The position numbers were made by a program, and so were the translations under genes. Of a stretch of 64,000 nt of DNA, positions 1 through 64,000 are shown in pieces (positions within the stretch are counted from its first letter, which is position 1; each line of letters begins with the position of its first letter). The notes beneath the pieces were generated by a model. It worked only from the letters and a program-made list of their open reading frames with translations, was not told where the DNA came from and searched no databases. Source of the stretch: Variovorax sp. HW608 (GTDB lineage Bacteria; Pseudomonadota; Gammaproteobacteria; Burkholderiales; Burkholderiaceae_C); contig NZ_LT607803.1 of assembly GCF_900090195.1 (NCBI RefSeq), positions 744,001-808,000 on the forward strand, written 5' to 3'.

Positions 1-633
1 GTCGCAGCCGGTCTCGCCCAGGGGCATGGTTTCGATCAGGGTCAGGGTCATGCCGCGGCCGTGCGCGAACCCGATCAGCTCATGGATCTCCAGCTCGGTG
101 ACGCCGCGCAAGGCCACGGCGTTGAGCTTCACGGCCATGCCCGCGTCCTGCGCCGCCTCGATGCCTTCCAGCACCTTGTCCAGCGCGCCGCCGCGCGTGA
201 TCTGCGCGAAGCGTTGCGGGTCGAGCGTGTCGAGCGAAACGTTCACCCGCCGCACGCCGGCCGCCGCGAGGTCCTGCGCGAAGTGCGCCAGCCGCAGGCC
301 GTTGGTCGTCAGGGTCAGCTCGTGCAGGGAGCCATCCGCGAGGCAGCCGGACAGCGACCGGAACAGCTCGATGACACCCTTGCGCACCAGGGGCTCGCCG
401 CCGGTGATGCGCAGCTTTCTCACCCCGCGCGCCATGAAGAGCCGTGCGAGGCGGTCCAGCTCCTCGATCGTCAGCAGCTCCGGACTGGAATGAAACTGCA
501 TGTCCTCCGACATGCAGTAGACGCAGCGCAGGTTGCAGCGGTCGGTCACCGACAGGCGCAGGTAGCTGATGCGCCGTTCGAAGCCGTCGACCAGAGGCGC
601 CACCGGCGCGGTTCGGCGCAGGTCCATCAGCAT
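1..633 (-). CDS. moaA: GTP 3',8-cyclase MoaA (3' end beyond window)
   Basis: Radical-SAM enzyme that converts GTP to 3',8-cyclo-GTP, the first step of molybdopterin synthesis. The visible 211 residues begin at an ATG at 633 and carry the radical-SAM cluster motif CNLRCVYC (Cys 33, 37, 40), followed by the typical TGGEPL and SLDTL segments. The C-terminal part, which should hold the second iron-sulfur cluster, lies outside the window, so whether the gene is intact is unknown. The start overlaps the stop of the upstream flavoprotein gene (ATGCTGA), which implies translational coupling in one operon with a molybdoenzyme. It may be an extra, operon-dedicated moaA rather than the housekeeping copy; that is inference. 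Confidence 0.93.
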
Positions 634-1976
634 GGAAGCTCCTCGCGCGCCGCCGCATAGAGATGCTCGAGCGACACGAACTTTTCCCTCGGCTTGCCGA
701 GCGCGGCACCGCGTGCCACCTCGGCGGCGTCGATGCGCGCCCAGTCCTGGAAGTCGAGGTACTTCCCGATGTACTGCGCGGGCCTGCCTCCCGACAGGGG
801 ATGTTCGGCCCTCGGCGTGCGATGCGCCAGGGCCGGCAGGTCGGCGAGCACCGCCTCGGCGGTTTCGTAGCTGCACGGGCGGTTGGTGCCTATGGTGCCC
901 TGGGGTCCGCGCTTGCTCCAGCCGCACACGTAGAGGCCGCTCACCCGCTTGCCGCCGTCGACCACGCGACCGTTGAGATTGGCGTGCGTGCCCCGGTCCT
1001 CGTCGTAGGGCACGCCCTCGATCGACGAGGACCGGCGTCCGATGCTGGAGAACACCAGGCCGCATTCGAGCTCGACGGATTCCGGACCCGCCGGCCAGCC
1101 GCGCGGCCTCGCGAAGCGAATACGCTCGATCGACGCGGCGCCTTCGATGCCCTGCGGCTCCAGGTGAAAGCGCAAGACGCAGCGCTTGTCGTTGGCAGCG
1201 CGAACGCCTGCCAATCGCTCCAGCATCGCAATGGCCGCCGCTTTTTCCGCATCCGTTCCGGCGGGCGCCGCGAAGCTTTCGGCGCGAAGGTCGGCGGTGT
1301 CCAACAGCGTGTCGCATGAAGGCAGCGCGCCGATCTCGTGCAGTTCCTTGGGCGAGAAGCGGACATCCGAAGGACCGCGGCGCCCGACGATGCACACCTC
1401 ACGCACGCGGCTTCGGGCCAGGGCGTCCAGCGCCTGGGCCGCGATGTCGGTGCGGCGCAGCTCGTCCACGCTCTTGAGCAGGATGCGCGCCACGTCGAGC
1501 GAGACATTGCCCTGGCCGACGATCACCGCGCGTTCGCACGACAGGTCGAAGTGGCAGTCCTTCTGGTCCGGGTGGCCGTTGTACCAACCGACGAAATCGC
1601 TGGCCAGGTGGCTGCCGGGCAGGTCTTCGCCGGGGATGCCCATGGGCCGGCCCAGCGGCGCGCCGGTGGCCAGGATGACCGCGTGGTAGCTCGCCAGCAG
1701 CGCGTCGACCGACACGTCCGCGCCGAGCTCGACGCCGCCGACGAAGCGAAAGCCGGGCATCGACGCGATTCGGTCGAAGACGGCGGTCACCTGCTTGAGC
1801 CTGGGGTGGTCGGGCGCGACGCCGTAGCGCACGAGGCCATAGGGCACGGGCAGCCGCTCCAGCAGGTCGACGCGCATGGGCAGCGCCGAGCGCAGCAGGG
1901 CCTCGGCGGCGTAGAAGCCGCTGGGCCCCGCGCCCACGACCGCCACCCTGAACGGCGAGGCACCGGCATCGCTCAT
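627..1976 (-). CDS. ferredoxin-NADP reductase, adrenodoxin-reductase type
   Basis: A 449-residue flavoprotein of the adrenodoxin reductase/FprA family. These enzymes pass electrons between NADP(H) and ferredoxin through FAD. The FAD-binding motif GAGPSG is at residues 15-20 and the NADP-binding motif GQGNVSLD at about 154-161. The segment [14 protein letters not shown], typical of the family, follows the first motif. The start overlaps the ferredoxin stop by an ATGA, and its stop overlaps the moaA start. The context suggests it links the neighbouring 7Fe ferredoxin and the molybdopterin oxidoreductase to the NADP pool. The direction of electron flow cannot be told from sequence. Confidence 0.92.
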
Positions 1977-2278
1977 CGGCCCAACTCCATGCGCCGCGCT
2001 TCAGCGGTGGCCAGGGGCGGCAGGCGTTCGGCAATCACCGGCGTTTCGGCCGACCGAAGCCTGTTGATCTCGATCCACTGCGCCATGTCGGCGGGAAGAA
2101 GGAACGAAGCCTGGATGGCGCCCACCGGGCATGCGGTGGCGCAGCCTCCGCAGTCGATGCAGTTCTCCGGATCGATGTAGGTCATCCGCTCGTCCATGTG
2201 GAAGCAGGTGACGGGGCAGACGGTGACGCATTCGGTGTAGCGGCAGCCGGTGCAGAGGTCGGTGACGACGTAGGCCAT
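1973..2278 (-). CDS. fdxA: 7Fe-type ferredoxin (FdxA-like)
   Basis: A 101-residue soluble ferredoxin. Cysteines at 9, 12, 17, 21, 25, 40, 43, 46 and 50 reproduce the spacing of Azotobacter FdI-type 7Fe ferredoxins. Cys 9, 17 and 50 would bind a [3Fe-4S] cluster, and Cys 21, 40, 43 and 46 a [4Fe-4S] cluster. The C-terminal half (from about residue 57) is the usual low-similarity extension of this family. It sits between the molybdoenzyme and the reductase gene and overlaps the latter by ATGA, so it is the likely electron shuttle of this operon. Housekeeping FdxA copies are normally found elsewhere; I infer this is a dedicated copy. Confidence 0.93.
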   Translation of the reverse strand: MAYVVTDLCTGCRYTECVTVCPVTCFHMDERMTYIDPENCIDCGGCATACPVGAIQASFLLPADMAQWIEINRLRSAETPVIAERLPPLATAEARRMELGR

Positions 2279-2318
2279 GGGCGTGAGGGCAAAAGAGGGT
2301 TGGGGAGAGCGCGCGGGC

Positions 2319-4445
2319 TCAGAGCGCGACGACCTGCACCAGCGCGTCGGAGAAGGTGGGCGCGCGGCCCAGGTCCGCGAAGGCCAGGGGCGTGAGCGCG
2401 TGCACCGTCGGGCCGGCGCGGTTCGACCGGTGCCAGTAGCCCGAGGGCGCCATCACCAGCCCCGGCGACACGTCGGCCGAGAGCGTGGCCTTGGCCTCGA
2501 AGGCGCCGCGGTCGTTGAAGACGCGGATCGGCGCTCCGGCGGCGATGCCGCGCGCGCTCGCGTCATCGGGATGCAGCAGCACCATCTGCTCCTCGCGCGC
2601 CTGCGCGCACTGGGCCGGCAGGTTCCCGTAGTTGGAATTGAGGAAGGCATGGCTCTTGGGCGAGATCAGGCTCAGGGGATAGCGCTCGGCCAGCGCGGCT
2701 GCGGTGGCCGGGCTTTCGTTGGGCGCGATGTAGTGCGGCAGCGGGTCCACCGCCTCGCCCGACTGCTGGCCGCCATAGCCCTGCCGGAACAGCGGGGCGA
2801 CGAAATTGCCACCCGCGGCCATCGAGGACTTGAACTCGCACTTGCCCGATGGTGTCGGGAAGTTGCCTTCGCGGTGCGGCGCCCAGTCGTCGGGCGCCGG
2901 CATGTTCAGGCGCATGAAGCCCGTGCGCCTCAGTTCCTCCAGGGTGATGCCTGCGAGCACCGGGCTGCTCCAGTCCAGCGATGCCTCGATCATCTCGTCG
3001 TCCGAGCGATGGAAGAAAGGATCGTCGATCCCCATCGCCCGCGCCAGGCGGCGGAACAGCTCGGTGTTGGGCACCGCTTCGCCGAGCGGCTCGATGGCCG
3101 GGTTGTTGTAGGACAGGTACAGGTGCCCCCACGAGAACATGATGTCCTTCTGCTCGAGCTGCGTCGTGGCCGGCAGCAGGATGTCCGCGAAGCGCGCCGT
3201 GTCGGTCATGAAGTGCTCGCTGACCACGGTGAAGAGGTCTTCGCGCGCCAGGCCCCGTTCGATCCTGTCCTGGTCGCTGACCATGGCCATGGGGTTGGCG
3301 TTGTAGACGAACAGCGAGCGGATCGGCGGATCCAGCGCCGTCTCGCCCGTGAGCGCCGGGCCCAGGCGCCAGGAGTTGATCACCCGCATCGATGCCGGCT
3401 GCAGGTCCGGCCGCATCAGCCCCGGCCAGTTCACCGGAAAGGCCCAGATCGGCAGCTGCAGCAGCCCGCCGCCCACGTGCTTCCACGCGCCGATGAGCGC
3501 GGGCAGGCAGGAGATGGCGCGCACCGTCTGCCCGCCGCCGGCGTGGCGCTCCACCGCGACGCCGATGCGCACCACGGCGGGCGGTGTCGAGGCGTATTCC
3601 CGCGTGAGCTTGAGGATGTCCTCCACCGGGATGCCGGTCTGCTCGGCGGCGAATTCCGGCGTGTAGGCCTTCACCCGCTCGGCCAGTTCGTCGAAGCCGA
3701 GGGTGTGGCGCTCGATGTAGTCGCGGTCGACGAGGCCGTCCCTGATGAGGACGTGCGCCATCGCCAGGGCCAGCGCGCCATCGGTGCCCGGCCGGATGGG
3801 AATATGCCAGTCCGCCAGCCGCGCGGTGCGCGTGCGCACCGGGTCGATCACCACCAGCTTGGCGCCGTTCTTGCGCGCCTGCTCGATGAAGGGCCAGTGG
3901 TGCGAGTTGGTGCTCAGCGTGTTGCAGGCCCACAGCACGATGTACTTGGAGTGCACGAAGCTTTCGGGGTCCGCGCCCGGCGTGTGGCCGATGGTCATCA
4001 TGTAGGCGGTGCACGAAGCCGAGTCGCAGAAGGTGCGCTCGCACACGGTGGCGCCCAGCTTGTTGAACAGCGGGTCGCCCACGTTCAGGCCGTTCAGGAT
4101 GCCCTGCGTTCCCAGGTAGCTGTAGGGCAGGATGGACTGCGGGCCCTCCGTGGCGATGAGTGCCTTCCAGCGGCCGGCGATCTCCGCCAGCGCCTCGTCC
4201 CACGAAATGCGCTCGAACTGCCCGCTGCCCTTGGGCCCGCTGCGGCGCATGGGGTGGAGCAGCCGCTGTTCGCTGTAGGTCCGGTCCGGATAGTTGTTGA
4301 CCTTCACGCACAAGCGGCCGCGGGTGAAGGGGTGGTCGGGATTGCCGCGCACCGCTACTGCCTTGCCGTCCTCGACGGTGGTCAGGATCGAGCAGGTATC
4401 GGGGCAATCGTGCGGGCAGGCGCCCACGACAACGTGTCGGGCCAT
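2319..4445 (-). CDS. molybdopterin oxidoreductase (BisC/MopB_3-like)
   Basis: A 708-residue catalytic subunit of the DMSO-reductase superfamily. An N-terminal [4Fe-4S] site has Cys 10, 14, 18 and 46 (CPHDCPDTC, then GRLC). The segment ERTFCDSASC contains Cys140, a candidate molybdenum ligand. The middle region has the typical family sequence IDPVRTRTA and RPGTDGALAL, and the C-terminal part forms the molybdopterin dinucleotide-binding domain. There is no Tat signal, so the enzyme is probably cytoplasmic. It resembles the uncharacterised MopB_3-like group; the substrate is unknown. It is the first gene of a four-gene operon (then ferredoxin, reductase, moaA) and is divergent from an AraC regulator. 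Confidence 0.88.
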   Translation of the reverse strand: MARHVVVGACPHDCPDTCSILTTVEDGKAVAVRGNPDHPFTRGRLCVKVNNYPDRTYSEQRLLHPMRRSGPKGSGQFERISWDEALAEIAGRWKALIATEGPQSILPYSYLGTQGILNGLNVGDPLFNKLGATVCERTFCDSASCTAYMMTIGHTPGADPESFVHSKYIVLWACNTLSTNSHHWPFIEQARKNGAKLVVIDPVRTRTARLADWHIPIRPGTDGALALAMAHVLIRDGLVDRDYIERHTLGFDELAERVKAYTPEFAAEQTGIPVEDILKLTREYASTPPAVVRIGVAVERHAGGGQTVRAISCLPALIGAWKHVGGGLLQLPIWAFPVNWPGLMRPDLQPASMRVINSWRLGPALTGETALDPPIRSLFVYNANPMAMVSDQDRIERGLAREDLFTVVSEHFMTDTARFADILLPATTQLEQKDIMFSWGHLYLSYNNPAIEPLGEAVPNTELFRRLARAMGIDDPFFHRSDDEMIEASLDWSSPVLAGITLEELRRTGFMRLNMPAPDDWAPHREGNFPTPSGKCEFKSSMAAGGNFVAPLFRQGYGGQQSGEAVDPLPHYIAPNESPATAAALAERYPLSLISPKSHAFLNSNYGNLPAQCAQAREEQMVLLHPDDASARGIAAGAPIRVFNDRGAFEAKATLSADVSPGLVMAPSGYWHRSNRAGPTVHALTPLAFADLGRAPTFSDALVQVVAL

Positions 4446-4616
4446 AGCGTGTCCTTTCTCTCCAGTGCTTCACGTGGTGAGGCAAGTCTGGCGAGCCCGG
4501 AGGCCAAAGCCCTTCTCCCAAAGCGACATTTACTTTTCCTGGCGTGCGAATGAAGATGCGGCACGATTCCTGCAGAACGCACCCCCGCGATTCATCACTC
4601 AAGCCGGTCGAGCACC
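4446..4616. promoter_or_regulatory. divergent control region, molybdoenzyme operon / AraC regulator
   Basis: This 171-bp non-coding gap separates two divergent start codons and must hold both promoters. Around 4500-4560 it is locally richer in A/T than the genes. I could not identify convincing -35/-10 pairs or a repeated AraC half-site by eye. Confidence 0.5.
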
Positions 4617-5507
4617 ATGTTCGGGCATTCGTTGGACAAGTACGTCAACAGCACGATGCACCAGACCTCCAATGCGCTGGGCTGGTCGAACATCCTGGCC
4701 GAGCGCTGGAGCCACGCGCCCGGTGAACTGCCCCGGCTCGTGCCGCGCGAGACCGAGGTCGCCATTCAACTGAGCGGCCAGACGCTGGTCGACCGCGCGG
4801 GCGGCGGCCGGCGCGAGCACACCCATGGTCACCGCGGAACGATCTGGCTGTGCCCGGCCGGCATCGAGGAGGAATACATCAACGTGGTCGACCCCATGGC
4901 CGACTGCCTGCACCTCTTCCTGCCGGGACAGCCCTTCGCCGAGACGGTGCAGCGCGAATTCGACATCGACCCGGCCCGGGCCGGCCTGCGCTACCAGGCC
5001 GTGGACCACGACCCCTTCGTGACCATGGTCGCCGAGCAGATCGTGTGCGAGCTGTCCAACGAGTCGGGCGTCGGCCGGCTGTTCGTGGAAAGCCTGTCGG
5101 TGGCGCTCAGCGCGCACCTGCTCAAGAACTACTCGGAGCTGGGCCTGCCCCGGCGGCTGGAGGACAAGGCGGCCAAGCCGCTGGACAGCCGGCGCCTGTC
5201 GCGCGTGGTCGACTTCATCGACGGCCATCTGGACCAGGACTTCACGGTGGCCGATCTGGCGGTCATCGCGTGCATGAGCGTGGGCCACTTCACGCGCAGC
5301 TTCAGGGCCGCCACGGGCCGTGCGCCGCATGCCTTCGTGGCCGAGCGGCGGCTCGTGCTGGCCAAGCGCCGCCTGCGGGGGGAGTGCTGCTCCATCGAGG
5401 AGGTTGCGCTGTCGGCCGGCTTCTCCTCGCTGGCCAACTTCTCCAAGGCGTTCCGCCGCTCGACCGGTTTGTCGCCGAGCCAGTTCAGGGCCCGTACCGG
5501 TCGCTGA
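4617..5507 (+). CDS. AraC-family transcriptional regulator
   Basis: A 296-residue activator-type protein. The N-terminal region (about 1-180) is a cupin-like effector domain with an HTHGHRG segment near residue 68. The C-terminal 100 residues hold the double helix-turn-helix of the AraC/XylS family, including the signature SIEEVALSAGFSSLANFSKAFRR. The gene is divergent from the molybdoenzyme operon and is the obvious candidate regulator of it. The ligand is unknown. Confidence 0.93.
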   Translation: MFGHSLDKYVNSTMHQTSNALGWSNILAERWSHAPGELPRLVPRETEVAIQLSGQTLVDRAGGGRREHTHGHRGTIWLCPAGIEEEYINVVDPMADCLHLFLPGQPFAETVQREFDIDPARAGLRYQAVDHDPFVTMVAEQIVCELSNESGVGRLFVESLSVALSAHLLKNYSELGLPRRLEDKAAKPLDSRRLSRVVDFIDGHLDQDFTVADLAVIACMSVGHFTRSFRAATGRAPHAFVAERRLVLAKRRLRGECCSIEEVALSAGFSSLANFSKAFRRSTGLSPSQFRARTGR

Positions 5508-5544
5508 ACCATCGGCCTTGCGGCGCCGCGGTCTCAGGGTCCGC

Positions 5545-6479
<935 letters not shown>

Positions 6480-6483
<4 letters not shown>

Positions 6484-6848
6484 GATGCCGGCGTCCCCTG
6501 GCGCTTGAAGAGTTGCACGATGTTCCCCTCGGGATCGCGCAGCGACAGCACCGCGCCATGCGAGCCCATGTCGCGCACGCCGAGCACCTCGCCGCCCGAG
6601 GCGGCGACACGCTCCGCGACGGCCGTGAAGTCTTCGACCTCGAACACCATCACGACGCCCGATGTCGCGGGAACCGCTTCCTCGCGGCAGGCCAGCGCGA
6701 CGCTGGCGTTGCCCACGCCGTACTGGATCCAGCGGTCCTTGTCGCGGAACTTGAGCCTGAGGCCGAGCGCGGACTCGTAGAAGGAATGAAGCTCGCCCGG
6801 CCGATCGGCCACCACGAACACGTTCTGCAGGCGCTTGGGGGATTCCAT
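6480..6848 (-). CDS. VOC (glyoxalase/bleomycin-resistance fold) protein
   Basis: A 122-residue single-module vicinal-oxygen-chelate protein, with the opening VFVVADRPGELHSFYESALGL and closing motif LRDPEGNIVQLF. The ATG at 6848 is chosen because the SDR upstream ends at 6860. Its stop overlaps the flavin reductase start (ATGA). VOC proteins include isomerases, lyases and dioxygenases, and no specific reaction can be assigned. It belongs to the same catabolic operon as the monooxygenase and SDR. Confidence 0.87.
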
Positions 6849-6859
6849 GGCGGCGTCGC

Positions 6860-7648
6860 TCACTTGTTGTAGATGTTGGTCAGAGTGGCCTTCAGGAAGC
6901 CGCCGTCGACCACGATGTCCTGGCCGTTGACATAGGCCGAGGCGTCGCTGGCCAGGAAGGCCACGACCGAGCCGATGTCCTCCGGCCGGCCGATTCGGCG
7001 CGCCGGGATGCTCGACGTGCGGTTCTGCAAGGTCGCTTCGTCGCGGTAGTGCGGCTCCGACAGCGGCGTGCGGATCATCCCCGGGCTGACCGAGTTCGCA
7101 CGGATGCCGCGCGGGCCCCATTCCACCGCCATCTGGTGCGTCAGCGCGCGCAAGGCTGCCTTGGTCGGGCCATAGGCGCCCACCCGGGTCGGCACCTGCG
7201 CGGCGATCGAGGCCACGTTGACGATGCTGCCCGCCTGCTGGTCGAACATCAACGGCACCAGCGCCTGCGCGCACAGCAGCGCACCGCGCAGGTTGACGCG
7301 AAAGATGCGGTCCCAGAGCTCGATCGGGAAATCGTGCAGGCCCACCGGCGATCCGCTGATGCCGGCGTTGTTCACCAGCACTTCGCAGCGGCCGAAGCGC
7401 GCGCGCACCTGCTCGGCCATCGCGGCCACGGATGCCGGCTCGCCGATGTCGCAGTGCATGGTCAGCACGCCATCGCTTTCGGCGGGTGCGGGCGGATAGC
7501 TGATGTCGAGCTGCACCACCGAGGCGCCCGCCGCGCGCAGGTGTTCGCAGATCGCGAGGCCCAGGCCACCGGAGGCGCCGGTGACCACGGCCACCCGGCC
7601 CTGCAAGGCCCGGCTGTCGAAAGCGGTGTGAGAAGGCACGGACGGCAT
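6860..7648 (-). CDS. short-chain dehydrogenase/reductase
   Basis: A classical SDR of 262 residues starting at the ATG at 7648. An ATG eight codons further upstream would overlap the preceding gene. It has the nucleotide-binding motif TGASGGLG, the NNAG motif, the catalytic Ser in VNVASIA and the active-site YGPTK. The acidic residue after the second beta strand (QLDIS) favours NAD(H). It probably oxidises or reduces an alcohol/ketone intermediate produced by the flavin-dependent monooxygenase. The substrate is unknown. Confidence 0.9.
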   Translation of the reverse strand: MPSVPSHTAFDSRALQGRVAVVTGASGGLGLAICEHLRAAGASVVQLDISYPPAPAESDGVLTMHCDIGEPASVAAMAEQVRARFGRCEVLVNNAGISGSPVGLHDFPIELWDRIFRVNLRGALLCAQALVPLMFDQQAGSIVNVASIAAQVPTRVGAYGPTKAALRALTHQMAVEWGPRGIRANSVSPGMIRTPLSEPHYRDEATLQNRTSSIPARRIGRPEDIGSVVAFLASDASAYVNGQDIVVDGGFLKATLTNIYNK

Positions 7649-7655
7649 GCGCGCT

Positions 7656-8723
7656 TCAGGCGGAGACGGCATTCATCGAATCGACTTCCTTGCGGATCGC
7701 CGGAATGATCTTCTCGCCCCAGAGTTCGATCTGGCGCAGCATCGTCTTCTGGTCGCAGTCGCCCAACTGGGTTTGCAGCGCGATGTGCTTGGGCCTGAGG
7801 ATACTGATTTCCTCCAGCATCTTGTCGATCACCTGGTTGACCGAACCCACCGGCAGGTTCTTGCGCAGCTGCTCGAAGCTCGGGTCCGTGGGCGACGGCA
7901 CTTCCTTGACCATGTAGCCGTCGTCGGACTGCGCACGGCGGAACTTGAGGCTTTCGGAGATGCGGCGCTGGAAGCGCGCGTTGTCGAGGTAGTTGTCGAT
8001 CTCGGCCTGGTTGTCCGATGCGAAGGCGCAGCGCAGGAAGCCGAACTTCACGTCCTCGTCGAGGTCCGCGCCGTTGTCCTGCGCGACCTTCTCGAGGCGC
8101 TCGCGCAGCGCAACGACTGCTTCGGTGCCATTGAGCAGTGCGGTCACGAACAGGTTGTGGCCCTCGCGCACGCCGCGCCCGAGCGTGACCGGATTGCCCG
8201 AGGTGATCCAGATCGGCGGCATCGGCGACTGCACCGGACGCACCGCGATCGAGCTCGGCGGCAACTTGAGGAACTTGCCGTCGTACGACACGATCTTCTG
8301 CGTCAGTCCCTTCGGGATGATGTCGAGGAACTCGTTGTAGATCGCGCCCGAGTCCTCGATCTTCACGCCGAAGCGCTCGAACTCGAACTCCTGGTAGCCG
8401 GAGCCGATGCCGAGCTCCAGGCGGCCGTTGGACACCGTGTCCGCAAAGCCCACTTCGGCCAGGAAGCGCGCGGGGTGATACAGCGGCAGGATGCACACCG
8501 CGGTGCCCAGGCGAATGCGCTCGGTCTTGGCGGCCATGTGCGCGACCATCATCAGCGGTGACGGCGAGAGCGAGTAGTTGTTGAAGTGGTGCTCCGCGTA
8601 CCAGGCGGTGTTGAAGCCGGCCTGCTCGGCCACCACGGTCTGCTCGATCGAGTTGCTGATGACCTGCTGCGAAGTCTGGTGATACCCGCGCTGCTGGGCC
8701 AGGATGAATACGCCGAATTCCAT
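7656..8723 (-). CDS. LLM-class flavin-dependent monooxygenase (copy 1)
   Basis: A 355-residue bacterial-luciferase-like oxidoreductase that uses reduced FMN and oxygen. Family features are AEHHFNNYSLSPSPLMMVAHMAA near the N-terminus, GRLELGIGSGYQEFEFERFG, and ITSGNPVTLGRG. The start MEFGVFILAQQ at 8723 is preferred over an upstream ATG at 8753 because the paralogue at 9889-10959 begins at the same residue. The flavin partner is probably the reductase encoded three genes downstream. It is very similar to copy 2 throughout, so the pair arose by duplication. Confidence 0.92.
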   Translation of the reverse strand: MEFGVFILAQQRGYHQTSQQVISNSIEQTVVAEQAGFNTAWYAEHHFNNYSLSPSPLMMVAHMAAKTERIRLGTAVCILPLYHPARFLAEVGFADTVSNGRLELGIGSGYQEFEFERFGVKIEDSGAIYNEFLDIIPKGLTQKIVSYDGKFLKLPPSSIAVRPVQSPMPPIWITSGNPVTLGRGVREGHNLFVTALLNGTEAVVALRERLEKVAQDNGADLDEDVKFGFLRCAFASDNQAEIDNYLDNARFQRRISESLKFRRAQSDDGYMVKEVPSPTDPSFEQLRKNLPVGSVNQVIDKMLEEISILRPKHIALQTQLGDCDQKTMLRQIELWGEKIIPAIRKEVDSMNAVSA

Positions 8724-8849
8724 GTGTTCCGCCTTCCGAGGGGTGTTGTGCAATGAAGGAAATTCTCTTGTTCGATCCCTTCGCCGTGAATACAGAAGGA
8801 ACGTGATTCAGTCCTGCAAAAAAAGGCGGGATGCGCGATGCGGACGCGC

Positions 8850-8880
8850 AAAAAAAAGACCGGAGCGTTTGGCTCCGGTC
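8850..8880 (-). terminator. intrinsic terminator after the Bug gene
   Basis: On the minus strand there is a perfect 9-bp stem (GACCGGAGC / GCTCCGGTC, 8858-8866 and 8872-8880) with a 5-nt loop. It is followed by eight U residues (8850-8857). It lies 23 bp after the stop of the Bug-protein gene. It should separate transcription of the copy-2 monooxygenase/Bug pair from the copy-1 monooxygenase operon, unless there is read-through. Confidence 0.9.
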
Positions 8881-8902
8881 CGAGGTTCGGGCGCAGTGGC
8901 GC

Positions 8903-9892
8903 TTACTTTTCCTTCAGGTCCGTGGTTCGCGCGAGTCCCTGCCAGATCGCGGCGTCCCGCTGGATGGAAGCCGTGAACTGCTTCGCGGTCGTATTCGCGG
9001 GGACGATCATGTTCTGCCCCTCGATCTTCTCGCGCACGCCAGCGGTCTGCTGCAAGCGGTTGATCTCCGCGTTGAGCCGGTCGATGATTTCCGGCGGCGT
9101 TCCCGCCGGGGCGAAGACGCCGTACCAGCCGTCGGCCTCGAACTTGTAGCCCTGCTCCGACAGCGTGGGCAGGTCCTTCGTCGCCGGCCAGCGTTGCGAG
9201 CCGGTCTGGCCCAGTCCGACCAGCCGGCCGGCCTTCATGTGCGGAATGGGCGATGCGATGTCGGTGAAGCCGACGCTGATGTTGTTGCCGATCAGGTCGG
9301 TGACTTCGGAGGTCAGCGTCTTGTAGGGTGCATGCGGCATGTCGAGGCCATAGCGCGCCTTGATGCCTTCCATCGCGAGATGGCCCGACGAACCGGTGCC
9401 CCACGAGCCGTAGGCCAGCTTGCCGGGATGCGCCTTCGCATAGGCCACCATGTCCGCGAGGTTCTTGAAGCCGGTGCTCGGATTGGCCACCAGCAGGATG
9501 CCGGCCGCCCCCACCTGCGCGATGGGGAGCAGGTCCTTCTCCGCGTCGTAGGGCATCTTCGGATGGATCACCGGGTTGATGAGGATCGCCGACGACGGCG
9601 CGAACAGCAGCGTGTAGCCGTCGCCGGGCGACTTGGCGACCGCGTCGCAGGCGATCAGTCCGTTGGCGCCCGCCTTGGGGTCCACGACCACGGGCTGCTT
9701 GAGCACTTCGGCCAGGGGCGCGGCGATGAGGCGGGCGAAGATGTCGCCACCGGCACCGGAGGAGCCGGCGACCACGATCTTGATCGGGCGGCTGGGCCAG
9801 TTGCCCGTGTTCGCGAAGGCGTTGACGCCGGCGCCCAGCAGCATGCTGCCGAGCAGGACGGTGCGTCGGTTGATGGATGTTTGGGTCGTCAT
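8903..9892 (-). CDS. Bug/TctC-family periplasmic binding protein
   Basis: A 329-residue tripartite-tricarboxylate-type solute receptor. The N-terminus has a twin-arginine followed by a hydrophobic stretch and an Ala-rich end (NRRTVLLGSMLLGAGVNAFA), an export signal of possible Tat type. The mature part starts with WPSRPIKIVVAGSSGAGGD, the usual Bug opening, and ends in the family pattern. Its start overlaps the stop of the monooxygenase copy 2 (ATGA), which suggests it recruits the substrate of that enzyme. No TctA/TctB membrane subunits are nearby, as is common for Bug proteins in this order. Confidence 0.92.
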   Translation of the reverse strand: MTTQTSINRRTVLLGSMLLGAGVNAFANTGNWPSRPIKIVVAGSSGAGGDIFARLIAAPLAEVLKQPVVVDPKAGANGLIACDAVAKSPGDGYTLLFAPSSAILINPVIHPKMPYDAEKDLLPIAQVGAAGILLVANPSTGFKNLADMVAYAKAHPGKLAYGSWGTGSSGHLAMEGIKARYGLDMPHAPYKTLTSEVTDLIGNNISVGFTDIASPIPHMKAGRLVGLGQTGSQRWPATKDLPTLSEQGYKFEADGWYGVFAPAGTPPEIIDRLNAEINRLQQTAGVREKIEGQNMIVPANTTAKQFTASIQRDAAIWQGLARTTDLKEK

Positions 9893-10959
9893 GCAAGTCT
9901 CCTGTTTTGATGGGGGCTCAGTTCCTTCCGGATGGCCGGGATGATCCTTTCGCCCCACAGCTCGATCTGCCTGAGCATCGTCTTCTGGTCGAAGTCGCCG
10001 AGCTGCGTCTGGATCGCGATGTGCTTGGGCTTGAGGATGCTGATCTCTTCCAGCATCCGGTCGATGACCTGGTTCACCGAGCCGACCGGCAGGTTGCTGC
10101 GCATCTGCTCGATGGTGGGGTCCGTCTCGTACGGCACTTCCTTGATCATGTAGCCGTCGTCGGACTGCGAGCGGCGGTACTTGAGGCTCTCGGAAATGCG
10201 GCGCTGGAACAGCGCGCACTGCAGGTAGGCGTCGATCTCCGCCTTGTTGTCGGAGGCGTAGGCGCAGCGCAGGAAGCCGAACTTCACATCGCGGTCGAGA
10301 TCCTTGCCATTGTCGCCGGCCACCTTGTCCAGGCGCTCGCGCAGTCCGCGGATGGCCTCGGTGCCATTGAGCAGCGCGGTCACGAACAGGTTGTAGTTCT
10401 CGCGAACGCCGCGGCCCAGCGTGACCGGGTTGCCCGACGTGACCCAGACCGGCGGCATCGGGCTTTGCAGGCAGCGCACCGCGATGGAGCTCGGCGGCAC
10501 CTTGAGGAACCGGCCCTCGTGGGAAAAGCTCTGCTGGGTCAGGCCCTTCGGGAGGATGTCGAGGAATTCGTTGTAGATCGCGCCCGAGTCGGCAATGTCG
10601 ACGCCGAAGCGCTCGAATTCGAATTCCTGATAGCCCGAGCCCACGCCCAGATCCAGCCGGCCATTCGAGACCGTGTCCGCAAATCCGACCTCCGCCAGGA
10701 AGCGGGCAGGCTGATAGAGTGGCAGGATGCAGACGGCAGTGCCCAGGCGTATCTGCTTCGTCTTTGCCGCCATGTGGGCCACCATCATCAGCGGCGACGG
10801 CGACAGCGAATAATTGTTGAAATGGTGCTCCGCGTACCAGGCACTATCGAATCCAGCCTGTTCCGCAACCACGGTTTGCTGGATCGAGTTATTGATGACC
10901 TGCTGCGAAGTCTGGTGGTAGCCGCGCTGCTGGGCGAGAATAAATACACCGAATTCCAT
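9889..10959 (-). CDS. LLM-class flavin-dependent monooxygenase (copy 2)
   Basis: A 356-residue paralogue of the protein at 7656-8723, with nearly every block conserved (AEHHFNNYSLSPSPLMMVAHMAA, VTSGNPVTLGRG, LPVGSVNQVIDRMLEEISIL). It uses FMNH2 and O2 by family rule. Differences cluster in the middle (for example SFSHEGRFLKVPP versus the corresponding IVSYDGKFLKLPP) and at the C-terminus, so the two copies may act on related but different substrates. It is the first gene of the block and is divergent from a LysR regulator. Confidence 0.92.
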   Translation of the reverse strand: MEFGVFILAQQRGYHQTSQQVINNSIQQTVVAEQAGFDSAWYAEHHFNNYSLSPSPLMMVAHMAAKTKQIRLGTAVCILPLYQPARFLAEVGFADTVSNGRLDLGVGSGYQEFEFERFGVDIADSGAIYNEFLDILPKGLTQQSFSHEGRFLKVPPSSIAVRCLQSPMPPVWVTSGNPVTLGRGVRENYNLFVTALLNGTEAIRGLRERLDKVAGDNGKDLDRDVKFGFLRCAYASDNKAEIDAYLQCALFQRRISESLKYRRSQSDDGYMIKEVPYETDPTIEQMRSNLPVGSVNQVIDRMLEEISILKPKHIAIQTQLGDFDQKTMLRQIELWGERIIPAIRKELSPHQNRRLA

Positions 10960-11068
10960 TCTTGTCTCCGGGAAAATTGCGCCCGCAAGGAACGAAGAAT
11001 TCTAGAGAGACAAGCCGGGCCGGCTATGGCTGAAACTGCAGATCAGAACTGCATCAACTGGAGGATTC

Positions 11069-12028
11069 ATGGATAGGTTGCGCGCCATGGAACTGTTCCT
11101 GTCGATCTCCCAGACAAAGAACTTTTCCGAGACCGCACGTCGCTTCGGCATCTCCGCGACCGGGGTGTCGCGAATGATCACGGACATCGAGGAAGAGCTG
11201 AAGGTCAAGCTGCTGCTGCGCTCCACGCGCCAGATCGCGCTGACCGAATCGGGGCAGGAATACGCGCGCCAGCTCGAGGGCATCCTCTGGCGCATCAACG
11301 AGCTGCAGACCAACATCACCGCCATCAGCTCCGCGCCGCAGGGCCTCTTGCGCGTGCATTCGCGCATGATGTTCGGCCTCGGCGTGCTGCCCAACCTGAT
11401 CGCCGGATTTCGCAAGCTCTACCCCGAGATCCACATCGAGCTCACGCTGGCGGAAGCCGCGGTCGACCTGCGGCGCAACCAGTTCGACATCGACTTCCGC
11501 ATCTCGCCGCCGGTGGAGGCCGGCGTCAAGCGCCGCATGCTGTTCCAGAGCGAGCGCTATCTCGTGGCGTCGCCTGCCTACCTCGCCGGCAAGCCCGAGC
11601 TCAAGGCGCCCGAAAGCATCCTGGACCACGACTGCCTGGCCTACCAGCTGCCCGGCGAGGAATACACGTGGCTCTTCAAGCAGCAGGGCCAGCTCGACCA
11701 GATCGCGTTCAAGCCCCGCCACATCACCAACAGCGGCATCGCCCTGCTGGAGCTCGCGCGGCTCGGCGAGGGCCTGGCGCTGCTCGACGACTACACCGTG
11801 CACAACGACATTCGCCAGGGACGCCTCGTCAGGGTGCTCGGCGACTACCGGATCAGCAACAAGGGCTTCGACGAGGGCATGTACGCCACCATCCTCGACA
11901 CGCCCATCATCCCCGCCAAGATCCGCCTCTTCCTCGACTTCGTGGCCGAGCGCGTGGCCGGGCCCGAGCTTCGATTCCTCGCGCACGGCAAAGCCGCGGG
12001 ACTGGATCCGTCGCCGGGCTCGCCCTAG
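11069..12028 (+). CDS. LysR-family transcriptional regulator
   Basis: A 319-residue LTTR. The N-terminal winged helix spans about residues 1-60 (MELFLSISQTKNFSETARRFG, ATGVSRMITDIEEEL), and the rest is a periplasmic-binding-like effector domain. It is divergent from the flavin-monooxygenase block and probably controls it. Its stop codon overlaps the stop of the convergent SMP-30 gene within a single CTAG. Confidence 0.93.
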   Translation: MDRLRAMELFLSISQTKNFSETARRFGISATGVSRMITDIEEELKVKLLLRSTRQIALTESGQEYARQLEGILWRINELQTNITAISSAPQGLLRVHSRMMFGLGVLPNLIAGFRKLYPEIHIELTLAEAAVDLRRNQFDIDFRISPPVEAGVKRRMLFQSERYLVASPAYLAGKPELKAPESILDHDCLAYQLPGEEYTWLFKQQGQLDQIAFKPRHITNSGIALLELARLGEGLALLDDYTVHNDIRQGRLVRVLGDYRISNKGFDEGMYATILDTPIIPAKIRLFLDFVAERVAGPELRFLAHGKAAGLDPSPGSP

Positions 12029-12906
12029 AGCGGCAGGCGGCACACCGGGCGCGCCAGGCCCCGGAAGCCCACCCCGGTCAGCTTGAGCACGGCGCCATCC
12101 AGCGGCCCGGACGCGCTGAGGCGGCCGCTGTCGCTGATGCTGGTGACGAACAGGTCGGCCATCTCGGGGCCGCCGAAGCACAGCGCGCTCGGGTGCGTCA
12201 GCGGCAGGTCGATGCGGTGCGTGAGCCGGCCCTGCATGTCGAAGCGGGCCAGCGCCCCGGTGCGCACCAGCGCGGTCCACAGCCCGCCTTCGCTGTCGAA
12301 GGTGCAGCCGTCGGGGCCGGAGTCCTCCGCATCGGTCCTGACGAACAGCCGCTTGTCGTTCAGGGTTCCGTCCGGCGCGATCGCATACGAATAAATGACC
12401 CGCGCTGCGCTGTCGGCGACGTGCAGGCGCCCGTTGACCGGATTTACGCAGGGCCCGTTCACGATGCCGATGCCCTCGTCGAGCTTGTGCAGGCGCAGGG
12501 CGGTGTCGAGGCGGTACAGCCCGCCCAGCGGCGGCTCGCCGGCTTCGCGAAACACATGCATGGTGCCGGTCACGAAGCTGCCGTCGGCGAGCGCGATGCC
12601 GTCGTTGAGCCGCAGGTTCGGATGGCTGGCGTCGATGCGTGCCAGCGACCGCAGCTTGCCGGTGCGCAGGTGCAGCGCCGCGATCTCTTCCTTCAGGGAC
12701 AGCACGATGCAGTCGCCGCCGTCGCCGTTGAATGCGAAGGAGCCGAGGGGCGCGGGGGCCTCGTGGCGCGCGGCAACCTCGCCGCTGTCCGGGTCCAGCG
12801 CGAGGATCAGCCCCTGCCGGCAATCCAGGAGCCACAGCCGGCCTGCATGCCATTGCGGGCATTCGCCCAATGCCAGTTTCAAATCACCAAGGCGCTGAAT
12901 ATTCAT
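12025..12906 (-). CDS. SMP-30/gluconolactonase-family protein
   Basis: A 293-residue six-bladed beta-propeller of the SMP-30/gluconolactonase/LRE family, probably a sugar- or aldono-lactonase. The likely divalent-metal ligands are present: Glu in LGECPQW near the N-terminus, Asn in GIVNGPC and Asp in SGPDGCTFDSEGGLW. The start is set at the ATG at 12906; an in-frame TTG at 12939 is less likely. There is no signal peptide, so it should be cytosolic. It is monocistronic and divergent from the acyl-CoA operon. The true lactone substrate is unknown. Confidence 0.88.
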   Translation of the reverse strand: MNIQRLGDLKLALGECPQWHAGRLWLLDCRQGLILALDPDSGEVAARHEAPAPLGSFAFNGDGGDCIVLSLKEEIAALHLRTGKLRSLARIDASHPNLRLNDGIALADGSFVTGTMHVFREAGEPPLGGLYRLDTALRLHKLDEGIGIVNGPCVNPVNGRLHVADSAARVIYSYAIAPDGTLNDKRLFVRTDAEDSGPDGCTFDSEGGLWTALVRTGALARFDMQGRLTHRIDLPLTHPSALCFGGPEMADLFVTSISDSGRLSASGPLDGAVLKLTGVGFRGLARPVCRLPL

Positions 12907-13258
12907 TGATTTCCCGGGCGCTCGATTTTTATTTGCCAATTCATTGCAAACGGCGAATTGGAATTGGAATTCAACTGATTCCGAAGACCTTCAAATCCCT
13001 GCGCGGCGCATCGTAGCAGCCCCCGCCGCCCGGGAATGCTTCATTTTTTGCAGGACACTCCTTCAGGATGATCGGCAAAGGATTTGGGGGCCCATTTCTA
13101 TAATTTGCCGCACGAGACAAACCGGCGAGTGCAGTGCTTTTCACCATGCCGCCGAAGCCGGAAAGAGAACTTCCCGAGAGCGAAGCGGCCCGTTTGTCGA
13201 AACCGTCCTTTTATTCAGATGGGTGCCGCGCGAGCCGGTGCCGTTCTCGAGGTGATGT
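12907..13258. promoter_or_regulatory. 352-bp divergent intergenic region
   Basis: This non-coding stretch lies between the SMP-30 gene and the acyl-CoA operon and is clearly less GC-rich than its surroundings. It contains three contiguous six-base units at 12955-12972 (GAATTG, GAATTG, GAATTC) and a good plus-strand -10 hexamer TATAAT at 13099-13104 with no clear -35 partner. That hexamer would serve the crotonase operon. I see no gene in it. Confidence 0.5.
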
Positions 13259-14029
13259 ATGAGTGATGAATGGGTTCGTTTGGAAGTCTCCGAGGGCGTC
13301 GCCCTGGTCACGATGGACCGCAAGCCGGTCAATGCCCTGAACCGTGAGATGCGTCGCCAGCTGGTGGCCACCTTCGATGCCATCTCCGAGCGCGAGGACA
13401 TCCGCTGCGCGGTGCTGACCGGCACCGGCAGCGTCTTCTGCGCCGGCGCCGATCTCAAGGACCGGCCCGACAGCACGGTGGCCGGCGACTTCCTCGACCA
13501 CAACCGCATCACGCGCGAAACCGGCAACGCCATCCGCGAATGCGCCAAGCCGGTGATCGCCGCCATCAACGGCACGGCCCTGGGCGCCGGCCTGGGCCTG
13601 GCGGCCGCCTGCGACATCCTCTACGCCTCGGAGAACGCCACCGTGGGCATGCCCGAGATCAACGTCGGGCTGGCCGGCGGCGCCTCGATGCTCAAGACGC
13701 TGTTCGGCCGCTCCACCCTGCGCCGCATGTTCTTCACCGGCCAGCGCCTGAGCGCGCAGGAGCTGCTGAAGCGCAACGTGGTCGACGACGTGCTGTCCGA
13801 GAAGGACCTGCTGCCCGTGACGATGACGCTGGCCCGCGAGATCGCGTCGAAGGCGCCGCTGGCCGTGATCTACGCCAAGCGCGCGGCCAACATGGTCGAC
13901 GTGATGCCGCAGCGCGATGCCTACCGCTTCGAGCAGGAGTTCACCGTCGCTCTGTCGAAGACCGAAGACGCGCGTGAAGCGCGCATGGCCTTCCTCGAGA
14001 AGCGCACCCCGGTCTTCAAGGGACGTTGA
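13259..14029 (+). CDS. enoyl-CoA hydratase/isomerase-family protein
   Basis: A 256-residue crotonase-fold protein. The oxyanion-hole segments are present (FCAGADL and GTALGAGLGLAAACD). The first catalytic Glu of enoyl-CoA hydratases is there (MPEINVGLAGG). The second Glu, normally in an M-E-M-type segment before TG, is replaced (RRMFFTGQRLSAQE). It may therefore be a hydrolase, isomerase or one-Glu hydratase rather than a classical hydratase. It is the first gene of a seven-gene operon and is followed after 2 bp by the acyl-CoA synthetase. Confidence 0.9.
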   Translation: MSDEWVRLEVSEGVALVTMDRKPVNALNREMRRQLVATFDAISEREDIRCAVLTGTGSVFCAGADLKDRPDSTVAGDFLDHNRITRETGNAIRECAKPVIAAINGTALGAGLGLAAACDILYASENATVGMPEINVGLAGGASMLKTLFGRSTLRRMFFTGQRLSAQELLKRNVVDDVLSEKDLLPVTMTLAREIASKAPLAVIYAKRAANMVDVMPQRDAYRFEQEFTVALSKTEDAREARMAFLEKRTPVFKGR

Positions 14030-14031
14030 TC

Positions 14032-16173
14032 ATGCTGACGCAGGTTCAGGCCGCCCCGGGCGCCGGGCTCGACGCATTCTTCAGCGCCGCCAGCGTGGCG
14101 GTGATCGGTGCCTCCGACGACGTCACCAAGATCGGCGGCCGCCCCGTGCAGTTGCTGCGCAAGTACGGGTATGCGGGCGCCATCTATCCGATCAACCCCA
14201 AGGGCGGGACCATCCAGGGACTGCCGGCCTACGCCTCGGTGCTGGACACGCCCGCGGCGCCCGAGCTGGCCATCGTGGCGGTGCCCGCGAACGCCACCCT
14301 GCAGGCCGTGCGTGATTGCGGCAGCCGCGGCGTGCGCGGCGTGGTGGTGCTGTCCACCGGCTTCGCCGAGGCCGGCGCGGAAGGCGCGGCGCTGCAGGCC
14401 GAACTGGTGCGCGTGGCGCGCATCCACGGCATGCGCCTCCTGGGGCCGAACTGCCTCGGCGCGGTGAACGTGGTGGACCGGCTGGTGGCCTCGTTCTCCA
14501 TCGCGCTCGAACAAAGCATGCCGCCCGCCGGCCAGGTGGGCATCGTCTCGCAGTCGGGCAACATCGGCAGCTTCACCATGCGCTGCATGGCCGATCGCGG
14601 CCTCGGCGTGAGCCGCTTCATCGCCACCGGCAACGAAGCCGACGTCGACGTGGCCGATGGCATCGCCGCGCTGGCGAACGATTCGGCCACACGCATCATC
14701 CTGTGCTGCATGGAAACCTGCCGCGACGCCGGACGGCTGATCGAGGCACTGGACATGGCGCGCCGCCAACGCAAGCCGGTGATCGCGCTCAAGATCGGCG
14801 CCACCGAGCAAGGCCAGGCCGCAGCCGCCTCGCACACGGGCGCGCTGATGGGCTCGGATGCGGTGTTCGATGCGGTCTTCCAGCGCTATGGCGTGCTGCG
14901 GGTGCGCTCGTTCGAGGAACTGCTCGACGTCGGCCACGCGGCGGCCCTGCTGGGTGCGGACCGCCTGCCCACCACCGATGCGGTGACGCTGGTCGCTGCA
15001 TCGGGCGGCTTCGGCATCATGATGGCCGACGCGATGGTGGAAGCCGGCATGACGCTTCCGCAACTGGCCGACACGACCAAGGCCCTGATCCGCGAGGCGG
15101 TGCCGACCGCCGGCACCAACAATCCGGTGGACGCATCGGCCCAGATGTCGGCCCGGCCCGACATCCTGCTCAAGATGCTGACCGCGCTGCAGAGCGATGC
15201 CGGCGGCAGCACGCTGGTCCTGCTGCTGGCCCTGTCGCTGTACAACTCGCGGCTGCGCGGCGTGTACCTGGAGGCGCTGGCTAAGGTTCGCGAGAGCCAC
15301 CCCGATCGCCTGATGGTCCTCATCAGCAAGGGCCCGGCCGATGCGGTGGCCGAGATCAATGCGCTGGGCATCCCGGTGTTCCCGAGCATCCCGGCGGCGG
15401 CCAGCGGCATGGCCGGTCTGGTTCGCCTGGGGCAGCTCGCCAGCCTGTCTCCCGCGGCCGCGTATGACGGCCCGGTCGAGAAGGTGGATGCGGCGGTGTT
15501 CCGCAACGAGTTCCATGCCAAGAAGGCGCTGGCGGCGGCCGGCATCAGCGTGCCGCGCGAAGAGGTGGTCTCCTCGGCTGACGAAGCGGTCCGCAGTGCG
15601 CGCGCCACGGGCTACCCGGTGGTGCTCAAGATCGCATCGGAGGACATCGCCCACAAGACCGAGATCGGCGGCGTGGCGCTTGACCTGAAGGACGACGACG
15701 CGGTGCGGCAGGCCTATGAGCGCCTGATGGCCAACGCACGCCAGCATGCGCCCAGGGCGCGTCTCGACGGCGTGCTCGTGGCACCGATGGTGCGCGGCGG
15801 CGTGGAACTGATCGCCGGCGTCTCGCGCGACCCCGTGTTCGGCCCGGTGGTCATGGTGGGGATGGGCGGCATCCACGCCGAGATCCTGAAGGATGTCGCG
15901 CTGCAGGTGGCGCCTGTTTCCGAGCAAGAGGCGGCGCGCATGATCCGCAGCCTGCGCATGTTCCCGCTGCTGGACGGCGCGCGTGGCCAGGCCAGGGCCG
16001 ACGTGGCCGCGGCCGCGCGCACGGTGGCGCGGCTGTCGGAATTCGCATGTCGGCATGCCGCCGACGTGGCCGAGATCGACATGAACCCCATCCTGGTGAG
16101 GCCCGAGGGCGAGGGCGTGCTCGTCCTCGATGCCCTGATGGTCCCCACCTCTTCCAACACCCCTGGACATTGA
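14032..16173 (+). CDS. ADP-forming acyl-CoA synthetase (CoA-binding plus ATP-grasp)
   Basis: A 713-residue fusion with an N-terminal CoA-binding domain (SVAVIGASDDVTKIGG), two CoA-ligase domains with the phosphorylated His in AAASHTGALMG, and a C-terminal ATP-grasp domain (GYPVVLKIASEDIAHKTEIG). Enzymes of this type (feruloyl-CoA synthetase Fcs2/acetate-CoA ligase ADP-forming family) activate carboxylic acids to CoA thioesters. The ATG at 14032 is preceded by AGGGAC. It probably carries out the entry step for the acyl-CoA dehydrogenases downstream. The acid is unknown. Confidence 0.9.
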   Translation: MLTQVQAAPGAGLDAFFSAASVAVIGASDDVTKIGGRPVQLLRKYGYAGAIYPINPKGGTIQGLPAYASVLDTPAAPELAIVAVPANATLQAVRDCGSRGVRGVVVLSTGFAEAGAEGAALQAELVRVARIHGMRLLGPNCLGAVNVVDRLVASFSIALEQSMPPAGQVGIVSQSGNIGSFTMRCMADRGLGVSRFIATGNEADVDVADGIAALANDSATRIILCCMETCRDAGRLIEALDMARRQRKPVIALKIGATEQGQAAAASHTGALMGSDAVFDAVFQRYGVLRVRSFEELLDVGHAAALLGADRLPTTDAVTLVAASGGFGIMMADAMVEAGMTLPQLADTTKALIREAVPTAGTNNPVDASAQMSARPDILLKMLTALQSDAGGSTLVLLLALSLYNSRLRGVYLEALAKVRESHPDRLMVLISKGPADAVAEINALGIPVFPSIPAAASGMAGLVRLGQLASLSPAAAYDGPVEKVDAAVFRNEFHAKKALAAAGISVPREEVVSSADEAVRSARATGYPVVLKIASEDIAHKTEIGGVALDLKDDDAVRQAYERLMANARQHAPRARLDGVLVAPMVRGGVELIAGVSRDPVFGPVVMVGMGGIHAEILKDVALQVAPVSEQEAARMIRSLRMFPLLDGARGQARADVAAAARTVARLSEFACRHAADVAEIDMNPILVRPEGEGVLVLDALMVPTSSNTPGH

Positions 16174-16181
16174 AGGCTCTC

Positions 16182-17399
16182 ATGCACACGGAAAAGAACC
16201 CGGCCATCCCGGACGCCTCGGCGGGCCCGGCCGTCTACCGCCAAGATGCGCGCGAGTGGCTGCGCGCCCATCTGCCCGAGCACATGCGTGCCGACAGCCT
16301 CGAATACCGCACGCCCACGCTCGACGAGTGCCGCGACTGGGAAGCCTCGATGTACGACGCGGGCCTGGCCGGCATGACATGGCCCAAGGCCTACGGCGGC
16401 CTCGGCCTCACGCTGCGCGAGCACCTGGTCGTCAACAAGGAGGTCGGCGCACTCGCCATGCCCGAGAGCGTGAGCTCGATCGGCAAGGAACTGGCGGGCC
16501 CGATCATCCAGACCGTGGGGACGGAGGAGCAGAAGCAGTTCTTCCTGCCGCGCATCCTCTCGATGCGCAACTACTGGTGCCAGGGCTTCTCCGAACCCGA
16601 CGCGGGCTCCGACCTCGCGCGCCTGCGGACCAAGGCGGTGCAGGAAGGCGACAGCTGGCGCATCAATGGCCAGAAGATCTGGACCAGCGGCGCGGCCAAG
16701 GCGCACTACTGCCTGCTGCTGACCCGCACCGGCACGGTCGCCGACAAGCACCGCGGCCTGCTGATGTTCGCGGTGCCGATGGACACGCCCGGCATCCGCG
16801 TGGTGCCGATCAAGTCGATCGATGGCAAGGATTCGTTCGCCGAAGTGTTCTTCGACAACGTGGTGGTGCCCGACAGCGCACGGCTCGGCGCACCGGACGA
16901 AGGCTGGAACGCGGCGATCCGCGTGCTCTCGATCGAACGCGCGACCAACCGCATGTACCGCGCATGGCGCTTCGAATGCGAGCTGCGCCAGATCGTCGCC
17001 GCCTGCAAGTCCGATCCGCAGCTGTCGAAGCTGCTCGATGACGGCCACTACCAGCGCCGCATCGGCGACGTGGTGGGCGAGATCGCCGCGCTCAAGGGCC
17101 TGGTCGAACGCACGGTGGACCAGCTCGTGGCCGGCGACAGGATCGGCGCTCGCGGCTCGCTGACCAAGCTCTACTGGTCCGAATGCCACCAGGCCTTCAT
17201 GGGCCTCGCGCTGTCGGTCGTGTCGCAGGTGAACCCCCGATCGAGCGCGCTGGCCCAACGCGCCCGCAAGCATTTCAGCACCGCCTACCTCTACGCCCGC
17301 GCCGAGACCATCTATGCGGGCACCACCGAAGTGCAGTTGGACATCATTGCCCAGCGCATCATGGACTTGCCCAAGGACCTCCAGGAGTCGCTGAAATGA
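16182..17399 (+). CDS. acyl-CoA dehydrogenase, subunit-like A
   Basis: A 405-residue FAD-dependent acyl-CoA dehydrogenase with the usual motifs WCQGFSEPDAGSDLA, KIWTSGA and a C-terminal YAGTTEVQLDIIAQRI. The position that is the catalytic Glu in MCAD-type enzymes (YEGT) is Ala here, as in many FadE-type or heteromeric enzymes. The ATG at 16182 is used because the reading frame upstream lies inside the synthetase gene. The next gene is a second, shorter acyl-CoA dehydrogenase overlapping by ATGA, so an alpha2beta2 heterotetramer is likely, as with the FadE28/29 and ChsE1/E2 pairs. Confidence 0.92.
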   Translation: MHTEKNPAIPDASAGPAVYRQDAREWLRAHLPEHMRADSLEYRTPTLDECRDWEASMYDAGLAGMTWPKAYGGLGLTLREHLVVNKEVGALAMPESVSSIGKELAGPIIQTVGTEEQKQFFLPRILSMRNYWCQGFSEPDAGSDLARLRTKAVQEGDSWRINGQKIWTSGAAKAHYCLLLTRTGTVADKHRGLLMFAVPMDTPGIRVVPIKSIDGKDSFAEVFFDNVVVPDSARLGAPDEGWNAAIRVLSIERATNRMYRAWRFECELRQIVAACKSDPQLSKLLDDGHYQRRIGDVVGEIAALKGLVERTVDQLVAGDRIGARGSLTKLYWSECHQAFMGLALSVVSQVNPRSSALAQRARKHFSTAYLYARAETIYAGTTEVQLDIIAQRIMDLPKDLQESLK

Positions 17400-18358
17400 G
17401 CGCAACGGACAACGATCTCAAACCCGAGGAGTTCGCACAGGCCGCGGCCGATGCGATCGCCGATGCACAGGCCCGAGGCTTCCGCGAGGCCGCCGAGGTG
17501 CTGGCCAACGCGGGGCTGTGCGGCGTCTGCGCCAACGAGGATGCCGGCGGACTCGCGCTGGGCATCGAGTTCGCCCTGCCCATCGTGGCCGAGGCGGGCA
17601 GGCTGCGCCTCCAGTGTCCGCTGCTCGAGACGCTGCTGATCGCCAAGGCGCTCGGGGATTCGCCCTTGGCGGCGGAGCTCGCCGGTGGCGCCCGCGTCGC
17701 CACCTGGGCGCTGCAAGGGAACCTCCAGGAGGGCTTCGCAGGCCACGCGCGCCATGCGCGCCACTGCGACTGGGTGCTGGTCGCCGACGGCCGGCAAGGC
17801 GCCGTCCTGCTGGACCTCGCCTCGGTCGAGATCCAGGACGACCCCGCGCTGGACCCGGACTACCCGCAGTCTTGGCTCGTGCTGGACAACGTCAAGGTGC
17901 TGGCCGAAATCGACGCCGCCACCTTCGCCACCCTGCAGCGCGACGGCGAGATCCTGATCGCCGGCCTCGTCAACGGCGCGGCCGAAGGCGCTCTCGCCAC
18001 CACGGCCAGCTACATGGCCACCCGCGTGCAGTTCGGACGCCCCCTCTCGGCCAAGCAGGCCGTGCGCCACCTGCTGGCCCGCATGCGGCTGGTGCAGGAG
18101 GCCTCCAGCGCCGGCATCCTGCGCGTGCTGCGACCCGACGAATACGGCCATGTGCGCGCGACCGGACCGGTGCTCGCCAATGCGCTGGCGAATGCCGCCT
18201 TCGTGCTGGAGAAATCCATCCACCTGCATGGCGGGATGGGCTTCACCTGGGAAGTGCCCCTGCACTACGCGCTGCGCGAAGTGCGCAAGTTCGATGCGGC
18301 GTTCGGCTCGGGATCGCTCGCGCGGCAAGCCGGGCTGGACTTCATCCAGTCCGTATGA
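17396..18358 (+). CDS. acyl-CoA dehydrogenase, short subunit-like B
   Basis: A 320-residue acyl-CoA dehydrogenase-like protein, shorter than the usual 380-400. The N-terminal helical and middle beta domains are reduced and divergent. The C-terminal helical domain is well conserved (TRVQFGRPLSAKQAVRHLLARM, HLHGGMGFTWEVPLH). It overlaps the start of its partner's stop codon (ATGA). Such short proteins usually complete the active site or FAD site of a partner, here the product of 16182-17399. The heteromer is inference from gene order. Confidence 0.88.
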   Translation: MSATDNDLKPEEFAQAAADAIADAQARGFREAAEVLANAGLCGVCANEDAGGLALGIEFALPIVAEAGRLRLQCPLLETLLIAKALGDSPLAAELAGGARVATWALQGNLQEGFAGHARHARHCDWVLVADGRQGAVLLDLASVEIQDDPALDPDYPQSWLVLDNVKVLAEIDAATFATLQRDGEILIAGLVNGAAEGALATTASYMATRVQFGRPLSAKQAVRHLLARMRLVQEASSAGILRVLRPDEYGHVRATGPVLANALANAAFVLEKSIHLHGGMGFTWEVPLHYALREVRKFDAAFGSGSLARQAGLDFIQSV

Positions 18359-18372
18359 ATGAAGGAGATCGA

Positions 18373-19131
18373 ATGAACCAGGACCTGCTCGGCCGCGTGG
18401 CCCTCATCACCGGCGCGGGCGCCGGCATCGGCCGCGAAACCGCACTGCAGATGGCCGCGCGCGGCGCCATCGTCTGCGTCAACGACATCAAGGAAGAACT
18501 GGTCACCCCCGTGGTGGACACCATCAGGGAGCGCGGCGGAAAAGCCTTCGCGGTGCCGATGAACATCGCCAGCCGCGAAGGCATCCGCGACGCCATCCGC
18601 CGCTCCTTCGAGCACGGCGGGCGCTTCGACATCCTGGTCAACAACGCGGCCTGGGTGCGCTACCAGGCGATCCCCGAAATCATGCCGGAGACGATGGACC
18701 GCATGCTGGACGTCGGCTTCAAGTCCGTGGTCTGGAGCCTGCAGGAAGCGGTGGCCGTGATGGATCCGGAGCGCGGCGGCTCGATCGTGAACGTGGCCTC
18801 GGTGGCGGCCTTGCGCTCGGCTGCCAGCTCGGTGGTCTATTCGGGCATCAAGGCCGGCATCATGGGCATCACGCGCGCCGCAGCGGCGGAACTCGGCGCA
18901 CGCAACATCCGCGTCAATGCGGTGTGCCCGTCGGCCGTTCCCACCGAAGGCACGCAGCGCAACCGCAACGCCGAGCGCGATGCCAACCGGATCGCGCGCA
19001 CGCCGCTGGGCCGGCTCGGCACGGTAGAAGACATCGCGCGCGCCATCTGCTTCCTGGCCAGCGACGAGGCGGGATTCATCACGGCACAGGGCCTGACGGT
19101 GGACGGCGGCATCACGCTGACCAACATCTGA
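18373..19131 (+). CDS. short-chain dehydrogenase/reductase
   Basis: A 252-residue classical SDR with TGAGAGIG at residues about 13-20, NNAA, catalytic Ser in VNVASVAAL, and YSGIK. Asp in VNDIKEE suggests NAD+ preference. The ribosome site AAGGAGA lies just upstream of the ATG. In this operon it probably oxidises a 3-hydroxyacyl-CoA or a ring alcohol. Confidence 0.92.
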   Translation: MNQDLLGRVALITGAGAGIGRETALQMAARGAIVCVNDIKEELVTPVVDTIRERGGKAFAVPMNIASREGIRDAIRRSFEHGGRFDILVNNAAWVRYQAIPEIMPETMDRMLDVGFKSVVWSLQEAVAVMDPERGGSIVNVASVAALRSAASSVVYSGIKAGIMGITRAAAAELGARNIRVNAVCPSAVPTEGTQRNRNAERDANRIARTPLGRLGTVEDIARAICFLASDEAGFITAQGLTVDGGITLTNI

Positions 19132-19151
19132 GGCCCGAAGGACACGCGCCG

Positions 19152-20369
19152 ATGCAGACGGTCCTGATCACCGGTGCCGCCTCGGGCATCGGCCGCGACG
19201 CCGCACGGCTCTTCGCCACCGCCGGCTGGCAATGCGTGCTGGTCGACCACAACGAACAGGCTTTGTATGCGTTGGGGCGGACGCTGCCTTCCCCCGCTTG
19301 CGCGGCGCATGTGCTGCGCACGGTCGACCTCACCGATGCGCAGCAGGTCGCATCGCTCCGGGATGGCACGCCGGCACTGGATGCCATCCTCAACAACGCC
19401 GGGATGTCCGATGCGTCCAACACGCCGTTGGCCGAGCAGGCGCCTGCGCAGATGGCGCGACTGCTGGCGCTCAACCTGGCCGCGCCGGCGGCCGTGGTCG
19501 ATGCCTGCACGCCCCTGCTCAAGCCCGGCGCGCGGATCGTCAACGTCGCGTCCGGCGCCGGCCTGCATGCCATTCCATGGCGTGGCGCCTACAGCCCGAG
19601 CAAGGCCGGACTCATCGCCCAGACCCGGGCGTTGGCGGCAGCGCGGCCCGAGGGGTGCGTGACGGTGCTCGCACCCGGCTTCGTGCGGACCGAGCTGGTG
19701 GACGGACTGATCCAGGCCGGCCGCATCAAGCCCGAGAACGCGGTCGGAAAGATTCCGCTCGGCCGCATGGCCCTCCCCTCGGAAATGGCGCAGGCGCTCT
19801 TCTTCCTGGCCAGTCCCGGCGCGGCGCCCCTGCACGGGCAGGTGCTGGCGTTCAACGGCGGCTCCTCCGTGTTCGGAGGCAGCCAGCGCTTCGAGCCGGC
19901 CACTCTGGAGCCGCTGCCGCTGGACCTGCCGATGCGACTCGAAGTCTGCGGCGGCGATGCAGAGCCGTGGCAAGCCGCAGTGACCGAGTCCGCAGCGGGG
20001 CCGCACTATGACGCATGCCTCGACCTGTCGCCGCTGTCCTGTGAAGGGCCGGGGCTGTTGCAGGCCCTGCATGCCGCGGCCACGCGCTTCCATGCCCGCC
20101 ACGCGCAGCAGGCCAGCCTGACGGTGCTGCTGCCGCGGACCCGACACGGCCGCTGGCAGGACGCCGGTGACGGCGCAGCCGCACGCATGCTGGTCTCGAC
20201 GCTCGCCTGCGAGTGGGGCAGTCGCGCACTGCGCATCAATGCGCTGGAAGTGCCGGAAGACCTCGATCCGCAGTCGCTGCACCCGCTGCTGCGTTTCGTC
20301 TGCGGCCCCGCAGCGCAGTACCTGACCGGACAGACACTCGTTTGCACTGCGCAAGGAGAGGCGCGATGA
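19152..20369 (+). CDS. SDR with a second, degenerate SDR-like domain
   Basis: A 405-residue protein starting at the ATG at 19152. Residues 1 to about 250 are a complete SDR (TGAASGIG, NNAG, VNVASGAG, YSPSK). The extra 150 residues look like the back half of another SDR without a cofactor motif: LVSTLACEWGSRALRINALE, then LRFVCGPAAQYLTGQTL, which is the usual SDR ending. This length is unusual for a classical SDR. It could be a built-in oligomerisation partner or a remnant of a fused second gene. The function of the tail is unknown. Confidence 0.85.
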   Translation: MQTVLITGAASGIGRDAARLFATAGWQCVLVDHNEQALYALGRTLPSPACAAHVLRTVDLTDAQQVASLRDGTPALDAILNNAGMSDASNTPLAEQAPAQMARLLALNLAAPAAVVDACTPLLKPGARIVNVASGAGLHAIPWRGAYSPSKAGLIAQTRALAAARPEGCVTVLAPGFVRTELVDGLIQAGRIKPENAVGKIPLGRMALPSEMAQALFFLASPGAAPLHGQVLAFNGGSSVFGGSQRFEPATLEPLPLDLPMRLEVCGGDAEPWQAAVTESAAGPHYDACLDLSPLSCEGPGLLQALHAAATRFHARHAQQASLTVLLPRTRHGRWQDAGDGAAARMLVSTLACEWGSRALRINALEVPEDLDPQSLHPLLRFVCGPAAQYLTGQTLVCTAQGEAR

Positions 20370-21133
20370 ACACGCAGCCGGACCCCATGACCGATGCCGA
20401 GCGCGCCCGCATCAAGCAATCCTTCATCGCCGAGCGCGGCTACTGGCGCCCCTGGACCGAGACCATGCTGCAGGCCTGCCCCGGCTTCGTGGCGCAGTAC
20501 GCGCGCTATGCCGGCTATCCCGCACGCACCGGGCCGCTCACGCCACGCATGGTCGAGCTCATCTACGTGGCGCTCGACAGCTCCTCGTCCCATCTCTTCG
20601 AATCGGGTCTGCAGACGCACATGAAGCGCGCCCTCGAAGTCGGCGCGACAGAGGCCGATATCTTCGACGTGCTGCACCTCGTTGCCGTGCAGGGCGCGGT
20701 CAGCGTGGGCCAGGCCGCCGACATCCTCGCCGAGCTCGCCGGCCCGCCCGAAGCCGGAGCGATCGACGACGCGCTTCAGGCCCGGATCGATGCGCTCGGC
20801 CCCGCGCATGCGCTTTCTCTTGCCGCGGTGGCGAGGATGGATCCGGGCTATGCCGAAGTGCTGCTCGACTTCATCGAACAAGGCCGGCCGGGAACGGGTC
20901 TCAGCGCGGCCGAACGCAGCCTGGTGCAGGTGGCTTTGCACGCGTGCTTCACGGCCTTCAATCCCGATGCGACGCGGAAGGTGCTGTCGGTGGCGCTTTC
21001 GCAGGGCGTCACGCCCGCCGAACTGCTGCAGGCGATCCAGCTGGGATCGCATCTGGCGGTGCATGGCACGGCGCTGGGTGCGAATGTCTTCCGCCAGTTG
21101 CGGGACGGGGCACGAAACGCAAACGATGCTTGA
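20366..21133 (+). CDS. carboxymuconolactone decarboxylase (CMD) family protein
   Basis: A 255-residue all-helical protein with two CMD/AhpD-like repeats, at about residues 30-125 and 165-245. The repeats are recognisable by LTPRMVELIYVALD...HMKRALEVGATEADIFDVLHLV and LSAAERSLVQVALHA...VALSQGVTPAELLQAIQLG. The redox CxxC of AhpD is absent. The start overlaps the SDR stop (ATGA), and this is the last gene of the operon. Members of this family act as decarboxylases or peroxidase partners; the role here is unknown. Confidence 0.85.
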   Translation: MNTQPDPMTDAERARIKQSFIAERGYWRPWTETMLQACPGFVAQYARYAGYPARTGPLTPRMVELIYVALDSSSSHLFESGLQTHMKRALEVGATEADIFDVLHLVAVQGAVSVGQAADILAELAGPPEAGAIDDALQARIDALGPAHALSLAAVARMDPGYAEVLLDFIEQGRPGTGLSAAERSLVQVALHACFTAFNPDATRKVLSVALSQGVTPAELLQAIQLGSHLAVHGTALGANVFRQLRDGARNANDA

Positions 21134-21159
21134 ACCGCGGCAACGGGCCGCCGGCCGCG

Positions 21160-21948
21160 TCAGCCATGGTTGATGAACTCGTCCAGGGTCTTCTCGTCCG
21201 GCAGCGCGAACCCGGAATGCGGCACCCGGCTGGTGGCCGAGGCACCCAGGCGGCGCAGCTTGACGGCCATTTCGGCGGCCTTCACGACCACGGTCACGCC
21301 ATTGACGATCGGAGCGCCATCGACGTTGGCGCCGGGCTCGCCGAACAGCATCATCGGAATGCCGCCGGTCGGCACGATGACGTCGGCGCCCATGTCCATC
21401 AGGCGCCGGGCCTCGCGCACGAAGACCTGTTCCAGCTCGGCCTTCTTCTCGGCCGACTCGAAGGCCTCCATCCAGTCGGCCATCGTGGCATTGACGGCCC
21501 GGATGCCGGCGACGCGCTGCTGCAGGCCGTAGCGCAGCACCTGGTCGGCATGCGTGGTGATGAAGGCGTGATTGATGGCCAGCAGCCCCAGCCTGCGCCC
21601 GAGCGTGCAGGCATGCAGCAGGCTGGTTTCGCCGAGGCCGAGCACCGGAATATTCACGGAGGCGCGCGCCTCGTAGAGGCCGACGTCCTGGAAGTGGTTC
21701 ATGAAGAACACGTCGTAGTGCTCGCGCTCGGCGCGGATCGCGCTGCGGATCACCTCGCGCGAGAAGCGGAACTCCGACAGCGCGTGCAGCGTCGTGACCG
21801 AGGGCGTGGTGGTGTGGAACTCCACCTCGAACTCGGGATCGATAGAGGCCTGCATGTGGGGCAGCAACTTCGAGAGATAGCTGCGGTGGCCCGCCTTGTC
21901 GGTGGCGCCCTGCGCCCAGATGCGGAACTTGGTCTTCGAAGCGCTCAT
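21160..21948 (-). CDS. Asp/Glu/hydantoin racemase-family protein lacking both catalytic cysteines
   Basis: A 262-residue protein of the Asp/Glu racemase superfamily (hydantoin racemase/maleate isomerase branch). The two places where this family has catalytic cysteines read MNHFQDVGLYEAR, instead of a Cys-containing ACFGDPGL-like motif, and VPTGGIPMM, instead of LGCAGM. It therefore probably does not racemise by the two-thiol mechanism. It is the last gene of a minus-strand operon with an FAD-linked oxidase and an aldolase. A lyase, isomerase or binding role is possible. Confidence 0.82.
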   Translation of the reverse strand: MSASKTKFRIWAQGATDKAGHRSYLSKLLPHMQASIDPEFEVEFHTTTPSVTTLHALSEFRFSREVIRSAIRAEREHYDVFFMNHFQDVGLYEARASVNIPVLGLGETSLLHACTLGRRLGLLAINHAFITTHADQVLRYGLQQRVAGIRAVNATMADWMEAFESAEKKAELEQVFVREARRLMDMGADVIVPTGGIPMMLFGEPGANVDGAPIVNGVTVVVKAAEMAVKLRRLGASATSRVPHSGFALPDEKTLDEFINHG

Positions 21949-21950
21949 GG

Positions 21951-23339
21951 TCAGATCACCTTTCCGGGGTTGAGAATGCCTTGGGGGTCGAGGGCCTGCT
22001 TGATGGCCCGCATCGCCGCGAGCTCGGCGGGGCTGCGCGTGTGGCCGAGCACCTTGCGCTTGAGCAGGCCGATGCCATGCTCGGCGGACACGGCGCCGCG
22101 ATAGCGCCGCGTGAGGTCGTACACCAGCTCCTCGATCTGCATGCGCGTCTCGGGCCGGCCGCCGTCCGCATGCGCGATCACGTGCAGGTTGCCGTCGCCG
22201 AGATGGCCGTAGACCAGCGCGATGCCGCCCGGCCAGCGTTCGCGCAGCAGGGCTTCGCATTCCAGCGCCGCGCGCCCGATGTCGGCGATCGCGAAGCTGA
22301 CGTCGAACGCCGCCATGCCGGGCAGCAGGATGGGAAACTCCGCCGTCGCATCGCGCACCGCCCACAGCGAGCGGGCGTCGGCGGCAGAGCGCGCCACCGC
22401 CGCATCCTCGATCACGCCTTCTTCGAGCATGCGCGCGAGGAAGGCCTCGAAGGCCGCCGGATGATGGGCCTCGTCCGCCCCGGCACTTTCCATCAGCACG
22501 TTCATGCCGTGGCGGCTCGGCAGCGGCGCGCGCAAGGCCTTGACCCGCTCCATCATGAAGTCGAGGTAGCTCGGCCACATGACCTCGAAGGCCGACACGC
22601 CGGCCGGTAGCTCCGCCTTCGCGCGTTGCAGCAGCGTCGTCACCGCCTCGAAGTCCGGCAAGCCGCACCAGGCGGTGCAGACCGAGCGCGGCTGTGGATG
22701 GAGCTTGAGCACCACGCGCGTGACGATGCCCAGCGTGCCTTCGGCGCCCGCGAGCAGGTGGCGAAAGTCGTAGCCGGTGTTGTTCTTGACCATCTTGTGC
22801 AGGCCGCCGACCACGCTGCCGTCGGCCAGCACCGCCTCGATGCCGAGCACCTGGTCGCGCATGGTGCCGTAGCGGATCACCCGGTTGCCGCCGGCATTGG
22901 TCGAGAGATTGCCGCCGACGGTGCAGCTGCCGCGCGCGCCCAGATCGAGCGCGAACAGGAAGCCGGCGGCCTCAGCCGCTTCCTGCACCGCCTGCAGCGT
23001 GCAGCCGGCCTGCGCCGTGAGCGTGCCCGATACCGCATCGACCTCCTCGATGGCGTTCATGCGCTCCAAGCTCAGCGCGATTTCTTCGGGACCGCAGCAG
23101 GCCCCGCCCGCGAGACCGGTCAGCCCGCCCTGTGCGACCACCGGCTGGCCGAATTCATTGCAGATCCGAAGCATGCGGGACAGCTGCTCGGTGCTTCGGG
23201 GTCGCAGCAGCGCGCGCGGCGCGCTGGCCGGCACGCCGCTCCAGTCGCCGTGGCGCCGCTCGGGGATCGAGCGACCGCTCGCGACGAGGTCGGTGCCGAG
23301 CGCCTGGACCAGGGCTTGGACGGCTTGTGCAGTGCTCAT
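21951..23339 (-). CDS. FAD-linked 2-hydroxyacid oxidase/dehydrogenase (GlcD/D-LDH type)
   Basis: A 462-residue flavoprotein. The PCMH-type FAD domain (about 40-220) contains GGLTGLAGGA, GGNLSTNAGGNRVIRYG and LLAGAEGTLGIVT. The C-terminal cap contains GHLGDGNLHV and SAEHGIGLLKRK, typical of GlcD and D-lactate dehydrogenases. The ATG at 23339 gives the usual length; the frame continues upstream without support. It likely oxidises a 2-hydroxyacid to the 2-oxoacid handled by the neighbouring HpaI-type aldolase. Confidence 0.93.
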   Translation of the reverse strand: MSTAQAVQALVQALGTDLVASGRSIPERRHGDWSGVPASAPRALLRPRSTEQLSRMLRICNEFGQPVVAQGGLTGLAGGACCGPEEIALSLERMNAIEEVDAVSGTLTAQAGCTLQAVQEAAEAAGFLFALDLGARGSCTVGGNLSTNAGGNRVIRYGTMRDQVLGIEAVLADGSVVGGLHKMVKNNTGYDFRHLLAGAEGTLGIVTRVVLKLHPQPRSVCTAWCGLPDFEAVTTLLQRAKAELPAGVSAFEVMWPSYLDFMMERVKALRAPLPSRHGMNVLMESAGADEAHHPAAFEAFLARMLEEGVIEDAAVARSAADARSLWAVRDATAEFPILLPGMAAFDVSFAIADIGRAALECEALLRERWPGGIALVYGHLGDGNLHVIAHADGGRPETRMQIEELVYDLTRRYRGAVSAEHGIGLLKRKVLGHTRSPAELAAMRAIKQALDPQGILNPGKVI

Positions 23340-23371
23340 GCGGAAGGTCTTTCTGGAGGTTCGTTGAAGGA

Positions 23372-24130
23372 TCAGGGTTGCGCCGCTTGCAGCGCTTGCG
23401 CGAAGCCGCGCGCTGCGAGGCCGATGTCGTTGGCGACCACGGCGATCTCGTAGCCATCGGCGAACGCCTGCCGGGCGGCGGCCGCGTCGGAAGTGAACAG
23501 GCCGCAAGGAAGGCCCATTCGATGCGCGACGTCGCGAATGCGCGCGCAGCAGGCTTGCAGTTGCGCAGGGCTCGCCTCGGGCATCGAAAGCTGCAGATCG
23601 CCGGTGCCGATGAAGATGAAGTCGATGCCTTCCGCGGCGCAGATCGCCTCGGCGTTCTGCGCCCCGAGCGCGGTCTCGATCATGGCGCCGACGGCGACCT
23701 GCTGGTTGGCGGCCCGCATCGCGTCGATCCCCGCCAGCAGCGGCCGCACGCCGCCGCCCGAGCGTTTGCCCTGCGGCGGATAGCGGCTCGCGCCGACGAG
23801 AGCGCGAGCGTCTTCCGCGCTTTCGACCAGAGGCGCCATGACTGCGGCGACGCCCGCGTCGAGCGCGGCGCCGATGGCCGTCGGCGAAAGGTCGGCGGTC
23901 CGTGCAATGACCGGGGTCTGCGATCCGGCGATGCCCACCGCAGCCTCGAACGCGCCGCGCTCCCAGAGGCCGTGCTGCAGATCGATGACGACGGCGGCGC
24001 CAGGCGCCGATCGCGCGGCAATCTCGGCCAATGCGGGGCTGCCCAAGGCCAGCCAGATCAGCGGCAAGGCGGCGCCACGTTCCAGTCGGGTCTTGATGGG
24101 CCGCCCGGAGGGGCTTTCTGGCGAGTTCAT
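23372..24130 (-). CDS. HpcH/HpaI-type 2-oxoacid aldolase
   Basis: A 252-residue class II aldolase of the HpcH/HpaI family, which cleaves or condenses pyruvate-type donors with aldehydes. Active-site residues are recognisable: His in DLQHGLWE, Arg in IARTAD, and metal-binding Glu in AMIETALGAQNAEAI and Asp in IGTGDLQLSM. The ATG at 24130 is preferred over in-frame starts further upstream, which would run through the predicted promoter/operator. It is the first gene of the minus-strand operon. Confidence 0.9.
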   Translation of the reverse strand: MNSPESPSGRPIKTRLERGAALPLIWLALGSPALAEIAARSAPGAAVVIDLQHGLWERGAFEAAVGIAGSQTPVIARTADLSPTAIGAALDAGVAAVMAPLVESAEDARALVGASRYPPQGKRSGGGVRPLLAGIDAMRAANQQVAVGAMIETALGAQNAEAICAAEGIDFIFIGTGDLQLSMPEASPAQLQACCARIRDVAHRMGLPCGLFTSDAAAARQAFADGYEIAVVANDIGLAARGFAQALQAAQP

Positions 24131-24195
24131 CGATGGATGCACTTTCACGTTTGCCCCCGGGAGGGGGACGAAATCATGGTTAGAGCCGTTGACAA

Positions 24196-24226
24196 CAGTA
24201 TATGGTTCATGCCACATTGAAGTCAA
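24196..24226 (-). promoter_or_regulatory. predicted promoter and GntR operator for the aldolase operon
   Basis: On the minus strand, -35 TTGACT (24226-24221) is followed by TATACT (24202-24197, 18-bp spacer; CATATA would give 17). A near-palindrome CAGTATATGG (24196-24205) covers the -10. It shares 10 of 14 bases with a second site in front of the regulator gene. A repressor bound here would block RNA polymerase directly. Confidence 0.6.
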
Positions 24227-24370
24227 TTTGCTTTACCCCTAAACCAAATTGAAAAGCGGCGGCCCCAGCGAAAAAACCGCTTCTCCAGAGGGAAAAATCC
24301 GTATGGCGCAGTTTTTGCAGGATCTTTTCTCGACTCAGACAAACGCAATGCATGCCGCAATTGACCTCTA

Positions 24371-24384
24371 AACCGTATACGGAA
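24371..24384 (+). promoter_or_regulatory. second GTATAC-type GntR operator
   Basis: The perfect palindrome CCGTATACGG (24373-24382), within AAC-CGTATACG-GAA, ends 10 bp before the regulator ATG. It matches the site at 24194-24207. GTATAC cores are common in operators of FCD-type GntR proteins. Autoregulation is inferred. Confidence 0.6.
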
Positions 24385-24392
24385 ACAGGCCC

Positions 24393-25112
24393 ATGGCACC
24401 TACAACGACGCCCCTGAAGGAGGCAACGGAAGCGCCGCCGCCGGGCCGCCAGAGCCTGAGCGCGATCGCCTACGACGCGCTGCGCAGCCGCCTGCGCACC
24501 GGCCTCGTGACACCCGAAGACCGCCTGGTGGATCTCGAGATCGCGGCGCAGCTGGGCATGTCGCGCATGCCGGTTCGCGAGGCGCTGCTGCAACTGGTGG
24601 CCGAGGGCATGCTGGTCAGCACCACGCGCGGCTATCGCATCCCGACGCTCGACCCGAAGGACGTGATGGAAGTGTTCGAATTGCGCAAGCTGCTGGAGCC
24701 GCGTGCGGCGGCGCTGGCGGCTCGCGACCTGTCGCGCGCCGGCATCTCGCAGTTGAACGCCGCGCTGGCCGAGGCCAAGGCCGCGCTGGCCTCCGGGGAC
24801 TTCCCGCGCCTCTTTCGTGCCAATGTGGATTTCCGCGAAACCTGGATCGCCGCGGTGCGCAACAAGCGGCTGGCAGCAGTGGTCATGCGCTGCGCCGATC
24901 AGGTGTTGACGGTGCGCATGTCCACGCTGCGCGGGCCCGAGATGCATCCCGTGGTGGTCGCCCGTCTGCAGGAACTGTATGAAAGCTTTGCGCGCCACGA
25001 CTCGGTCGCCGCCCACGACAGCATGTACCGGTTCGTGCTGGCTGCCGAGAGCGCCTACGCGGCCCAGCGCGAAAAGAGCAAGCAACCCGCTGCGCCGCGC
25101 AGGCGCCTCTAG
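24393..25112 (+). CDS. GntR-family regulator (FadR/FCD type)
   Basis: A 239-residue regulator with an N-terminal winged helix (about 20-90; DLEIAAQLGMSRMPVREALLQL) and a C-terminal all-helical FCD effector domain. It is divergent from the aldolase/oxidase/racemase-like operon and immediately upstream of an ABC importer. It is flanked by two matching GTATAC-type palindromes, so it likely represses both directions until the imported substrate or a product binds. Confidence 0.93.
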   Translation: MAPTTTPLKEATEAPPPGRQSLSAIAYDALRSRLRTGLVTPEDRLVDLEIAAQLGMSRMPVREALLQLVAEGMLVSTTRGYRIPTLDPKDVMEVFELRKLLEPRAAALAARDLSRAGISQLNAALAEAKAALASGDFPRLFRANVDFRETWIAAVRNKRLAAVVMRCADQVLTVRMSTLRGPEMHPVVVARLQELYESFARHDSVAAHDSMYRFVLAAESAYAAQREKSKQPAAPRRRL

Positions 25113-25184
25113 ACGAGGCTGCTCGCCACGAGTTCTCGCTCCCCGCCCCGCCCCGCCCCAATTCAACCAGAGAGGACATGCACC

Positions 25185-26777
25185 ATGAGAGACCCCAAGC
25201 TCCGGGCCACCCAGGACCCCGTCGCACCGCAACAAGCCTTGCAGGATCCGGCCCGGCGCCCTCTGCTGCTCGGCGCGCTCGCTGCCGGTGCCGGGTCGCT
25301 CCTGCCTTGGCAGCTGGCCGGTGCGCAGACCATGGACAAGTCCACCCTGGCGATCGCCTATCCGGCGGACGTGCCGACCTGGGACCCGAACGCGCTGTCC
25401 ATCCCGATCATCCAGAACCTGTACCAGTCGGTCTTCGATTCGCCGCTGCGCTATTCGCCGCAGCTCAAGCTCGAACCGCGCCAGGTGAAGGAATGGAAGT
25501 GGCAGGGCGACAAGGCCACCCGCCTCGAGATCACCTTGCGCGACGACATCCTGTTCCACGACGGCACGCGCATGACGATGGACGACGTGCGCTACAGCCT
25601 GGCCGAGCGCGCCAGGGCCGACAAGAAGCTGCTGGTGGGCGGCATGCTCAACACCTTGAGCGACATCGAGGTGAAATCGCCGACCAAGGGCGTCATGGTC
25701 TTCAACCGGCCGACGCCGGCCGCGCCGATCTACCTGGCGTTCCTGGCTGCCTACGTGGCGCCCAAGGCCTACATGGAGAAGGTCGGACCCGAGGGCTTCA
25801 ATGCCAAGCCGATCGGCGCCGGCCCCTACCGCATGGTGGAGCACCAGCGCGGCTCACGCATCGTGCTGGAGGCCTTCGACAAGTACTGGGGCGGCGCACT
25901 GCCGATCAAGCAGGCGATCTTCCAGATCGTGCCCGAAGGCTCGGCGCGCGTCGCACTGGTCGAGTCGGGCCGGGTTGGCCTGGCGACACAGCTGCCGATG
26001 CGTGAAGTCCAGCGCCTGGCGTCGAAGTCCGGCGTCACGACCAAGATCTACCCGGTCTCCGAGGTCTACATGATCCGGATTCCCAACTACGTGAAGCCGA
26101 TGGACAACGACCACGTGCGTGCGGCCATGCACCTGGCGATCGACAAGGCAGCACTCTCCAAGGCTTTCTACGCCGGCGTCGCCAAGCCGCTGTCGGTCAT
26201 GACGCCCGAGGGCACACCGTCCTACGTGGCCGATTTCCACTTTCCGTTCGACAAGGCGAAGGCCATCGAGCAACTCACCGCCGCGGGCTTCGGCACCTCG
26301 AACCCGGTCTCCTTCACCTTCCTGACCACCAACGGCGTGTTCCCGAACGACTACGACATGGCGCGCGCCATCGTCGGCATGTGGAAGCAGGTCGGCATCA
26401 ACGCCACGATCGAGGAGACCACACCGGCCAAGCTGGTCGAGGCGGCGCAGAACGGCAAGCTCGCAGGCCCGCTGCTCTACAACTGGGTCAACAGCACCGG
26501 CGACCCGGAGAACTATGCGGGCCGCATCTTCGATCCGCGCCTGCGCTTCTCGGCCTGGAAGGACATGTCGCTGGCGCCGCGCATCGATGCCCTGATGACC
26601 GAAGTCGACGAGGCCAGGCGCATGGCCGGCTACAAGGCGCTCAACGTCGAATCGTCGCAGCAGTCCTGGGCCATTCCGCTCTTGCAGGCGGTGTCGACCG
26701 TCGCCTATTCGTCGGCCCTGCAGCCCACGCTGTTCGACAACGGCTACATCCTGCCGGCCGACATGAAGTACCGCTGA
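25185..26777 (+). CDS. ABC importer substrate-binding protein, SBP_bac_5 family
   Basis: A 530-residue extracytoplasmic receptor of the oligopeptide/dipeptide/nickel family. An RR followed by a hydrophobic stretch (ARRPLLLGALAAGAGSLLPW) and a LAGAQ end indicates an export signal, possibly Tat. The body has the usual features (DVPTWDPNALS, LRDDILFHDGTRMTMDDVRYSL, AAMHLAIDKAAL). It is the first gene of a complete importer of four genes. The ligand may be a small organic acid rather than a peptide, given the neighbours. Confidence 0.93.
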   Translation: MRDPKLRATQDPVAPQQALQDPARRPLLLGALAAGAGSLLPWQLAGAQTMDKSTLAIAYPADVPTWDPNALSIPIIQNLYQSVFDSPLRYSPQLKLEPRQVKEWKWQGDKATRLEITLRDDILFHDGTRMTMDDVRYSLAERARADKKLLVGGMLNTLSDIEVKSPTKGVMVFNRPTPAAPIYLAFLAAYVAPKAYMEKVGPEGFNAKPIGAGPYRMVEHQRGSRIVLEAFDKYWGGALPIKQAIFQIVPEGSARVALVESGRVGLATQLPMREVQRLASKSGVTTKIYPVSEVYMIRIPNYVKPMDNDHVRAAMHLAIDKAALSKAFYAGVAKPLSVMTPEGTPSYVADFHFPFDKAKAIEQLTAAGFGTSNPVSFTFLTTNGVFPNDYDMARAIVGMWKQVGINATIEETTPAKLVEAAQNGKLAGPLLYNWVNSTGDPENYAGRIFDPRLRFSAWKDMSLAPRIDALMTEVDEARRMAGYKALNVESSQQSWAIPLLQAVSTVAYSSALQPTLFDNGYILPADMKYR

Positions 26778-26808
26778 ATCCAGGCCGACATCGCGCAAGG
26801 ATCGAGAC

Positions 26809-27825
26809 ATGTTCCAGATCATTTCAGCGATCGTGCTGCGCCGGCTGCTGCTGGCGATCCCGACGCTGCTTCTGCTGTCGCTGGTGGTGTTCGTCGTGCT
26901 GCGCATGCTGCCGGTCGATCCGCTCGCGATGCTGCTGCCCGCCTCGGCGACAGCTGCCGATGCGGCCGCGCTGCGCCAGCAGCTCGGCTTCGACAAGCCC
27001 CTGCCGCAGCAATTCCTCATCTGGCTCTGGCAGGCCCTGAGCGGCAACCTGGGCACATCGATCAACTTCCGCCAGCCGGTCGCCCACCTGATGCTCGGTT
27101 CGCTGCCGGCCACGCTGGAGCTGACGCTGGCGGGCTTGCTGCTCGCGCTTCTGATCAGCGTGCCGGGCGGCGTGCTGGCTTACGCGCTCTACCAGCGCAG
27201 GCGCGAAACCGCTGCCGATCTCGCGGTGGCGCTGATGCAATCGATCCCGTCCTTCCTCTGGAGCCTGCTGCTGATCCTGGCCTTCGGCGTGCTGTGGCCG
27301 GTGCTGCCCTTCAGCGGTCGGGTCGGCGAAGGCGTGGTGCTGCCCGGCATCACGGGCTTCGCACTGATCGACCTGTTGCTGGTGGGCCGCTTCGACGGCT
27401 GGCTCAGCGCGCTGTCGCACCTGCTGCTGCCGGCCCTGGCGCTGGCCCTGGGCTTCGCGCCACTGGTCATCCGGGTGCTGCGCTCCAGCCTGATCGACGC
27501 CGCCAGCGAGCCCTACGTCGAAGCGGCGCGGCTGCGCGGCCTGTCGGAAACGCGCATCGTGTGGCGCCACATGCTCAAGAACGCGGCCTTGCCGACGATC
27601 ACCATGATCGGCGTGCAGTTCGGTTTCCTGTTCGGCGGCGCTCTGCTGGTCGAAATGATCTTCGGCTTCCCGGGCATCGGGAACCTGATGGTGCAGGCGG
27701 TAAAGGGCAACGACCTGCCGCTGATCCAGGGCATCGCCTTGATCTTCTGCGTGCTGATGCTGGCGATCACCGTGATCGTCGACGTTCTGTACGCCGTGTT
27801 GAACCCACGACTGAGAACGCAATGA
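26809..27825 (+). CDS. ABC importer permease, DppB type
   Basis: A 338-residue inner-membrane protein with an N-terminal transmembrane helix (LLLAIPTLLLLSLVVFVVL), the DppB-type loop, and the EAA-like coupling segment EAARLRGLSETRIVWRHMLKNA. It is followed by the second permease with an ATGA overlap. Confidence 0.94.
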   Translation: MFQIISAIVLRRLLLAIPTLLLLSLVVFVVLRMLPVDPLAMLLPASATAADAAALRQQLGFDKPLPQQFLIWLWQALSGNLGTSINFRQPVAHLMLGSLPATLELTLAGLLLALLISVPGGVLAYALYQRRRETAADLAVALMQSIPSFLWSLLLILAFGVLWPVLPFSGRVGEGVVLPGITGFALIDLLLVGRFDGWLSALSHLLLPALALALGFAPLVIRVLRSSLIDAASEPYVEAARLRGLSETRIVWRHMLKNAALPTITMIGVQFGFLFGGALLVEMIFGFPGIGNLMVQAVKGNDLPLIQGIALIFCVLMLAITVIVDVLYAVLNPRLRTQ

Positions 27826-28739
27826 CCACCACCGCCACCATGAGCTCAGCGGCGCCGATCGTCGCCCCCTCCTTCTCCGTTACCCGCAGTGCGCTGCGCC
27901 AGCTGGGCCGCCAGCCGCGCGTTTGGGTGGGCGGAAGCATCCTGCTGGCCGTGCTGCTACTGGCGGTGTTCGCACCCTGGGTTGCCCCACACGATCCGCT
28001 CGAACAAGACCTGCTGCACATGCTGACGCCGCCGATGTGGGCGCCGGGCGGCGACGCCCTGTTCCCGCTCGGGACCGACGGCCTGGGCCGCTGCGTGCTG
28101 TCGCGCGCGATCTACGGTGCGCGCGTGGCGCTGACCGTGGCCATCGTCGCGGCGCTCGGCTCGATGCTGCTCGGCAGCGCGCTGGCGATGCTCGGCGGCT
28201 ACTTCGGCGGCCTCGTGGACCGCGCGATCAGCTACGTGGTCGACCTGTGGATGTCGTTCCCGCCGGTGGTGCTGTCGCTGATCCTGCTGGTCGGCCTCGG
28301 CACCGGCGTCGACAAGGTGATCCTCGCGGTGGTGCTGGTGGACTGGACGCGCTTTTGCCGCGTGATCCGCGCCGACGTGCTGGTGACCCGGCGCCGCGAC
28401 TACGTGCTGGCGGCACAGTTGCTGGGCTTCGGCCATCTGCGCACCATGCTGCGCGAAGTGCTGCCGGCGGTCGTGCCGTTGATGATCACGCTGTTCTCGA
28501 TCGAGATGGGGATCGCGATCGTGGTCGAGGCAACGCTGTCCTTCATCGGCCTCGCAGTGCCGGCGCAGGTCACGACCTGGGGCCAGATGCTGGCGGATGG
28601 CCGCGCCGACCTGCAAAGCGCGGCCTGGGTGATGCTGGTGCCGGTCGCCTGCATCATCTTCACGGTACTGGGCTGCAACCTCTTCGGCGACGGCATCCGC
28701 GTCGCCCTGGACCCGCGGCTGCGCCTTCGGAGCGAATGA
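27822..28739 (+). CDS. ABC importer permease, DppC type
   Basis: A 305-residue permease. The ATG at 27822 overlaps the stop of the DppB-type gene. It shows an N-terminal helix (ILLAVLLLAVFAPWVAPHDP), the LGTDGLGRCVLSRAIYGARVAL motif and the coupling segment LAAQLLGFGHLRTMLREVLPA, all typical of DppC/OppC. It pairs with the preceding gene to form the channel. Confidence 0.94.
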   Translation: MTTTATMSSAAPIVAPSFSVTRSALRQLGRQPRVWVGGSILLAVLLLAVFAPWVAPHDPLEQDLLHMLTPPMWAPGGDALFPLGTDGLGRCVLSRAIYGARVALTVAIVAALGSMLLGSALAMLGGYFGGLVDRAISYVVDLWMSFPPVVLSLILLVGLGTGVDKVILAVVLVDWTRFCRVIRADVLVTRRRDYVLAAQLLGFGHLRTMLREVLPAVVPLMITLFSIEMGIAIVVEATLSFIGLAVPAQVTTWGQMLADGRADLQSAAWVMLVPVACIIFTVLGCNLFGDGIRVALDPRLRLRSE

Positions 28740-28740
28740 C

Positions 28741-30597
28741 ATGCTGGACATCACCAATGTCACATTGACGGCCCGCCTCGCGGGCATCAAGGTCGAGCTG
28801 CTGCGCGACATCTCGCTCAAGCTGGAACGCGGCAAGGTGCTCGGACTGGTCGGCGAATCGGGCGCCGGCAAGAGCATGATCGGCCGCGTGATCGCAGGCC
28901 ACGTTCCCGCCGGCTTCGAAGTCAGCAACGGGCGCATCGTGTTCGATGGCATCGATCTGTCGACGATGGACGCCGCGGCGCGGCGCCGGCTGCTGGGGCG
29001 GCGCATCGCCTTCGTGCCGCAGGAGCCGCTCACCGCGTTGAACCCGGTGCTCACGATCGCGCAGACCTTCGACGAGCACCTCGCGCATCTCGACGTGCCC
29101 GCCGGCGAGCGCCGAAGCCTGATGCTGGAGCAATTGGCGGCGGTCCATCTGCCCGAGCCGGCCGAGCTGGCCGACCGCTTTCCGCACCAGCTCTCGGGCG
29201 GCCAGTGCCAGCGCGTGCTGATCGCGATGGCCTTCGTCGCCAACCCGGCGCTGATCGTGGCCGACGAGCCGACCACCGCGCTCGACGTCGTCAGCCAGGC
29301 GACCGTGCTGCAGTTGCTCGCGGAGCAAAGGCGCATTCACCAGACCGCGATGCTGCTGATCACGCACGACCTGCGCCTGGCGGCCCACGTGTGCGACGAG
29401 ATTGCCGTGTTCTACGCCGGCGAGCAGGTCGAGTGCGGCCCCGCGCGCGAGGTGCTCGGCCGCGCGCGCCATCACTACACCTGGGCGCTGGACCACGCCA
29501 CGCCCGATGTGCACGGACCACAGCGCCGGCTGCCGGTCCTGAGCGGCCAGATGCCGGGCGTCGCCGCGCTGGGCGCCATTGCGGGCTGCCGATTCGCGGG
29601 ACGTTGCCCGCAGCAGCAGGCCGCCTGCACCGAGCAGCCGCCCGCGCTCGTCGAACGGACCGCCGGACACTGGGTGCGTTGCATCGCGCCGCGGGAACCC
29701 GCCCATGAGCACGCGCTTGCGGCGCAGCCCTCAGGCGAGACCTGGAAAGCGCCGGCCGGCGATGCAAGCGCGCCGCCTTTGGTGGAACTGCAGGAGGCGA
29801 CGCTGCGCTACACGGCGCGCCGCGGGCTGCTGGGCCTTCGCAAGGTGCACAACGTGGCGGTCAACCGGCTCTCGCTCAAGGTCCGGCCCGGCGAGTTCAT
29901 CGGCATCGTCGGAGAAAGCGGCAGCGGCAAGAGTTCGGTGGCGCGGCTCATCATCGGCGCCGAACGACTCACCAGCGGTCGGCTGCTGGTCGAAGGCCAG
30001 GAACGGTCCGACCGGCACACCATGCGGCTCACGCGCGAACACGTGCAGATGATCTTCCAGGACCCGCACTCGGCTCTGAATCCGCGCCGCTCGGTGTTCC
30101 GGCTCCTGACGCAGGCCTATGAATCCGAGCAGATGGCGGCCAGGCTCGGGCGCGAGCCGCGCGAGCCGCGTGCGTGCCAGCTGCAGGGCGATGTCGGCTT
30201 GCCGCAGGACGCGCTGGCGCGTTTTCCAAGTCAGCTGTCGGGCGGTCAGAAGCAGCGCGTGAACATCGGCCGTGCCTTGTGCGTCATGCCCAAGCTGGTG
30301 GTCGCCGACGAGATCGTGTCCGGGCTCGACGTCTCGGTCCAGGCCCAGGTACTGAACCTGCTGATCGAACTGGGGCGGCGTGACGGCATTGCGCTGGTGC
30401 TGATCTCGCACGACCTCTCGGTCGTTCGCTACCTTTGCTCGCGCGTGGTGGTGATGCAAAGCGGCAACGTGCTCGAGGAAGGCGACACCGAAATGGTGTT
30501 CGCCAACCCCCGGCATCCCTACACACGCCGGCTCCTGGCTTCCGTGCCGCCCGCAGATGCGTCCGCCGTCTGGCCGCCTGCGCTTGTCGCACAATGA
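28741..30597 (+). CDS. ABC importer ATPase, DppD-DppF fusion
   Basis: A 618-residue protein with two complete nucleotide-binding domains. The first has Walker A GESGAGKS (about 38-45) and signature LSGGQCQR, and ends with the OppD/DppD C-terminal Cys-rich motif CRFAGRCP. The second (from about 340) has Walker A GESGSGKS and signature LSGGQKQR. The fusion gives a single ATPase polypeptide for the importer of 25185-28739. It starts 1 bp after the permease stop. Confidence 0.94.
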   Translation: MLDITNVTLTARLAGIKVELLRDISLKLERGKVLGLVGESGAGKSMIGRVIAGHVPAGFEVSNGRIVFDGIDLSTMDAAARRRLLGRRIAFVPQEPLTALNPVLTIAQTFDEHLAHLDVPAGERRSLMLEQLAAVHLPEPAELADRFPHQLSGGQCQRVLIAMAFVANPALIVADEPTTALDVVSQATVLQLLAEQRRIHQTAMLLITHDLRLAAHVCDEIAVFYAGEQVECGPAREVLGRARHHYTWALDHATPDVHGPQRRLPVLSGQMPGVAALGAIAGCRFAGRCPQQQAACTEQPPALVERTAGHWVRCIAPREPAHEHALAAQPSGETWKAPAGDASAPPLVELQEATLRYTARRGLLGLRKVHNVAVNRLSLKVRPGEFIGIVGESGSGKSSVARLIIGAERLTSGRLLVEGQERSDRHTMRLTREHVQMIFQDPHSALNPRRSVFRLLTQAYESEQMAARLGREPREPRACQLQGDVGLPQDALARFPSQLSGGQKQRVNIGRALCVMPKLVVADEIVSGLDVSVQAQVLNLLIELGRRDGIALVLISHDLSVVRYLCSRVVVMQSGNVLEEGDTEMVFANPRHPYTRRLLASVPPADASAVWPPALVAQ

Positions 30598-30607
30598 GCG
30601 CCTGGCG

Positions 30608-31129
30608 ATGGGCCCCTCACTCACATTCCTCTACTTTGCATACGGCTCGAACATGAGTTCGAGGCGGCTATGCGCCGACAATCGCGCCCCTTCGGCGCTT
30701 GCAGTGGGGCCGGGCTGCCTGGTAGGCCATCGCCTTGTCTTCGACAAGATCGGCATGGATGGATCGGCCAAGGCGGACTGCCACTACACCGGTGATACGG
30801 CCGACATCGTCGAGGGAGGCCTTTTTCGAATCGCCGAGGACGATGCCCACGCGCTCGACAAGGCAGAGGGTGCAACGGATGCCAAGCCAGGCTATCGACG
30901 CATCGAAGTGGCTGTATCGACCGGATCGGGCGTGGTCACTGCGCGCACCTACCTTGCGATCGAGAAGAGTGCCGTGCTGCTTCCCTACACCTGGTACTTG
31001 AATCACGTCCTGGTCGGGGCCAGAGAATTCGCGCTCTCCGCGGCCTACATCGCTCGAATCGAGCAGCAGAAGACCATCGCGGATCCGGATTCGACGCGGA
31101 CGGTGCGGGAGATCGGGATCTACGCTTAG
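30608..31129 (+). CDS. gamma-glutamylcyclotransferase-like (GGCT fold) protein
   Basis: A 173-residue protein with the GGCT signature YFAYGSNM at the N-terminus, the substrate-loop GLFRI, and a Glu in LDKAEGA at the position of the catalytic acid. Family members release 5-oxoproline from gamma-glutamyl peptides or amines, or are related cyclotransferases. The ATG at 30608 places the FAYGSN motif at the usual distance from the start. It lies 10 bp after the ABC ATPase stop, so it may be co-transcribed. The ABC importer might then bring in a gamma-glutamyl compound; that is speculative. Confidence 0.88.
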   Translation: MGPSLTFLYFAYGSNMSSRRLCADNRAPSALAVGPGCLVGHRLVFDKIGMDGSAKADCHYTGDTADIVEGGLFRIAEDDAHALDKAEGATDAKPGYRRIEVAVSTGSGVVTARTYLAIEKSAVLLPYTWYLNHVLVGAREFALSAAYIARIEQQKTIADPDSTRTVREIGIYA

Positions 31130-31146
31130 CCGCTTCGAGCTGCGGC

Positions 31147-33993
31147 TCAGGGCATCGCCGTTGCCATCACACTGTCGGCGACCCTGAGCACCGGCTCCGC
31201 GCAGTCGGCCGCGATCGCGTTGCGCGCAGCGTCGCGCAGTTGCAGGGCTGCCTGCCAGTCGTGCCCCTGCGGCCTCAGCGCCTCGTGGATGACAAGGCCT
31301 ATCGCCTCGCGGCGCGGCCACCACGAACCTTCCCGCAGCACGTTGCGCGTACCGCGCAGGCTCACCGGCAGCAGCGGCAGACCGCTCTCGGCGCTCACCA
31401 TGAAGGCGCCCATGTGAAAGGGCATCAGCCCGGGCTCGCGCCTGAGCGTGCCCTCGGGAAAGAACACCAGCGTTTCGCCGCCGCGGGCCGCTTGCACCAG
31501 CGCCCGCGTGTCCTCCACCCCGCGGCGCGGATCGCCGCGCGCCACGAAGCGGGTGCCGACGCGCCCGAGCAGCCAGCGCAGCGCCGCATGCCGGGTGAGT
31601 TCCTGCTTGGCCACGAAGCGCGCCGAAGCAGGCAGCAGCGCAGTCAGCACCAGCCAGTCCAGGTAGCTCGCATGGTTGGCGACCACCACCGTGGGACCGC
31701 CAGGCAGGCGCGAGCCGCCTTCGACGCTGAGCGGTAGACCCGAGGCGTGCAGCATGCCGCGGGCGATGGCACGCGCCGCGCGCTTGCGCCAGGACAGCGA
31801 CGGCAGCGCCGCCGTGGCCACGCCGCCGAGCGCGCCCAGGCCGAACAGCGTCCACCACCAGGCGGCCAGCAGGGCCCGCGCAACTCGCCCCAACGGCGCG
31901 CGCAGGCGCCGCGCCGCAGCGCTCAGCGAGAGCCGCGCAAGCTGGATTGCGACCGGGCGCGTCGATGCATCGAGCAGACCGCCCTCGTACAGCTCGCGGC
32001 AGGCCGCTCGCCGGATCTTGCCGCTGGAGGTCTTGGGCACCACATGCGCACGCGACAGCACGATGTCGTCGGCCGCAACGCCGAGCAGGGCGATCGCCAA
32101 CCCGCCGATGCGCTCGCGCAGCGCCGCCTTGCGCTCGGGCTCGGTCTCGCGCGTCTCGGCCAGCACGACCACGCGCTCGGAAGCGCTGACCGGATCCGCC
32201 GCCGCGAACACCGCGACGCAGCCGCGCCGCACGCCCGGCAACGCACCGATGGCCTCTTCCAGCTCATAGGGATGGAGGTTGTCGCCGCCGCGGATGATCA
32301 GGTCCTTGGCACGGCTGGTGAGATGGATCTCACCCTGGGCCACGTAGCCGACATCGCCGGTGTCCAGCCAGGAGCCGTCGAACAGAAGCCGGGTCGCCTC
32401 GGGGTTGCGGAAATAGCCGCTGGTGGCCGAAGGGCCGCGAAACTGGATGCGCCCCTCGGTGCGCTCCGGCACTTCTGCGCCGGCCTCGTCGATGACGCGG
32501 ATCTCGTGCCCCGGCAGCGGCAGCCCGCAGGCCACCACATGCATCGCCTGCGGTGCGTCGCCGGGCACCGGCTCGGCACGGCCGGCGCGGTGCAGGCGGT
32601 GCCGGTCGATGCAATCGATTCGCGGCGCTTCCCGCAGCGGGCGAAACGCCAGGCCCAACGCGTTTTCCGCCAGGCCGTAGACCGGCATCATCGCGCGCGC
32701 GTCGAAGCCGCAGGCGGCGAAGCGGCCGGTGAAGCGCCGCAGCGTCTCAGCATGAACCGGCTCGGCGCCGTTGATGGCGACGCGCCAGCGAGAGAGGTCC
32801 AGTCCGTGCAACTCGTCGTCCGGCACCTTGGTGGCGAGGATCTCGTAGGCGAAATTCGGCGCGGCCGAAAGCGTGCCCCCGTGCTCGTGCAGCGCCCGCA
32901 GCCAGCGCGAGGGCCGGGCCAGGAAGTCCTGCGGCGCCATCGCGACCAGCGGGATGCCGTGGTAGAGGCTGCCCATCCAGGCCCCGATCAGGCCCATGTC
33001 GTGGTACAGCGGCAGCCAGCTCACGAACACGTCCTGCGCGTCGACCTCCAGCACCCTTCCGATTGCGCGGATATTGGCCAGCAGGTTGGCATGGGTGAGC
33101 ACCACGCCCTTGGGCTGCCCGGTGCTGCCCGAGGTGTACTGCAGCAGCGCGATGTCGCTCGGCCCGCGCGGGGCCGGCCGCGGCGTGCCGGCCTCGGCGG
33201 CCAGCCGCTCCACCGCCAGCACGCGGCGCACCCCGGGCGCCGCCAGGCGCAGCATGCCGGCGGCCAGCCGTGTGCGCTCGTCGCCGATGAGCAGCACGGC
33301 TTGCGCGTTGTCCAGGATGCGGGCCTGGCGCCGCAGATGGTCCTCGATGCCCGAGGCGCGAAACGGCGGGTAGATCGGCACCGGCACACCGCCCGCGACC
33401 AGGATGCCGGCGAAGGTCTCGAAAAACGCCAGGCCGGTCGGCAGCATCAGCGCAACGCTCTGCCCCGGCCGCAGGCCCTCGGCCTGCAGCGCGGCGGCGA
33501 CCATGCCGGCGCGCTGCAGCAGCTCGGCATGCGTGCGCACGGCCGGCGCGCCGCCGCCGAGCAGCGTGACCTGCGGGCGCTCGGGGTCGCTACGGGCATG
33601 CGCCTCGAGCACCTCCATCAGGGTCTGGGCATGGGCCGCGAGGCGACCCACGCCCGCATGCGGAGCGGGCGCGCGCGGTGGCGGCGTGGTCAGCGCGGCG
33701 CCCTCGCGCGGCGTGGCGGCCGCCAGCGCCCGCCACAGGTCGCGCGGCGTGCGTGCCTGCTGCACCTCGTGTTCCGGCATGCGCACGCCGTAGGCCTGCT
33801 CCAGGCGCAGCATCAGCTCCATCCGCGCCAGGCTGTCGATGCCGAGCGTGCGCTCCAGGTCGTCGTCGAGCTCGGCCGGCACGGTCGCTCCTCCGGCGCG
33901 CAACTCGCCGAGCATCTGGCCGATCAGATCCAGCAGGCCCTGCGGCCCGCTCGACAATTGCTGCACTGCGACCGGGCGTTCCATCCCGGTCAC
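31147..33993 (-). CDS. acyl carrier protein - acyl-AMP ligase - acyltransferase fusion
   Basis: A large multidomain protein of 948 residues. It has an N-terminal carrier domain (phosphopantetheine Ser in LGIDSLARMEL, about residue 54) and an AMP-binding ligase resembling fatty-acyl-AMP ligases (YTSGSTGQPKG near 286-296, WLPLYHDMGLIG, SWLDTGDVGY, KTSSGKI). A transmembrane stretch (AWWWTLFGLGALGGVATAA) is followed by a PlsC-type 1-acylglycerolphosphate acyltransferase (NHASYLDW and FFPEGTL). The design suggests that a fatty acid is activated, loaded on the carrier and transferred to a lipid acceptor. The start may be the GTG at 33993, which has AAGGTGG 7 nt upstream, or the ATG at 33984. Confidence 0.9.
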   Translation of the reverse strand: MTGMERPVAVQQLSSGPQGLLDLIGQMLGELRAGGATVPAELDDDLERTLGIDSLARMELMLRLEQAYGVRMPEHEVQQARTPRDLWRALAAATPREGAALTTPPPRAPAPHAGVGRLAAHAQTLMEVLEAHARSDPERPQVTLLGGGAPAVRTHAELLQRAGMVAAALQAEGLRPGQSVALMLPTGLAFFETFAGILVAGGVPVPIYPPFRASGIEDHLRRQARILDNAQAVLLIGDERTRLAAGMLRLAAPGVRRVLAVERLAAEAGTPRPAPRGPSDIALLQYTSGSTGQPKGVVLTHANLLANIRAIGRVLEVDAQDVFVSWLPLYHDMGLIGAWMGSLYHGIPLVAMAPQDFLARPSRWLRALHEHGGTLSAAPNFAYEILATKVPDDELHGLDLSRWRVAINGAEPVHAETLRRFTGRFAACGFDARAMMPVYGLAENALGLAFRPLREAPRIDCIDRHRLHRAGRAEPVPGDAPQAMHVVACGLPLPGHEIRVIDEAGAEVPERTEGRIQFRGPSATSGYFRNPEATRLLFDGSWLDTGDVGYVAQGEIHLTSRAKDLIIRGGDNLHPYELEEAIGALPGVRRGCVAVFAAADPVSASERVVVLAETRETEPERKAALRERIGGLAIALLGVAADDIVLSRAHVVPKTSSGKIRRAACRELYEGGLLDASTRPVAIQLARLSLSAAARRLRAPLGRVARALLAAWWWTLFGLGALGGVATAALPSLSWRKRAARAIARGMLHASGLPLSVEGGSRLPGGPTVVVANHASYLDWLVLTALLPASARFVAKQELTRHAALRWLLGRVGTRFVARGDPRRGVEDTRALVQAARGGETLVFFPEGTLRREPGLMPFHMGAFMVSAESGLPLLPVSLRGTRNVLREGSWWPRREAIGLVIHEALRPQGHDWQAALQLRDAARNAIAADCAEPVLRVADSVMATAMP

Positions 33994-34060
33994 TGTAGGA
34001 CCACCTTGCAGCGGGTGCTTGACGGAACGCAAGGGCGAACGCGATCAAGAGGGGCACACC

Positions 34061-34696
34061 ATGTCAGAACCCATTTCGATGCTCATCGGTCCCGAGCGCC
34101 TCGAAAGCGAGCTTTGCTTGCCGAAGCCGCTACGCGGCATCATCGTGTTCGCGCACGGCAGCGGCAGCAGCAGGTTGAGTCGCCGCAACCTTCAGGTGGC
34201 GCGAGCGCTCCAGGCCTGCGGATTCGGCACGCTGCTGTTCGACCTTCTCACACCCGAGGAGGCCGAGATCCGGGCCAACGTGTTCGACATTCCCCTGCTG
34301 TCGCAGCGCGTGCTGCTGGCGCTGGACGCACTGGCTGCGACTGCGGCCGCACGGCAGCCCGTCGGGCTGTTCGGGGCGAGCACCGGGGCCGCCGCGGCGC
34401 TGGTTGCCGCGGCCCATCGGCCGGAGGCGGTGCAAGCCGTCGTCTCCCGCGGGGGACGTCCGGACCTCGCCATGGATGAGCTCGGCATGCTCCGTGCGGC
34501 GACCCTCCTGATCGTGGGCGGCGCGGACCGCGAGGTCCTCGCGATGAACCAGACGGCGCTGCGGGCGCTGAACTGCGTGAAGCGCCTGGAAGTCGTTCCG
34601 CGCGCCACCCATCTTTTCGAAGAGGCCGGCGCGCTGGAAACGGTGGCCCGCCTGGCGTGCGCGTGGTTCCTGGAACATCTTCGGCCCGGCGAGTGA
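34061..34696 (+). CDS. alpha/beta hydrolase, dienelactone-hydrolase-like
   Basis: A 211-residue single-domain hydrolase. The nucleophile motif is GASTG (Ser), the acid is Asp in GGADREVL, and the His is in ATHLFEE. An oxyanion-type HGSGSS motif lies near residue 32. The ATG at 34061 has an AAGAGGGG ribosome site. It is divergent from the ACP-ligase-acyltransferase gene, with only about 70 bp between them. It resembles small phosphoribosyltransferase-associated or DLH-like hydrolases; the substrate is unknown. Confidence 0.86.
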   Translation: MSEPISMLIGPERLESELCLPKPLRGIIVFAHGSGSSRLSRRNLQVARALQACGFGTLLFDLLTPEEAEIRANVFDIPLLSQRVLLALDALAATAAARQPVGLFGASTGAAAALVAAAHRPEAVQAVVSRGGRPDLAMDELGMLRAATLLIVGGADREVLAMNQTALRALNCVKRLEVVPRATHLFEEAGALETVARLACAWFLEHLRPGE

Positions 34697-34715
34697 AGCA
34701 TGCGTCGCGCCCTCG

Positions 34716-36077
<1,362 letters not shown>

Positions 36078-36098
36078 GGACTTCTCCGGGCAAGAACG

Positions 36099-36126
36099 AA
36101 AAAACCCAGCTGCCAGAGCTGGGTTT
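36099..36126 (-). terminator. attenuator terminator before hom
   Basis: On the minus strand there is a perfect 10-bp stem (36126-36117 paired with 36111-36102; core AACCCAGCT / AGCTGGGTT) with a 5-nt loop, running into six U residues (36104-36099). It ends only 22 bp before the hom ATG, so it must be bypassed for hom to be transcribed from the leader promoter. Together with the leader peptide it forms an attenuator. Confidence 0.9.
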
Positions 36127-36153
36127 CATTCATTCGGGGAGAAGAGAGATCAC

Positions 36154-36195
36154 CAGGTGGCTGCCGGAACGGCCACCTGCGCGTGCTCAGGTGGC
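36154..36195 (-). promoter_or_regulatory. mutually exclusive hairpins of the hom leader
   Basis: Three 8-base blocks alternate on the minus strand: GCCACCTG (36195-36188), CAGGTGGC (36179-36172) and GCCACCTG (36161-36154). The middle block can pair perfectly with either neighbour, so only one hairpin can form at a time. The first block contains the last codons of the leader peptide. This is the layout of ribosome-controlled switching, although the link to the terminator arm is not obvious by eye. Confidence 0.7.
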
Positions 36196-36318
36196 CGCGG
36201 TGGTAATGGTGGTAATCATTCGTGCATCCAGTGCCTGCACAGCCCGCGCGAAGGCGGACGGCATCATGCGGCCCGTGGGGGCGACGCTGATGGCGGTCTG
36301 GAATGGATGGCACGACAT
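36187..36318 (-). CDS. threonine/isoleucine-rich leader peptide of hom
   Basis: A short frame whose last ten codons (36219-36187) read MITTITTAAT and stop: five ACC threonine codons and two ATT isoleucine codons in nine, like enterobacterial ThrL. The same frame is open back to an ATG at 36318 (43 residues). Internal ATGs at 36267, 36264 and 36219 give 26, 25 or 10 residues. None has a strong ribosome site, so the true start is open. Translation past the Thr/Ile codons would sense charged tRNA-Thr and tRNA-Ile and control termination ahead of hom. Confidence 0.72.
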   Translation of the reverse strand: MSCHPFQTAISVAPTGRMMPSAFARAVQALDARMITTITTAAT

Positions 36319-36357
36319 GGGGCCGCAGTGTACAGGAGTGCGCTGCTCGCGAATCCG

Positions 36358-37377
36358 TCACGTGCTGTCCCGGGCGACGATCTCGAAGCCGAGGTCGATG
36401 CATTGCGCTTCCGGCGCTTCGCCCGCAAGCCGCGTCAGCAGCATCTGGCCCGCGCGCTCGCCCATCTCGGCGCGGCGGATTCGTATCGTGGACAACTGCG
36501 GTGTCGCGGCGCGCGCCACCGGCTGGTCGCCGAAGCCGAGGACTGCGAGCTTCCTCGGCACCGGACAGCGCACGCGGTGGCATTCGAAGAGCACCGCGGC
36601 CGCGAGCAGGTCGTTGTTGCAGAACACGCCGTCCAGATCGGGTTGGCGCGCAACGAGCTGCTGGAGCCGCGCGCCGGCTTGATCCATCTGCGCGGGCGGA
36701 CGGATCAGCTCGGCAGCGACCGTGCGCACGCCCAGCTTCGCCGCCTCGGCCTTGAAGCCGTCGAGCCGGCGGCGTGACCGGTCTTCCTCGGCACCGATGA
36801 AGCCGAGCGAGCGGCACCCGCGCTCGATCAGATGGCGCGCCGCGAGCCGGCCGGCGTCGCGGTTGGAGAAGCCCACCACCATGTCGACGAGCGCCGCGCC
36901 GTTGTCGGGCAGGTCCCAGGTCTGCACCACCGGCAAGCCGGCGCGCTTCAGGCGCACGATCAGCGCCGGGCTCTGGTTGCAGCCGGTCAGCACCAGCCCG
37001 TCCACCCGGCGGCCGAGGAAGGCATCGACCAGCGCCGCCTCCTCCGCGCCGCGGTAGGCGCTCTGGCCCAGCAGCAGCTGGTGGCCGGACTCGGCGAGCG
37101 TCTGGGTCAGCGCCTCGATGGTTTCCGAGAAGACGGGATTGGAGATCGTCGGCACCACCGCCGCCACGATGCGCGAGCGGCTGGAAGCGAGGCTTCCGGC
37201 CGTCAGGTTGGGCACGTAGCCGAGCCGTTCGATGGCTGCCCGCACCACCGCGAGCGTTTCGGGCGCCAGCTTGTCGGGTGCATTGACCGCGCGGGACACC
37301 GTGACCAGCGAGACCCCGGCAGCCTGCGCCACATCGCTCATGCGCGCGCGGGAGATGGAGCCGGTGGCGTTCGTCAT
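36358..37377 (-). CDS. LacI-family transcriptional regulator
   Basis: A 339-residue repressor. The N-terminal HTH and hinge (about 12-65) contain MSDVAQAAGVSLVTVSRAVN and PNLTAGSLASSRS. The periplasmic-binding-like core follows (VVPTISNPVFSE, VFCNNDLLAAAVLF, LGFGDQPVA). It resembles gluconate-operon repressors. It is divergent from the Bug-protein gene of the hexuronate/hexarate cluster. Two matching operator palindromes lie in the shared intergenic region, so it should repress both itself and the cluster. An imported sugar acid or lactone is the likely inducer. Confidence 0.94.
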   Translation of the reverse strand: MTNATGSISRARMSDVAQAAGVSLVTVSRAVNAPDKLAPETLAVVRAAIERLGYVPNLTAGSLASSRSRIVAAVVPTISNPVFSETIEALTQTLAESGHQLLLGQSAYRGAEEAALVDAFLGRRVDGLVLTGCNQSPALIVRLKRAGLPVVQTWDLPDNGAALVDMVVGFSNRDAGRLAARHLIERGCRSLGFIGAEEDRSRRRLDGFKAEAAKLGVRTVAAELIRPPAQMDQAGARLQQLVARQPDLDGVFCNNDLLAAAVLFECHRVRCPVPRKLAVLGFGDQPVARAATPQLSTIRIRRAEMGERAGQMLLTRLAGEAPEAQCIDLGFEIVARDST

Positions 37378-37423
37378 GCTGGCCTCGACTATAGCCCGCG
37401 GTCCGGCCGTTGATGGGCCGAGA

Positions 37424-37437
37424 TGAAAGCGTTTTCA
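37424..37437. promoter_or_regulatory. LacI-type operator 1
   Basis: The palindrome TGAAAGCGTTTTCA has a central CG and TGAAA/TTTCA half-sites, typical of LacI-family operators. It lies 47 bp upstream of the regulator start. Confidence 0.8.
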
Positions 37438-37560
37438 CTCCCGGCGCCCTGCCCTCCGTGAAAACCCTTGCGCCACGCCGAGGCCAATTCCCACTGGCCG
37501 GGACGCGGCGCCCCGGCGCGCTCCCGAGCTCCGTGCCGGCCGCCGATTCAGCGCTCAAAA

Positions 37561-37574
37561 TGAAAGCGATTTCA
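37561..37574. promoter_or_regulatory. LacI-type operator 2
   Basis: The palindrome TGAAAGCGATTTCA, extendable to 16 bp (ATGAAAGCGATTTCAT), lies 31 bp before the Bug-protein ATG. Its centre is 137 bp from that of operator 1, close to 13 helical turns, so looping between the two is geometrically favourable. Confidence 0.8.
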
Positions 37575-37605
37575 TCACGCACTCATTCGAACAGGAGACT
37601 TCACC

Positions 37606-38580
37606 ATGCATCGACGACTGCTCTGTGCCGCTGCCCTCGTGCTCGGCCTCTTCGCGCTGGGGACATCCGCGCAGGCCGCCAGCGACTACCCGAACCGGCC
37701 GGTGAAGATCATCGTTCCCTTCCCGGCCGGCGGCACCAGCGACATCATGGGCCGGCTCATCGCCGATGAGCTCGGCAAGGAGCTCAAGCAGCCCTTCATC
37801 GTCGACAACCGGGGCGGCGCCGGCGGCGCGATCGGCACCGAACTGGCCGCCAGGGCGGCGCCCGACGGCTACACGCTGCTGCTGTCGGGCATCGGGACCA
37901 ACGCGGTCATCCACGGCTTCACGGCGCCCAAGCCGGGCTATGCGGAGTCCGACTTCGTCCACATCTCGCAACTCGCGGCCGGGCCGAACGTGCTGGTGGT
38001 GAATCCGAGCTTTCCGGCCAAGACATTCCAGGAGTTCGTCGCCTGGGTGAAGGCCAACCCGGGCAAGTTCAGCTACGGGCAGGTGACCGCGTCGTCCGGC
38101 CACCTGACCACCGAATACCTCAAGCAGAGCGCGGGACTGGACATGGTCGGCATTCCGTACAAAGGTGGAGCCCCGGCACTCAATGACGTGCTGGCCAACC
38201 AGATTCCAGGCATGTTCACCAACCAGGATGTCGTTCTGCCCCACGTGAAGGCCGGCAAGCTGCGCGCCCTGGTGGTGACGAGCGCGCAGCGCAACCCGCT
38301 GTACCCCGACGTGCCCACGGTGGCCGAGTCCGGCTATCCGGGTTTCAGCGCGGTGTCGTGGACCGGCTTGTCGGCGCCCAAGGGAACGCCCCAGGCGGTG
38401 ATCGACAAGCTGCAGGCGGCGATGGCCAAGGCCTTCGCCGAACCGGCGGCGCGCGCGAAGCTCGAGCGCAGCGGCTTCATCGTTTCGACCTCGAATCCGC
38501 CCGACTACACCCGCTTCGTGAACAGCGAAGTGGCGCGCTGGTCCGAAGTCATCCGCGTGGGCGGCCTCAAGGCCGAATGA
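37606..38580 (+). CDS. Bug/TctC-family periplasmic binding protein
   Basis: A 324-residue solute receptor with a Sec signal peptide (hydrophobic core LLCAAALVLGLFALGTSA, cleavage after AQA) and the Bug opening YPNRPVKIIVPFPAGGTSD. The ribosome site is CAGGAGA. It is the first gene of the LacI-controlled cluster and is followed by a galactarate/talarate dehydratase and uronate dehydrogenase, so it probably binds an aldarate or uronate. No TctAB partner is visible in the window. Confidence 0.93.
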   Translation: MHRRLLCAAALVLGLFALGTSAQAASDYPNRPVKIIVPFPAGGTSDIMGRLIADELGKELKQPFIVDNRGGAGGAIGTELAARAAPDGYTLLLSGIGTNAVIHGFTAPKPGYAESDFVHISQLAAGPNVLVVNPSFPAKTFQEFVAWVKANPGKFSYGQVTASSGHLTTEYLKQSAGLDMVGIPYKGGAPALNDVLANQIPGMFTNQDVVLPHVKAGKLRALVVTSAQRNPLYPDVPTVAESGYPGFSAVSWTGLSAPKGTPQAVIDKLQAAMAKAFAEPAARAKLERSGFIVSTSNPPDYTRFVNSEVARWSEVIRVGGLKAE

Positions 38581-38626
38581 GCCGCGCCCTTCCATCCCTA
38601 ATCACTTCATCTCAAGGACCTTCCCC

Positions 38627-39820
38627 ATGCAAGCCGTCGAATCGAACATCGTCTCCTACGCCAAGGTGGGCGCGGACGCCCGCACCGCCGCCGACACCGG
38701 CGACCGCATCGAGTGGATCAGGCTGTCGCTGACCTACCTGCCGCTGGCCACGCCGGTCAGCGACGCCAAGGTGCTCACCGGCCGCCAGAAGCCGCTGACC
38801 GAGATCGCCTTCATCTTCGCCGAGATCCGCACGCGCGACGGCCATGAAGGCATCGGCTTCGGCTACTCGAAGCGCGCCGGTGGGCCGGGCATGTACGCGC
38901 ATGCCAAGGAGCTCGCGCCGAACCTCATCGGCGAAGACCCGAACGACATCTCGCGCCTCTTCACCAAGCTCTTGTGGGCCGGCGCGAGCATGGGCCGCAG
39001 CGGCCTCACGACGCAGGCCATCGCGCCCTTCGACATCGCGCTGTGGGACATGAAGGCCAAGCGCGCCGGCCTGCCGCTGGCGAAGCTGCTGGGCGCGCAG
39101 CGCGATTCGGTGCAGTGCTACAACACCTCGGGCGGCTACCTGCACACGCCGCTGGACCAGGTGCTCAAGAACGTCGCGATCTCGCGCGAGAGCGGCATCG
39201 GCGGCATCAAGCTCAAGGTCGGCCAGCCCGACCTGTCGATCGACATCGAGCGCGTGCGGGCGGTGCGCAAGCTGCTCGGCGACGGCTTCCCGCTGATGGT
39301 CGATGCCAACCAGCAGTGGGACCGGCAGAAGGCCACGCGCGCCTGCCGCGCCTTCGAGGAGTTCGACCTCACCTGGATCGAGGAGCCGCTCGACGCGCAT
39401 GACTTCGAAGGGCATGGCCAGCTCGCCGAGCGCTTCGACACGGCGATCGCGACCGGCGAGATGCTCACCTCGTTCGACGAGCATGCGCAACTGATCCTCG
39501 CGGGCACCGACTTCATCCAGCCGGATGCGCCGCGCGTGGGCGGCATCACGCCCTTCCTGAAGATCATGGCCCTCGGCGAATTCAAGCAGCGCAAGCTTGC
39601 GCCCCACTTCGCGATGGAGATCCACCTGCATCTCGCTGCTGCCTACGGCATCGAGCCTTGGCTCGAGCATTTCGAATGGCTCGGCCCGCTCTTCAACGAG
39701 CAGATGCATCTCAAGGATGGGCGCATGTACGTCTCCGACCGCCCGGGCCTCGGCTTCACGCTGAGCGAGCAGGCGCAGCGCTGGACGCCTGAGACCGAAG
39801 AGTTCGGCAAGCGGCCCTGA
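38627..39820 (+). CDS. enolase-superfamily sugar-acid dehydratase, L-talarate/galactarate type
   Basis: A 397-residue member of the mandelate racemase subgroup. Catalytic and metal residues are visible: Lys195 and Lys197 in GIKLKVG, metal ligands Asp226 (VDANQQW), Glu252 (WIEEPL) and Glu278 (TGEML), and general acid/base His327 (PHFAMEIHLHLAAAY). The C-terminal segment EPWLEHFEWLGPLFNE is typical of L-talarate/galactarate dehydratases. It would dehydrate galactarate (or talarate) to 5-keto-4-deoxy-D-glucarate. Confidence 0.88.
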   Translation: MQAVESNIVSYAKVGADARTAADTGDRIEWIRLSLTYLPLATPVSDAKVLTGRQKPLTEIAFIFAEIRTRDGHEGIGFGYSKRAGGPGMYAHAKELAPNLIGEDPNDISRLFTKLLWAGASMGRSGLTTQAIAPFDIALWDMKAKRAGLPLAKLLGAQRDSVQCYNTSGGYLHTPLDQVLKNVAISRESGIGGIKLKVGQPDLSIDIERVRAVRKLLGDGFPLMVDANQQWDRQKATRACRAFEEFDLTWIEEPLDAHDFEGHGQLAERFDTAIATGEMLTSFDEHAQLILAGTDFIQPDAPRVGGITPFLKIMALGEFKQRKLAPHFAMEIHLHLAAAYGIEPWLEHFEWLGPLFNEQMHLKDGRMYVSDRPGLGFTLSEQAQRWTPETEEFGKRP

Positions 39821-39937
39821 AGGCCATCGGCAGTCCCGCCATCTGGTACGGATCGGCGACGCGTGCCGCGAAGCAACGACCTGCGAGGCGAGGGATTTCC
39901 GACAATTCTTCCAAGCCATCGCAAGGAGACACTTCGC

Positions 39938-40792
39938 ATGAAACGCATTGCCATCACCGGTGCAGCCGGTCTCGTCGGGACCGGGCTGCGCCAGCAACTT
40001 CTGGAGCAGGGCTACGCGGTCGTTTCGCTCGACCTGCAACCGATCGCCAACCCCGCGCCCAACGAAACCACGGCAGTGGTAGACATCACCGATCAGGCCG
40101 CGCTGACGCAGCATTTGGAGGGGTGCGACGCGGTTGTCCATCTGGCCGCGTGCACCACCGACGCGCCATGGAAAGACCAGGTGCACCTGAGCGTCGAGGG
40201 CACGATCAGCCTCTTCGACGCCGCACGCGCCGCGGGCGTCAAGCGCGTGATCTATGCGAGCTCGCACCACGTCGTCGGGCTGCAGCCGCGCAGCCCGCAT
40301 GGCCCGCTGATGGGCGACACGGCAATCCTGCGGCCCGACAGCCGGTATGCGGTGGGCAAGGCCTTTGGCGAATCGATCGGCGCGCTCTATGCGTACAAGT
40401 ACGGCCTGCCGGTGCTCGCGATCCGCATCGGCAACGTCAACACGAAACCGATCGACCGCCGCCGCCTCGGCAGCTGGATCAGCTTCCGGGACCTCGCGCA
40501 GCTTGTGAGCATCGGCATCGAACGGCCCGACCTGGTCTTCGAGATCGTCTACGGCATCTCGGATGCGAGCGGCCGGCACTACGACAACGCCTCGGCCTAC
40601 CGGCTCGGCTATCTGCCGAAGGACAGTTCCGAGGGATGGGACGAGCGCGTGCTCGCGGAAGACCCGCAGCCGGCCCCCGGCTCGGACGCTGCGCGCAAGC
40701 CGTCGGAGGTCACGCTCGGCGGCATGTTCTCGGAGTCCGAGTACGTCGGCGATACGCAGCGCCTGTTGCGCCCGCAGGAATCACGCGCATGA
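39938..40792 (+). CDS. udh: uronate dehydrogenase (NAD-dependent, extended SDR)
   Basis: A 284-residue extended-SDR protein similar to uronate dehydrogenases, which oxidise galacturonate or glucuronate to the aldarolactone. It has the NAD motif TGAAGLVG near the N-terminus, catalytic Tyr/Lys in YAVGKAFGE, and the family segment LAIRIGNVNTKP...RRRLGSWISFRDL. The ATG at 39938 has a CAAGGAGA ribosome site. The stop overlaps the start of the next enolase-superfamily gene (ATGA), which fits coupling of lactone production and lactone conversion. Confidence 0.87.
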   Translation: MKRIAITGAAGLVGTGLRQQLLEQGYAVVSLDLQPIANPAPNETTAVVDITDQAALTQHLEGCDAVVHLAACTTDAPWKDQVHLSVEGTISLFDAARAAGVKRVIYASSHHVVGLQPRSPHGPLMGDTAILRPDSRYAVGKAFGESIGALYAYKYGLPVLAIRIGNVNTKPIDRRRLGSWISFRDLAQLVSIGIERPDLVFEIVYGISDASGRHYDNASAYRLGYLPKDSSEGWDERVLAEDPQPAPGSDAARKPSEVTLGGMFSESEYVGDTQRLLRPQESRA

Positions 40793-41877
40793 AGATCGCG
40801 AAGATCGATGTGATCGAGGCGGTCGTCCCTTTCGACGACGGCAGCGGGACGCCGATCCACGCGCCGGGCAAGTGGACCACGTTCGACATGGTGCTGGTGC
40901 GGCTCGAAACCGACACCGGCCTCGTGGGCTGGGGTGAATGCTTTGCCTACTCGTGCCGCACCGCCGTGGCCGCCGCCGCGCGCGACATGGTCGCACCGCT
41001 GGTGCAGGGCCGCGATCTGCCCGAACGGCCCGAGACACTGACGCTGGAGGTGCAGCAGCGGTTGCACATCTTCGGCCGCTACGGCATCGCGATGTTCGCG
41101 ATCTCGGGTTTCGACATCGCGCTGTGGGATCTCGCGGCGCAGGCGCGCGGCGTGCCGCTGCACGCCCTCCTCGGCTCCGCGCGTGAGAGCCTCACGGCCT
41201 ATGCGAGCCTCGTGCGCTACGGCGATGCGTCCCTCGTGGACAAGCACTGCCGAGATGCGGTCCGTGAAGGCTACCGCTACGTCAAGTTGCACGAAGTCGA
41301 TCCCGAGGTCATTCGCGCGGGCCGTGCGGCGTGCGGTCCAGACATCGGCATTTCCGTCGACGTCAATTGCGCATGGACGCCCGAAGTCGCCCGCGAGCGG
41401 ATCGGCGTGCTACGCGACATCAACGCCCAGTGGGTCGAGGAACCGGTGTTCCCGCCCGAGGACATCCGCAACCAGGCCGAGCTCAATCGCGAGTTCCCTG
41501 TCGGGGCTGGCGAAAACGCCTGCACGCGCCATGAGTTCGCGCGTATGGTGGAAGCCAAGGCGGTGAGCTTCGCGCAGCCTTCGGTGATCAAGGTGGGCGG
41601 CGTCAGCGAATTCATGGCGTCCGCACAAGTCGCGCAGTCGCACGGCGTTGCGGTGATGCCTCACTCGCCCTATTTCGGTCCCGGCTACTTCGCCACGCTG
41701 CATGTCTCCTCGGTCTTGCCCGGCGAGCCGCTGTTCGAGCATCTCTACGTGCGGCCGCATGCGGACATCGCGGTTGGCGGAACGCCGCTGCCGCATGAAG
41801 GCCGGGTTCGTGTGCCGCAAGGCGTGGGGCTGGGCTTCTCGCTCGATCTTCGGGCGGTCGAGCGCTTTCGAGTCTGA
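40789..41877 (+). CDS. enolase-superfamily enzyme, possible galactarolactone cycloisomerase-like
   Basis: A 362-residue mandelate-racemase/muconate-lactonising-type protein. Predicted metal ligands are Asp191 (SVDVNCAW), Glu217 (QWVEEPV) and Glu242 (GAGEN). The second-strand catalytic motif is K-x-H (Lys166, His168 in VKLHEVD) rather than K-x-K, and His292 is in MPHSPYFGPGY. Directly after uronate dehydrogenase, it could act on the aldarolactone product, as D-galactarolactone cycloisomerase does, giving a keto-deoxy acid. That assignment rests on context. Dehydration of another sugar acid is also possible. Confidence 0.8.
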   Translation: MKIAKIDVIEAVVPFDDGSGTPIHAPGKWTTFDMVLVRLETDTGLVGWGECFAYSCRTAVAAAARDMVAPLVQGRDLPERPETLTLEVQQRLHIFGRYGIAMFAISGFDIALWDLAAQARGVPLHALLGSARESLTAYASLVRYGDASLVDKHCRDAVREGYRYVKLHEVDPEVIRAGRAACGPDIGISVDVNCAWTPEVARERIGVLRDINAQWVEEPVFPPEDIRNQAELNREFPVGAGENACTRHEFARMVEAKAVSFAQPSVIKVGGVSEFMASAQVAQSHGVAVMPHSPYFGPGYFATLHVSSVLPGEPLFEHLYVRPHADIAVGGTPLPHEGRVRVPQGVGLGFSLDLRAVERFRV

Positions 41878-41892
41878 ACCCGGCAACTCGGC

Positions 41893-42798
41893 CTATGGAC
41901 TCGGCACGTGCAGGTGATGCGCAGCGCGATGCAAATGGGTCAGGAAGTGACGCACGCTCGGCTTGAGGGCCGAGCCGCTGCGCGCCAGCGCGCCCAGGCT
42001 CAATTGCAGGGGACCTTCGGCGATCTGCACCGTCTCCAGGTGCTGCTGCGCGAACGGGTGCGCGGCGATCTGCTGCGGAAGCAGGCCGACGATGTTGCCG
42101 CTGGCGATGATCGACAGCAGTCCCAGCGTGGAGTTCACCAGCGCGCCGGCCGGTGGTGGCGCGAGTCCGTTGCGCTCGAACAGCACACGCGCATAGCCCG
42201 ACTCGGCTGAGGCGCCGGTATAGACCCAGCGCGCCTCGGCCAGCTCGGCCAGATGCCGGGCCCGGGCCAGGGGATTGCCCCGGCGCACGACCACGACCAT
42301 GGCGATGGGCATCAGCGGCTCCACCGTGAATTCCCCCGGCGGAATCTGCTCCGGAAGCGGTCCCAGCGCGATGTCCACCTCGCCCTTGCGCAGCGGTGCC
42401 AGTTGCGCGATGTACAGCTCCTCGATCACGCGCAGCTGGATCTGCGGGAACTCCCGGCCGAAGGTGCGCAAGGCCTCCGGGACCAGCAGCATCACGGCCA
42501 GGGGCACGGCACCGATGGTGAGCGTGCCGGTCATGCCGCCGCCGAGCTGGCGAATCTGATCGGCGGCCTGGCTCAACTCGCGGTCGGCGGCGCGTGCCCT
42601 TTCGTACAGCACCATTCCGGCGGTGGTGCCCGTCACGCCGCCGCGCGAACGCAACAGCAGGGTGGTCGACAGCTCGCGCTCCAGCTCCCGCATCATCTTG
42701 CTCAGGGCGGGCTGCGAGAGCCCGAGCCGCTTTGCGGCGGCGCGCAGGCTTCCTTCTTCCAGGGCGGCTGTGAAAGCACGCAGATGACTGAGCTTCAT
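41893..42798 (-). CDS. LysR-family transcriptional regulator
   Basis: An LTTR of about 301 residues with HTH MKLSHLRAFTAALEEGSLRAAAKRLGLSQPALSKMMRELE and an effector domain. The ATG at 42798 fits the usual family start; an in-frame ATG at 42807 adds three residues. It is divergent from gallate dioxygenase and resembles GalR/CbhR-type regulators, so it probably activates the gallate genes. A T-N11-A-type dyad overlaps its own start region. Confidence 0.92.
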   Translation of the reverse strand: MKLSHLRAFTAALEEGSLRAAAKRLGLSQPALSKMMRELERELSTTLLLRSRGGVTGTTAGMVLYERARAADRELSQAADQIRQLGGGMTGTLTIGAVPLAVMLLVPEALRTFGREFPQIQLRVIEELYIAQLAPLRKGEVDIALGPLPEQIPPGEFTVEPLMPIAMVVVVRRGNPLARARHLAELAEARWVYTGASAESGYARVLFERNGLAPPPAGALVNSTLGLLSIIASGNIVGLLPQQIAAHPFAQQHLETVQIAEGPLQLSLGALARSGSALKPSVRHFLTHLHRAAHHLHVPSP

Positions 42799-42806
42799 GA
42801 AAACCA

Positions 42807-42825
42807 TGATATCTGCTGGTTATCA
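42807..42825. promoter_or_regulatory. LysR-type dyad
   Basis: TGATA-N9-TATCA is a perfect 5-bp inverted repeat with LTTR spacing, at the start of the LysR gene and upstream of gallate dioxygenase. It is a candidate binding site for autoregulation and activation. Confidence 0.5.
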
Positions 42826-42987
42826 AGGCCGCCATCCTGACATCTTCCGTGGTCGGGGGTCCCTTTCCTAGACTCGCCTGCGCCACCGAGTGCGTTCCAC
42901 GCTCCGGTGGTCCGCCGGTGTCACTCCACGTGATAACCGTGCGGGATCGAACTGACGGTAGTCCGTCTGCAATCTCAGGAGACTCAT

Positions 42988-44298
42988 TTGGCCACCCTCA
43001 TCGGCGGCATTGCTGCATCCCACACGCCCACCATCGGCTTCGCCGTCGACCGCGACAAGGGCAACGACCCGGTGTGGGCGCCCATCTTCGAAACCTTCCA
43101 GCCGCTGCGCGACTGGATCGACGAGCGCAGGCCCGACGTGCTGCTGTTCGTCTACAACGACCACGTCACCTCCTTCTTCTTCGACCACTACTCGGCCTTC
43201 ACGCTCGGCGTCGGCCCGCAGTGGGCGGTGGCCGACGAGGGCGCAGGCGCGCGCGACCTGCCGGCGATCCAGGGCGACCCGGCCTTCGCCGAGCACCTGG
43301 GCCGTTCGCTGATGGCCGACGAGTTCGACATGTCCTTCTTCCAGGACAAGGCACTGGACCATGGCTGCTTCTCGCCGCTGTCGATCCTGTGCCCGCACAG
43401 CGGGTCCGCATGGCCGGTGCGGCTGGTGCCGCTGCAGGTCGGCGTGCTGCAGTTCCCCATCCCCACGGCGCGCCGGTGCTACCGCTTGGGCCAGGCACTG
43501 CGCCGTGCCATCGAGAGCTACCCCGAGGACCTGCGTGTGGCCATCGTGGCGACCGGCGGCCTCTCGCACCAGGTGCACGGCGAACGCGCCGGCTTCAACA
43601 ACACCGAATGGGACCAGCGCTTCCTCGACCTGATCGAGCAGGACCCGGAGCAACTGGCCGCCATGACCCACGCCGAGTACGCCGAACTGGGCGGTGTCGA
43701 GGGGGCCGAGGTGATCATGTGGCTGATCATGCGCGGTGCGCTGTCGGCGCAGGTGAAGTGCACGCATCGCGGCTACTACCTGCCCTCGATGACCGGCATC
43801 GCCACCGCGATCTACGAGAACCAGTCTGCGCCGCCGGCGCCGTCGGAACAGCGCCGCCGCGCCGAGAAGGTATCGGCCCAGCTGGCAGGCGCCGAGCGGC
43901 TGCAGGGCAGCTACCCCTTCACCATCGAGCGCAGCGTGCGCGGCTATCGCATCAACCGCTTCCTGCATGAGCTGGTGGTGCCGGAGTTCCGGGCCCGCTT
44001 CCTGGCCGACCAGGAAGCGGAGTTCGAACGCGCGCAACTCACGCCGACAGAGCGCGACCTCGTCCGTCGACGCGACTGGCGCGGGCTGATCCAGTACGGG
44101 GCCATCTTTTTCATGCTCGAGAAGCTGGGTGCAGTGGTCGGTGTGTCCAACCTGCACATCTACGCCGCCATGCGCGGCCAGTCGCTGGAGGACTTCCAGC
44201 AGACCCGCAATGCGCCGGGCGCCCTCTATTCGGTGGCAGGCAAGGACGCTGGCGCGCTGCAGTGGGACCAGCCCGCGGTCACTGCCGCCGCCACCTGA
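42988..44298 (+). CDS. galA: gallate dioxygenase (extradiol, LigB-LigA fusion)
   Basis: A 436-residue class III extradiol dioxygenase of the GalA/DesB type. The N-terminal LigB-like domain has predicted Fe(II) ligands His12 (ASHTPTIG), His59 (YNDHVTS) and Glu241 (GAEVIMW), and catalytic His194 (TGGLSHQVHG). A LigA-like domain is fused at the C-terminus (about 310-420). It should cleave gallate to 4-oxalomesaconate. The start is a TTG at 42988 with a CAGGAGA site 7 nt upstream; no in-frame ATG fits. It is the first gene of a unit with an aromatic-acid transporter and a tannase. Confidence 0.92.
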   Translation: MATLIGGIAASHTPTIGFAVDRDKGNDPVWAPIFETFQPLRDWIDERRPDVLLFVYNDHVTSFFFDHYSAFTLGVGPQWAVADEGAGARDLPAIQGDPAFAEHLGRSLMADEFDMSFFQDKALDHGCFSPLSILCPHSGSAWPVRLVPLQVGVLQFPIPTARRCYRLGQALRRAIESYPEDLRVAIVATGGLSHQVHGERAGFNNTEWDQRFLDLIEQDPEQLAAMTHAEYAELGGVEGAEVIMWLIMRGALSAQVKCTHRGYYLPSMTGIATAIYENQSAPPAPSEQRRRAEKVSAQLAGAERLQGSYPFTIERSVRGYRINRFLHELVVPEFRARFLADQEAEFERAQLTPTERDLVRRRDWRGLIQYGAIFFMLEKLGAVVGVSNLHIYAAMRGQSLEDFQQTRNAPGALYSVAGKDAGALQWDQPAVTAAAT

Positions 44299-44327
44299 TC
44301 GGTCAACAACAAAAAGGAGACAAACAC

Positions 44328-45668
44328 ATGTCGGTTCCCGCAACTGTCGATGTCAAGGCATTCATCGACGACAGGCCTCCATCCACTTATCAGTGGCTTC
44401 TCGTCATCCTGTGCTTCCTCGTGGTGGCCGCAGACGGCATGGACGTGGCGATCATGGGATTCGTCGCGCCCCCGATCCTGCAGGAGTGGGGCCTCTCGCG
44501 CCCTGCGTTCGGACTGGTGATGAGTGCCGCGCCGATCGGCCTCGTGATCGGCGCACTGGTGGCGGGCCCCTCATCGGACCGCGTTGGACGCAAGCTGGTG
44601 CTGATCACCTCCGTGCTGCTGTTCGGCGTGCTGACCATCGCGACGGCGTTCTCCCGTTCGCCGACCGAGATGGCGGCGCTGCGCCTGCTCACCGGCATCG
44701 GCCTCGGTGCGGCCATGCCCAACACGACCACGCTGCTGTCCGAATACGCCCCGTCCAGCAAGCGGGCGCTGATGATCACCCTCATGTTCACCGGCTTCAA
44801 CCTGGGGTCGGCGTTGATCGGGTTCGTGGCGGGTGCATTGATACCGATGCATGGCTGGCGTGCGGTCCTCGTTTTCGGCGGGGTGCTGCCCCTGGCGTTG
44901 GTGCCATTGCTGGTCTGGCTGCTGCCCGAATCGGCCCGGCTCATGGCAGTGCAGGGCCGGCCCGCCGAGCGCATCGCGGCGACGCTCGCGCGCGTGTGCG
45001 GCGCCCGCTTCGAGCCCGGCACCCGCTTCGTTTCTCAAGAGCCTCCGGTGGCCGGTCGCACGACCGTCGGCGTGCTGTTCTCGCCGGGCTTCGGCGCGCT
45101 GACCATCGCCCTGTGGGTCACCTATTTCATGGGCCTGCTCGTGATCTACCTGCTCACCGGCTGGCTGCCCACGCTGATGAAGGACGCCGGGCTGTCGATC
45201 GCGACGGCGGCCAACGTCACCGCGATGTTTCAGATCGGCGGCACCATCGGCGCCGTGATCGTCGGCTGGTGCATGGACCGCGCACAGCCGGCGCGAGTGA
45301 TCGCCGGGGCCTATTTCGCCGGGGCGCTGTGCGTGCTGGTGGTCGGCGCCATCGGTGCCGTGTCGCCTGCGCTGACCTTGCTGGTCTTCAGCACCGGTTT
45401 CTTCATGAGCGGCGCGCAGACCGGGCTGAATGCCTTCGCACCGGGCTGCTATCCCACCGCCGCACGGGCCACCGGCGTGAGCTGGATGTTGGGCATGGGG
45501 CGCTTCGGCAGCATCCTGGGCTCCGCTTTCGGCGGCGCGCTGCTGGGCATGGGCCTGGGCTTCGGCAGCATCCTCGGCATGCTCGCCCTGCCTGCGGCGT
45601 TCGCGGCAGTGGCGATCCTCAGCACACGTCAGCGCGACGTGGCGCAACGCCAGCTCAACCCCGCCTGA
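44328..45668 (+). CDS. MFS aromatic-acid:H+ symporter (AAHS family, likely gallate)
   Basis: A 446-residue 12-helix transporter. The first helix carries the AAHS signature DGMDVAIMGFVAPPI, and the loop 2-3 motif is GPSSDRVGRK. The ATG at 44328 has an AAAAAGGAGA site. It lies 29 bp after gallate dioxygenase and before the tannase, which points to gallate or a related hydroxybenzoate, as in PcaK and GalT. Confidence 0.92.
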   Translation: MSVPATVDVKAFIDDRPPSTYQWLLVILCFLVVAADGMDVAIMGFVAPPILQEWGLSRPAFGLVMSAAPIGLVIGALVAGPSSDRVGRKLVLITSVLLFGVLTIATAFSRSPTEMAALRLLTGIGLGAAMPNTTTLLSEYAPSSKRALMITLMFTGFNLGSALIGFVAGALIPMHGWRAVLVFGGVLPLALVPLLVWLLPESARLMAVQGRPAERIAATLARVCGARFEPGTRFVSQEPPVAGRTTVGVLFSPGFGALTIALWVTYFMGLLVIYLLTGWLPTLMKDAGLSIATAANVTAMFQIGGTIGAVIVGWCMDRAQPARVIAGAYFAGALCVLVVGAIGAVSPALTLLVFSTGFFMSGAQTGLNAFAPGCYPTAARATGVSWMLGMGRFGSILGSAFGGALLGMGLGFGSILGMLALPAAFAAVAILSTRQRDVAQRQLNPA

Positions 45669-45777
45669 CACGACACCAGGACTGACGCCACCGGGAGCAC
45701 GCATCTTGTTTGCTCCTGGTGGCGGAGGTCGCGCGTGTGCTTTTTGCAAGTTCCCCAACCCACCGAGGAGACAAACA

Positions 45778-47733
45778 ATGAAATTCCCCACCTCGCCCTC
45801 CGTTCCGGGGCGGCTTTCGCGCACCGCGCTGGGCGCCTGCATTCTGGTATCGCTGGGCGCCTGCGGCGGTGGCTCGGGCAGCTCGGGCTCGACTGTCTCG
45901 ACGGGCTCGACCAGCTCGGGCACGACCACCACCACGGCCACCGCCTCGACTGCTTCCGCGGCTGCCGCCGGGCCGGGCGTCTATGACGACAAGCTCGCCT
46001 TCGACGCCTCGAAGGCCCCCTACACGACGATCACCGTCACGCTTGACGGCACCGCCACGCCCGTGCGCTGGTACAGAGAGGTGTGCTACGTCGGCACCCC
46101 GATGAAACTGGCTGCTCAGCAACCTGCCCTCGGCGCACCCTTTGCGGCCGACAATCAGAGCTGCGGCTACCAGAACATGAACATCTTCGTTCGCGAGCAA
46201 GATGCAGCCAGGCAGGACAACCCCATCTTCTTCAACGTCAACAACGGCGGCTGGTTTGCCAGCTATCAAGGGGGCAAGGGCGGCTGGGATGGCGTGACGG
46301 CGATCACCAGCGCCAACTATGCCGGCGCCGACGTGGTCGCCGGGCGCGCCTATGTGAGCAACAGCGACACGGACAAGGTTGGCGCCGCACTGAGCCGCGG
46401 CTTCGTCTACATCAACATCGCCTCGCGCAGCCGTGGCGCTACGGCCCCGGCGGGCGTCTACCAGGACGGCGTCTACCAGGGCAAGGCGCCGGCCGCCATC
46501 GTCGACGCCAAGGCGGCCGTGCGCTTCCTGCGCCTGAACGACGCCACCATGCCGGGCGACGCCAGCCGCATCGTGGTGAACGGCACCAGCGGTGGCGGCG
46601 CGCAATCCACCCAACTGGGTGCCACGGGCAACAACGAGGACTATTTCCCCTACCTCGCGGCCATCGGCGCGGCCGGCATCGACAAGGACGGCAAGAGCTC
46701 GATCAAGGACGACGTCTTCGCTGTCGTGGCCTACTGCCCGATCCAGGACATGGGCAGCGCCGACCTGGCTTACGAGTGGATGTTCAATGTCCTGGACTCG
46801 CGCGCGCTGGTCGAGGCGGCTCAGAAGGCCGGCACGATCCAGGCCGCGGACGGCACCGTGCTCATCAGGGCCTCCAATCCGGACCCCACCGGCAGCGCCG
46901 AACTGATGAACAAGTTCGTGGCTTACCAGGCCGGCCTGGGCCTGAAGAATGACGATGGCACGCAACTGACTACCGACAACATGCTGGCCGCCATTCAGGT
47001 CGAAATAAAGAAGGCGGCCGAAAAGCAGATCAAGGCCGGCAAGTCATTCGTTGCTTTCGGTGCTTACGGGGATCACGCGGGCAACGGAGTCGGCGGCGGC
47101 TCCGGATCCGTGCACTATCTGAACGACTACATCGGCGCGGATGCCAGCGGTACGGTCACGAGCTTCAATATGCGCAATTACCTGAAGTTCGTTGCCACGC
47201 AGGCCAGGCTCAAGGCCGTGCCGGCGTTCGACCAGCGAGGCCAAAGCCAAGCCGCAACAGGAACCGCGACCGATGACGGCGCCGGCACCGTCAACCACAC
47301 CGGCGGCGAGTCCGACCTGTTCGGCACCCCTGATCTGGTCTACTCCAACTTCACCGAGTACGGCTGGAACCACAACGACGGCGCCAATGGCACCGACGCG
47401 CAAGCCGGGGTCGGCCTCGGAAATACCGGCTACACCTGGGCCGGCAATCCGCAGCGCTCGTTCCTGCTCAACCAGTACAAGATGATCAATGCACTGGCCT
47501 ATGTGGGCAAGAACGACGGCATCACGCCGCACTGGCGCATTCGCGTGGGCGCGCGCGATCGCGACACCTCGTTCACCGTCGCGTACAACCTCAGCCGCGC
47601 GTTGAAGGCCGATCCCAAGGTGCAGGACGTCGACTACGCCCTGGCCTGGGATCAGGGCCACGCCGGCAACTACGACGTGCAGGAAGCGATGACCTGGGTC
47701 GACAGCATGATCGCGAAGGCCAAAGCACAGTAA
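45778..47733 (+). CDS. tannase (tannin acyl hydrolase), lipoprotein
   Basis: A 651-residue exported alpha/beta hydrolase of the bacterial tannase family. A lipoprotein signal ends in SLGAC (Cys29), followed by a Gly/Ser/Thr-rich linker to about residue 65. The nucleophile is Ser271 in NGTSGGG, the acid lies in the family segment ARDRDTS (594-598), and the His is His628 in DQGHAGNYD. It would release gallate from gallotannins or gallate esters at the cell surface or in the periplasm. The ribosome site is GAGGAGA. Position after gallate dioxygenase and its transporter strongly supports the role. Confidence 0.88.
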   Translation: MKFPTSPSVPGRLSRTALGACILVSLGACGGGSGSSGSTVSTGSTSSGTTTTTATASTASAAAAGPGVYDDKLAFDASKAPYTTITVTLDGTATPVRWYREVCYVGTPMKLAAQQPALGAPFAADNQSCGYQNMNIFVREQDAARQDNPIFFNVNNGGWFASYQGGKGGWDGVTAITSANYAGADVVAGRAYVSNSDTDKVGAALSRGFVYINIASRSRGATAPAGVYQDGVYQGKAPAAIVDAKAAVRFLRLNDATMPGDASRIVVNGTSGGGAQSTQLGATGNNEDYFPYLAAIGAAGIDKDGKSSIKDDVFAVVAYCPIQDMGSADLAYEWMFNVLDSRALVEAAQKAGTIQAADGTVLIRASNPDPTGSAELMNKFVAYQAGLGLKNDDGTQLTTDNMLAAIQVEIKKAAEKQIKAGKSFVAFGAYGDHAGNGVGGGSGSVHYLNDYIGADASGTVTSFNMRNYLKFVATQARLKAVPAFDQRGQSQAATGTATDDGAGTVNHTGGESDLFGTPDLVYSNFTEYGWNHNDGANGTDAQAGVGLGNTGYTWAGNPQRSFLLNQYKMINALAYVGKNDGITPHWRIRVGARDRDTSFTVAYNLSRALKADPKVQDVDYALAWDQGHAGNYDVQEAMTWVDSMIAKAKAQ

Positions 47734-47745
47734 GGCAGAACCAGG

Positions 47746-47786
47746 GCAACGCCGAACAACCGCCGCAGGGCTTCGTTCGGCGTTGC
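47746..47786. terminator. bidirectional hairpin between convergent genes
   Basis: A perfect 12-bp inverted repeat (GCAACGCCGAAC at 47746-47757, GTTCGGCGTTGC at 47775-47786) with a 17-nt loop lies between the tannase stop and the stop of the convergent binding-protein gene. There is no strong U tract, so it is a likely but not classical terminator for both strands. Confidence 0.6.
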
Positions 47787-47791
47787 TCCCC

Positions 47792-48598
47792 TCAGCTGGC
47801 CGGCTTCGCGATCTCCGCCGGCAGGTCGGTCCCGTGGTACTTGCGGTAGATGGCGTTGAGCTTTCCATCGGCCATGTGCGTCCTGACCCACTGGTCGAGG
47901 TAGCTCTTGAGCGCAGGATCGTTCTTGCGCAAGCCGATGCCGACCGGGAACTGCGTGAAGATGAACTTCGGCTCCAGCTGCCGCTGCGGATTGCGCGCGG
48001 CCACCGCGGTGAGCGTCGCGGGCTCCTGGATCACGATGTCGACCTGCCCGCTCGCGAGCGCGGTCATGTTGGTCGATTCGTCGTCGAAACGCACCACTTC
48101 CGCGCCGAGGTCCTTGGCCTTCTTGGTCAGCTCCACGTCACCGGTGGTCGCGCGGGTCACGCCCACGCGCTTGCCCTTGAGATCGGCTTCGGACTTCAAT
48201 GCCAGCGACTTCGGCGCGCCGACGATCTGCACCGCGCTCGCGTACGGCGCCGAGAAGTCGATGACCTTCAGCCGCTCCGGCGTGATCGAGAACGTGGAGA
48301 GCACCACATCGGCCTTCTTCGTCTGCAGGAAGGGAATGCGGTTGGGCCCGGTGACTTCCACGATCTCGAGCTTTACGCCGAGGTCGGAAGCCAGCAATTC
48401 CGCCGCCTCCATGTCCGAGCCCGACATCTTCAGCCTGTCGTCCTTGAAGCCCCATGGCGGACGGCCGAATTCGAGCGCGACGCGGAGGGTCCTGGCTTCG
48501 CGGATGGCGGCGAGCGTGTCCTGGTCGGCATGCGCGGCGCCCATGGACAGGATGCAGGCTGCGCTGGCGGCAAGGGCCAGCAGGGAGCGACGTTTCAT
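47792..48598 (-). CDS. polar amino-acid-type ABC binding protein (second copy)
   Basis: A 268-residue family-3 solute-binding protein. The signal peptide begins MKRRSLLALAASAACILSM and is cleaved after AHA. The body has PPWGFKD, ADVVLSTFSITPERLKVIDFS and RVGVTRATTGDVE. The ATG at 48598 has an AAGGAAC site. It is the last gene of the operon and is paralogous to the protein at 50699-51535. Two receptors may serve the same permease pair with different ligands. Confidence 0.92.
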   Translation of the reverse strand: MKRRSLLALAASAACILSMGAAHADQDTLAAIREARTLRVALEFGRPPWGFKDDRLKMSGSDMEAAELLASDLGVKLEIVEVTGPNRIPFLQTKKADVVLSTFSITPERLKVIDFSAPYASAVQIVGAPKSLALKSEADLKGKRVGVTRATTGDVELTKKAKDLGAEVVRFDDESTNMTALASGQVDIVIQEPATLTAVAARNPQRQLEPKFIFTQFPVGIGLRKNDPALKSYLDQWVRTHMADGKLNAIYRKYHGTDLPAEIAKPAS

Positions 48599-48629
48599 TT
48601 CGGAGTTCCTTGTGAAAGCAGACAGAGAT

Positions 48630-49341
<712 letters not shown>

Positions 49342-49358
<17 letters not shown>

Positions 49359-49989
49359 TGAGTTTCCTTTCGAGCTTGCGCGCCTGGCGCGACAGCGGAT
49401 AGCAGACGGCGAAATACATGAGGCCCGCGAGGCCGAAGTAGACGAAGGGCTGGAAGGTGGTGTTGTTGAGCACCTTCGCGTTGTAGGAAAGCTCCGCGAA
49501 GCCGACGACCAGCGAGGCCACCGAGGTGTTCTTGACGATCTGCACCATGAAGCCCACCGTGGGCGGCGTCGCGATGCGCAGTCCCTGCGGAAGGATCACC
49601 AGGCGCATGCGCTGCCAGCGCGAGAAGCCGAGGCATTCCGCCGCTTCCCACTGCGACTTGGCCACCGCCTGCAGGCAGCCGCGCCAGATCTCGCCGAGGT
49701 AGGACGCCGCATAGAGCGTCATCGCGAAGGTGGCCGCCGCCAGCGGATGCACCGACTGGAAGCCCAGCAGGCTCGGTCCGTAGAAGCACAAGCCCATCAG
49801 CACCAGCAGCGGCATGCCCTGCATGAACTGGATGTAGGCGCTGGTGGCGCTCGCCATGCCGCGGCTCGGCGAGATGCGGCACAGCGCGATCACAAGGCCC
49901 AGCAGGCCGCCGAAGAGGAAGGTCAGCGCGCTCAGGAGCACGGTGCCCCACAGCCCCTGCAGCAGGGACCCGAGGTATTGCATGTTCAT
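49342..49989 (-). CDS. polar amino-acid-type ABC permease
   Basis: A 215-residue HisM/GlnP-type permease with an N-terminal helix (LLSALTFLFGGLLGLVIALC), the family loop SAYIQFMQGMPLLVLMGLCF, and the coupling segment EAAECLGFSRWQRMRLVILPQ. The 3' end overlaps the ATPase start, and the 5' end abuts the other permease. Confidence 0.94.
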
Positions 49990-49999
49990 GTCGGGCTCC

Positions 50000-50683
50000 T
50001 CAGATCGGAGTGCCGAGCTTGCGGCGGCGCGTGAAGAGCACGAGGTTCAGCAGCCAGAAGCCCACTCGCATCAGCAGCGACAGCGCGAGGTACACGATGC
50101 CGAGCGTCACGAAGACTTCGAAGTTGCGGAAGGTGTCGCTCTGCACGCGGTTCGAGATGCCGAAGAGCTCTTCCACGCCGACCGACGACAGGATGCTGGA
50201 GGCCAGCATCAGCAGCACGTACTGGCTGGCAAGCGCCGGGTACACGCGCTCCATCGCAGGGCGCAGCACCACGTGCAGGTAGACCTGCAGGCGCGACAAG
50301 CCAAGGCATTCGGCCGCTTCGAGCTGGCCGCGCTGGATCGAGTCGATGCCCGCGCGCATGATCTCGGTGGTGTAGGCGCCGATGTTCACCACCAGCGCGA
50401 TCGTCGCGCCGACCAGGATCGGCAGCTTCATGCCGATGCTGGCCATGCCGAAGATCAGGAAGTAGCTCTGGATCAGGAGCGGCGTGTTGCGGATCAGCTC
50501 CACATAGCCCGCGACCAGGTTGCGCAGCCACGCAGGGCCGCTGGTGCGCGCGATCGCGCAGAGCGTGCCCACGACGAAGCCGAGCACGGTGGCGAAGAAG
50601 GCAAGCTTCAGCGTGACCCAGGCCCCCTCGAGGAAAAGAGGCCAGTAGTCCAGCACCGCCTTGAAGTCAAACTCGTAGTTCAT
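50000..50683 (-). CDS. polar amino-acid-type ABC permease
   Basis: A 227-residue HisQ/GlnP-type permease (YVELIRNTPLLIQSYFLIFG, EAAECLGLSRLQVYLHVVLRPA). It lies between the first binding protein and the second permease, and the two permeases are expected to form a heterodimer. Confidence 0.94.
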   Translation of the reverse strand: MNYEFDFKAVLDYWPLFLEGAWVTLKLAFFATVLGFVVGTLCAIARTSGPAWLRNLVAGYVELIRNTPLLIQSYFLIFGMASIGMKLPILVGATIALVVNIGAYTTEIMRAGIDSIQRGQLEAAECLGLSRLQVYLHVVLRPAMERVYPALASQYVLLMLASSILSSVGVEELFGISNRVQSDTFRNFEVFVTLGIVYLALSLLMRVGFWLLNLVLFTRRRKLGTPI

Positions 50684-50698
50684 GTCGGTCCCGCGGGC

Positions 50699-51535
50699 TC
50701 AGGTGCCGCCCTTCAACACCTCGGCGGGAATCTCCGCGCCCTGGTGCTTCTTGTAGATCGTCTGCAGGTCGCCGCTCCCCAGCCGATCCTCGATCCACTT
50801 GTTGACCCACTCCTTGAGCGCGGCGTCGTTCTTGCGCATGCCGACACCGAAGAGAGAGTTCTGCAGCAGCAGCTTGGGTTCGAGCTGCTTGCCCGGGTTG
50901 CGCTGGTTGATGACCTCGATCAGCGTGGTCGCGAGCGCGGTCACGTCCATCTGGCCGCTGACCACCGCGGTCATGGTGGTCGATTCGTCCTCGAAGCGGA
51001 CCACCTCCGCGCCGGGCGGCGCCATGCGCGTGATGTCGGCATCGTTGGTGGTGCCGCGCGTCACCGCGATCTTCTTGCCCACGAGGTCCGCGGGCGTGCG
51101 GACCGCCATCGATTTCGGCGCCGCCACATAGGTGGAGATGCCGGAATACGGCCGCGAGAAGTCGATGGTCTTGAGCCGCTCGGGCGTGATGGTCATCGCC
51201 GAGATCACCACGTCGGCCCGGTTCGTCATCAAGAGCGGGATGCGGTTCGCGCTGTTGGTCGGCACCACTTCGAGCTCGACGCCGAGGTCCTTCGCGAGCA
51301 GCTTCGCAGTGTCGACTTCGGAGCCCTTCATCTCCAGCTTGTCGTCCTTGTAGGACCAGGGCGGGACGCTCAGATCGATGGCGATGCGGATCTTGCCGCT
51401 GCTGCGGATCCTGGCGAGCGAGTCGCTCTGGGCCATGGCCGACGGGCTCATGAACCCGAGCGCGAGGACGAGGAAGCCCGCCATGCCGGCGGCGGCGGTG
51501 CGGCGGTTGACGGTGCCGGGTGGATGGATCTGCAT
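50699..51535 (-). CDS. polar amino-acid-type ABC binding protein (first copy)
   Basis: A 278-residue family-3 binding protein with a signal peptide (MAGFLVLALGFMSPSAMA, cleavage after AMA). It has PPWSYKD, ADVVISAMTITPERLKTIDFS and IAVTRGTTNDAD, so it is clearly paralogous to the copy at 47792-48598. It directly follows the aldehyde dehydrogenase in the operon. The ligand may be an acidic sugar derivative rather than an amino acid, given its neighbours. Confidence 0.92.
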   Translation of the reverse strand: MQIHPPGTVNRRTAAAGMAGFLVLALGFMSPSAMAQSDSLARIRSSGKIRIAIDLSVPPWSYKDDKLEMKGSEVDTAKLLAKDLGVELEVVPTNSANRIPLLMTNRADVVISAMTITPERLKTIDFSRPYSGISTYVAAPKSMAVRTPADLVGKKIAVTRGTTNDADITRMAPPGAEVVRFEDESTTMTAVVSGQMDVTALATTLIEVINQRNPGKQLEPKLLLQNSLFGVGMRKNDAALKEWVNKWIEDRLGSGDLQTIYKKHQGAEIPAEVLKGGT

Positions 51536-51603
51536 GTCGTTGTCTCCTTCTGTGATTGCTTTGATGACGGGTTGCCGCTAGGGCCGCAAGAGGACGGCGT
51601 GCT

Positions 51604-53022
51604 TCAGCATGGCACCCCCTGTCGGGCCAGCACCCAGGCGGGCGCATCCTGCAAGGCCACGGGCCGCAGGAAGCGGTCCATCGCGGCATAGCCCACCGAG
51701 GTGCTCCAGGGTTGCGTGGAAGCGGGAAAGGGGCCGCCGTGCTGCTGCGCGCCGGTGACGGCCACGCCGGTGGGAACGCCTGCAAAGAGGACGCGGCCCG
51801 CGATCCGCGAGGCGGCGCGCACCAGCGCCCTCGCCGCTTCGCCCTCGACTTCCACGCCCCACAAGGTCACGGTCAGCGAGCCGCCGATGGCTTGCAGCAC
51901 CTCGATGGCCTGGTTGTGCGACCCGACGCGAACGACCAGAGCGCCGGGACCGAAGACTTCCTCGTGCAGCGAGCCATCGGCGACGAAGTCGTTCGCCGCG
52001 ACCTCGCCGAGGAACGGACCGGGTACGGCCGCATCGCGGTGCGGCGGCGCGAGCAGCGCATGGACCGAGGGCGATTCCGCCCATGCCGACACGCCGCGAT
52101 CGAAGGCGCCGCGAATGCCTTCCGTCAGCATCCGATGCGGCGACTGCGCGCAGAGCGCCTTCGCCAGCGCACTCACGAAGACATCACCTTCGCTGCCCAC
52201 CGGCACCACGATGACACCCGGGCTGGTGCAGAACTGCCCGCTGCCCTGGCAGATGGATTGCGCGAGCGTCGCGGCGGGTCCCTCCGCATCGCGCGCCAGC
52301 AGGGCCGGCAGCACGATCAGCGGATTGGTCGACCCGAGCTCGCCGAAGAACGGGATCGGTCGGGGGCGCCGCGCCGCGACATCGGCGAGCGCCATGCCGC
52401 CGCGAAACGATCCAGTGAAAGCCACTGCGGCGATCCCGGGTGCCTGCACCAGCCGCACGCCGGTCTCGATCGACGCGCCTTCGACGAACTGGAACACGCC
52501 CTCGGGCCAAGCTTGCTGCAGGGCGACGCGCTGCGCCAACTCCGCCGTCCTGCGGGACAGCATCGGATGCGCCGGATGCGCCTTGACCACGACCGGGCAG
52601 CCGGCTGCGAGCGCCGATGCGGTGTCGCCGCCCAGCACGGAGAAGGCGAACGGGAAGTTGCTCGCCGCGAACATCGCGACCGGACCGAGCGGCACGCGCA
52701 CCCGCGTCAGCCGGGGCCGGCCCGCGGGCGGTGCACCGGCCACCGCGGGATCGTCTTCCACGCGATGTGCCGCGCCACGCTCCAGTTGGGCGGCGAAGCC
52801 GCGCAACTGGAAGGCCGTGCGATCCAGTTCGCCGCCCAGGCGCGGCAAGCCGAGCCCGGTCTCTCGATCGGCCAGCGGCACCAGCGATTCGCGCCCGGCT
52901 TCGAGTGCATCCGCCAGCGCACGCAGCAGGCGGGCACGCGCCGCGGCGGAACTCGCTGCGAAATCACCCGCTGCGGCCCCTGCTGCAAGGGCTGCAGCCT
53001 CGATGGATTCAAGGTGCGACAT
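51604..53022 (-). CDS. aldehyde dehydrogenase, 2,5-dioxovalerate (ketoglutarate semialdehyde) type
   Basis: A 472-residue NAD(P)-dependent dehydrogenase. The segment GPVAMFAASNFPFAFSVLGG and GDTASALAAGCPVVVKAHPAHP is the signature of 2-oxoglutarate-semialdehyde dehydrogenases. The catalytic Cys is in GSGQFCTSPG, and the Glu in FFGELGSTNP. The enzyme finishes oxidative hexarate, pentose and hydroxyproline pathways by producing 2-oxoglutarate. It could complete the sugar-acid route encoded at 38627-41877. It sits between an NTF2-like gene and an ABC binding protein. Confidence 0.9.
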   Translation of the reverse strand: MSHLESIEAAALAAGAAAGDFAASSAAARARLLRALADALEAGRESLVPLADRETGLGLPRLGGELDRTAFQLRGFAAQLERGAAHRVEDDPAVAGAPPAGRPRLTRVRVPLGPVAMFAASNFPFAFSVLGGDTASALAAGCPVVVKAHPAHPMLSRRTAELAQRVALQQAWPEGVFQFVEGASIETGVRLVQAPGIAAVAFTGSFRGGMALADVAARRPRPIPFFGELGSTNPLIVLPALLARDAEGPAATLAQSICQGSGQFCTSPGVIVVPVGSEGDVFVSALAKALCAQSPHRMLTEGIRGAFDRGVSAWAESPSVHALLAPPHRDAAVPGPFLGEVAANDFVADGSLHEEVFGPGALVVRVGSHNQAIEVLQAIGGSLTVTLWGVEVEGEAARALVRAASRIAGRVLFAGVPTGVAVTGAQQHGGPFPASTQPWSTSVGYAAMDRFLRPVALQDAPAWVLARQGVPC

Positions 53023-53025
53023 CGC

Positions 53026-53475
53026 TCAGGCGCTCTTCAGGTGGTAGCCGCGCAGGGCGTAGTCGAAGCCCACGAGCTCGTTGATGCGCACTTCCCTGTC
53101 CGCGGGCGATGCGTAGTAGGCGCGGATCTCCTTGATGCGGTCGCCTTCGAAGAGGTACCACTCCGAGCCACGCAGTGCGGTGCCGCTCTTGTTCTTCCAG
53201 TGCGTCCACTCGATCATGGCCTCGGGCTTGTCGTGGCTGATCAGGATGCGTTCGATGGTCCACTGCGAGCCCAGCGTCTCGACGCACCAGATCCACTTGC
53301 GGCTGATGGTGTCGGCGCTGCGCCAGGGCACTTCCGGCAGGCCCGAGGGAAAGTAGTGGACGGCGTCGGGCGTGAAGCACGACATCAGCGCGTCGTAGTC
53401 CGCGGCGTTGCACGCATCGAAGTAGCGGCGGATCAGCGCGTCGTAGAACGCGGGGGCGTGAATCGGCTGGCTCAT
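53026..53475 (-). CDS. NTF2-like/SnoaL-fold protein
   Basis: A 149-residue small cone-shaped-fold protein (FYDALIRRYFDACNAADYDALMSCF). The ATG at 53475 has a GCGGAGG ribosome site. The fold includes polyketide cyclases, dehydratases and isomerases; no catalytic role can be given. The stop lies 4 bp before the dehydrogenase start. Confidence 0.85.
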   Translation of the reverse strand: MSQPIHAPAFYDALIRRYFDACNAADYDALMSCFTPDAVHYFPSGLPEVPWRSADTISRKWIWCVETLGSQWTIERILISHDKPEAMIEWTHWKNKSGTALRGSEWYLFEGDRIKEIRAYYASPADREVRINELVGFDYALRGYHLKSA

Positions 53476-53548
53476 TGCGTAACCTCCGCGCAGCAGCGCT
53501 GCGGTATTCGCCTTGCGGCGGCCCGGCGGCTCATCGTCTGCTCCTGCA

Positions 53549-54352
53549 TCAGCGCGCGGGCGCGACGGGGTGGATCGGCGGACGGCCATCGGCCACCCAT
53601 TGCCTGTGCGCGGCGCGCGTCTCTTCGCTCGGCGGATAGAGGCCCCACAGCGGCTCGCCGGCCCTGACCCGCATCGCGAGATAGGCCTCGATGTCGTCGC
53701 GGCGCTCGCAGAGGTCGGCCATCTCCTCGGCGAGGTGCGCCGGCACCACCGTGATGTTGTCGCCGTCGCCGTGGATCACGTCGCCGGGATAGATCGCGAC
53801 GCCCGCGCAGCCGATCGGCACCTGCAGGTCCGCCACGTGGTGATACGACAGGCGCGTGGTCGCGGTGACGCCGGTGGACCACACGGGGAAGTCCATCTCC
53901 GCGAGCTCGGTGCCGTCGCGGAAGCTGCCGTCGGTGATGACCGCGCGGGCGCCGCGCATCATCATCCGGGTGATGAGCATGTTGCCCATCGAGGCAGCGC
54001 GGCCGTCGCGGTTGCTGTCGATCACCAGCACATGGCCGGGCTCGATCTGCTCGACGCCGACCCATTGCAGGTTGTCCGCGTTCGGGGTGGTCGTGAGGTT
54101 CTCGTAGAGGTCCACATCTTCCCGGGCCGGGATGAATCGCATCGTGTAGGCGCGGCCCGCGAAGGGCTTCACCTTGCGATTGAGCGGCGTGAGGCCATGC
54201 AGCACCGGCTGGCGGAAGCCCTTGATGTAGAGCTGTGTGGTGAGCGATCCGCTGGTGGCTTTGGCGAGCCTGTCGAGCACGCTGTCGGACACCTGCGGCA
54301 CCGGGGGGCGCTGGGGAATGGCGGTCAAGGGCGGGGGTGGCTTGAGTGACAT
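53549..54352 (-). CDS. RraA-like aldolase/decarboxylase
   Basis: A 267-residue protein of the RraA/HMG-aldolase superfamily. The motif GNMLITRMMMRGARAVITDGSFRD contains the Gly-x20-Arg-Asp residues that bind metal and 2-oxoacid in HMG/CHA aldolases and oxaloacetate decarboxylases. The N-terminal extension of about 50 residues resembles relatives found in sugar-acid operons. It is the first gene of an eight-gene minus-strand operon ending at 47792 and is divergent from the IclR-SMP-30 fusion gene. Confidence 0.88.
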   Translation of the reverse strand: MSLKPPPPLTAIPQRPPVPQVSDSVLDRLAKATSGSLTTQLYIKGFRQPVLHGLTPLNRKVKPFAGRAYTMRFIPAREDVDLYENLTTTPNADNLQWVGVEQIEPGHVLVIDSNRDGRAASMGNMLITRMMMRGARAVITDGSFRDGTELAEMDFPVWSTGVTATTRLSYHHVADLQVPIGCAGVAIYPGDVIHGDGDNITVVPAHLAEEMADLCERRDDIEAYLAMRVRAGEPLWGLYPPSEETRAAHRQWVADGRPPIHPVAPAR

Positions 54353-54499
54353 GTCTGTCTCAAAATATGGGAATTGGTCGGCGTTGGTGGTGAGGTCTCG
54401 GTGACATCGATGCTAGTGACGCGCACCCCAAAATAGAATCACCAAACACCGGCGTCACGCCCCTGTCATCGCCTCGCGTACCACCAGTTGAGACAAACC
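54353..54499. promoter_or_regulatory. divergent control region with a 7-bp inverted repeat
   Basis: This 147-bp gap lies between the RraA-like operon and the IclR-type regulator. It contains the perfect repeat GTGACGC (54416-54422) / GCGTCAC (54452-54458), with an A-rich stretch between the arms. It is a possible regulator site. Promoter elements are not clear by eye. Confidence 0.4.
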
Positions 54500-56119
54500 A
54501 TGGCAACCCGATCCGCCGCACCCGCCGCGCCCAAACCGACACGCAGCGCGCAGTCGGGCGACGGCACCGGCGCGCTCGAAAAGGCGCTCGACGTGCTCGA
54601 CGCGGTCGGCTCGTCGCCGCAGGGACTGAGCCAGAGCGAGGTCGCAGAGCGGCTCGACCTGCCGCGCACCACGGTCTACCGGCTGCTCGCGACGCTCATC
54701 AACCGGGGGCTGCTTCGGCGCGATCCGCTGCGCAAGGTCTATTGCCTGGGCTTTCGCTGCTTCGAGATGGCGAAGCAGGCCTATGCCATGCCCGACCTCG
54801 TGGCCGCTGCGGCCGCCGAGTTGCGCGCGCTGCGCGACCTCACCGGCGAGACCACCTACCTCGCGACGCTCGACGGCCGCGAAGTCATCTCGCTCGAACG
54901 CTGCGACGGCGCGCACAGCCAGCGCTCGGCGGCTGCGCTTGGCGAAAGAAAGCCGCTCTACTGCACGAGCCAGGGCAAGGCCATCCTCTCGGCCATGCCG
55001 GACGAGGCGCGCGAAGCGATCGTGCGCGAGCTGACGCTCAAGCCGCTGACGCCGCTCACCATCACCGACCGCAGGCGGCTCTATGCCGAGCTGCGCATCA
55101 CCCGCGCGCGCGGCTATTCGATCGACGACGAGGAGATCGTGCTCGGCGTGCGCTGCGTCGGCGCGCCGGTCAAGGATTCGTCGGGCGAAGTGCGTGGCGC
55201 GATCAGCGTTGCGGGCCCGGCGTGGCGGCTGACGCGCGAGCGGCTGGAACTGCTCGGGCCCGAAGTGGCCGAGGCCGCGCGGCGCATCGGCGCGCAACTC
55301 TCTTCTTCCGCAGCACCCGCGAGCAACGATTCCGAAGCGACTGTCCGCGCGATACCGGGGCCGTGGGCATTCCATGGCGCGCATCCGGTCGTGACCAGCG
55401 ACGGCAGCGTCTACTGGTCCGATGTGCTCGCGCCCGCGGTGCGCGTCTGGGACGCGCAAGGCGATCGACAGCTTTTCGCCGCGGGTTCGCCGATCGTGGC
55501 CCTGCTTCGCGGCGAGCACGGGCTGATCGTGGTCAGCGAACAGGGCGCGATCGAATGGCGGGCCGGACACAGCACGCCGCATCCCTGGCCCGAAGGCAAG
55601 ACGCTCGCCGCATGCTTGGGCGCCGATGGCGTGATCTGGGTTGCCGTCGGCTTGCCCGAAGCCGGCACCGCGATCGGACAGCTAAAGCCGGATGGCCGAT
55701 TGAAGATCTTCTGGCGCATCGGCGAGCCTGTCGCCGCCCTGTGCTGCTGGGGCGAGGACGGCTCGGTCTTCGCGACCGTGCCGCAATCCGGCGCGATCCT
55801 CGTGATGACACCGGGGCAAAGCAGCGTGAGGCGGCTCGCCACGGTGCCGCGCGGTTCAGGCCGCCTGGGCGGCCTCGCGTTCGACGACCAGGGCGGCATC
55901 TGGACCGCGCTCTGCGACGGCTGGTCGGTGGTGCGCTTCACGATGGAAGGACAACTCGATCGCGTCATCGGATTGCCGGTGCCCTGCGCGACCGACGTCG
56001 CCTTCGTGAAGCGCGAGGGATCGCGCGAGCTCGCGATCACTACCCAGCGGCAGAGCGTGCCGCTCGACACCCTGTCGACCGCGCCGATGTCCGGCCAGTT
56101 GCTCGTGGCGCGGCTCTGA
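54500..56119 (+). CDS. IclR-type regulator fused to an SMP-30-like propeller
   Basis: A 539-residue fusion. Residues about 25-90 are the IclR winged helix (ALDVLDAVGSSPQGLSQSEV, LPRTTVYRLLATL). Residues about 90-265 are the IclR effector domain (CTSQGKAILSAMP, RGYSIDDEEIVLGVRC). From about 285 to the end is an SMP-30/gluconolactonase-like propeller (VTSDGSVYWSD, LAFDDQGGIWTALCDG). The metal-ligand Glu (LGEGP-type) and Asp (PDG) of true lactonases appear lost (HGAHPVV, RLGGLAF). The propeller is therefore more likely a second ligand sensor than an enzyme. It probably controls the divergent eight-gene operon. Confidence 0.9.
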   Translation: MATRSAAPAAPKPTRSAQSGDGTGALEKALDVLDAVGSSPQGLSQSEVAERLDLPRTTVYRLLATLINRGLLRRDPLRKVYCLGFRCFEMAKQAYAMPDLVAAAAAELRALRDLTGETTYLATLDGREVISLERCDGAHSQRSAAALGERKPLYCTSQGKAILSAMPDEAREAIVRELTLKPLTPLTITDRRRLYAELRITRARGYSIDDEEIVLGVRCVGAPVKDSSGEVRGAISVAGPAWRLTRERLELLGPEVAEAARRIGAQLSSSAAPASNDSEATVRAIPGPWAFHGAHPVVTSDGSVYWSDVLAPAVRVWDAQGDRQLFAAGSPIVALLRGEHGLIVVSEQGAIEWRAGHSTPHPWPEGKTLAACLGADGVIWVAVGLPEAGTAIGQLKPDGRLKIFWRIGEPVAALCCWGEDGSVFATVPQSGAILVMTPGQSSVRRLATVPRGSGRLGGLAFDDQGGIWTALCDGWSVVRFTMEGQLDRVIGLPVPCATDVAFVKREGSRELAITTQRQSVPLDTLSTAPMSGQLLVARL

Positions 56120-56146
56120 CTGTTGGCGATGCGCTTGCGCGCCTCG

Positions 56147-57811
56147 TCACTCCGACCCGCCAGCGGGGTCGTCATCCCCGCCGCGGATCTCCAGGCCCGG
56201 CAGAACCTGGGTGCCCTCGCGCTGGACAGCCACCAGCTTGCGCGGATCGAGTCCGAGCGTCTTCAGGATGGTCGGCGCCACTTGCATGTTGGTCACCGGC
56301 GTGTCGATCACCTTCTTCGCGAGGTGCGGATTCGAGAGCACGAGCAGCGTGTTCGTGTCGTCGTCGGCAAACCCGCCGTGCTCGGACAGCTTGCGTGCGC
56401 TCGTGCTGTAGATCGTGCCCGGCACCGGTTGAATGATGATGTCGGGCACGCGGCCCGCTGCCGGGTCGCCCCAGATCGCCTTCAAGGCCGCGTCGTGATA
56501 GAGCGTCTGGATCCTGGTGGAATTGACGCCGGCCTGATCGGCGCCCAGGATCGATACCGCCTTGGCCGCATCGGCATGGCTCTTCAGCCAGATGAGCGAA
56601 ACATCGTCGGCCGTTTCCAGGGCGACCGGCACGCCGCCATTGGCGAGCAGGTCCGCGGGGTCGCTCACGTCCGCCGTTGCGTACGCGTTCGAGGAACCCT
56701 TGAGCATATGCAGCTTGCCGACATCGATCGGCGACTGGCCGTGCTTTGCGCCGACGATGAACAGCGTCGAGTTCAGCAGATGCCTCGATTTGAGCGCCTC
56801 GTACATCTGCCTCAGCGAGGCATCGACGAAATCGAGCGATTGCGCCAAGGGCTGCGTCGGATCGGCAGCGGCATCGACATAGCCGCCGCGGGCCGTGGCG
56901 CCACCTTCCATCGCATGCGTCACTTTCTGCGCGACGCTGACCGCCTGGAAATTCATGCCGAAGATCGCGGGCACGCCGACCTTCTTCGTTCCGGTCTGGT
57001 CGAGGCCGTCGATCCAGTTCAGCACCACCTTCACCTTGAAGCCGTCATAGCCCCGGGTATAGGTCGGATCGGTCGTCCAGTCGGCGCTGGCAGGGGCGCC
57101 CGGAAAGCCGTTGGTCTGCAGCGAGGTGGAGTTGATCTCGGGGGCGTAGAGCTCGTCCAGCCCGCGGCCCGACGGACCGTTGAGGATCTCGTAGGCCGGG
57201 TGCTTGTCGGACCATGCCGTGCGCAGGCCGGCCTCGTGGATGACCTCGAAGATCGTGTTGGTCCCGTTCTTCATGTAATCGTGCGGCCAGACGGCCACGC
57301 ACCCGCTCGCGGTCTTGCGCAGCGACAGATTGGCAGGGTTGATGTGCGGGTTGCGCGGGTCGAAGGGGGCGCCTGCCGGCGGCAGGCCGCCATCGAGCCG
57401 GGTCAGGTCCCAGTCGAGCGCTTCGAAATTGCTCACCTCGGTGCCGGGCGTCCCGGTGCAGTTGCTCCCGGGCGGGTACAGGGTGGCGTCGTAGCTGTCG
57501 TCGTAGAAGACGCCATGGGTGATCGGCGAGCCGCCGGTTGCAAAGGCGAGCAGGCCGGGGAACGAGTCCGAAGGCTTCGAGCTCGAGGCATGCGTGTACT
57601 CGACGCCATGGCGGGCCAGCTTCGCGAAGGTCGAGTTCGGATGGGCCTTGATGTAGTTGGACAGGTCGGCTTGATGCATGCCGTCCACGCTGATGAGCAG
57701 GACGTGCATCGGCTGATCGTCTCGCGCGAGGGCAGGCGCTGCGCCGAGCGAACCTACGAGTGCGGCTACCGCGAAAGAGATCGCGCTGCCAGTGACATGA
57801 CTTCTTTTCAT
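56147..57811 (-). CDS. exported type I phosphodiesterase/alkaline-phosphatase-superfamily protein
   Basis: A 554-residue secreted protein with a signal peptide (hydrophobic ISFAVAALVGSLGAAPALA). The alkaline-phosphatase-fold phosphodiesterase pattern is visible: metal Asp in LLISVDGM, a SDSFPG segment with Ser where the nucleophile Thr/Ser is expected, ITHGVFYDD, and a late SEHGGFADDDTNTLLV motif. In the usual S-D-H-G-M region the sequence is AKHGQSPID, so one metal ligand may differ. The substrate is unknown. It is convergent with the IclR fusion gene. Confidence 0.85.
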   Translation of the reverse strand: MKRSHVTGSAISFAVAALVGSLGAAPALARDDQPMHVLLISVDGMHQADLSNYIKAHPNSTFAKLARHGVEYTHASSSKPSDSFPGLLAFATGGSPITHGVFYDDSYDATLYPPGSNCTGTPGTEVSNFEALDWDLTRLDGGLPPAGAPFDPRNPHINPANLSLRKTASGCVAVWPHDYMKNGTNTIFEVIHEAGLRTAWSDKHPAYEILNGPSGRGLDELYAPEINSTSLQTNGFPGAPASADWTTDPTYTRGYDGFKVKVVLNWIDGLDQTGTKKVGVPAIFGMNFQAVSVAQKVTHAMEGGATARGGYVDAAADPTQPLAQSLDFVDASLRQMYEALKSRHLLNSTLFIVGAKHGQSPIDVGKLHMLKGSSNAYATADVSDPADLLANGGVPVALETADDVSLIWLKSHADAAKAVSILGADQAGVNSTRIQTLYHDAALKAIWGDPAAGRVPDIIIQPVPGTIYSTSARKLSEHGGFADDDTNTLLVLSNPHLAKKVIDTPVTNMQVAPTILKTLGLDPRKLVAVQREGTQVLPGLEIRGGDDDPAGGSE

Positions 57812-57958
57812 CTCCAGGGCTCCTTCAGTGCGTGTTGAACTTGCCGAGAACGAGACCGGAGTCGCATCCGCGGTCGACGCAATCTAGGCACGCCCCGTGG
57901 CACAACAATGACACACGAAATCAGTCGATGGAGTCAGCCTCCGTTCATCGTGAAAGGC

Positions 57959-58306
57959 TTATGGCGTGCCCAATGGAATGAAGGGCGCGCTGCAGTCGTG
58001 GATGCTGACGCGCACCTTCTGGCCGACATACGGCGGCGGATCCGACGGCTGCACGAGCCTTCCGATGGAGCGGCTGTGAACCCCCGCACCGTGATAGCGC
58101 GCCACGGCGAAGGGTGCATCCGAGACGACGCCGGCGCTGCAGTCCACGTCCGCCACGGCGGCGAGTGCCGCCTGGCTTCCGAGGCCCACGACCACCGCTT
58201 CATGCCAGCCCGGCGTCGCCTTTCCGAAGACACCCGACCCGGCGCACCCCGAGATGACGAGCATCACGACCGGCATCGCCACGCGACGCATCCTGGGCAG
58301 CTTCAT
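57959..58306 (-). CDS. small predicted lipoprotein
   Basis: A 115-residue protein with a lipoprotein signal (MRRVAMPVVMLVISGC, lipobox ISGC) starting at the ATG at 58306. Mature sequence features are two further Cys residues (DVDCSAG and IHDCSAP), possibly a disulfide. No family is recognised. It lies between RidA and the phosphodiesterase gene on the same strand. Confidence 0.7.
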   Translation of the reverse strand: MKLPRMRRVAMPVVMLVISGCAGSGVFGKATPGWHEAVVVGLGSQAALAAVADVDCSAGVVSDAPFAVARYHGAGVHSRSIGRLVQPSDPPPYVGQKVRVSIHDCSAPFIPLGTP

Positions 58307-58319
58307 CCCGCCCCCGGTC

Positions 58320-58703
58320 TCAGGGCGTCGCCGCGGGCACATTGCCGATGGCCGCCACCACCTGGATCTCGATGCGGTACTCGGAGTCGATCAGCTTGGC
58401 GCCCACCGTGGCGCGTGCCGGTGAATGGCCCTTTGGCACCCACTCGTCCCAGATCGCGTTCATGGCCGCGTAGTCGCCCACCGTGCGCAGATAGATGGTC
58501 GCGCTCACCACGTGCTCACGGGTCGCGCCCTCGCGGGCCAGCAGTTCGTCGATGCGCTTCAGGACCTGACGCGCCTGACCCGAGAGGTCGAGCGACGCGT
58601 TTTCGGCCACCTGCCCCGAGAGGTAAAGCAGGCGCGCCGTGCCCAGGTCGACAACGACCATCTCGCTGAACCGGGGCCCCATCTCGTGTCTGATGATGTT
58701 CAT
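58320..58703 (-). CDS. RidA/YjgF-family protein
   Basis: A 127-residue RidA-superfamily protein with the typical YLSGQVAENASLDLSGQARQVLKRIDELLA, TIYLRTVGDYAAMNAIWDEW and a C-terminal ARATVGAKLIDSEYRIEIQVVA. The Arg in ARATV matches the carboxylate-binding Arg of active RidA, which hydrolyses reactive imines/enamines. The ATG at 58703 begins the usual length; upstream in-frame residues lie in non-coding DNA. It is in line with the RND efflux genes but probably unrelated in function. Confidence 0.9.
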   Translation of the reverse strand: MNIIRHEMGPRFSEMVVVDLGTARLLYLSGQVAENASLDLSGQARQVLKRIDELLAREGATREHVVSATIYLRTVGDYAAMNAIWDEWVPKGHSPARATVGAKLIDSEYRIEIQVVAAIGNVPAATP

Positions 58704-58734
58704 CTTGAGTGTCTGGAAAAAAATGCGCGGAGGA

Positions 58735-60258
58735 TCAACGGGGCGCCGAGGCGTCGGCAAGCGCATCCTGCCGATTCCACCAGCCGCCCCCGAGTGCCGC
58801 AAAGAGCGCGGCCGTGTCGCTCAGGCGCGCGGCGCGCGCCTGGACAAGATTGAGAACGGCCTGTTGCCAGACCTGTTCCGCCTGGAGGACGGAAAGCGCG
58901 CTGGTATCGCCGAGCCGGAACTGCTCGCGAGCTCGCTTCAGGCTCCTCGACGCAGCGCTCTCGGCGTTGAGGGCCGCCTGCAGTGCGCGCGTGTCCACAT
59001 TGACGGCATCCAGCGCGTTGGCCACGTCCTGGAATGCGCCCAGCACCGTCGCGCGGTACTGGGCCGCGCTCTGGTCGAAGGCCGCTCGCGCCGCCGCCTC
59101 GCGATGCTTCAAGGTTCCGCCGTCGAACACCGGCTGCGTCACGCTGGCGGCGAGGGTCCAGAAGACCGATGAAGAGGTGAACAGGTCGTGGAACGCGAAG
59201 GCCGAGCTCCCGTAGGCATTGACGCCGAGCAGCACGTTGGGAAGCCTCGCCGCCACGGCCGCCCCGATGGCGGCGCTTGCGGCGTGCATCTGTTCCTCGG
59301 CGGCGCGCACGTCAGGGCGGTGCTCGACCAATGTCGACGGCAGGGTGAGCGGAAGCTCGCCCGGCAGCTCGATCGCCTCGAGCTCGAAGTGCGTATCGAC
59401 ATCATCGGCAGGGTAGCGCCCGGCCAGCGTGAGAAGCAGGTTGCGCTCAACCGCGAGTTGCTTGTCGATCGGGGGCAGCGTCGCCTCGCTGGCCGCCAGC
59501 GCGGCCTTTTGCGCGTCCACGTCGGCCAGCGAGGCCTGGCCGAGCTGCTGCTGGCGGATGAACTTCTGCAGGATATCCTTCTGCATCGCGATGATGGCCA
59601 GCGTCGCGGCGCGCTGGCCGCGCAGCGACGCCTCGGTGATCGCGGCGACCACCACGTTCGAGCTCAGCGTCAGGTTGTTCGCCTCCAGCTGGAAGCGCTG
59701 CATCTCGGCCTCGGCCTTGGCACCTTCCACGGTGCGCCGCGTGCCGCCGAAGACGTCGGGCGCGTAGCTCACGGTCACCTGTGCGGTATGGAGGGTGTAG
59801 TACGTGGCGTTGCTGGATACCGGGCTTGCCAGCGTTTGCGCCACGCGTTGCCGGATCGGCGAGTACTGCAGCGCGACGCTCGGCCAGTAGGCGCCCCCGG
59901 CCGCGAGCGCGTTCTCGTTGGCGGCGCGCAGCGCGGCCTGCGCCGCCTCGACACCCGGGTTGTGCGCGAGGCTGTCCTTGACCCAGGCGTTCAGGGGCTC
60001 GGAGTGAAAGAGCTCCCACCACTGCTGCGGGATGTCTTTCGATTGCTGCAGTTGCTGCGGCTTCACTTCGGGCACGCCGGGTTCGGGCGGCGGACGCAGC
60101 GGCTCGATGGGCTGCGGCCTGGCCACGTAGCGCTCGGGCGTGCCGAGCTCGGGTCGCACGTAGTCCGGACCCACCGCGCATGCCGCGAACAACGCGGCCG
60201 AGGCGACTGCTGACAGGCGCCACAGGCCGGACAGCGATTGGAGGGGCATCTTCTTCAT
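58735..60258 (-). CDS. outer-membrane efflux lipoprotein (OprM/NodT type)
   Basis: A 507-residue TolC-like channel subunit. The lipobox AACA ends a hydrophobic signal (ALFAACAVGPDYVRP, the classical NodT opening). Two TolC repeats follow, with WWELFHSEPLNAWV and the late FQDVANALDAV. It is the last gene of an adaptor-pump-channel set on the minus strand and would form the outer-membrane exit. Confidence 0.93.
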   Translation of the reverse strand: MKKMPLQSLSGLWRLSAVASAALFAACAVGPDYVRPELGTPERYVARPQPIEPLRPPPEPGVPEVKPQQLQQSKDIPQQWWELFHSEPLNAWVKDSLAHNPGVEAAQAALRAANENALAAGGAYWPSVALQYSPIRQRVAQTLASPVSSNATYYTLHTAQVTVSYAPDVFGGTRRTVEGAKAEAEMQRFQLEANNLTLSSNVVVAAITEASLRGQRAATLAIIAMQKDILQKFIRQQQLGQASLADVDAQKAALAASEATLPPIDKQLAVERNLLLTLAGRYPADDVDTHFELEAIELPGELPLTLPSTLVEHRPDVRAAEEQMHAASAAIGAAVAARLPNVLLGVNAYGSSAFAFHDLFTSSSVFWTLAASVTQPVFDGGTLKHREAAARAAFDQSAAQYRATVLGAFQDVANALDAVNVDTRALQAALNAESAASRSLKRAREQFRLGDTSALSVLQAEQVWQQAVLNLVQARAARLSDTAALFAALGGGWWNRQDALADASAPR

Positions 60259-60265
60259 CGGCTTC

Positions 60266-63200
60266 TCAACGATCGCGGCGGCGCATGCGCACGCCCCAGC
60301 CCCTGCTTTCGAAGATGCGCTCCATCGAGAAGAAGAGCGTGGGCAGGATGAACAGGGTCAGCAGCGTGGAGACCAGCAGCCCGCCGACGACGACGGTGGC
60401 GAGCCCGCGCTGCACGTCGGTGCCGACGCCGGTGGCGAGCGCGGCCGGCAGCATGCCGATCGATGCCACGGTGGCCGTCATGAGCACGGGCCGCAGGCGC
60501 TCGGTGGCGCCTTCGAGGACCGATTCCCGAAGGTCGAGGCCTTCGCCGCGCACGCGCCGGAAGTTCGCGACCATGATGATGCCGTTCTGGATCGAGACGC
60601 CGAACAGCGCGATGAATCCGACCGCAGTGGCCACGTTCAGCGTCTCGCCGGCCAGGTGCACGGTGATGAGGCCGCCCAGCATCGCCATCGGGACCACGCC
60701 GAGGACCAGCGCCACCTGCCGGACCTTGCCGAACTGGAAGAACAGCAGCACGGACATGATCGCCACGACGATCACCAGCGACACTGCAAGACGCGCCTGC
60801 GCGCGCTGCTGGTTCTCGAACTGCCCGGCCCACTGGAACCGGAACTTCGTCTTGTCGAACCTGATTTCGTCACCGATGCGCTTCTGGACCTCGACGAGGT
60901 AGGAGGCCAGGTCGCGGTCGCGGTTGTCGATCCGCACGGTGATCTGGCGTTCATTCATCTCGTGGGAGATCGTGGTTTCCCCCGTCTGCAGCCTGATGCT
61001 CGCGACCTGGGACAAGGGGATCTTCGCTCCCCCGGCTGCGTTGAGCAACAGCGCACCGATCGCCTCGGGATTGCCCTTGGCCGCACGGGGAACCTTTGCC
61101 GTCACGTTGTAGGTGCGGTCGTTGACGTACACGGTGATCACGGGGGCGCCGCCGATGCCGGTCGACACGAGGTTGGCGACGTCGTTCGCGCTGACGCCGA
61201 AGCGCGCGGCAGCCTCCCGGTCCAGCGTGATCACCACCTGCGGGATCGGCGGTTCCTGGAACAGGGAGGCCGATGCCGTCCCTCTCACGGTGCCGAGCAG
61301 CTGGACGATTTCCTTGCCGATGCGCCGGCTCTCCTTCAGGTCGTCGCCATAGATGCGCAGCACCAGCGGACTGTGTGCGCCACCGACGGCGTCGTTGACG
61401 CCGTCGATGATCGGCTGGCTGATCCCGACGTCGAATCCGGGCATCTTCGCGAAGCGCGCGTTCAGGGTGCGCACGAAGGAGGCCTTGTCCACGCCCTCGG
61501 GCCACTCGCTGTACGGCTTCAGTCCGACAGGGACTTCAACATGCGAGGGCGTCCACGGATCGGTGCCGTCGTCGTTCCGGCCGAGCTGCGTCACCACGAA
61601 CGAGACCTCGGGATACTCGAGCAGGACGTGCCGGAGTTCGCCTGCCATTTCGCTGCCCTTGTCGAGCGACACGCCTGGGGGCAGCTGGACCTGCAGCCAG
61701 AGGGCCCCTTCATCCATGTCCGGCAGGAACTCGCGCCCGGCCGTCGCACCCAGGATCAGGACCGCCGCCAGCGCCACTGCGCTCAGCAAGTAGGCGATCG
61801 CCGGCGTGTCCAGCAGATGCTGCAACACCCGGCGATAGCCGTTCGTGAGCCAGACGAGCGGCCTGTTCACGAAGATCTTGCGCGGCTCGCGCAACGCGAC
61901 GTAGGCCAGGCTCGGGATGAGCGTGAGGGCGCACAGCAATGCACCCAGCAGCGCAACACCCACGGTGAAGGCCATCGGCTTGAACAGCTTGCCCTCGGCG
62001 CGTTCGAAGGCGAACAGGGGGAAGTACGCCGTGATGATGATCAGGGTCGCGAAGAAGATGGGGCCCGACACATGGCTGACCGTCTCGAGAAGGTTGCCTT
62101 CGGTCAGGACGGCCTCGGGCTCTTCCTCGCGGCGGCGCAGGGTCGCCTCCATGACGACGATGGCACCGTCGACGATGATGCCGAAGTCGATCGCGCCCAG
62201 CGAGAACAGGTTGGCCGGTATCTTCGTGAGGTACATGACGATGAACACCGTCACGAGCGACATCGGAATCGCCACCGCGGCCACCAGGGCGCTGCGCGGG
62301 CTGCCGAGGAACAGCACCAGCACGATGGTGACCAGCAGCATGCCCTCCAGGACGGTGTGCGAGACCTTCTCCACCGTGAGCTTGACCAGGTCGTCTCGGT
62401 CGATGTAGGGCACGATCCTCACGTCCTGCTTTGCGAGTCCGGCCTGCAGTTCGTCGATCTTGGTGTGGACGGCTTCGAGCACGCGCGAGGGGTTCTCGTA
62501 CTTGAGCATGAGCACGATCCCGCTGACGGTGTCGGGGTTCGTGTCCTTGCCCAGGATCCCGCCTCGCTCCTGGTGCCCGAATTGCAGCCGGCCCAGGTCG
62601 CGCAACAGCACCGGCGATCCGCCGCTCTGCGTCACGACCACCGATGCGAGATCGTCCAGCGAATGCACGAGGCCGATGCCCCGGATGATGTAGCTCTGCT
62701 CGCCCCGCGCGATGCGCCCGCCCCCGCCATTGGCGCTGCTGTTGTTGATCGCGGTCACCACGTCGGCGAGCGTCAGTCCATGCGACTGCAGCTTGTTCGG
62801 ATCCACCTCCAGCTGGAATTCCTTCGTCAAGCCGCCGAAGTTGGTGACGTCCGCCACGCCGGGGACCTGGCGCAGCGCCGTGATCACCTTCCAGCGCTGG
62901 ATCTCCGACAGCTCCATCAGGTTCTTGGAGTCGGATTCGAGCGTGTAGCGGAAGATCTCGCCGGCCGGCCCGGTGAGCGGGCCGAGTCCGGGCGATGCGC
63001 CCGCCGGAAGGGTGACCGCAGCGATCCGTTCCGTCACGCGCTGGCGTGCGAAGTAGTCGTCCGTGCCGTCCTTGAACGTGAGCGTGATCAGCGACAGCCC
63101 GAAGGTGCTGCTCGAGCGGATCGACGCCAGTCCGGGCGTGTTGGCCAGCGCGCGTTCCAGCGGCGTGGTGATCTGCTGCTCGATCTCCTCGGAAGCCAGG

Positions 63201-63364
63201 CCGCCCGCCTGCGTGGTGACCTGGACGGTCACGTCGCCGAGGTCGGGGTAGGCCTCGACGGTCATCTGCGTCCATGCGTAGTAGCCGAAGATGACGAGCG
63301 CCACCGACATCGCCCAGACGAGGTGCCTGCGGCGAAAGAACTGCGTGATGATGAGATTAATCAT
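60266..63364 (-). CDS. RND efflux pump of the heavy-metal (CzcA/CusA) type
   Basis: A 1032-residue inner-membrane RND transporter. The membrane motif IDFGIIVDGAIVVMEA matches the DFG-x2-DGA pattern of heavy-metal-efflux pumps and differs from the multidrug AcrB type. The N-terminal AYPDLGDVTVQV and LPAGASPGLGPLTGPAGEIFRYTL are also CzcA-like. Its start overlaps the adaptor stop by 8 bp. The exported ion or compound is not known; no metal regulator is in view. Confidence 0.92.
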   Translation of the reverse strand: MINLIITQFFRRRHLVWAMSVALVIFGYYAWTQMTVEAYPDLGDVTVQVTTQAGGLASEEIEQQITTPLERALANTPGLASIRSSSTFGLSLITLTFKDGTDDYFARQRVTERIAAVTLPAGASPGLGPLTGPAGEIFRYTLESDSKNLMELSEIQRWKVITALRQVPGVADVTNFGGLTKEFQLEVDPNKLQSHGLTLADVVTAINNSSANGGGGRIARGEQSYIIRGIGLVHSLDDLASVVVTQSGGSPVLLRDLGRLQFGHQERGGILGKDTNPDTVSGIVLMLKYENPSRVLEAVHTKIDELQAGLAKQDVRIVPYIDRDDLVKLTVEKVSHTVLEGMLLVTIVLVLFLGSPRSALVAAVAIPMSLVTVFIVMYLTKIPANLFSLGAIDFGIIVDGAIVVMEATLRRREEEPEAVLTEGNLLETVSHVSGPIFFATLIIITAYFPLFAFERAEGKLFKPMAFTVGVALLGALLCALTLIPSLAYVALREPRKIFVNRPLVWLTNGYRRVLQHLLDTPAIAYLLSAVALAAVLILGATAGREFLPDMDEGALWLQVQLPPGVSLDKGSEMAGELRHVLLEYPEVSFVVTQLGRNDDGTDPWTPSHVEVPVGLKPYSEWPEGVDKASFVRTLNARFAKMPGFDVGISQPIIDGVNDAVGGAHSPLVLRIYGDDLKESRRIGKEIVQLLGTVRGTASASLFQEPPIPQVVITLDREAAARFGVSANDVANLVSTGIGGAPVITVYVNDRTYNVTAKVPRAAKGNPEAIGALLLNAAGGAKIPLSQVASIRLQTGETTISHEMNERQITVRIDNRDRDLASYLVEVQKRIGDEIRFDKTKFRFQWAGQFENQQRAQARLAVSLVIVVAIMSVLLFFQFGKVRQVALVLGVVPMAMLGGLITVHLAGETLNVATAVGFIALFGVSIQNGIIMVANFRRVRGEGLDLRESVLEGATERLRPVLMTATVASIGMLPAALATGVGTDVQRGLATVVVGGLLVSTLLTLFILPTLFFSMERIFESRGWGVRMRRRDR

Positions 63365-64000
63365 TCAGCAGCACGCCGCCACGCACGACCACGCGTTCGC
63401 CCGCCTCGAGGCCGCTGCGCACGCGCACCAGGCCGCCGTCCTCGCTGCCCAGCTCGACCGCCCGGCGCACGAAGGTCCAGGGGTCGGCTTCGACGAAGAC
63501 GCTGGTGCTGTCGTTGTTCATCACCACCGCGGAGGTCGGCACCTGCGGCTCGCGCGACTGCGGCACGGCGATCCTGGCGCTCGCATACATGTTGGGCTTG
63601 AGCAGGCCCTTCGGGTTGGAAAACGTGACGCGGGCCTTGACCCGCCGGGTGTCGGCGTCGAGCACCGATGCGACGAAGGCGATCTTTCCGCTCTGGACCT
63701 GTCCGGGCAGGGCGGCCAGCGTGACCGCGACGTCCTGGCCGTTGGCGATCGTGCCGACCAGGCCCTCGGGCACGTTCACCGTGACCCACACGTGATCCAG
63801 GTTGGCCACGGTCATCATGGTGGCCGTCGCGTCGTTCACGACCGCGCCGGGCGCGGTGGCCAGCGCCGTCACGGTGCCGCCGATGGGCGTCGTGACCGTC
63901 AGCAATGCCCGCCCGCCCGAGGTCCGCGAGACATTCGCCTCGCCGAGGCTGCGCAGGCGGATTTCGCTGCGACGCAGCTCGGCGGTCTGCTGGACCACCG
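63357..64000 (-). CDS. RND membrane-fusion (adaptor) protein, 5' end beyond window
   Basis: The visible 213 residues are the C-terminal part of a CzcB/CusB-like periplasmic adaptor: barrel-sandwich and beta-barrel segments (TPIGGTVTALATAPGAVV, VANLDHVWVTVNVPE, LPGQVQSGKIAFV) and the final VRSGLEAGERVVVRGGVLL. The start lies outside the window. It is the first of three efflux genes reading leftward. Confidence 0.9.
   Translation of the reverse strand, partial: VVQQTAELRRSEIRLRSLGEANVSRTSGGRALLTVTTPIGGTVTALATAPGAVVNDATATMMTVANLDHVWVTVNVPEGLVGTIANGQDVAVTLAALPGQVQSGKIAFVASVLDADTRRVKARVTFSNPKGLLKPNMYASARIAVPQSREPQVPTSAVVMNNDSTSVFVEADPWTFVRRAVELGSEDGGLVRVRSGLEAGERVVVRGGVLLND

Follow-up and report, generated by a model that had tools for sequence, protein, structure and literature searches.

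Is the homoserine dehydrogenase gene hom2 of Variovorax sp. HW608 controlled by the short open reading frame (ORF), rich in threonine and isoleucine codons, that precedes it and, if so, by what kind of switch? The initial annotation of this stretch of DNA (the window, 64 kb in full) had read the region as a Thr/Ile leader-peptide attenuator before hom in a beta-proteobacterium, and had suspected a switch unlike the E. coli layout. Sequence evidence supports both ideas, the second in the form of a five-arm relay with a Shine-Dalgarno-covering helix. Homoserine is the precursor of threonine, isoleucine and methionine, and in E. coli thrLABC a leader ORF with a Thr/Ile run and an intrinsic terminator lie before a homoserine dehydrogenase gene. 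We estimate a probability of about 0.75 that a ribosome-mediated transcription attenuator controls hom2, the second homoserine dehydrogenase gene. Judging from sequence evolution and, in part, from folding, the Thr/Ile attenuator is real and widely conserved, has a new architecture and belongs to one beta-proteobacterial family.

The hom2 gene (34716..36077, minus strand) encodes a homoserine dehydrogenase of 453 aa with NAD_binding_3 and Homoserine_dh matches; family models match the product over almost its entire length, and the match to NCBIfam PRK06349.1 is near full length. A PF00742 search of the 7.7-Mb genome returned hom2 as one of two homoserine dehydrogenases, so the earlier description of a 'lone' hom holds for the operon, in which the gene stands alone by eye, but not for the genome. 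The compact leader lies on the minus strand between hom2 and a gene for a LacI-type regulator (36358-37377; assigned by eye). Elsewhere in the genome, a model of the leader had no convincing match, the next best having an E value of 0.19.

The predicted leader ORF (36187..36318, minus strand; 43 codons) translates as MSCHPFQTAISVAPTGRMMPSAFARAVQALDARMITTITTAAT* and ends in ATG ATT ACC ACC ATT ACC ACC GCG GCC ACC TGA, which bears out the five ACC and two ATT codons previously claimed at its end. Its frame is open from ATG to stop in 103/103 distinct loci, is 31-50 codons long and stops inside the first hairpin in every one. The control codons, M I T T I T T (36199..36219, minus strand), were assigned from codon counts and ribosome-position folding. 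Across the 103 loci, Thr makes up 57%, Ile 29% and Met 6% of codons -9 to -4, so that the run is 92.7% I/T/M; the more 5' parts of these ORFs contain 4.8% T and 1.2% I. A short predicted ORF in which a series of regulatory codons specifies an end product of the target pathway is present in 103/103. Met replaces Ile at codon -9 in 9/103 loci and at codon -6 in 22/103, and Met, too, is an end product made from homoserine. An ORF that is long for a leader and has a conserved end might instead encode a functional small protein or an arrest peptide, with the hairpin as an ordinary terminator. We find this hardly credible: the N-terminal part is highly variable in both sequence and length, conservation falls on the control run and the RNA arms, ACC, ATT or ATG account for 560 of the 618 control-run codons, and arms outside the ORF coevolve.

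An extended -10 promoter element, TGTACACT, was assigned from sequence at 36327..36334 (minus strand), with a TACACT-like element in 103/103 loci. The leader ATG follows TACACT or a close variant by 6-12 nt in all 103 distinct loci (by 7-10 nt in 97), and transcription is predicted to start at about 36320-36318. Because this start would fall about 7 nt after the -10 element, the leader peptide is probably translated from a leaderless or nearly leaderless mRNA. A start at the internal ATG of MITT was rejected, since Met is absent there in 9/103 loci and no Shine-Dalgarno sequence was noticed before that ATG, whereas the promoter-proximal ATG is present in 103/103 loci. A small GC hairpin within the leader ORF (36259-36242, GTCCGC/GCGGGC; GCCTGC/GCAGGC in L012) has apparent compensatory changes among relatives, all seen by eye, and might pause RNA polymerase so that a ribosome can start.

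Downstream of the control codons we delineated five arms on the minus strand, the first three from coevolution and pair counts. Arm 1 (GCGGCCACCTG, 36188..36198) ends in the leader stop codon and can pair with arm 2 (CAGGTGGCCGT, 36169..36179), which can pair alternatively with arm 3 (TCCGGCAGCCACCTGG, 36153..36168). The three alternately pairing blocks described earlier were found here as arm 1, arm 2 and, within arm 3, GCCACCTGG at 36161-36153. Arm 4 (36112..36126) is the 5' half of the terminator with its loop, and arm 5 (36099..36111) is the 3' half with the U6 tract. Together they give the hairpin AAACCCAGCT/AGCTGGGTTT at 36126-36102, with the loop CTGGC and U6 at 36104-36099, which confirms in sequence the terminator hairpin and U6 that had been placed 22 nt before the hom ATG (36077). 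Taken alone in this single sequence, the terminator exceeds the chance expectation by little (1 found, 0.4 expected). An intrinsic terminator between leader ORF and gene, scored as a hairpin of -7 kcal/mol or lower before a T run, is present in 66 of 68 distinct leaders, under a rule loose enough for L066 and L068 to pass despite a U-tract that is poor by eye. The initial annotation had found the antiterminator pairing 'not evident'; this was wrong, because arm 3 also pairs with the terminator. In the window, 36168-36153 pairs with 36122-36105 over 14 bp, which takes in most of the terminator and captures arm 4.

Searching 100 same-genus (Variovorax) genomes at E values below 1e-170 gave 61 hom2 orthologues, and the upstream DNA, read for each, carried the leader in 61/61; for L034 and L045 it came from the family-wide search. 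A locus that keeps hom and has lost the Thr/Ile codons or the hairpin, named beforehand as the finding that would speak against an attenuator, did not occur among these 61. With a 132-nt DNA query (E<=1.5e-8), we found the leader in 46 of 399 family genomes, which represent 17 genera; it was followed by hom2 in 43 of the 46. Two hom matches were present in 43/46 leader genomes, compared with 9/353 genomes without the leader; in G448 and G467, two of these nine, a single gene appears to be divided between two contigs, and four of the nine carry an additional hom gene behind a different Thr/Ile leader. The nearest relatives of the locus are from Variovorax, followed by Acidovorax and one Giesbergeria. 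Left out of the counts were the duplicate loci L033, L035 and L079, the weak matches L080-L082, which by eye are not leaders, and seven more weak matches of the 399-genome search; the relatedness of the sequences limits the independence of all counts. It is the conservation in 61/61 same-genus hom2 loci and in 17 genera that places the terminator beyond chance. A covariance model (R1) gave three matches in 399 genomes of the order, none of them outside the family, under strict filters and with few family members drawn. A hom2 profile, run at E<=1e-185 on 300 genomes of the order, found nothing above the ordinary-hom level outside the family; this cut would miss copies as distant as L194 (584 bits), so hom2-like genes may occur elsewhere.

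An alignment-free coevolution test, in which the pairing of an arm with its own partner was compared with its pairing with partners from other genera (34 distinct arm sets, 15 genera), showed that cognate arms pair better than cross-genus arms for 1:2 (z = -3.4, 12/15 genera), 2:3 (z = -3.6, 11/15), 3:4 (z = -4.8, 14/15) and 4:5 (z = -4.4, 12/15). Compensated 3:4 changes were visible by eye, namely GGTCA:TGACC (L053), CGGTCG:CGACCG (L077), CTGCCT:AGGCAG (L056) and GCGGCC:GGCCGC (L052), and terminator-loop bases outside the terminator stem track arm 3 (GGTCA/TGACC in L053, GGTCG/CGACC in L077). Pair counts in a MAFFT alignment of 44 of 59 non-redundant cores (near-identical ones excluded) gave covariation scores above 500/500 shuffles for 1:2, 3:4 and 4:5 and above 486/500 for 2:3. 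In the same 44 sequences, two pairs of 1:2 changed on both sides (reached by 121/500 shuffles) and just one pair of 2:3, a weak signal reached by 448/500; a G-C/U-A pair of 3:4 is unpaired in 22/44, and 4:5 slid by +1 column outscores the true register (covariation 0.109 vs 0.068). The control codons tentatively pair with the 3' edge of arm 3 (z = -3.3, 10/16 genera). Sequence comparison demonstrates the predicted ORF, its codons, the five arms, their coevolving pairings and the linkage to hom2, and the arms would act as a relay in which 1:2 plus 3:4 gives readthrough and 2:3 plus 4:5 gives termination.

In the textbook 1:2/2:3/3:4 attenuator layout, of the trp type, a ribosome stalled on the Thr/Ile codons would mask arm 1 and leave 2:3 as the antiterminator. 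The control codons do adjoin arm 1, and three alternately pairing blocks do exist, but the exclusive coevolving partner of the terminator is arm 3, and masking arm 1 in the folding model gives 2:3 plus the terminator (0.89-0.98). Since arm 3 lies outside the terminator stem, 2:3 cannot preempt the terminator. For these reasons we rejected the classical layout and consider a canonical trp-type attenuator quite unlikely at this locus.

In the five-arm relay, a promoter abutting the leader ATG would yield a (nearly) leaderless mRNA whose ORF of 31-50 codons ends in the Ile/Thr(/Met) run. For lack of charged Thr or Ile tRNA, the ribosome would wait on the first Met-Ile-Thr-Thr, short of arm 1, which would then pair with arm 2; the free arm 3 would capture the terminator, and RNA polymerase would read into hom2. 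If amino acids are plentiful, the ribosome would enter arm 1, with its stop codon, 2:3 would pair and the terminator 4:5 would form. The leader would in this way respond to tRNA charging.

The predicted dependence on ribosome position comes from folding calculations. We scanned a ribosome along 66 leaders with a scorable terminator hairpin, folding the RNA downstream of it for each codon at 30 C (equilibrium, pseudoknot-free); the ribosome 3' edge was set 16 nt from the first P-site base, and 13 nt gave the same numbers shifted by one codon. A ribosome stalled on the first four control codons leaves all or most of arm 1 free. With the A-site at -10 to -8 and arm 5 not yet made, 1:2 formed 10.4-10.8 bp and 3:4 formed 8.8-8.9 bp, weakening at -7 to 8.7 bp and 8.0 bp. 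With the A-site at -6 to -1, 2:3 formed, and the mean P(terminator) in the full transcript was 0.89-0.98. At the stop codon, the ribosome masks part of arm 2, so that 3:4 (7.6 bp) exceeded 2:3 (5.4 bp) before arm 5 was made; P(terminator) in the full transcript was 0.84, and with no ribosome it was 0.82. The full transcript stalled at -8 is a near tie, with a mean P(terminator) of 0.56 and values above 0.5 in 35/66 leaders. Folding with the ribosome footprint, as the initial annotation had proposed, thus supports a choice of antiterminator by ribosome position on average over the 66 leaders, but not in each: of the 22 leaders printed singly, six (L036, L046, L057, L069, L073 and L077) show no switch, and L054 and L063 hardly switch.

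Shuffling arm 3 in 25 Variovorax leaders removed the drop in the stalled state, P(terminator) rising from 0.63 to 0.98. When the linker between arm 3 and the terminator, or arm 2, was shuffled in these leaders, the stalled P(terminator) rose to 0.92 and 0.84, respectively, so arm 3 is not the sole part that matters. Four unlike leaders of related hom genes (genera g12 and g48) showed no switch, with P(terminator) at 0.91-1.00 throughout, which argues that the method by itself does not create one. We rejected a role for the leader codons ahead of -11 when the RNA is untranslated, because shuffling these codons left P(terminator) at 0.83 vs 0.82 (66 leaders). Forcing the control codons to be unpaired lowered it from 0.82 to 0.75, by more than 0.2 in 8/66 leaders.

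Because a ribosome on the first Met-Ile-Thr-Thr favours 1:2 plus 3:4 in folding, starvation should turn hom2 on; the predicted sense is on in starvation and off in plenty. The same relay could be imagined with the opposite sign, starvation stalling ribosomes on the second I-T-T, masking arm 1 and turning hom2 off. An A-site at -6 to -4 does favour the terminator, so the sign hinges on whether ribosomes halt at the first hungry codon. However, the same amino acids come earlier, at -9 to -7, where stalling favours readthrough, and the pathway needs induction on starvation, judging from known thr, his and trp control. A reversed sign therefore seems to us very unlikely.

The pyrimidine linker (36129..36144, minus strand; defined by coevolution) is complementary to the hom2 Shine-Dalgarno sequence GGAGAAG (36081..36087, minus strand; assigned from sequence and coevolution), as CTTCTCC:GGAGAAG, and also to TTCGTTC; the complementarity to the Shine-Dalgarno sequence was seen in the 21 loci printed. 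Cognate linker and Shine-Dalgarno sequences pair at -15.4 kcal/mol, compared with -12.2 kcal/mol across genera (z = -5.2, 13/15 genera, 61 sequences; the effect is opposite in g11 and g118), in a test run without L046, L053, L077 and L078, for which no start was found, and without L062 and L064. Such a sixth helix, stacked on the terminator, would cover the hom2 ribosome-binding site. In a model of the readthrough mRNA, the Shine-Dalgarno sequence was covered wherever the ribosome stood (0.91-0.94, 62 sequences); as the helix forms in this model whatever the ribosome does, we infer its regulatory use. It may contribute control at the level of translation, or take the place of termination in loci that have lost the U-tract.

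In four loci from distant genera (L062, L064, L066 and L068), the codons, arms and terminal hairpin are kept, a good U-tract is missing by eye, and the Shine-Dalgarno sequence lies close behind. The missing U-tract would fit translational control there, possibly by conversion from transcriptional control. One could go further and make the linker:Shine-Dalgarno helix the effector of a mainly translational switch, with the hairpin and U-tract secondary, given that this helix has the strongest coevolution of those tested and that these four loci retain arms and codons. We judge this unlikely, because 66/68 distinct leaders have the hairpin of -7 kcal/mol or lower before a T run and because the helix is insensitive to ribosome position in the model.

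Within transcription attenuation by the five-arm relay, a tentative reading is that the leader works as a position gauge and not as a plain stall sensor, antitermination occurring only while a ribosome on the leaderless mRNA occupies the first Met-Ile-Thr-Thr. Without a ribosome, the control codons would pair with the arm-3 edge and the RNA would terminate, and a ribosome further along would also give termination. One RNA would then control both termination and, via the coevolving Shine-Dalgarno helix, translation; some genera would have shed the U-tract and now be purely translational; and the amino acids read would be Thr, Ile and, in part, Met, each an end product made from homoserine. Taken jointly, these proposals are possible but doubtful.

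Some loci of the family depart from this arrangement. In three genomes of genus g73 (L060, L061 and L067), the leader is kept and hom2 is reduced to a frame of 114-119 aa, which joins a short N-terminal piece to one that can be aligned with the hom2 C-terminal part, the NAD-binding and catalytic parts being gone; L058, also of g73, has a full-length hom2. The reduced frame may be a regulatory domain that stands on its own, still under the same switch, or a product of decay. L175 and L191 (g12) and L194 and L195 (g48) are hom genes with a different Thr/Ile/Met leader, examples being MRPQPIAITITTTTAQRDVAVGI and the GTG-started VRSTHSIAMITMITTPLWGEVVSVQVL; these leaders have another terminator-like hairpin and no switch in the equilibrium model. 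The four genes fall outside the ordinary-hom clade (100/100) in a tree used solely for their placement, in which L001, L181 and L198 (wrong frame) formed a false outgroup.

Many genera of one beta-proteobacterial family have an element of different design ahead of the same pathway step, and hom2 would be the starvation-induced member of the homoserine dehydrogenase pair. About 100 natural sequences and a chain of coevolving helices make attenuator design rules directly testable, among them arm number versus sign, the leaderless start, and termination versus Shine-Dalgarno cover.

No Rfam family reached its gathering score in the 64-kb window, and riboswitch and T-box models had no match at the leader (64-kb window; E<=10 in 36000-36400). 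Thr_leader, which we take to be the Rfam name for the thr leader family, was not among the five weak matches at E<=10 in 36000-36400. As no Rfam model matched, the leader is not filed under Thr_leader. To our knowledge, Thr/Ile attenuators are known only from gamma-proteobacteria, and full-text searches, with most subscription papers and supplements outside reach, found no account of a hom attenuator in these bacteria. According to the accessible text of a survey of Rfam motifs, amino-acid attenuators may have originated in gamma-proteobacteria, with very few transfers (PMC3766115). The metXZ RNA element of beta-proteobacteria, which belongs to the same pathway and controls metX/metZ, has a predicted terminator/antiterminator, six conserved regions and a possible pseudoknot; as far as the accessible text of that study goes, its main text does not contain the phrase 'leader peptide' and hom is named under other regulators only (PMC4239095). 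On that description, metXZ is a different RNA from the hom2 leader.

Three known attenuators bear comparison. In Sinorhizobium meliloti, the accessible text on trpL describes an attenuator RNA that begins at the leader-ORF ATG and may therefore act as a leaderless mRNA (PMC7298713). The hom2 leader RNA, which apparently also starts at its leader ATG, is similar in this respect; unlike it, trpL is a 14-aa Trp leader from an alpha-proteobacterium, and we claim no relation. In the his attenuator of Salmonella and E. coli, the pause hairpin and the terminator are separated by an additional hairpin (PMC1183508, as far as accessible), and on this description the chain of alternative hairpins in the hom2 leader is closer to his than to trp. 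The hom2 leader differs from his in the regulated amino acids and the target, and its counterpart of arm A, the control codons with the arm-3 edge, is tentative. In the his arm lettering, B:C plus D:E is set against C:D plus E:F, and the exclusive pairs of the hom2 leader correspond to these. The E. coli thr operon leader has eight ACC codons (PMC1183508, accessible text). The hom2 leader is like thrLABC in having an ACC-rich Thr/Ile run in its ORF and an intrinsic terminator before a homoserine dehydrogenase gene. Unlike thrLABC, its ORF is 31-50 codons long, apparently leaderless and stops inside arm 1; Met partly replaces Ile; the switch is a five-arm relay that would control a second hom gene alone; and it is found in one beta-proteobacterial family.
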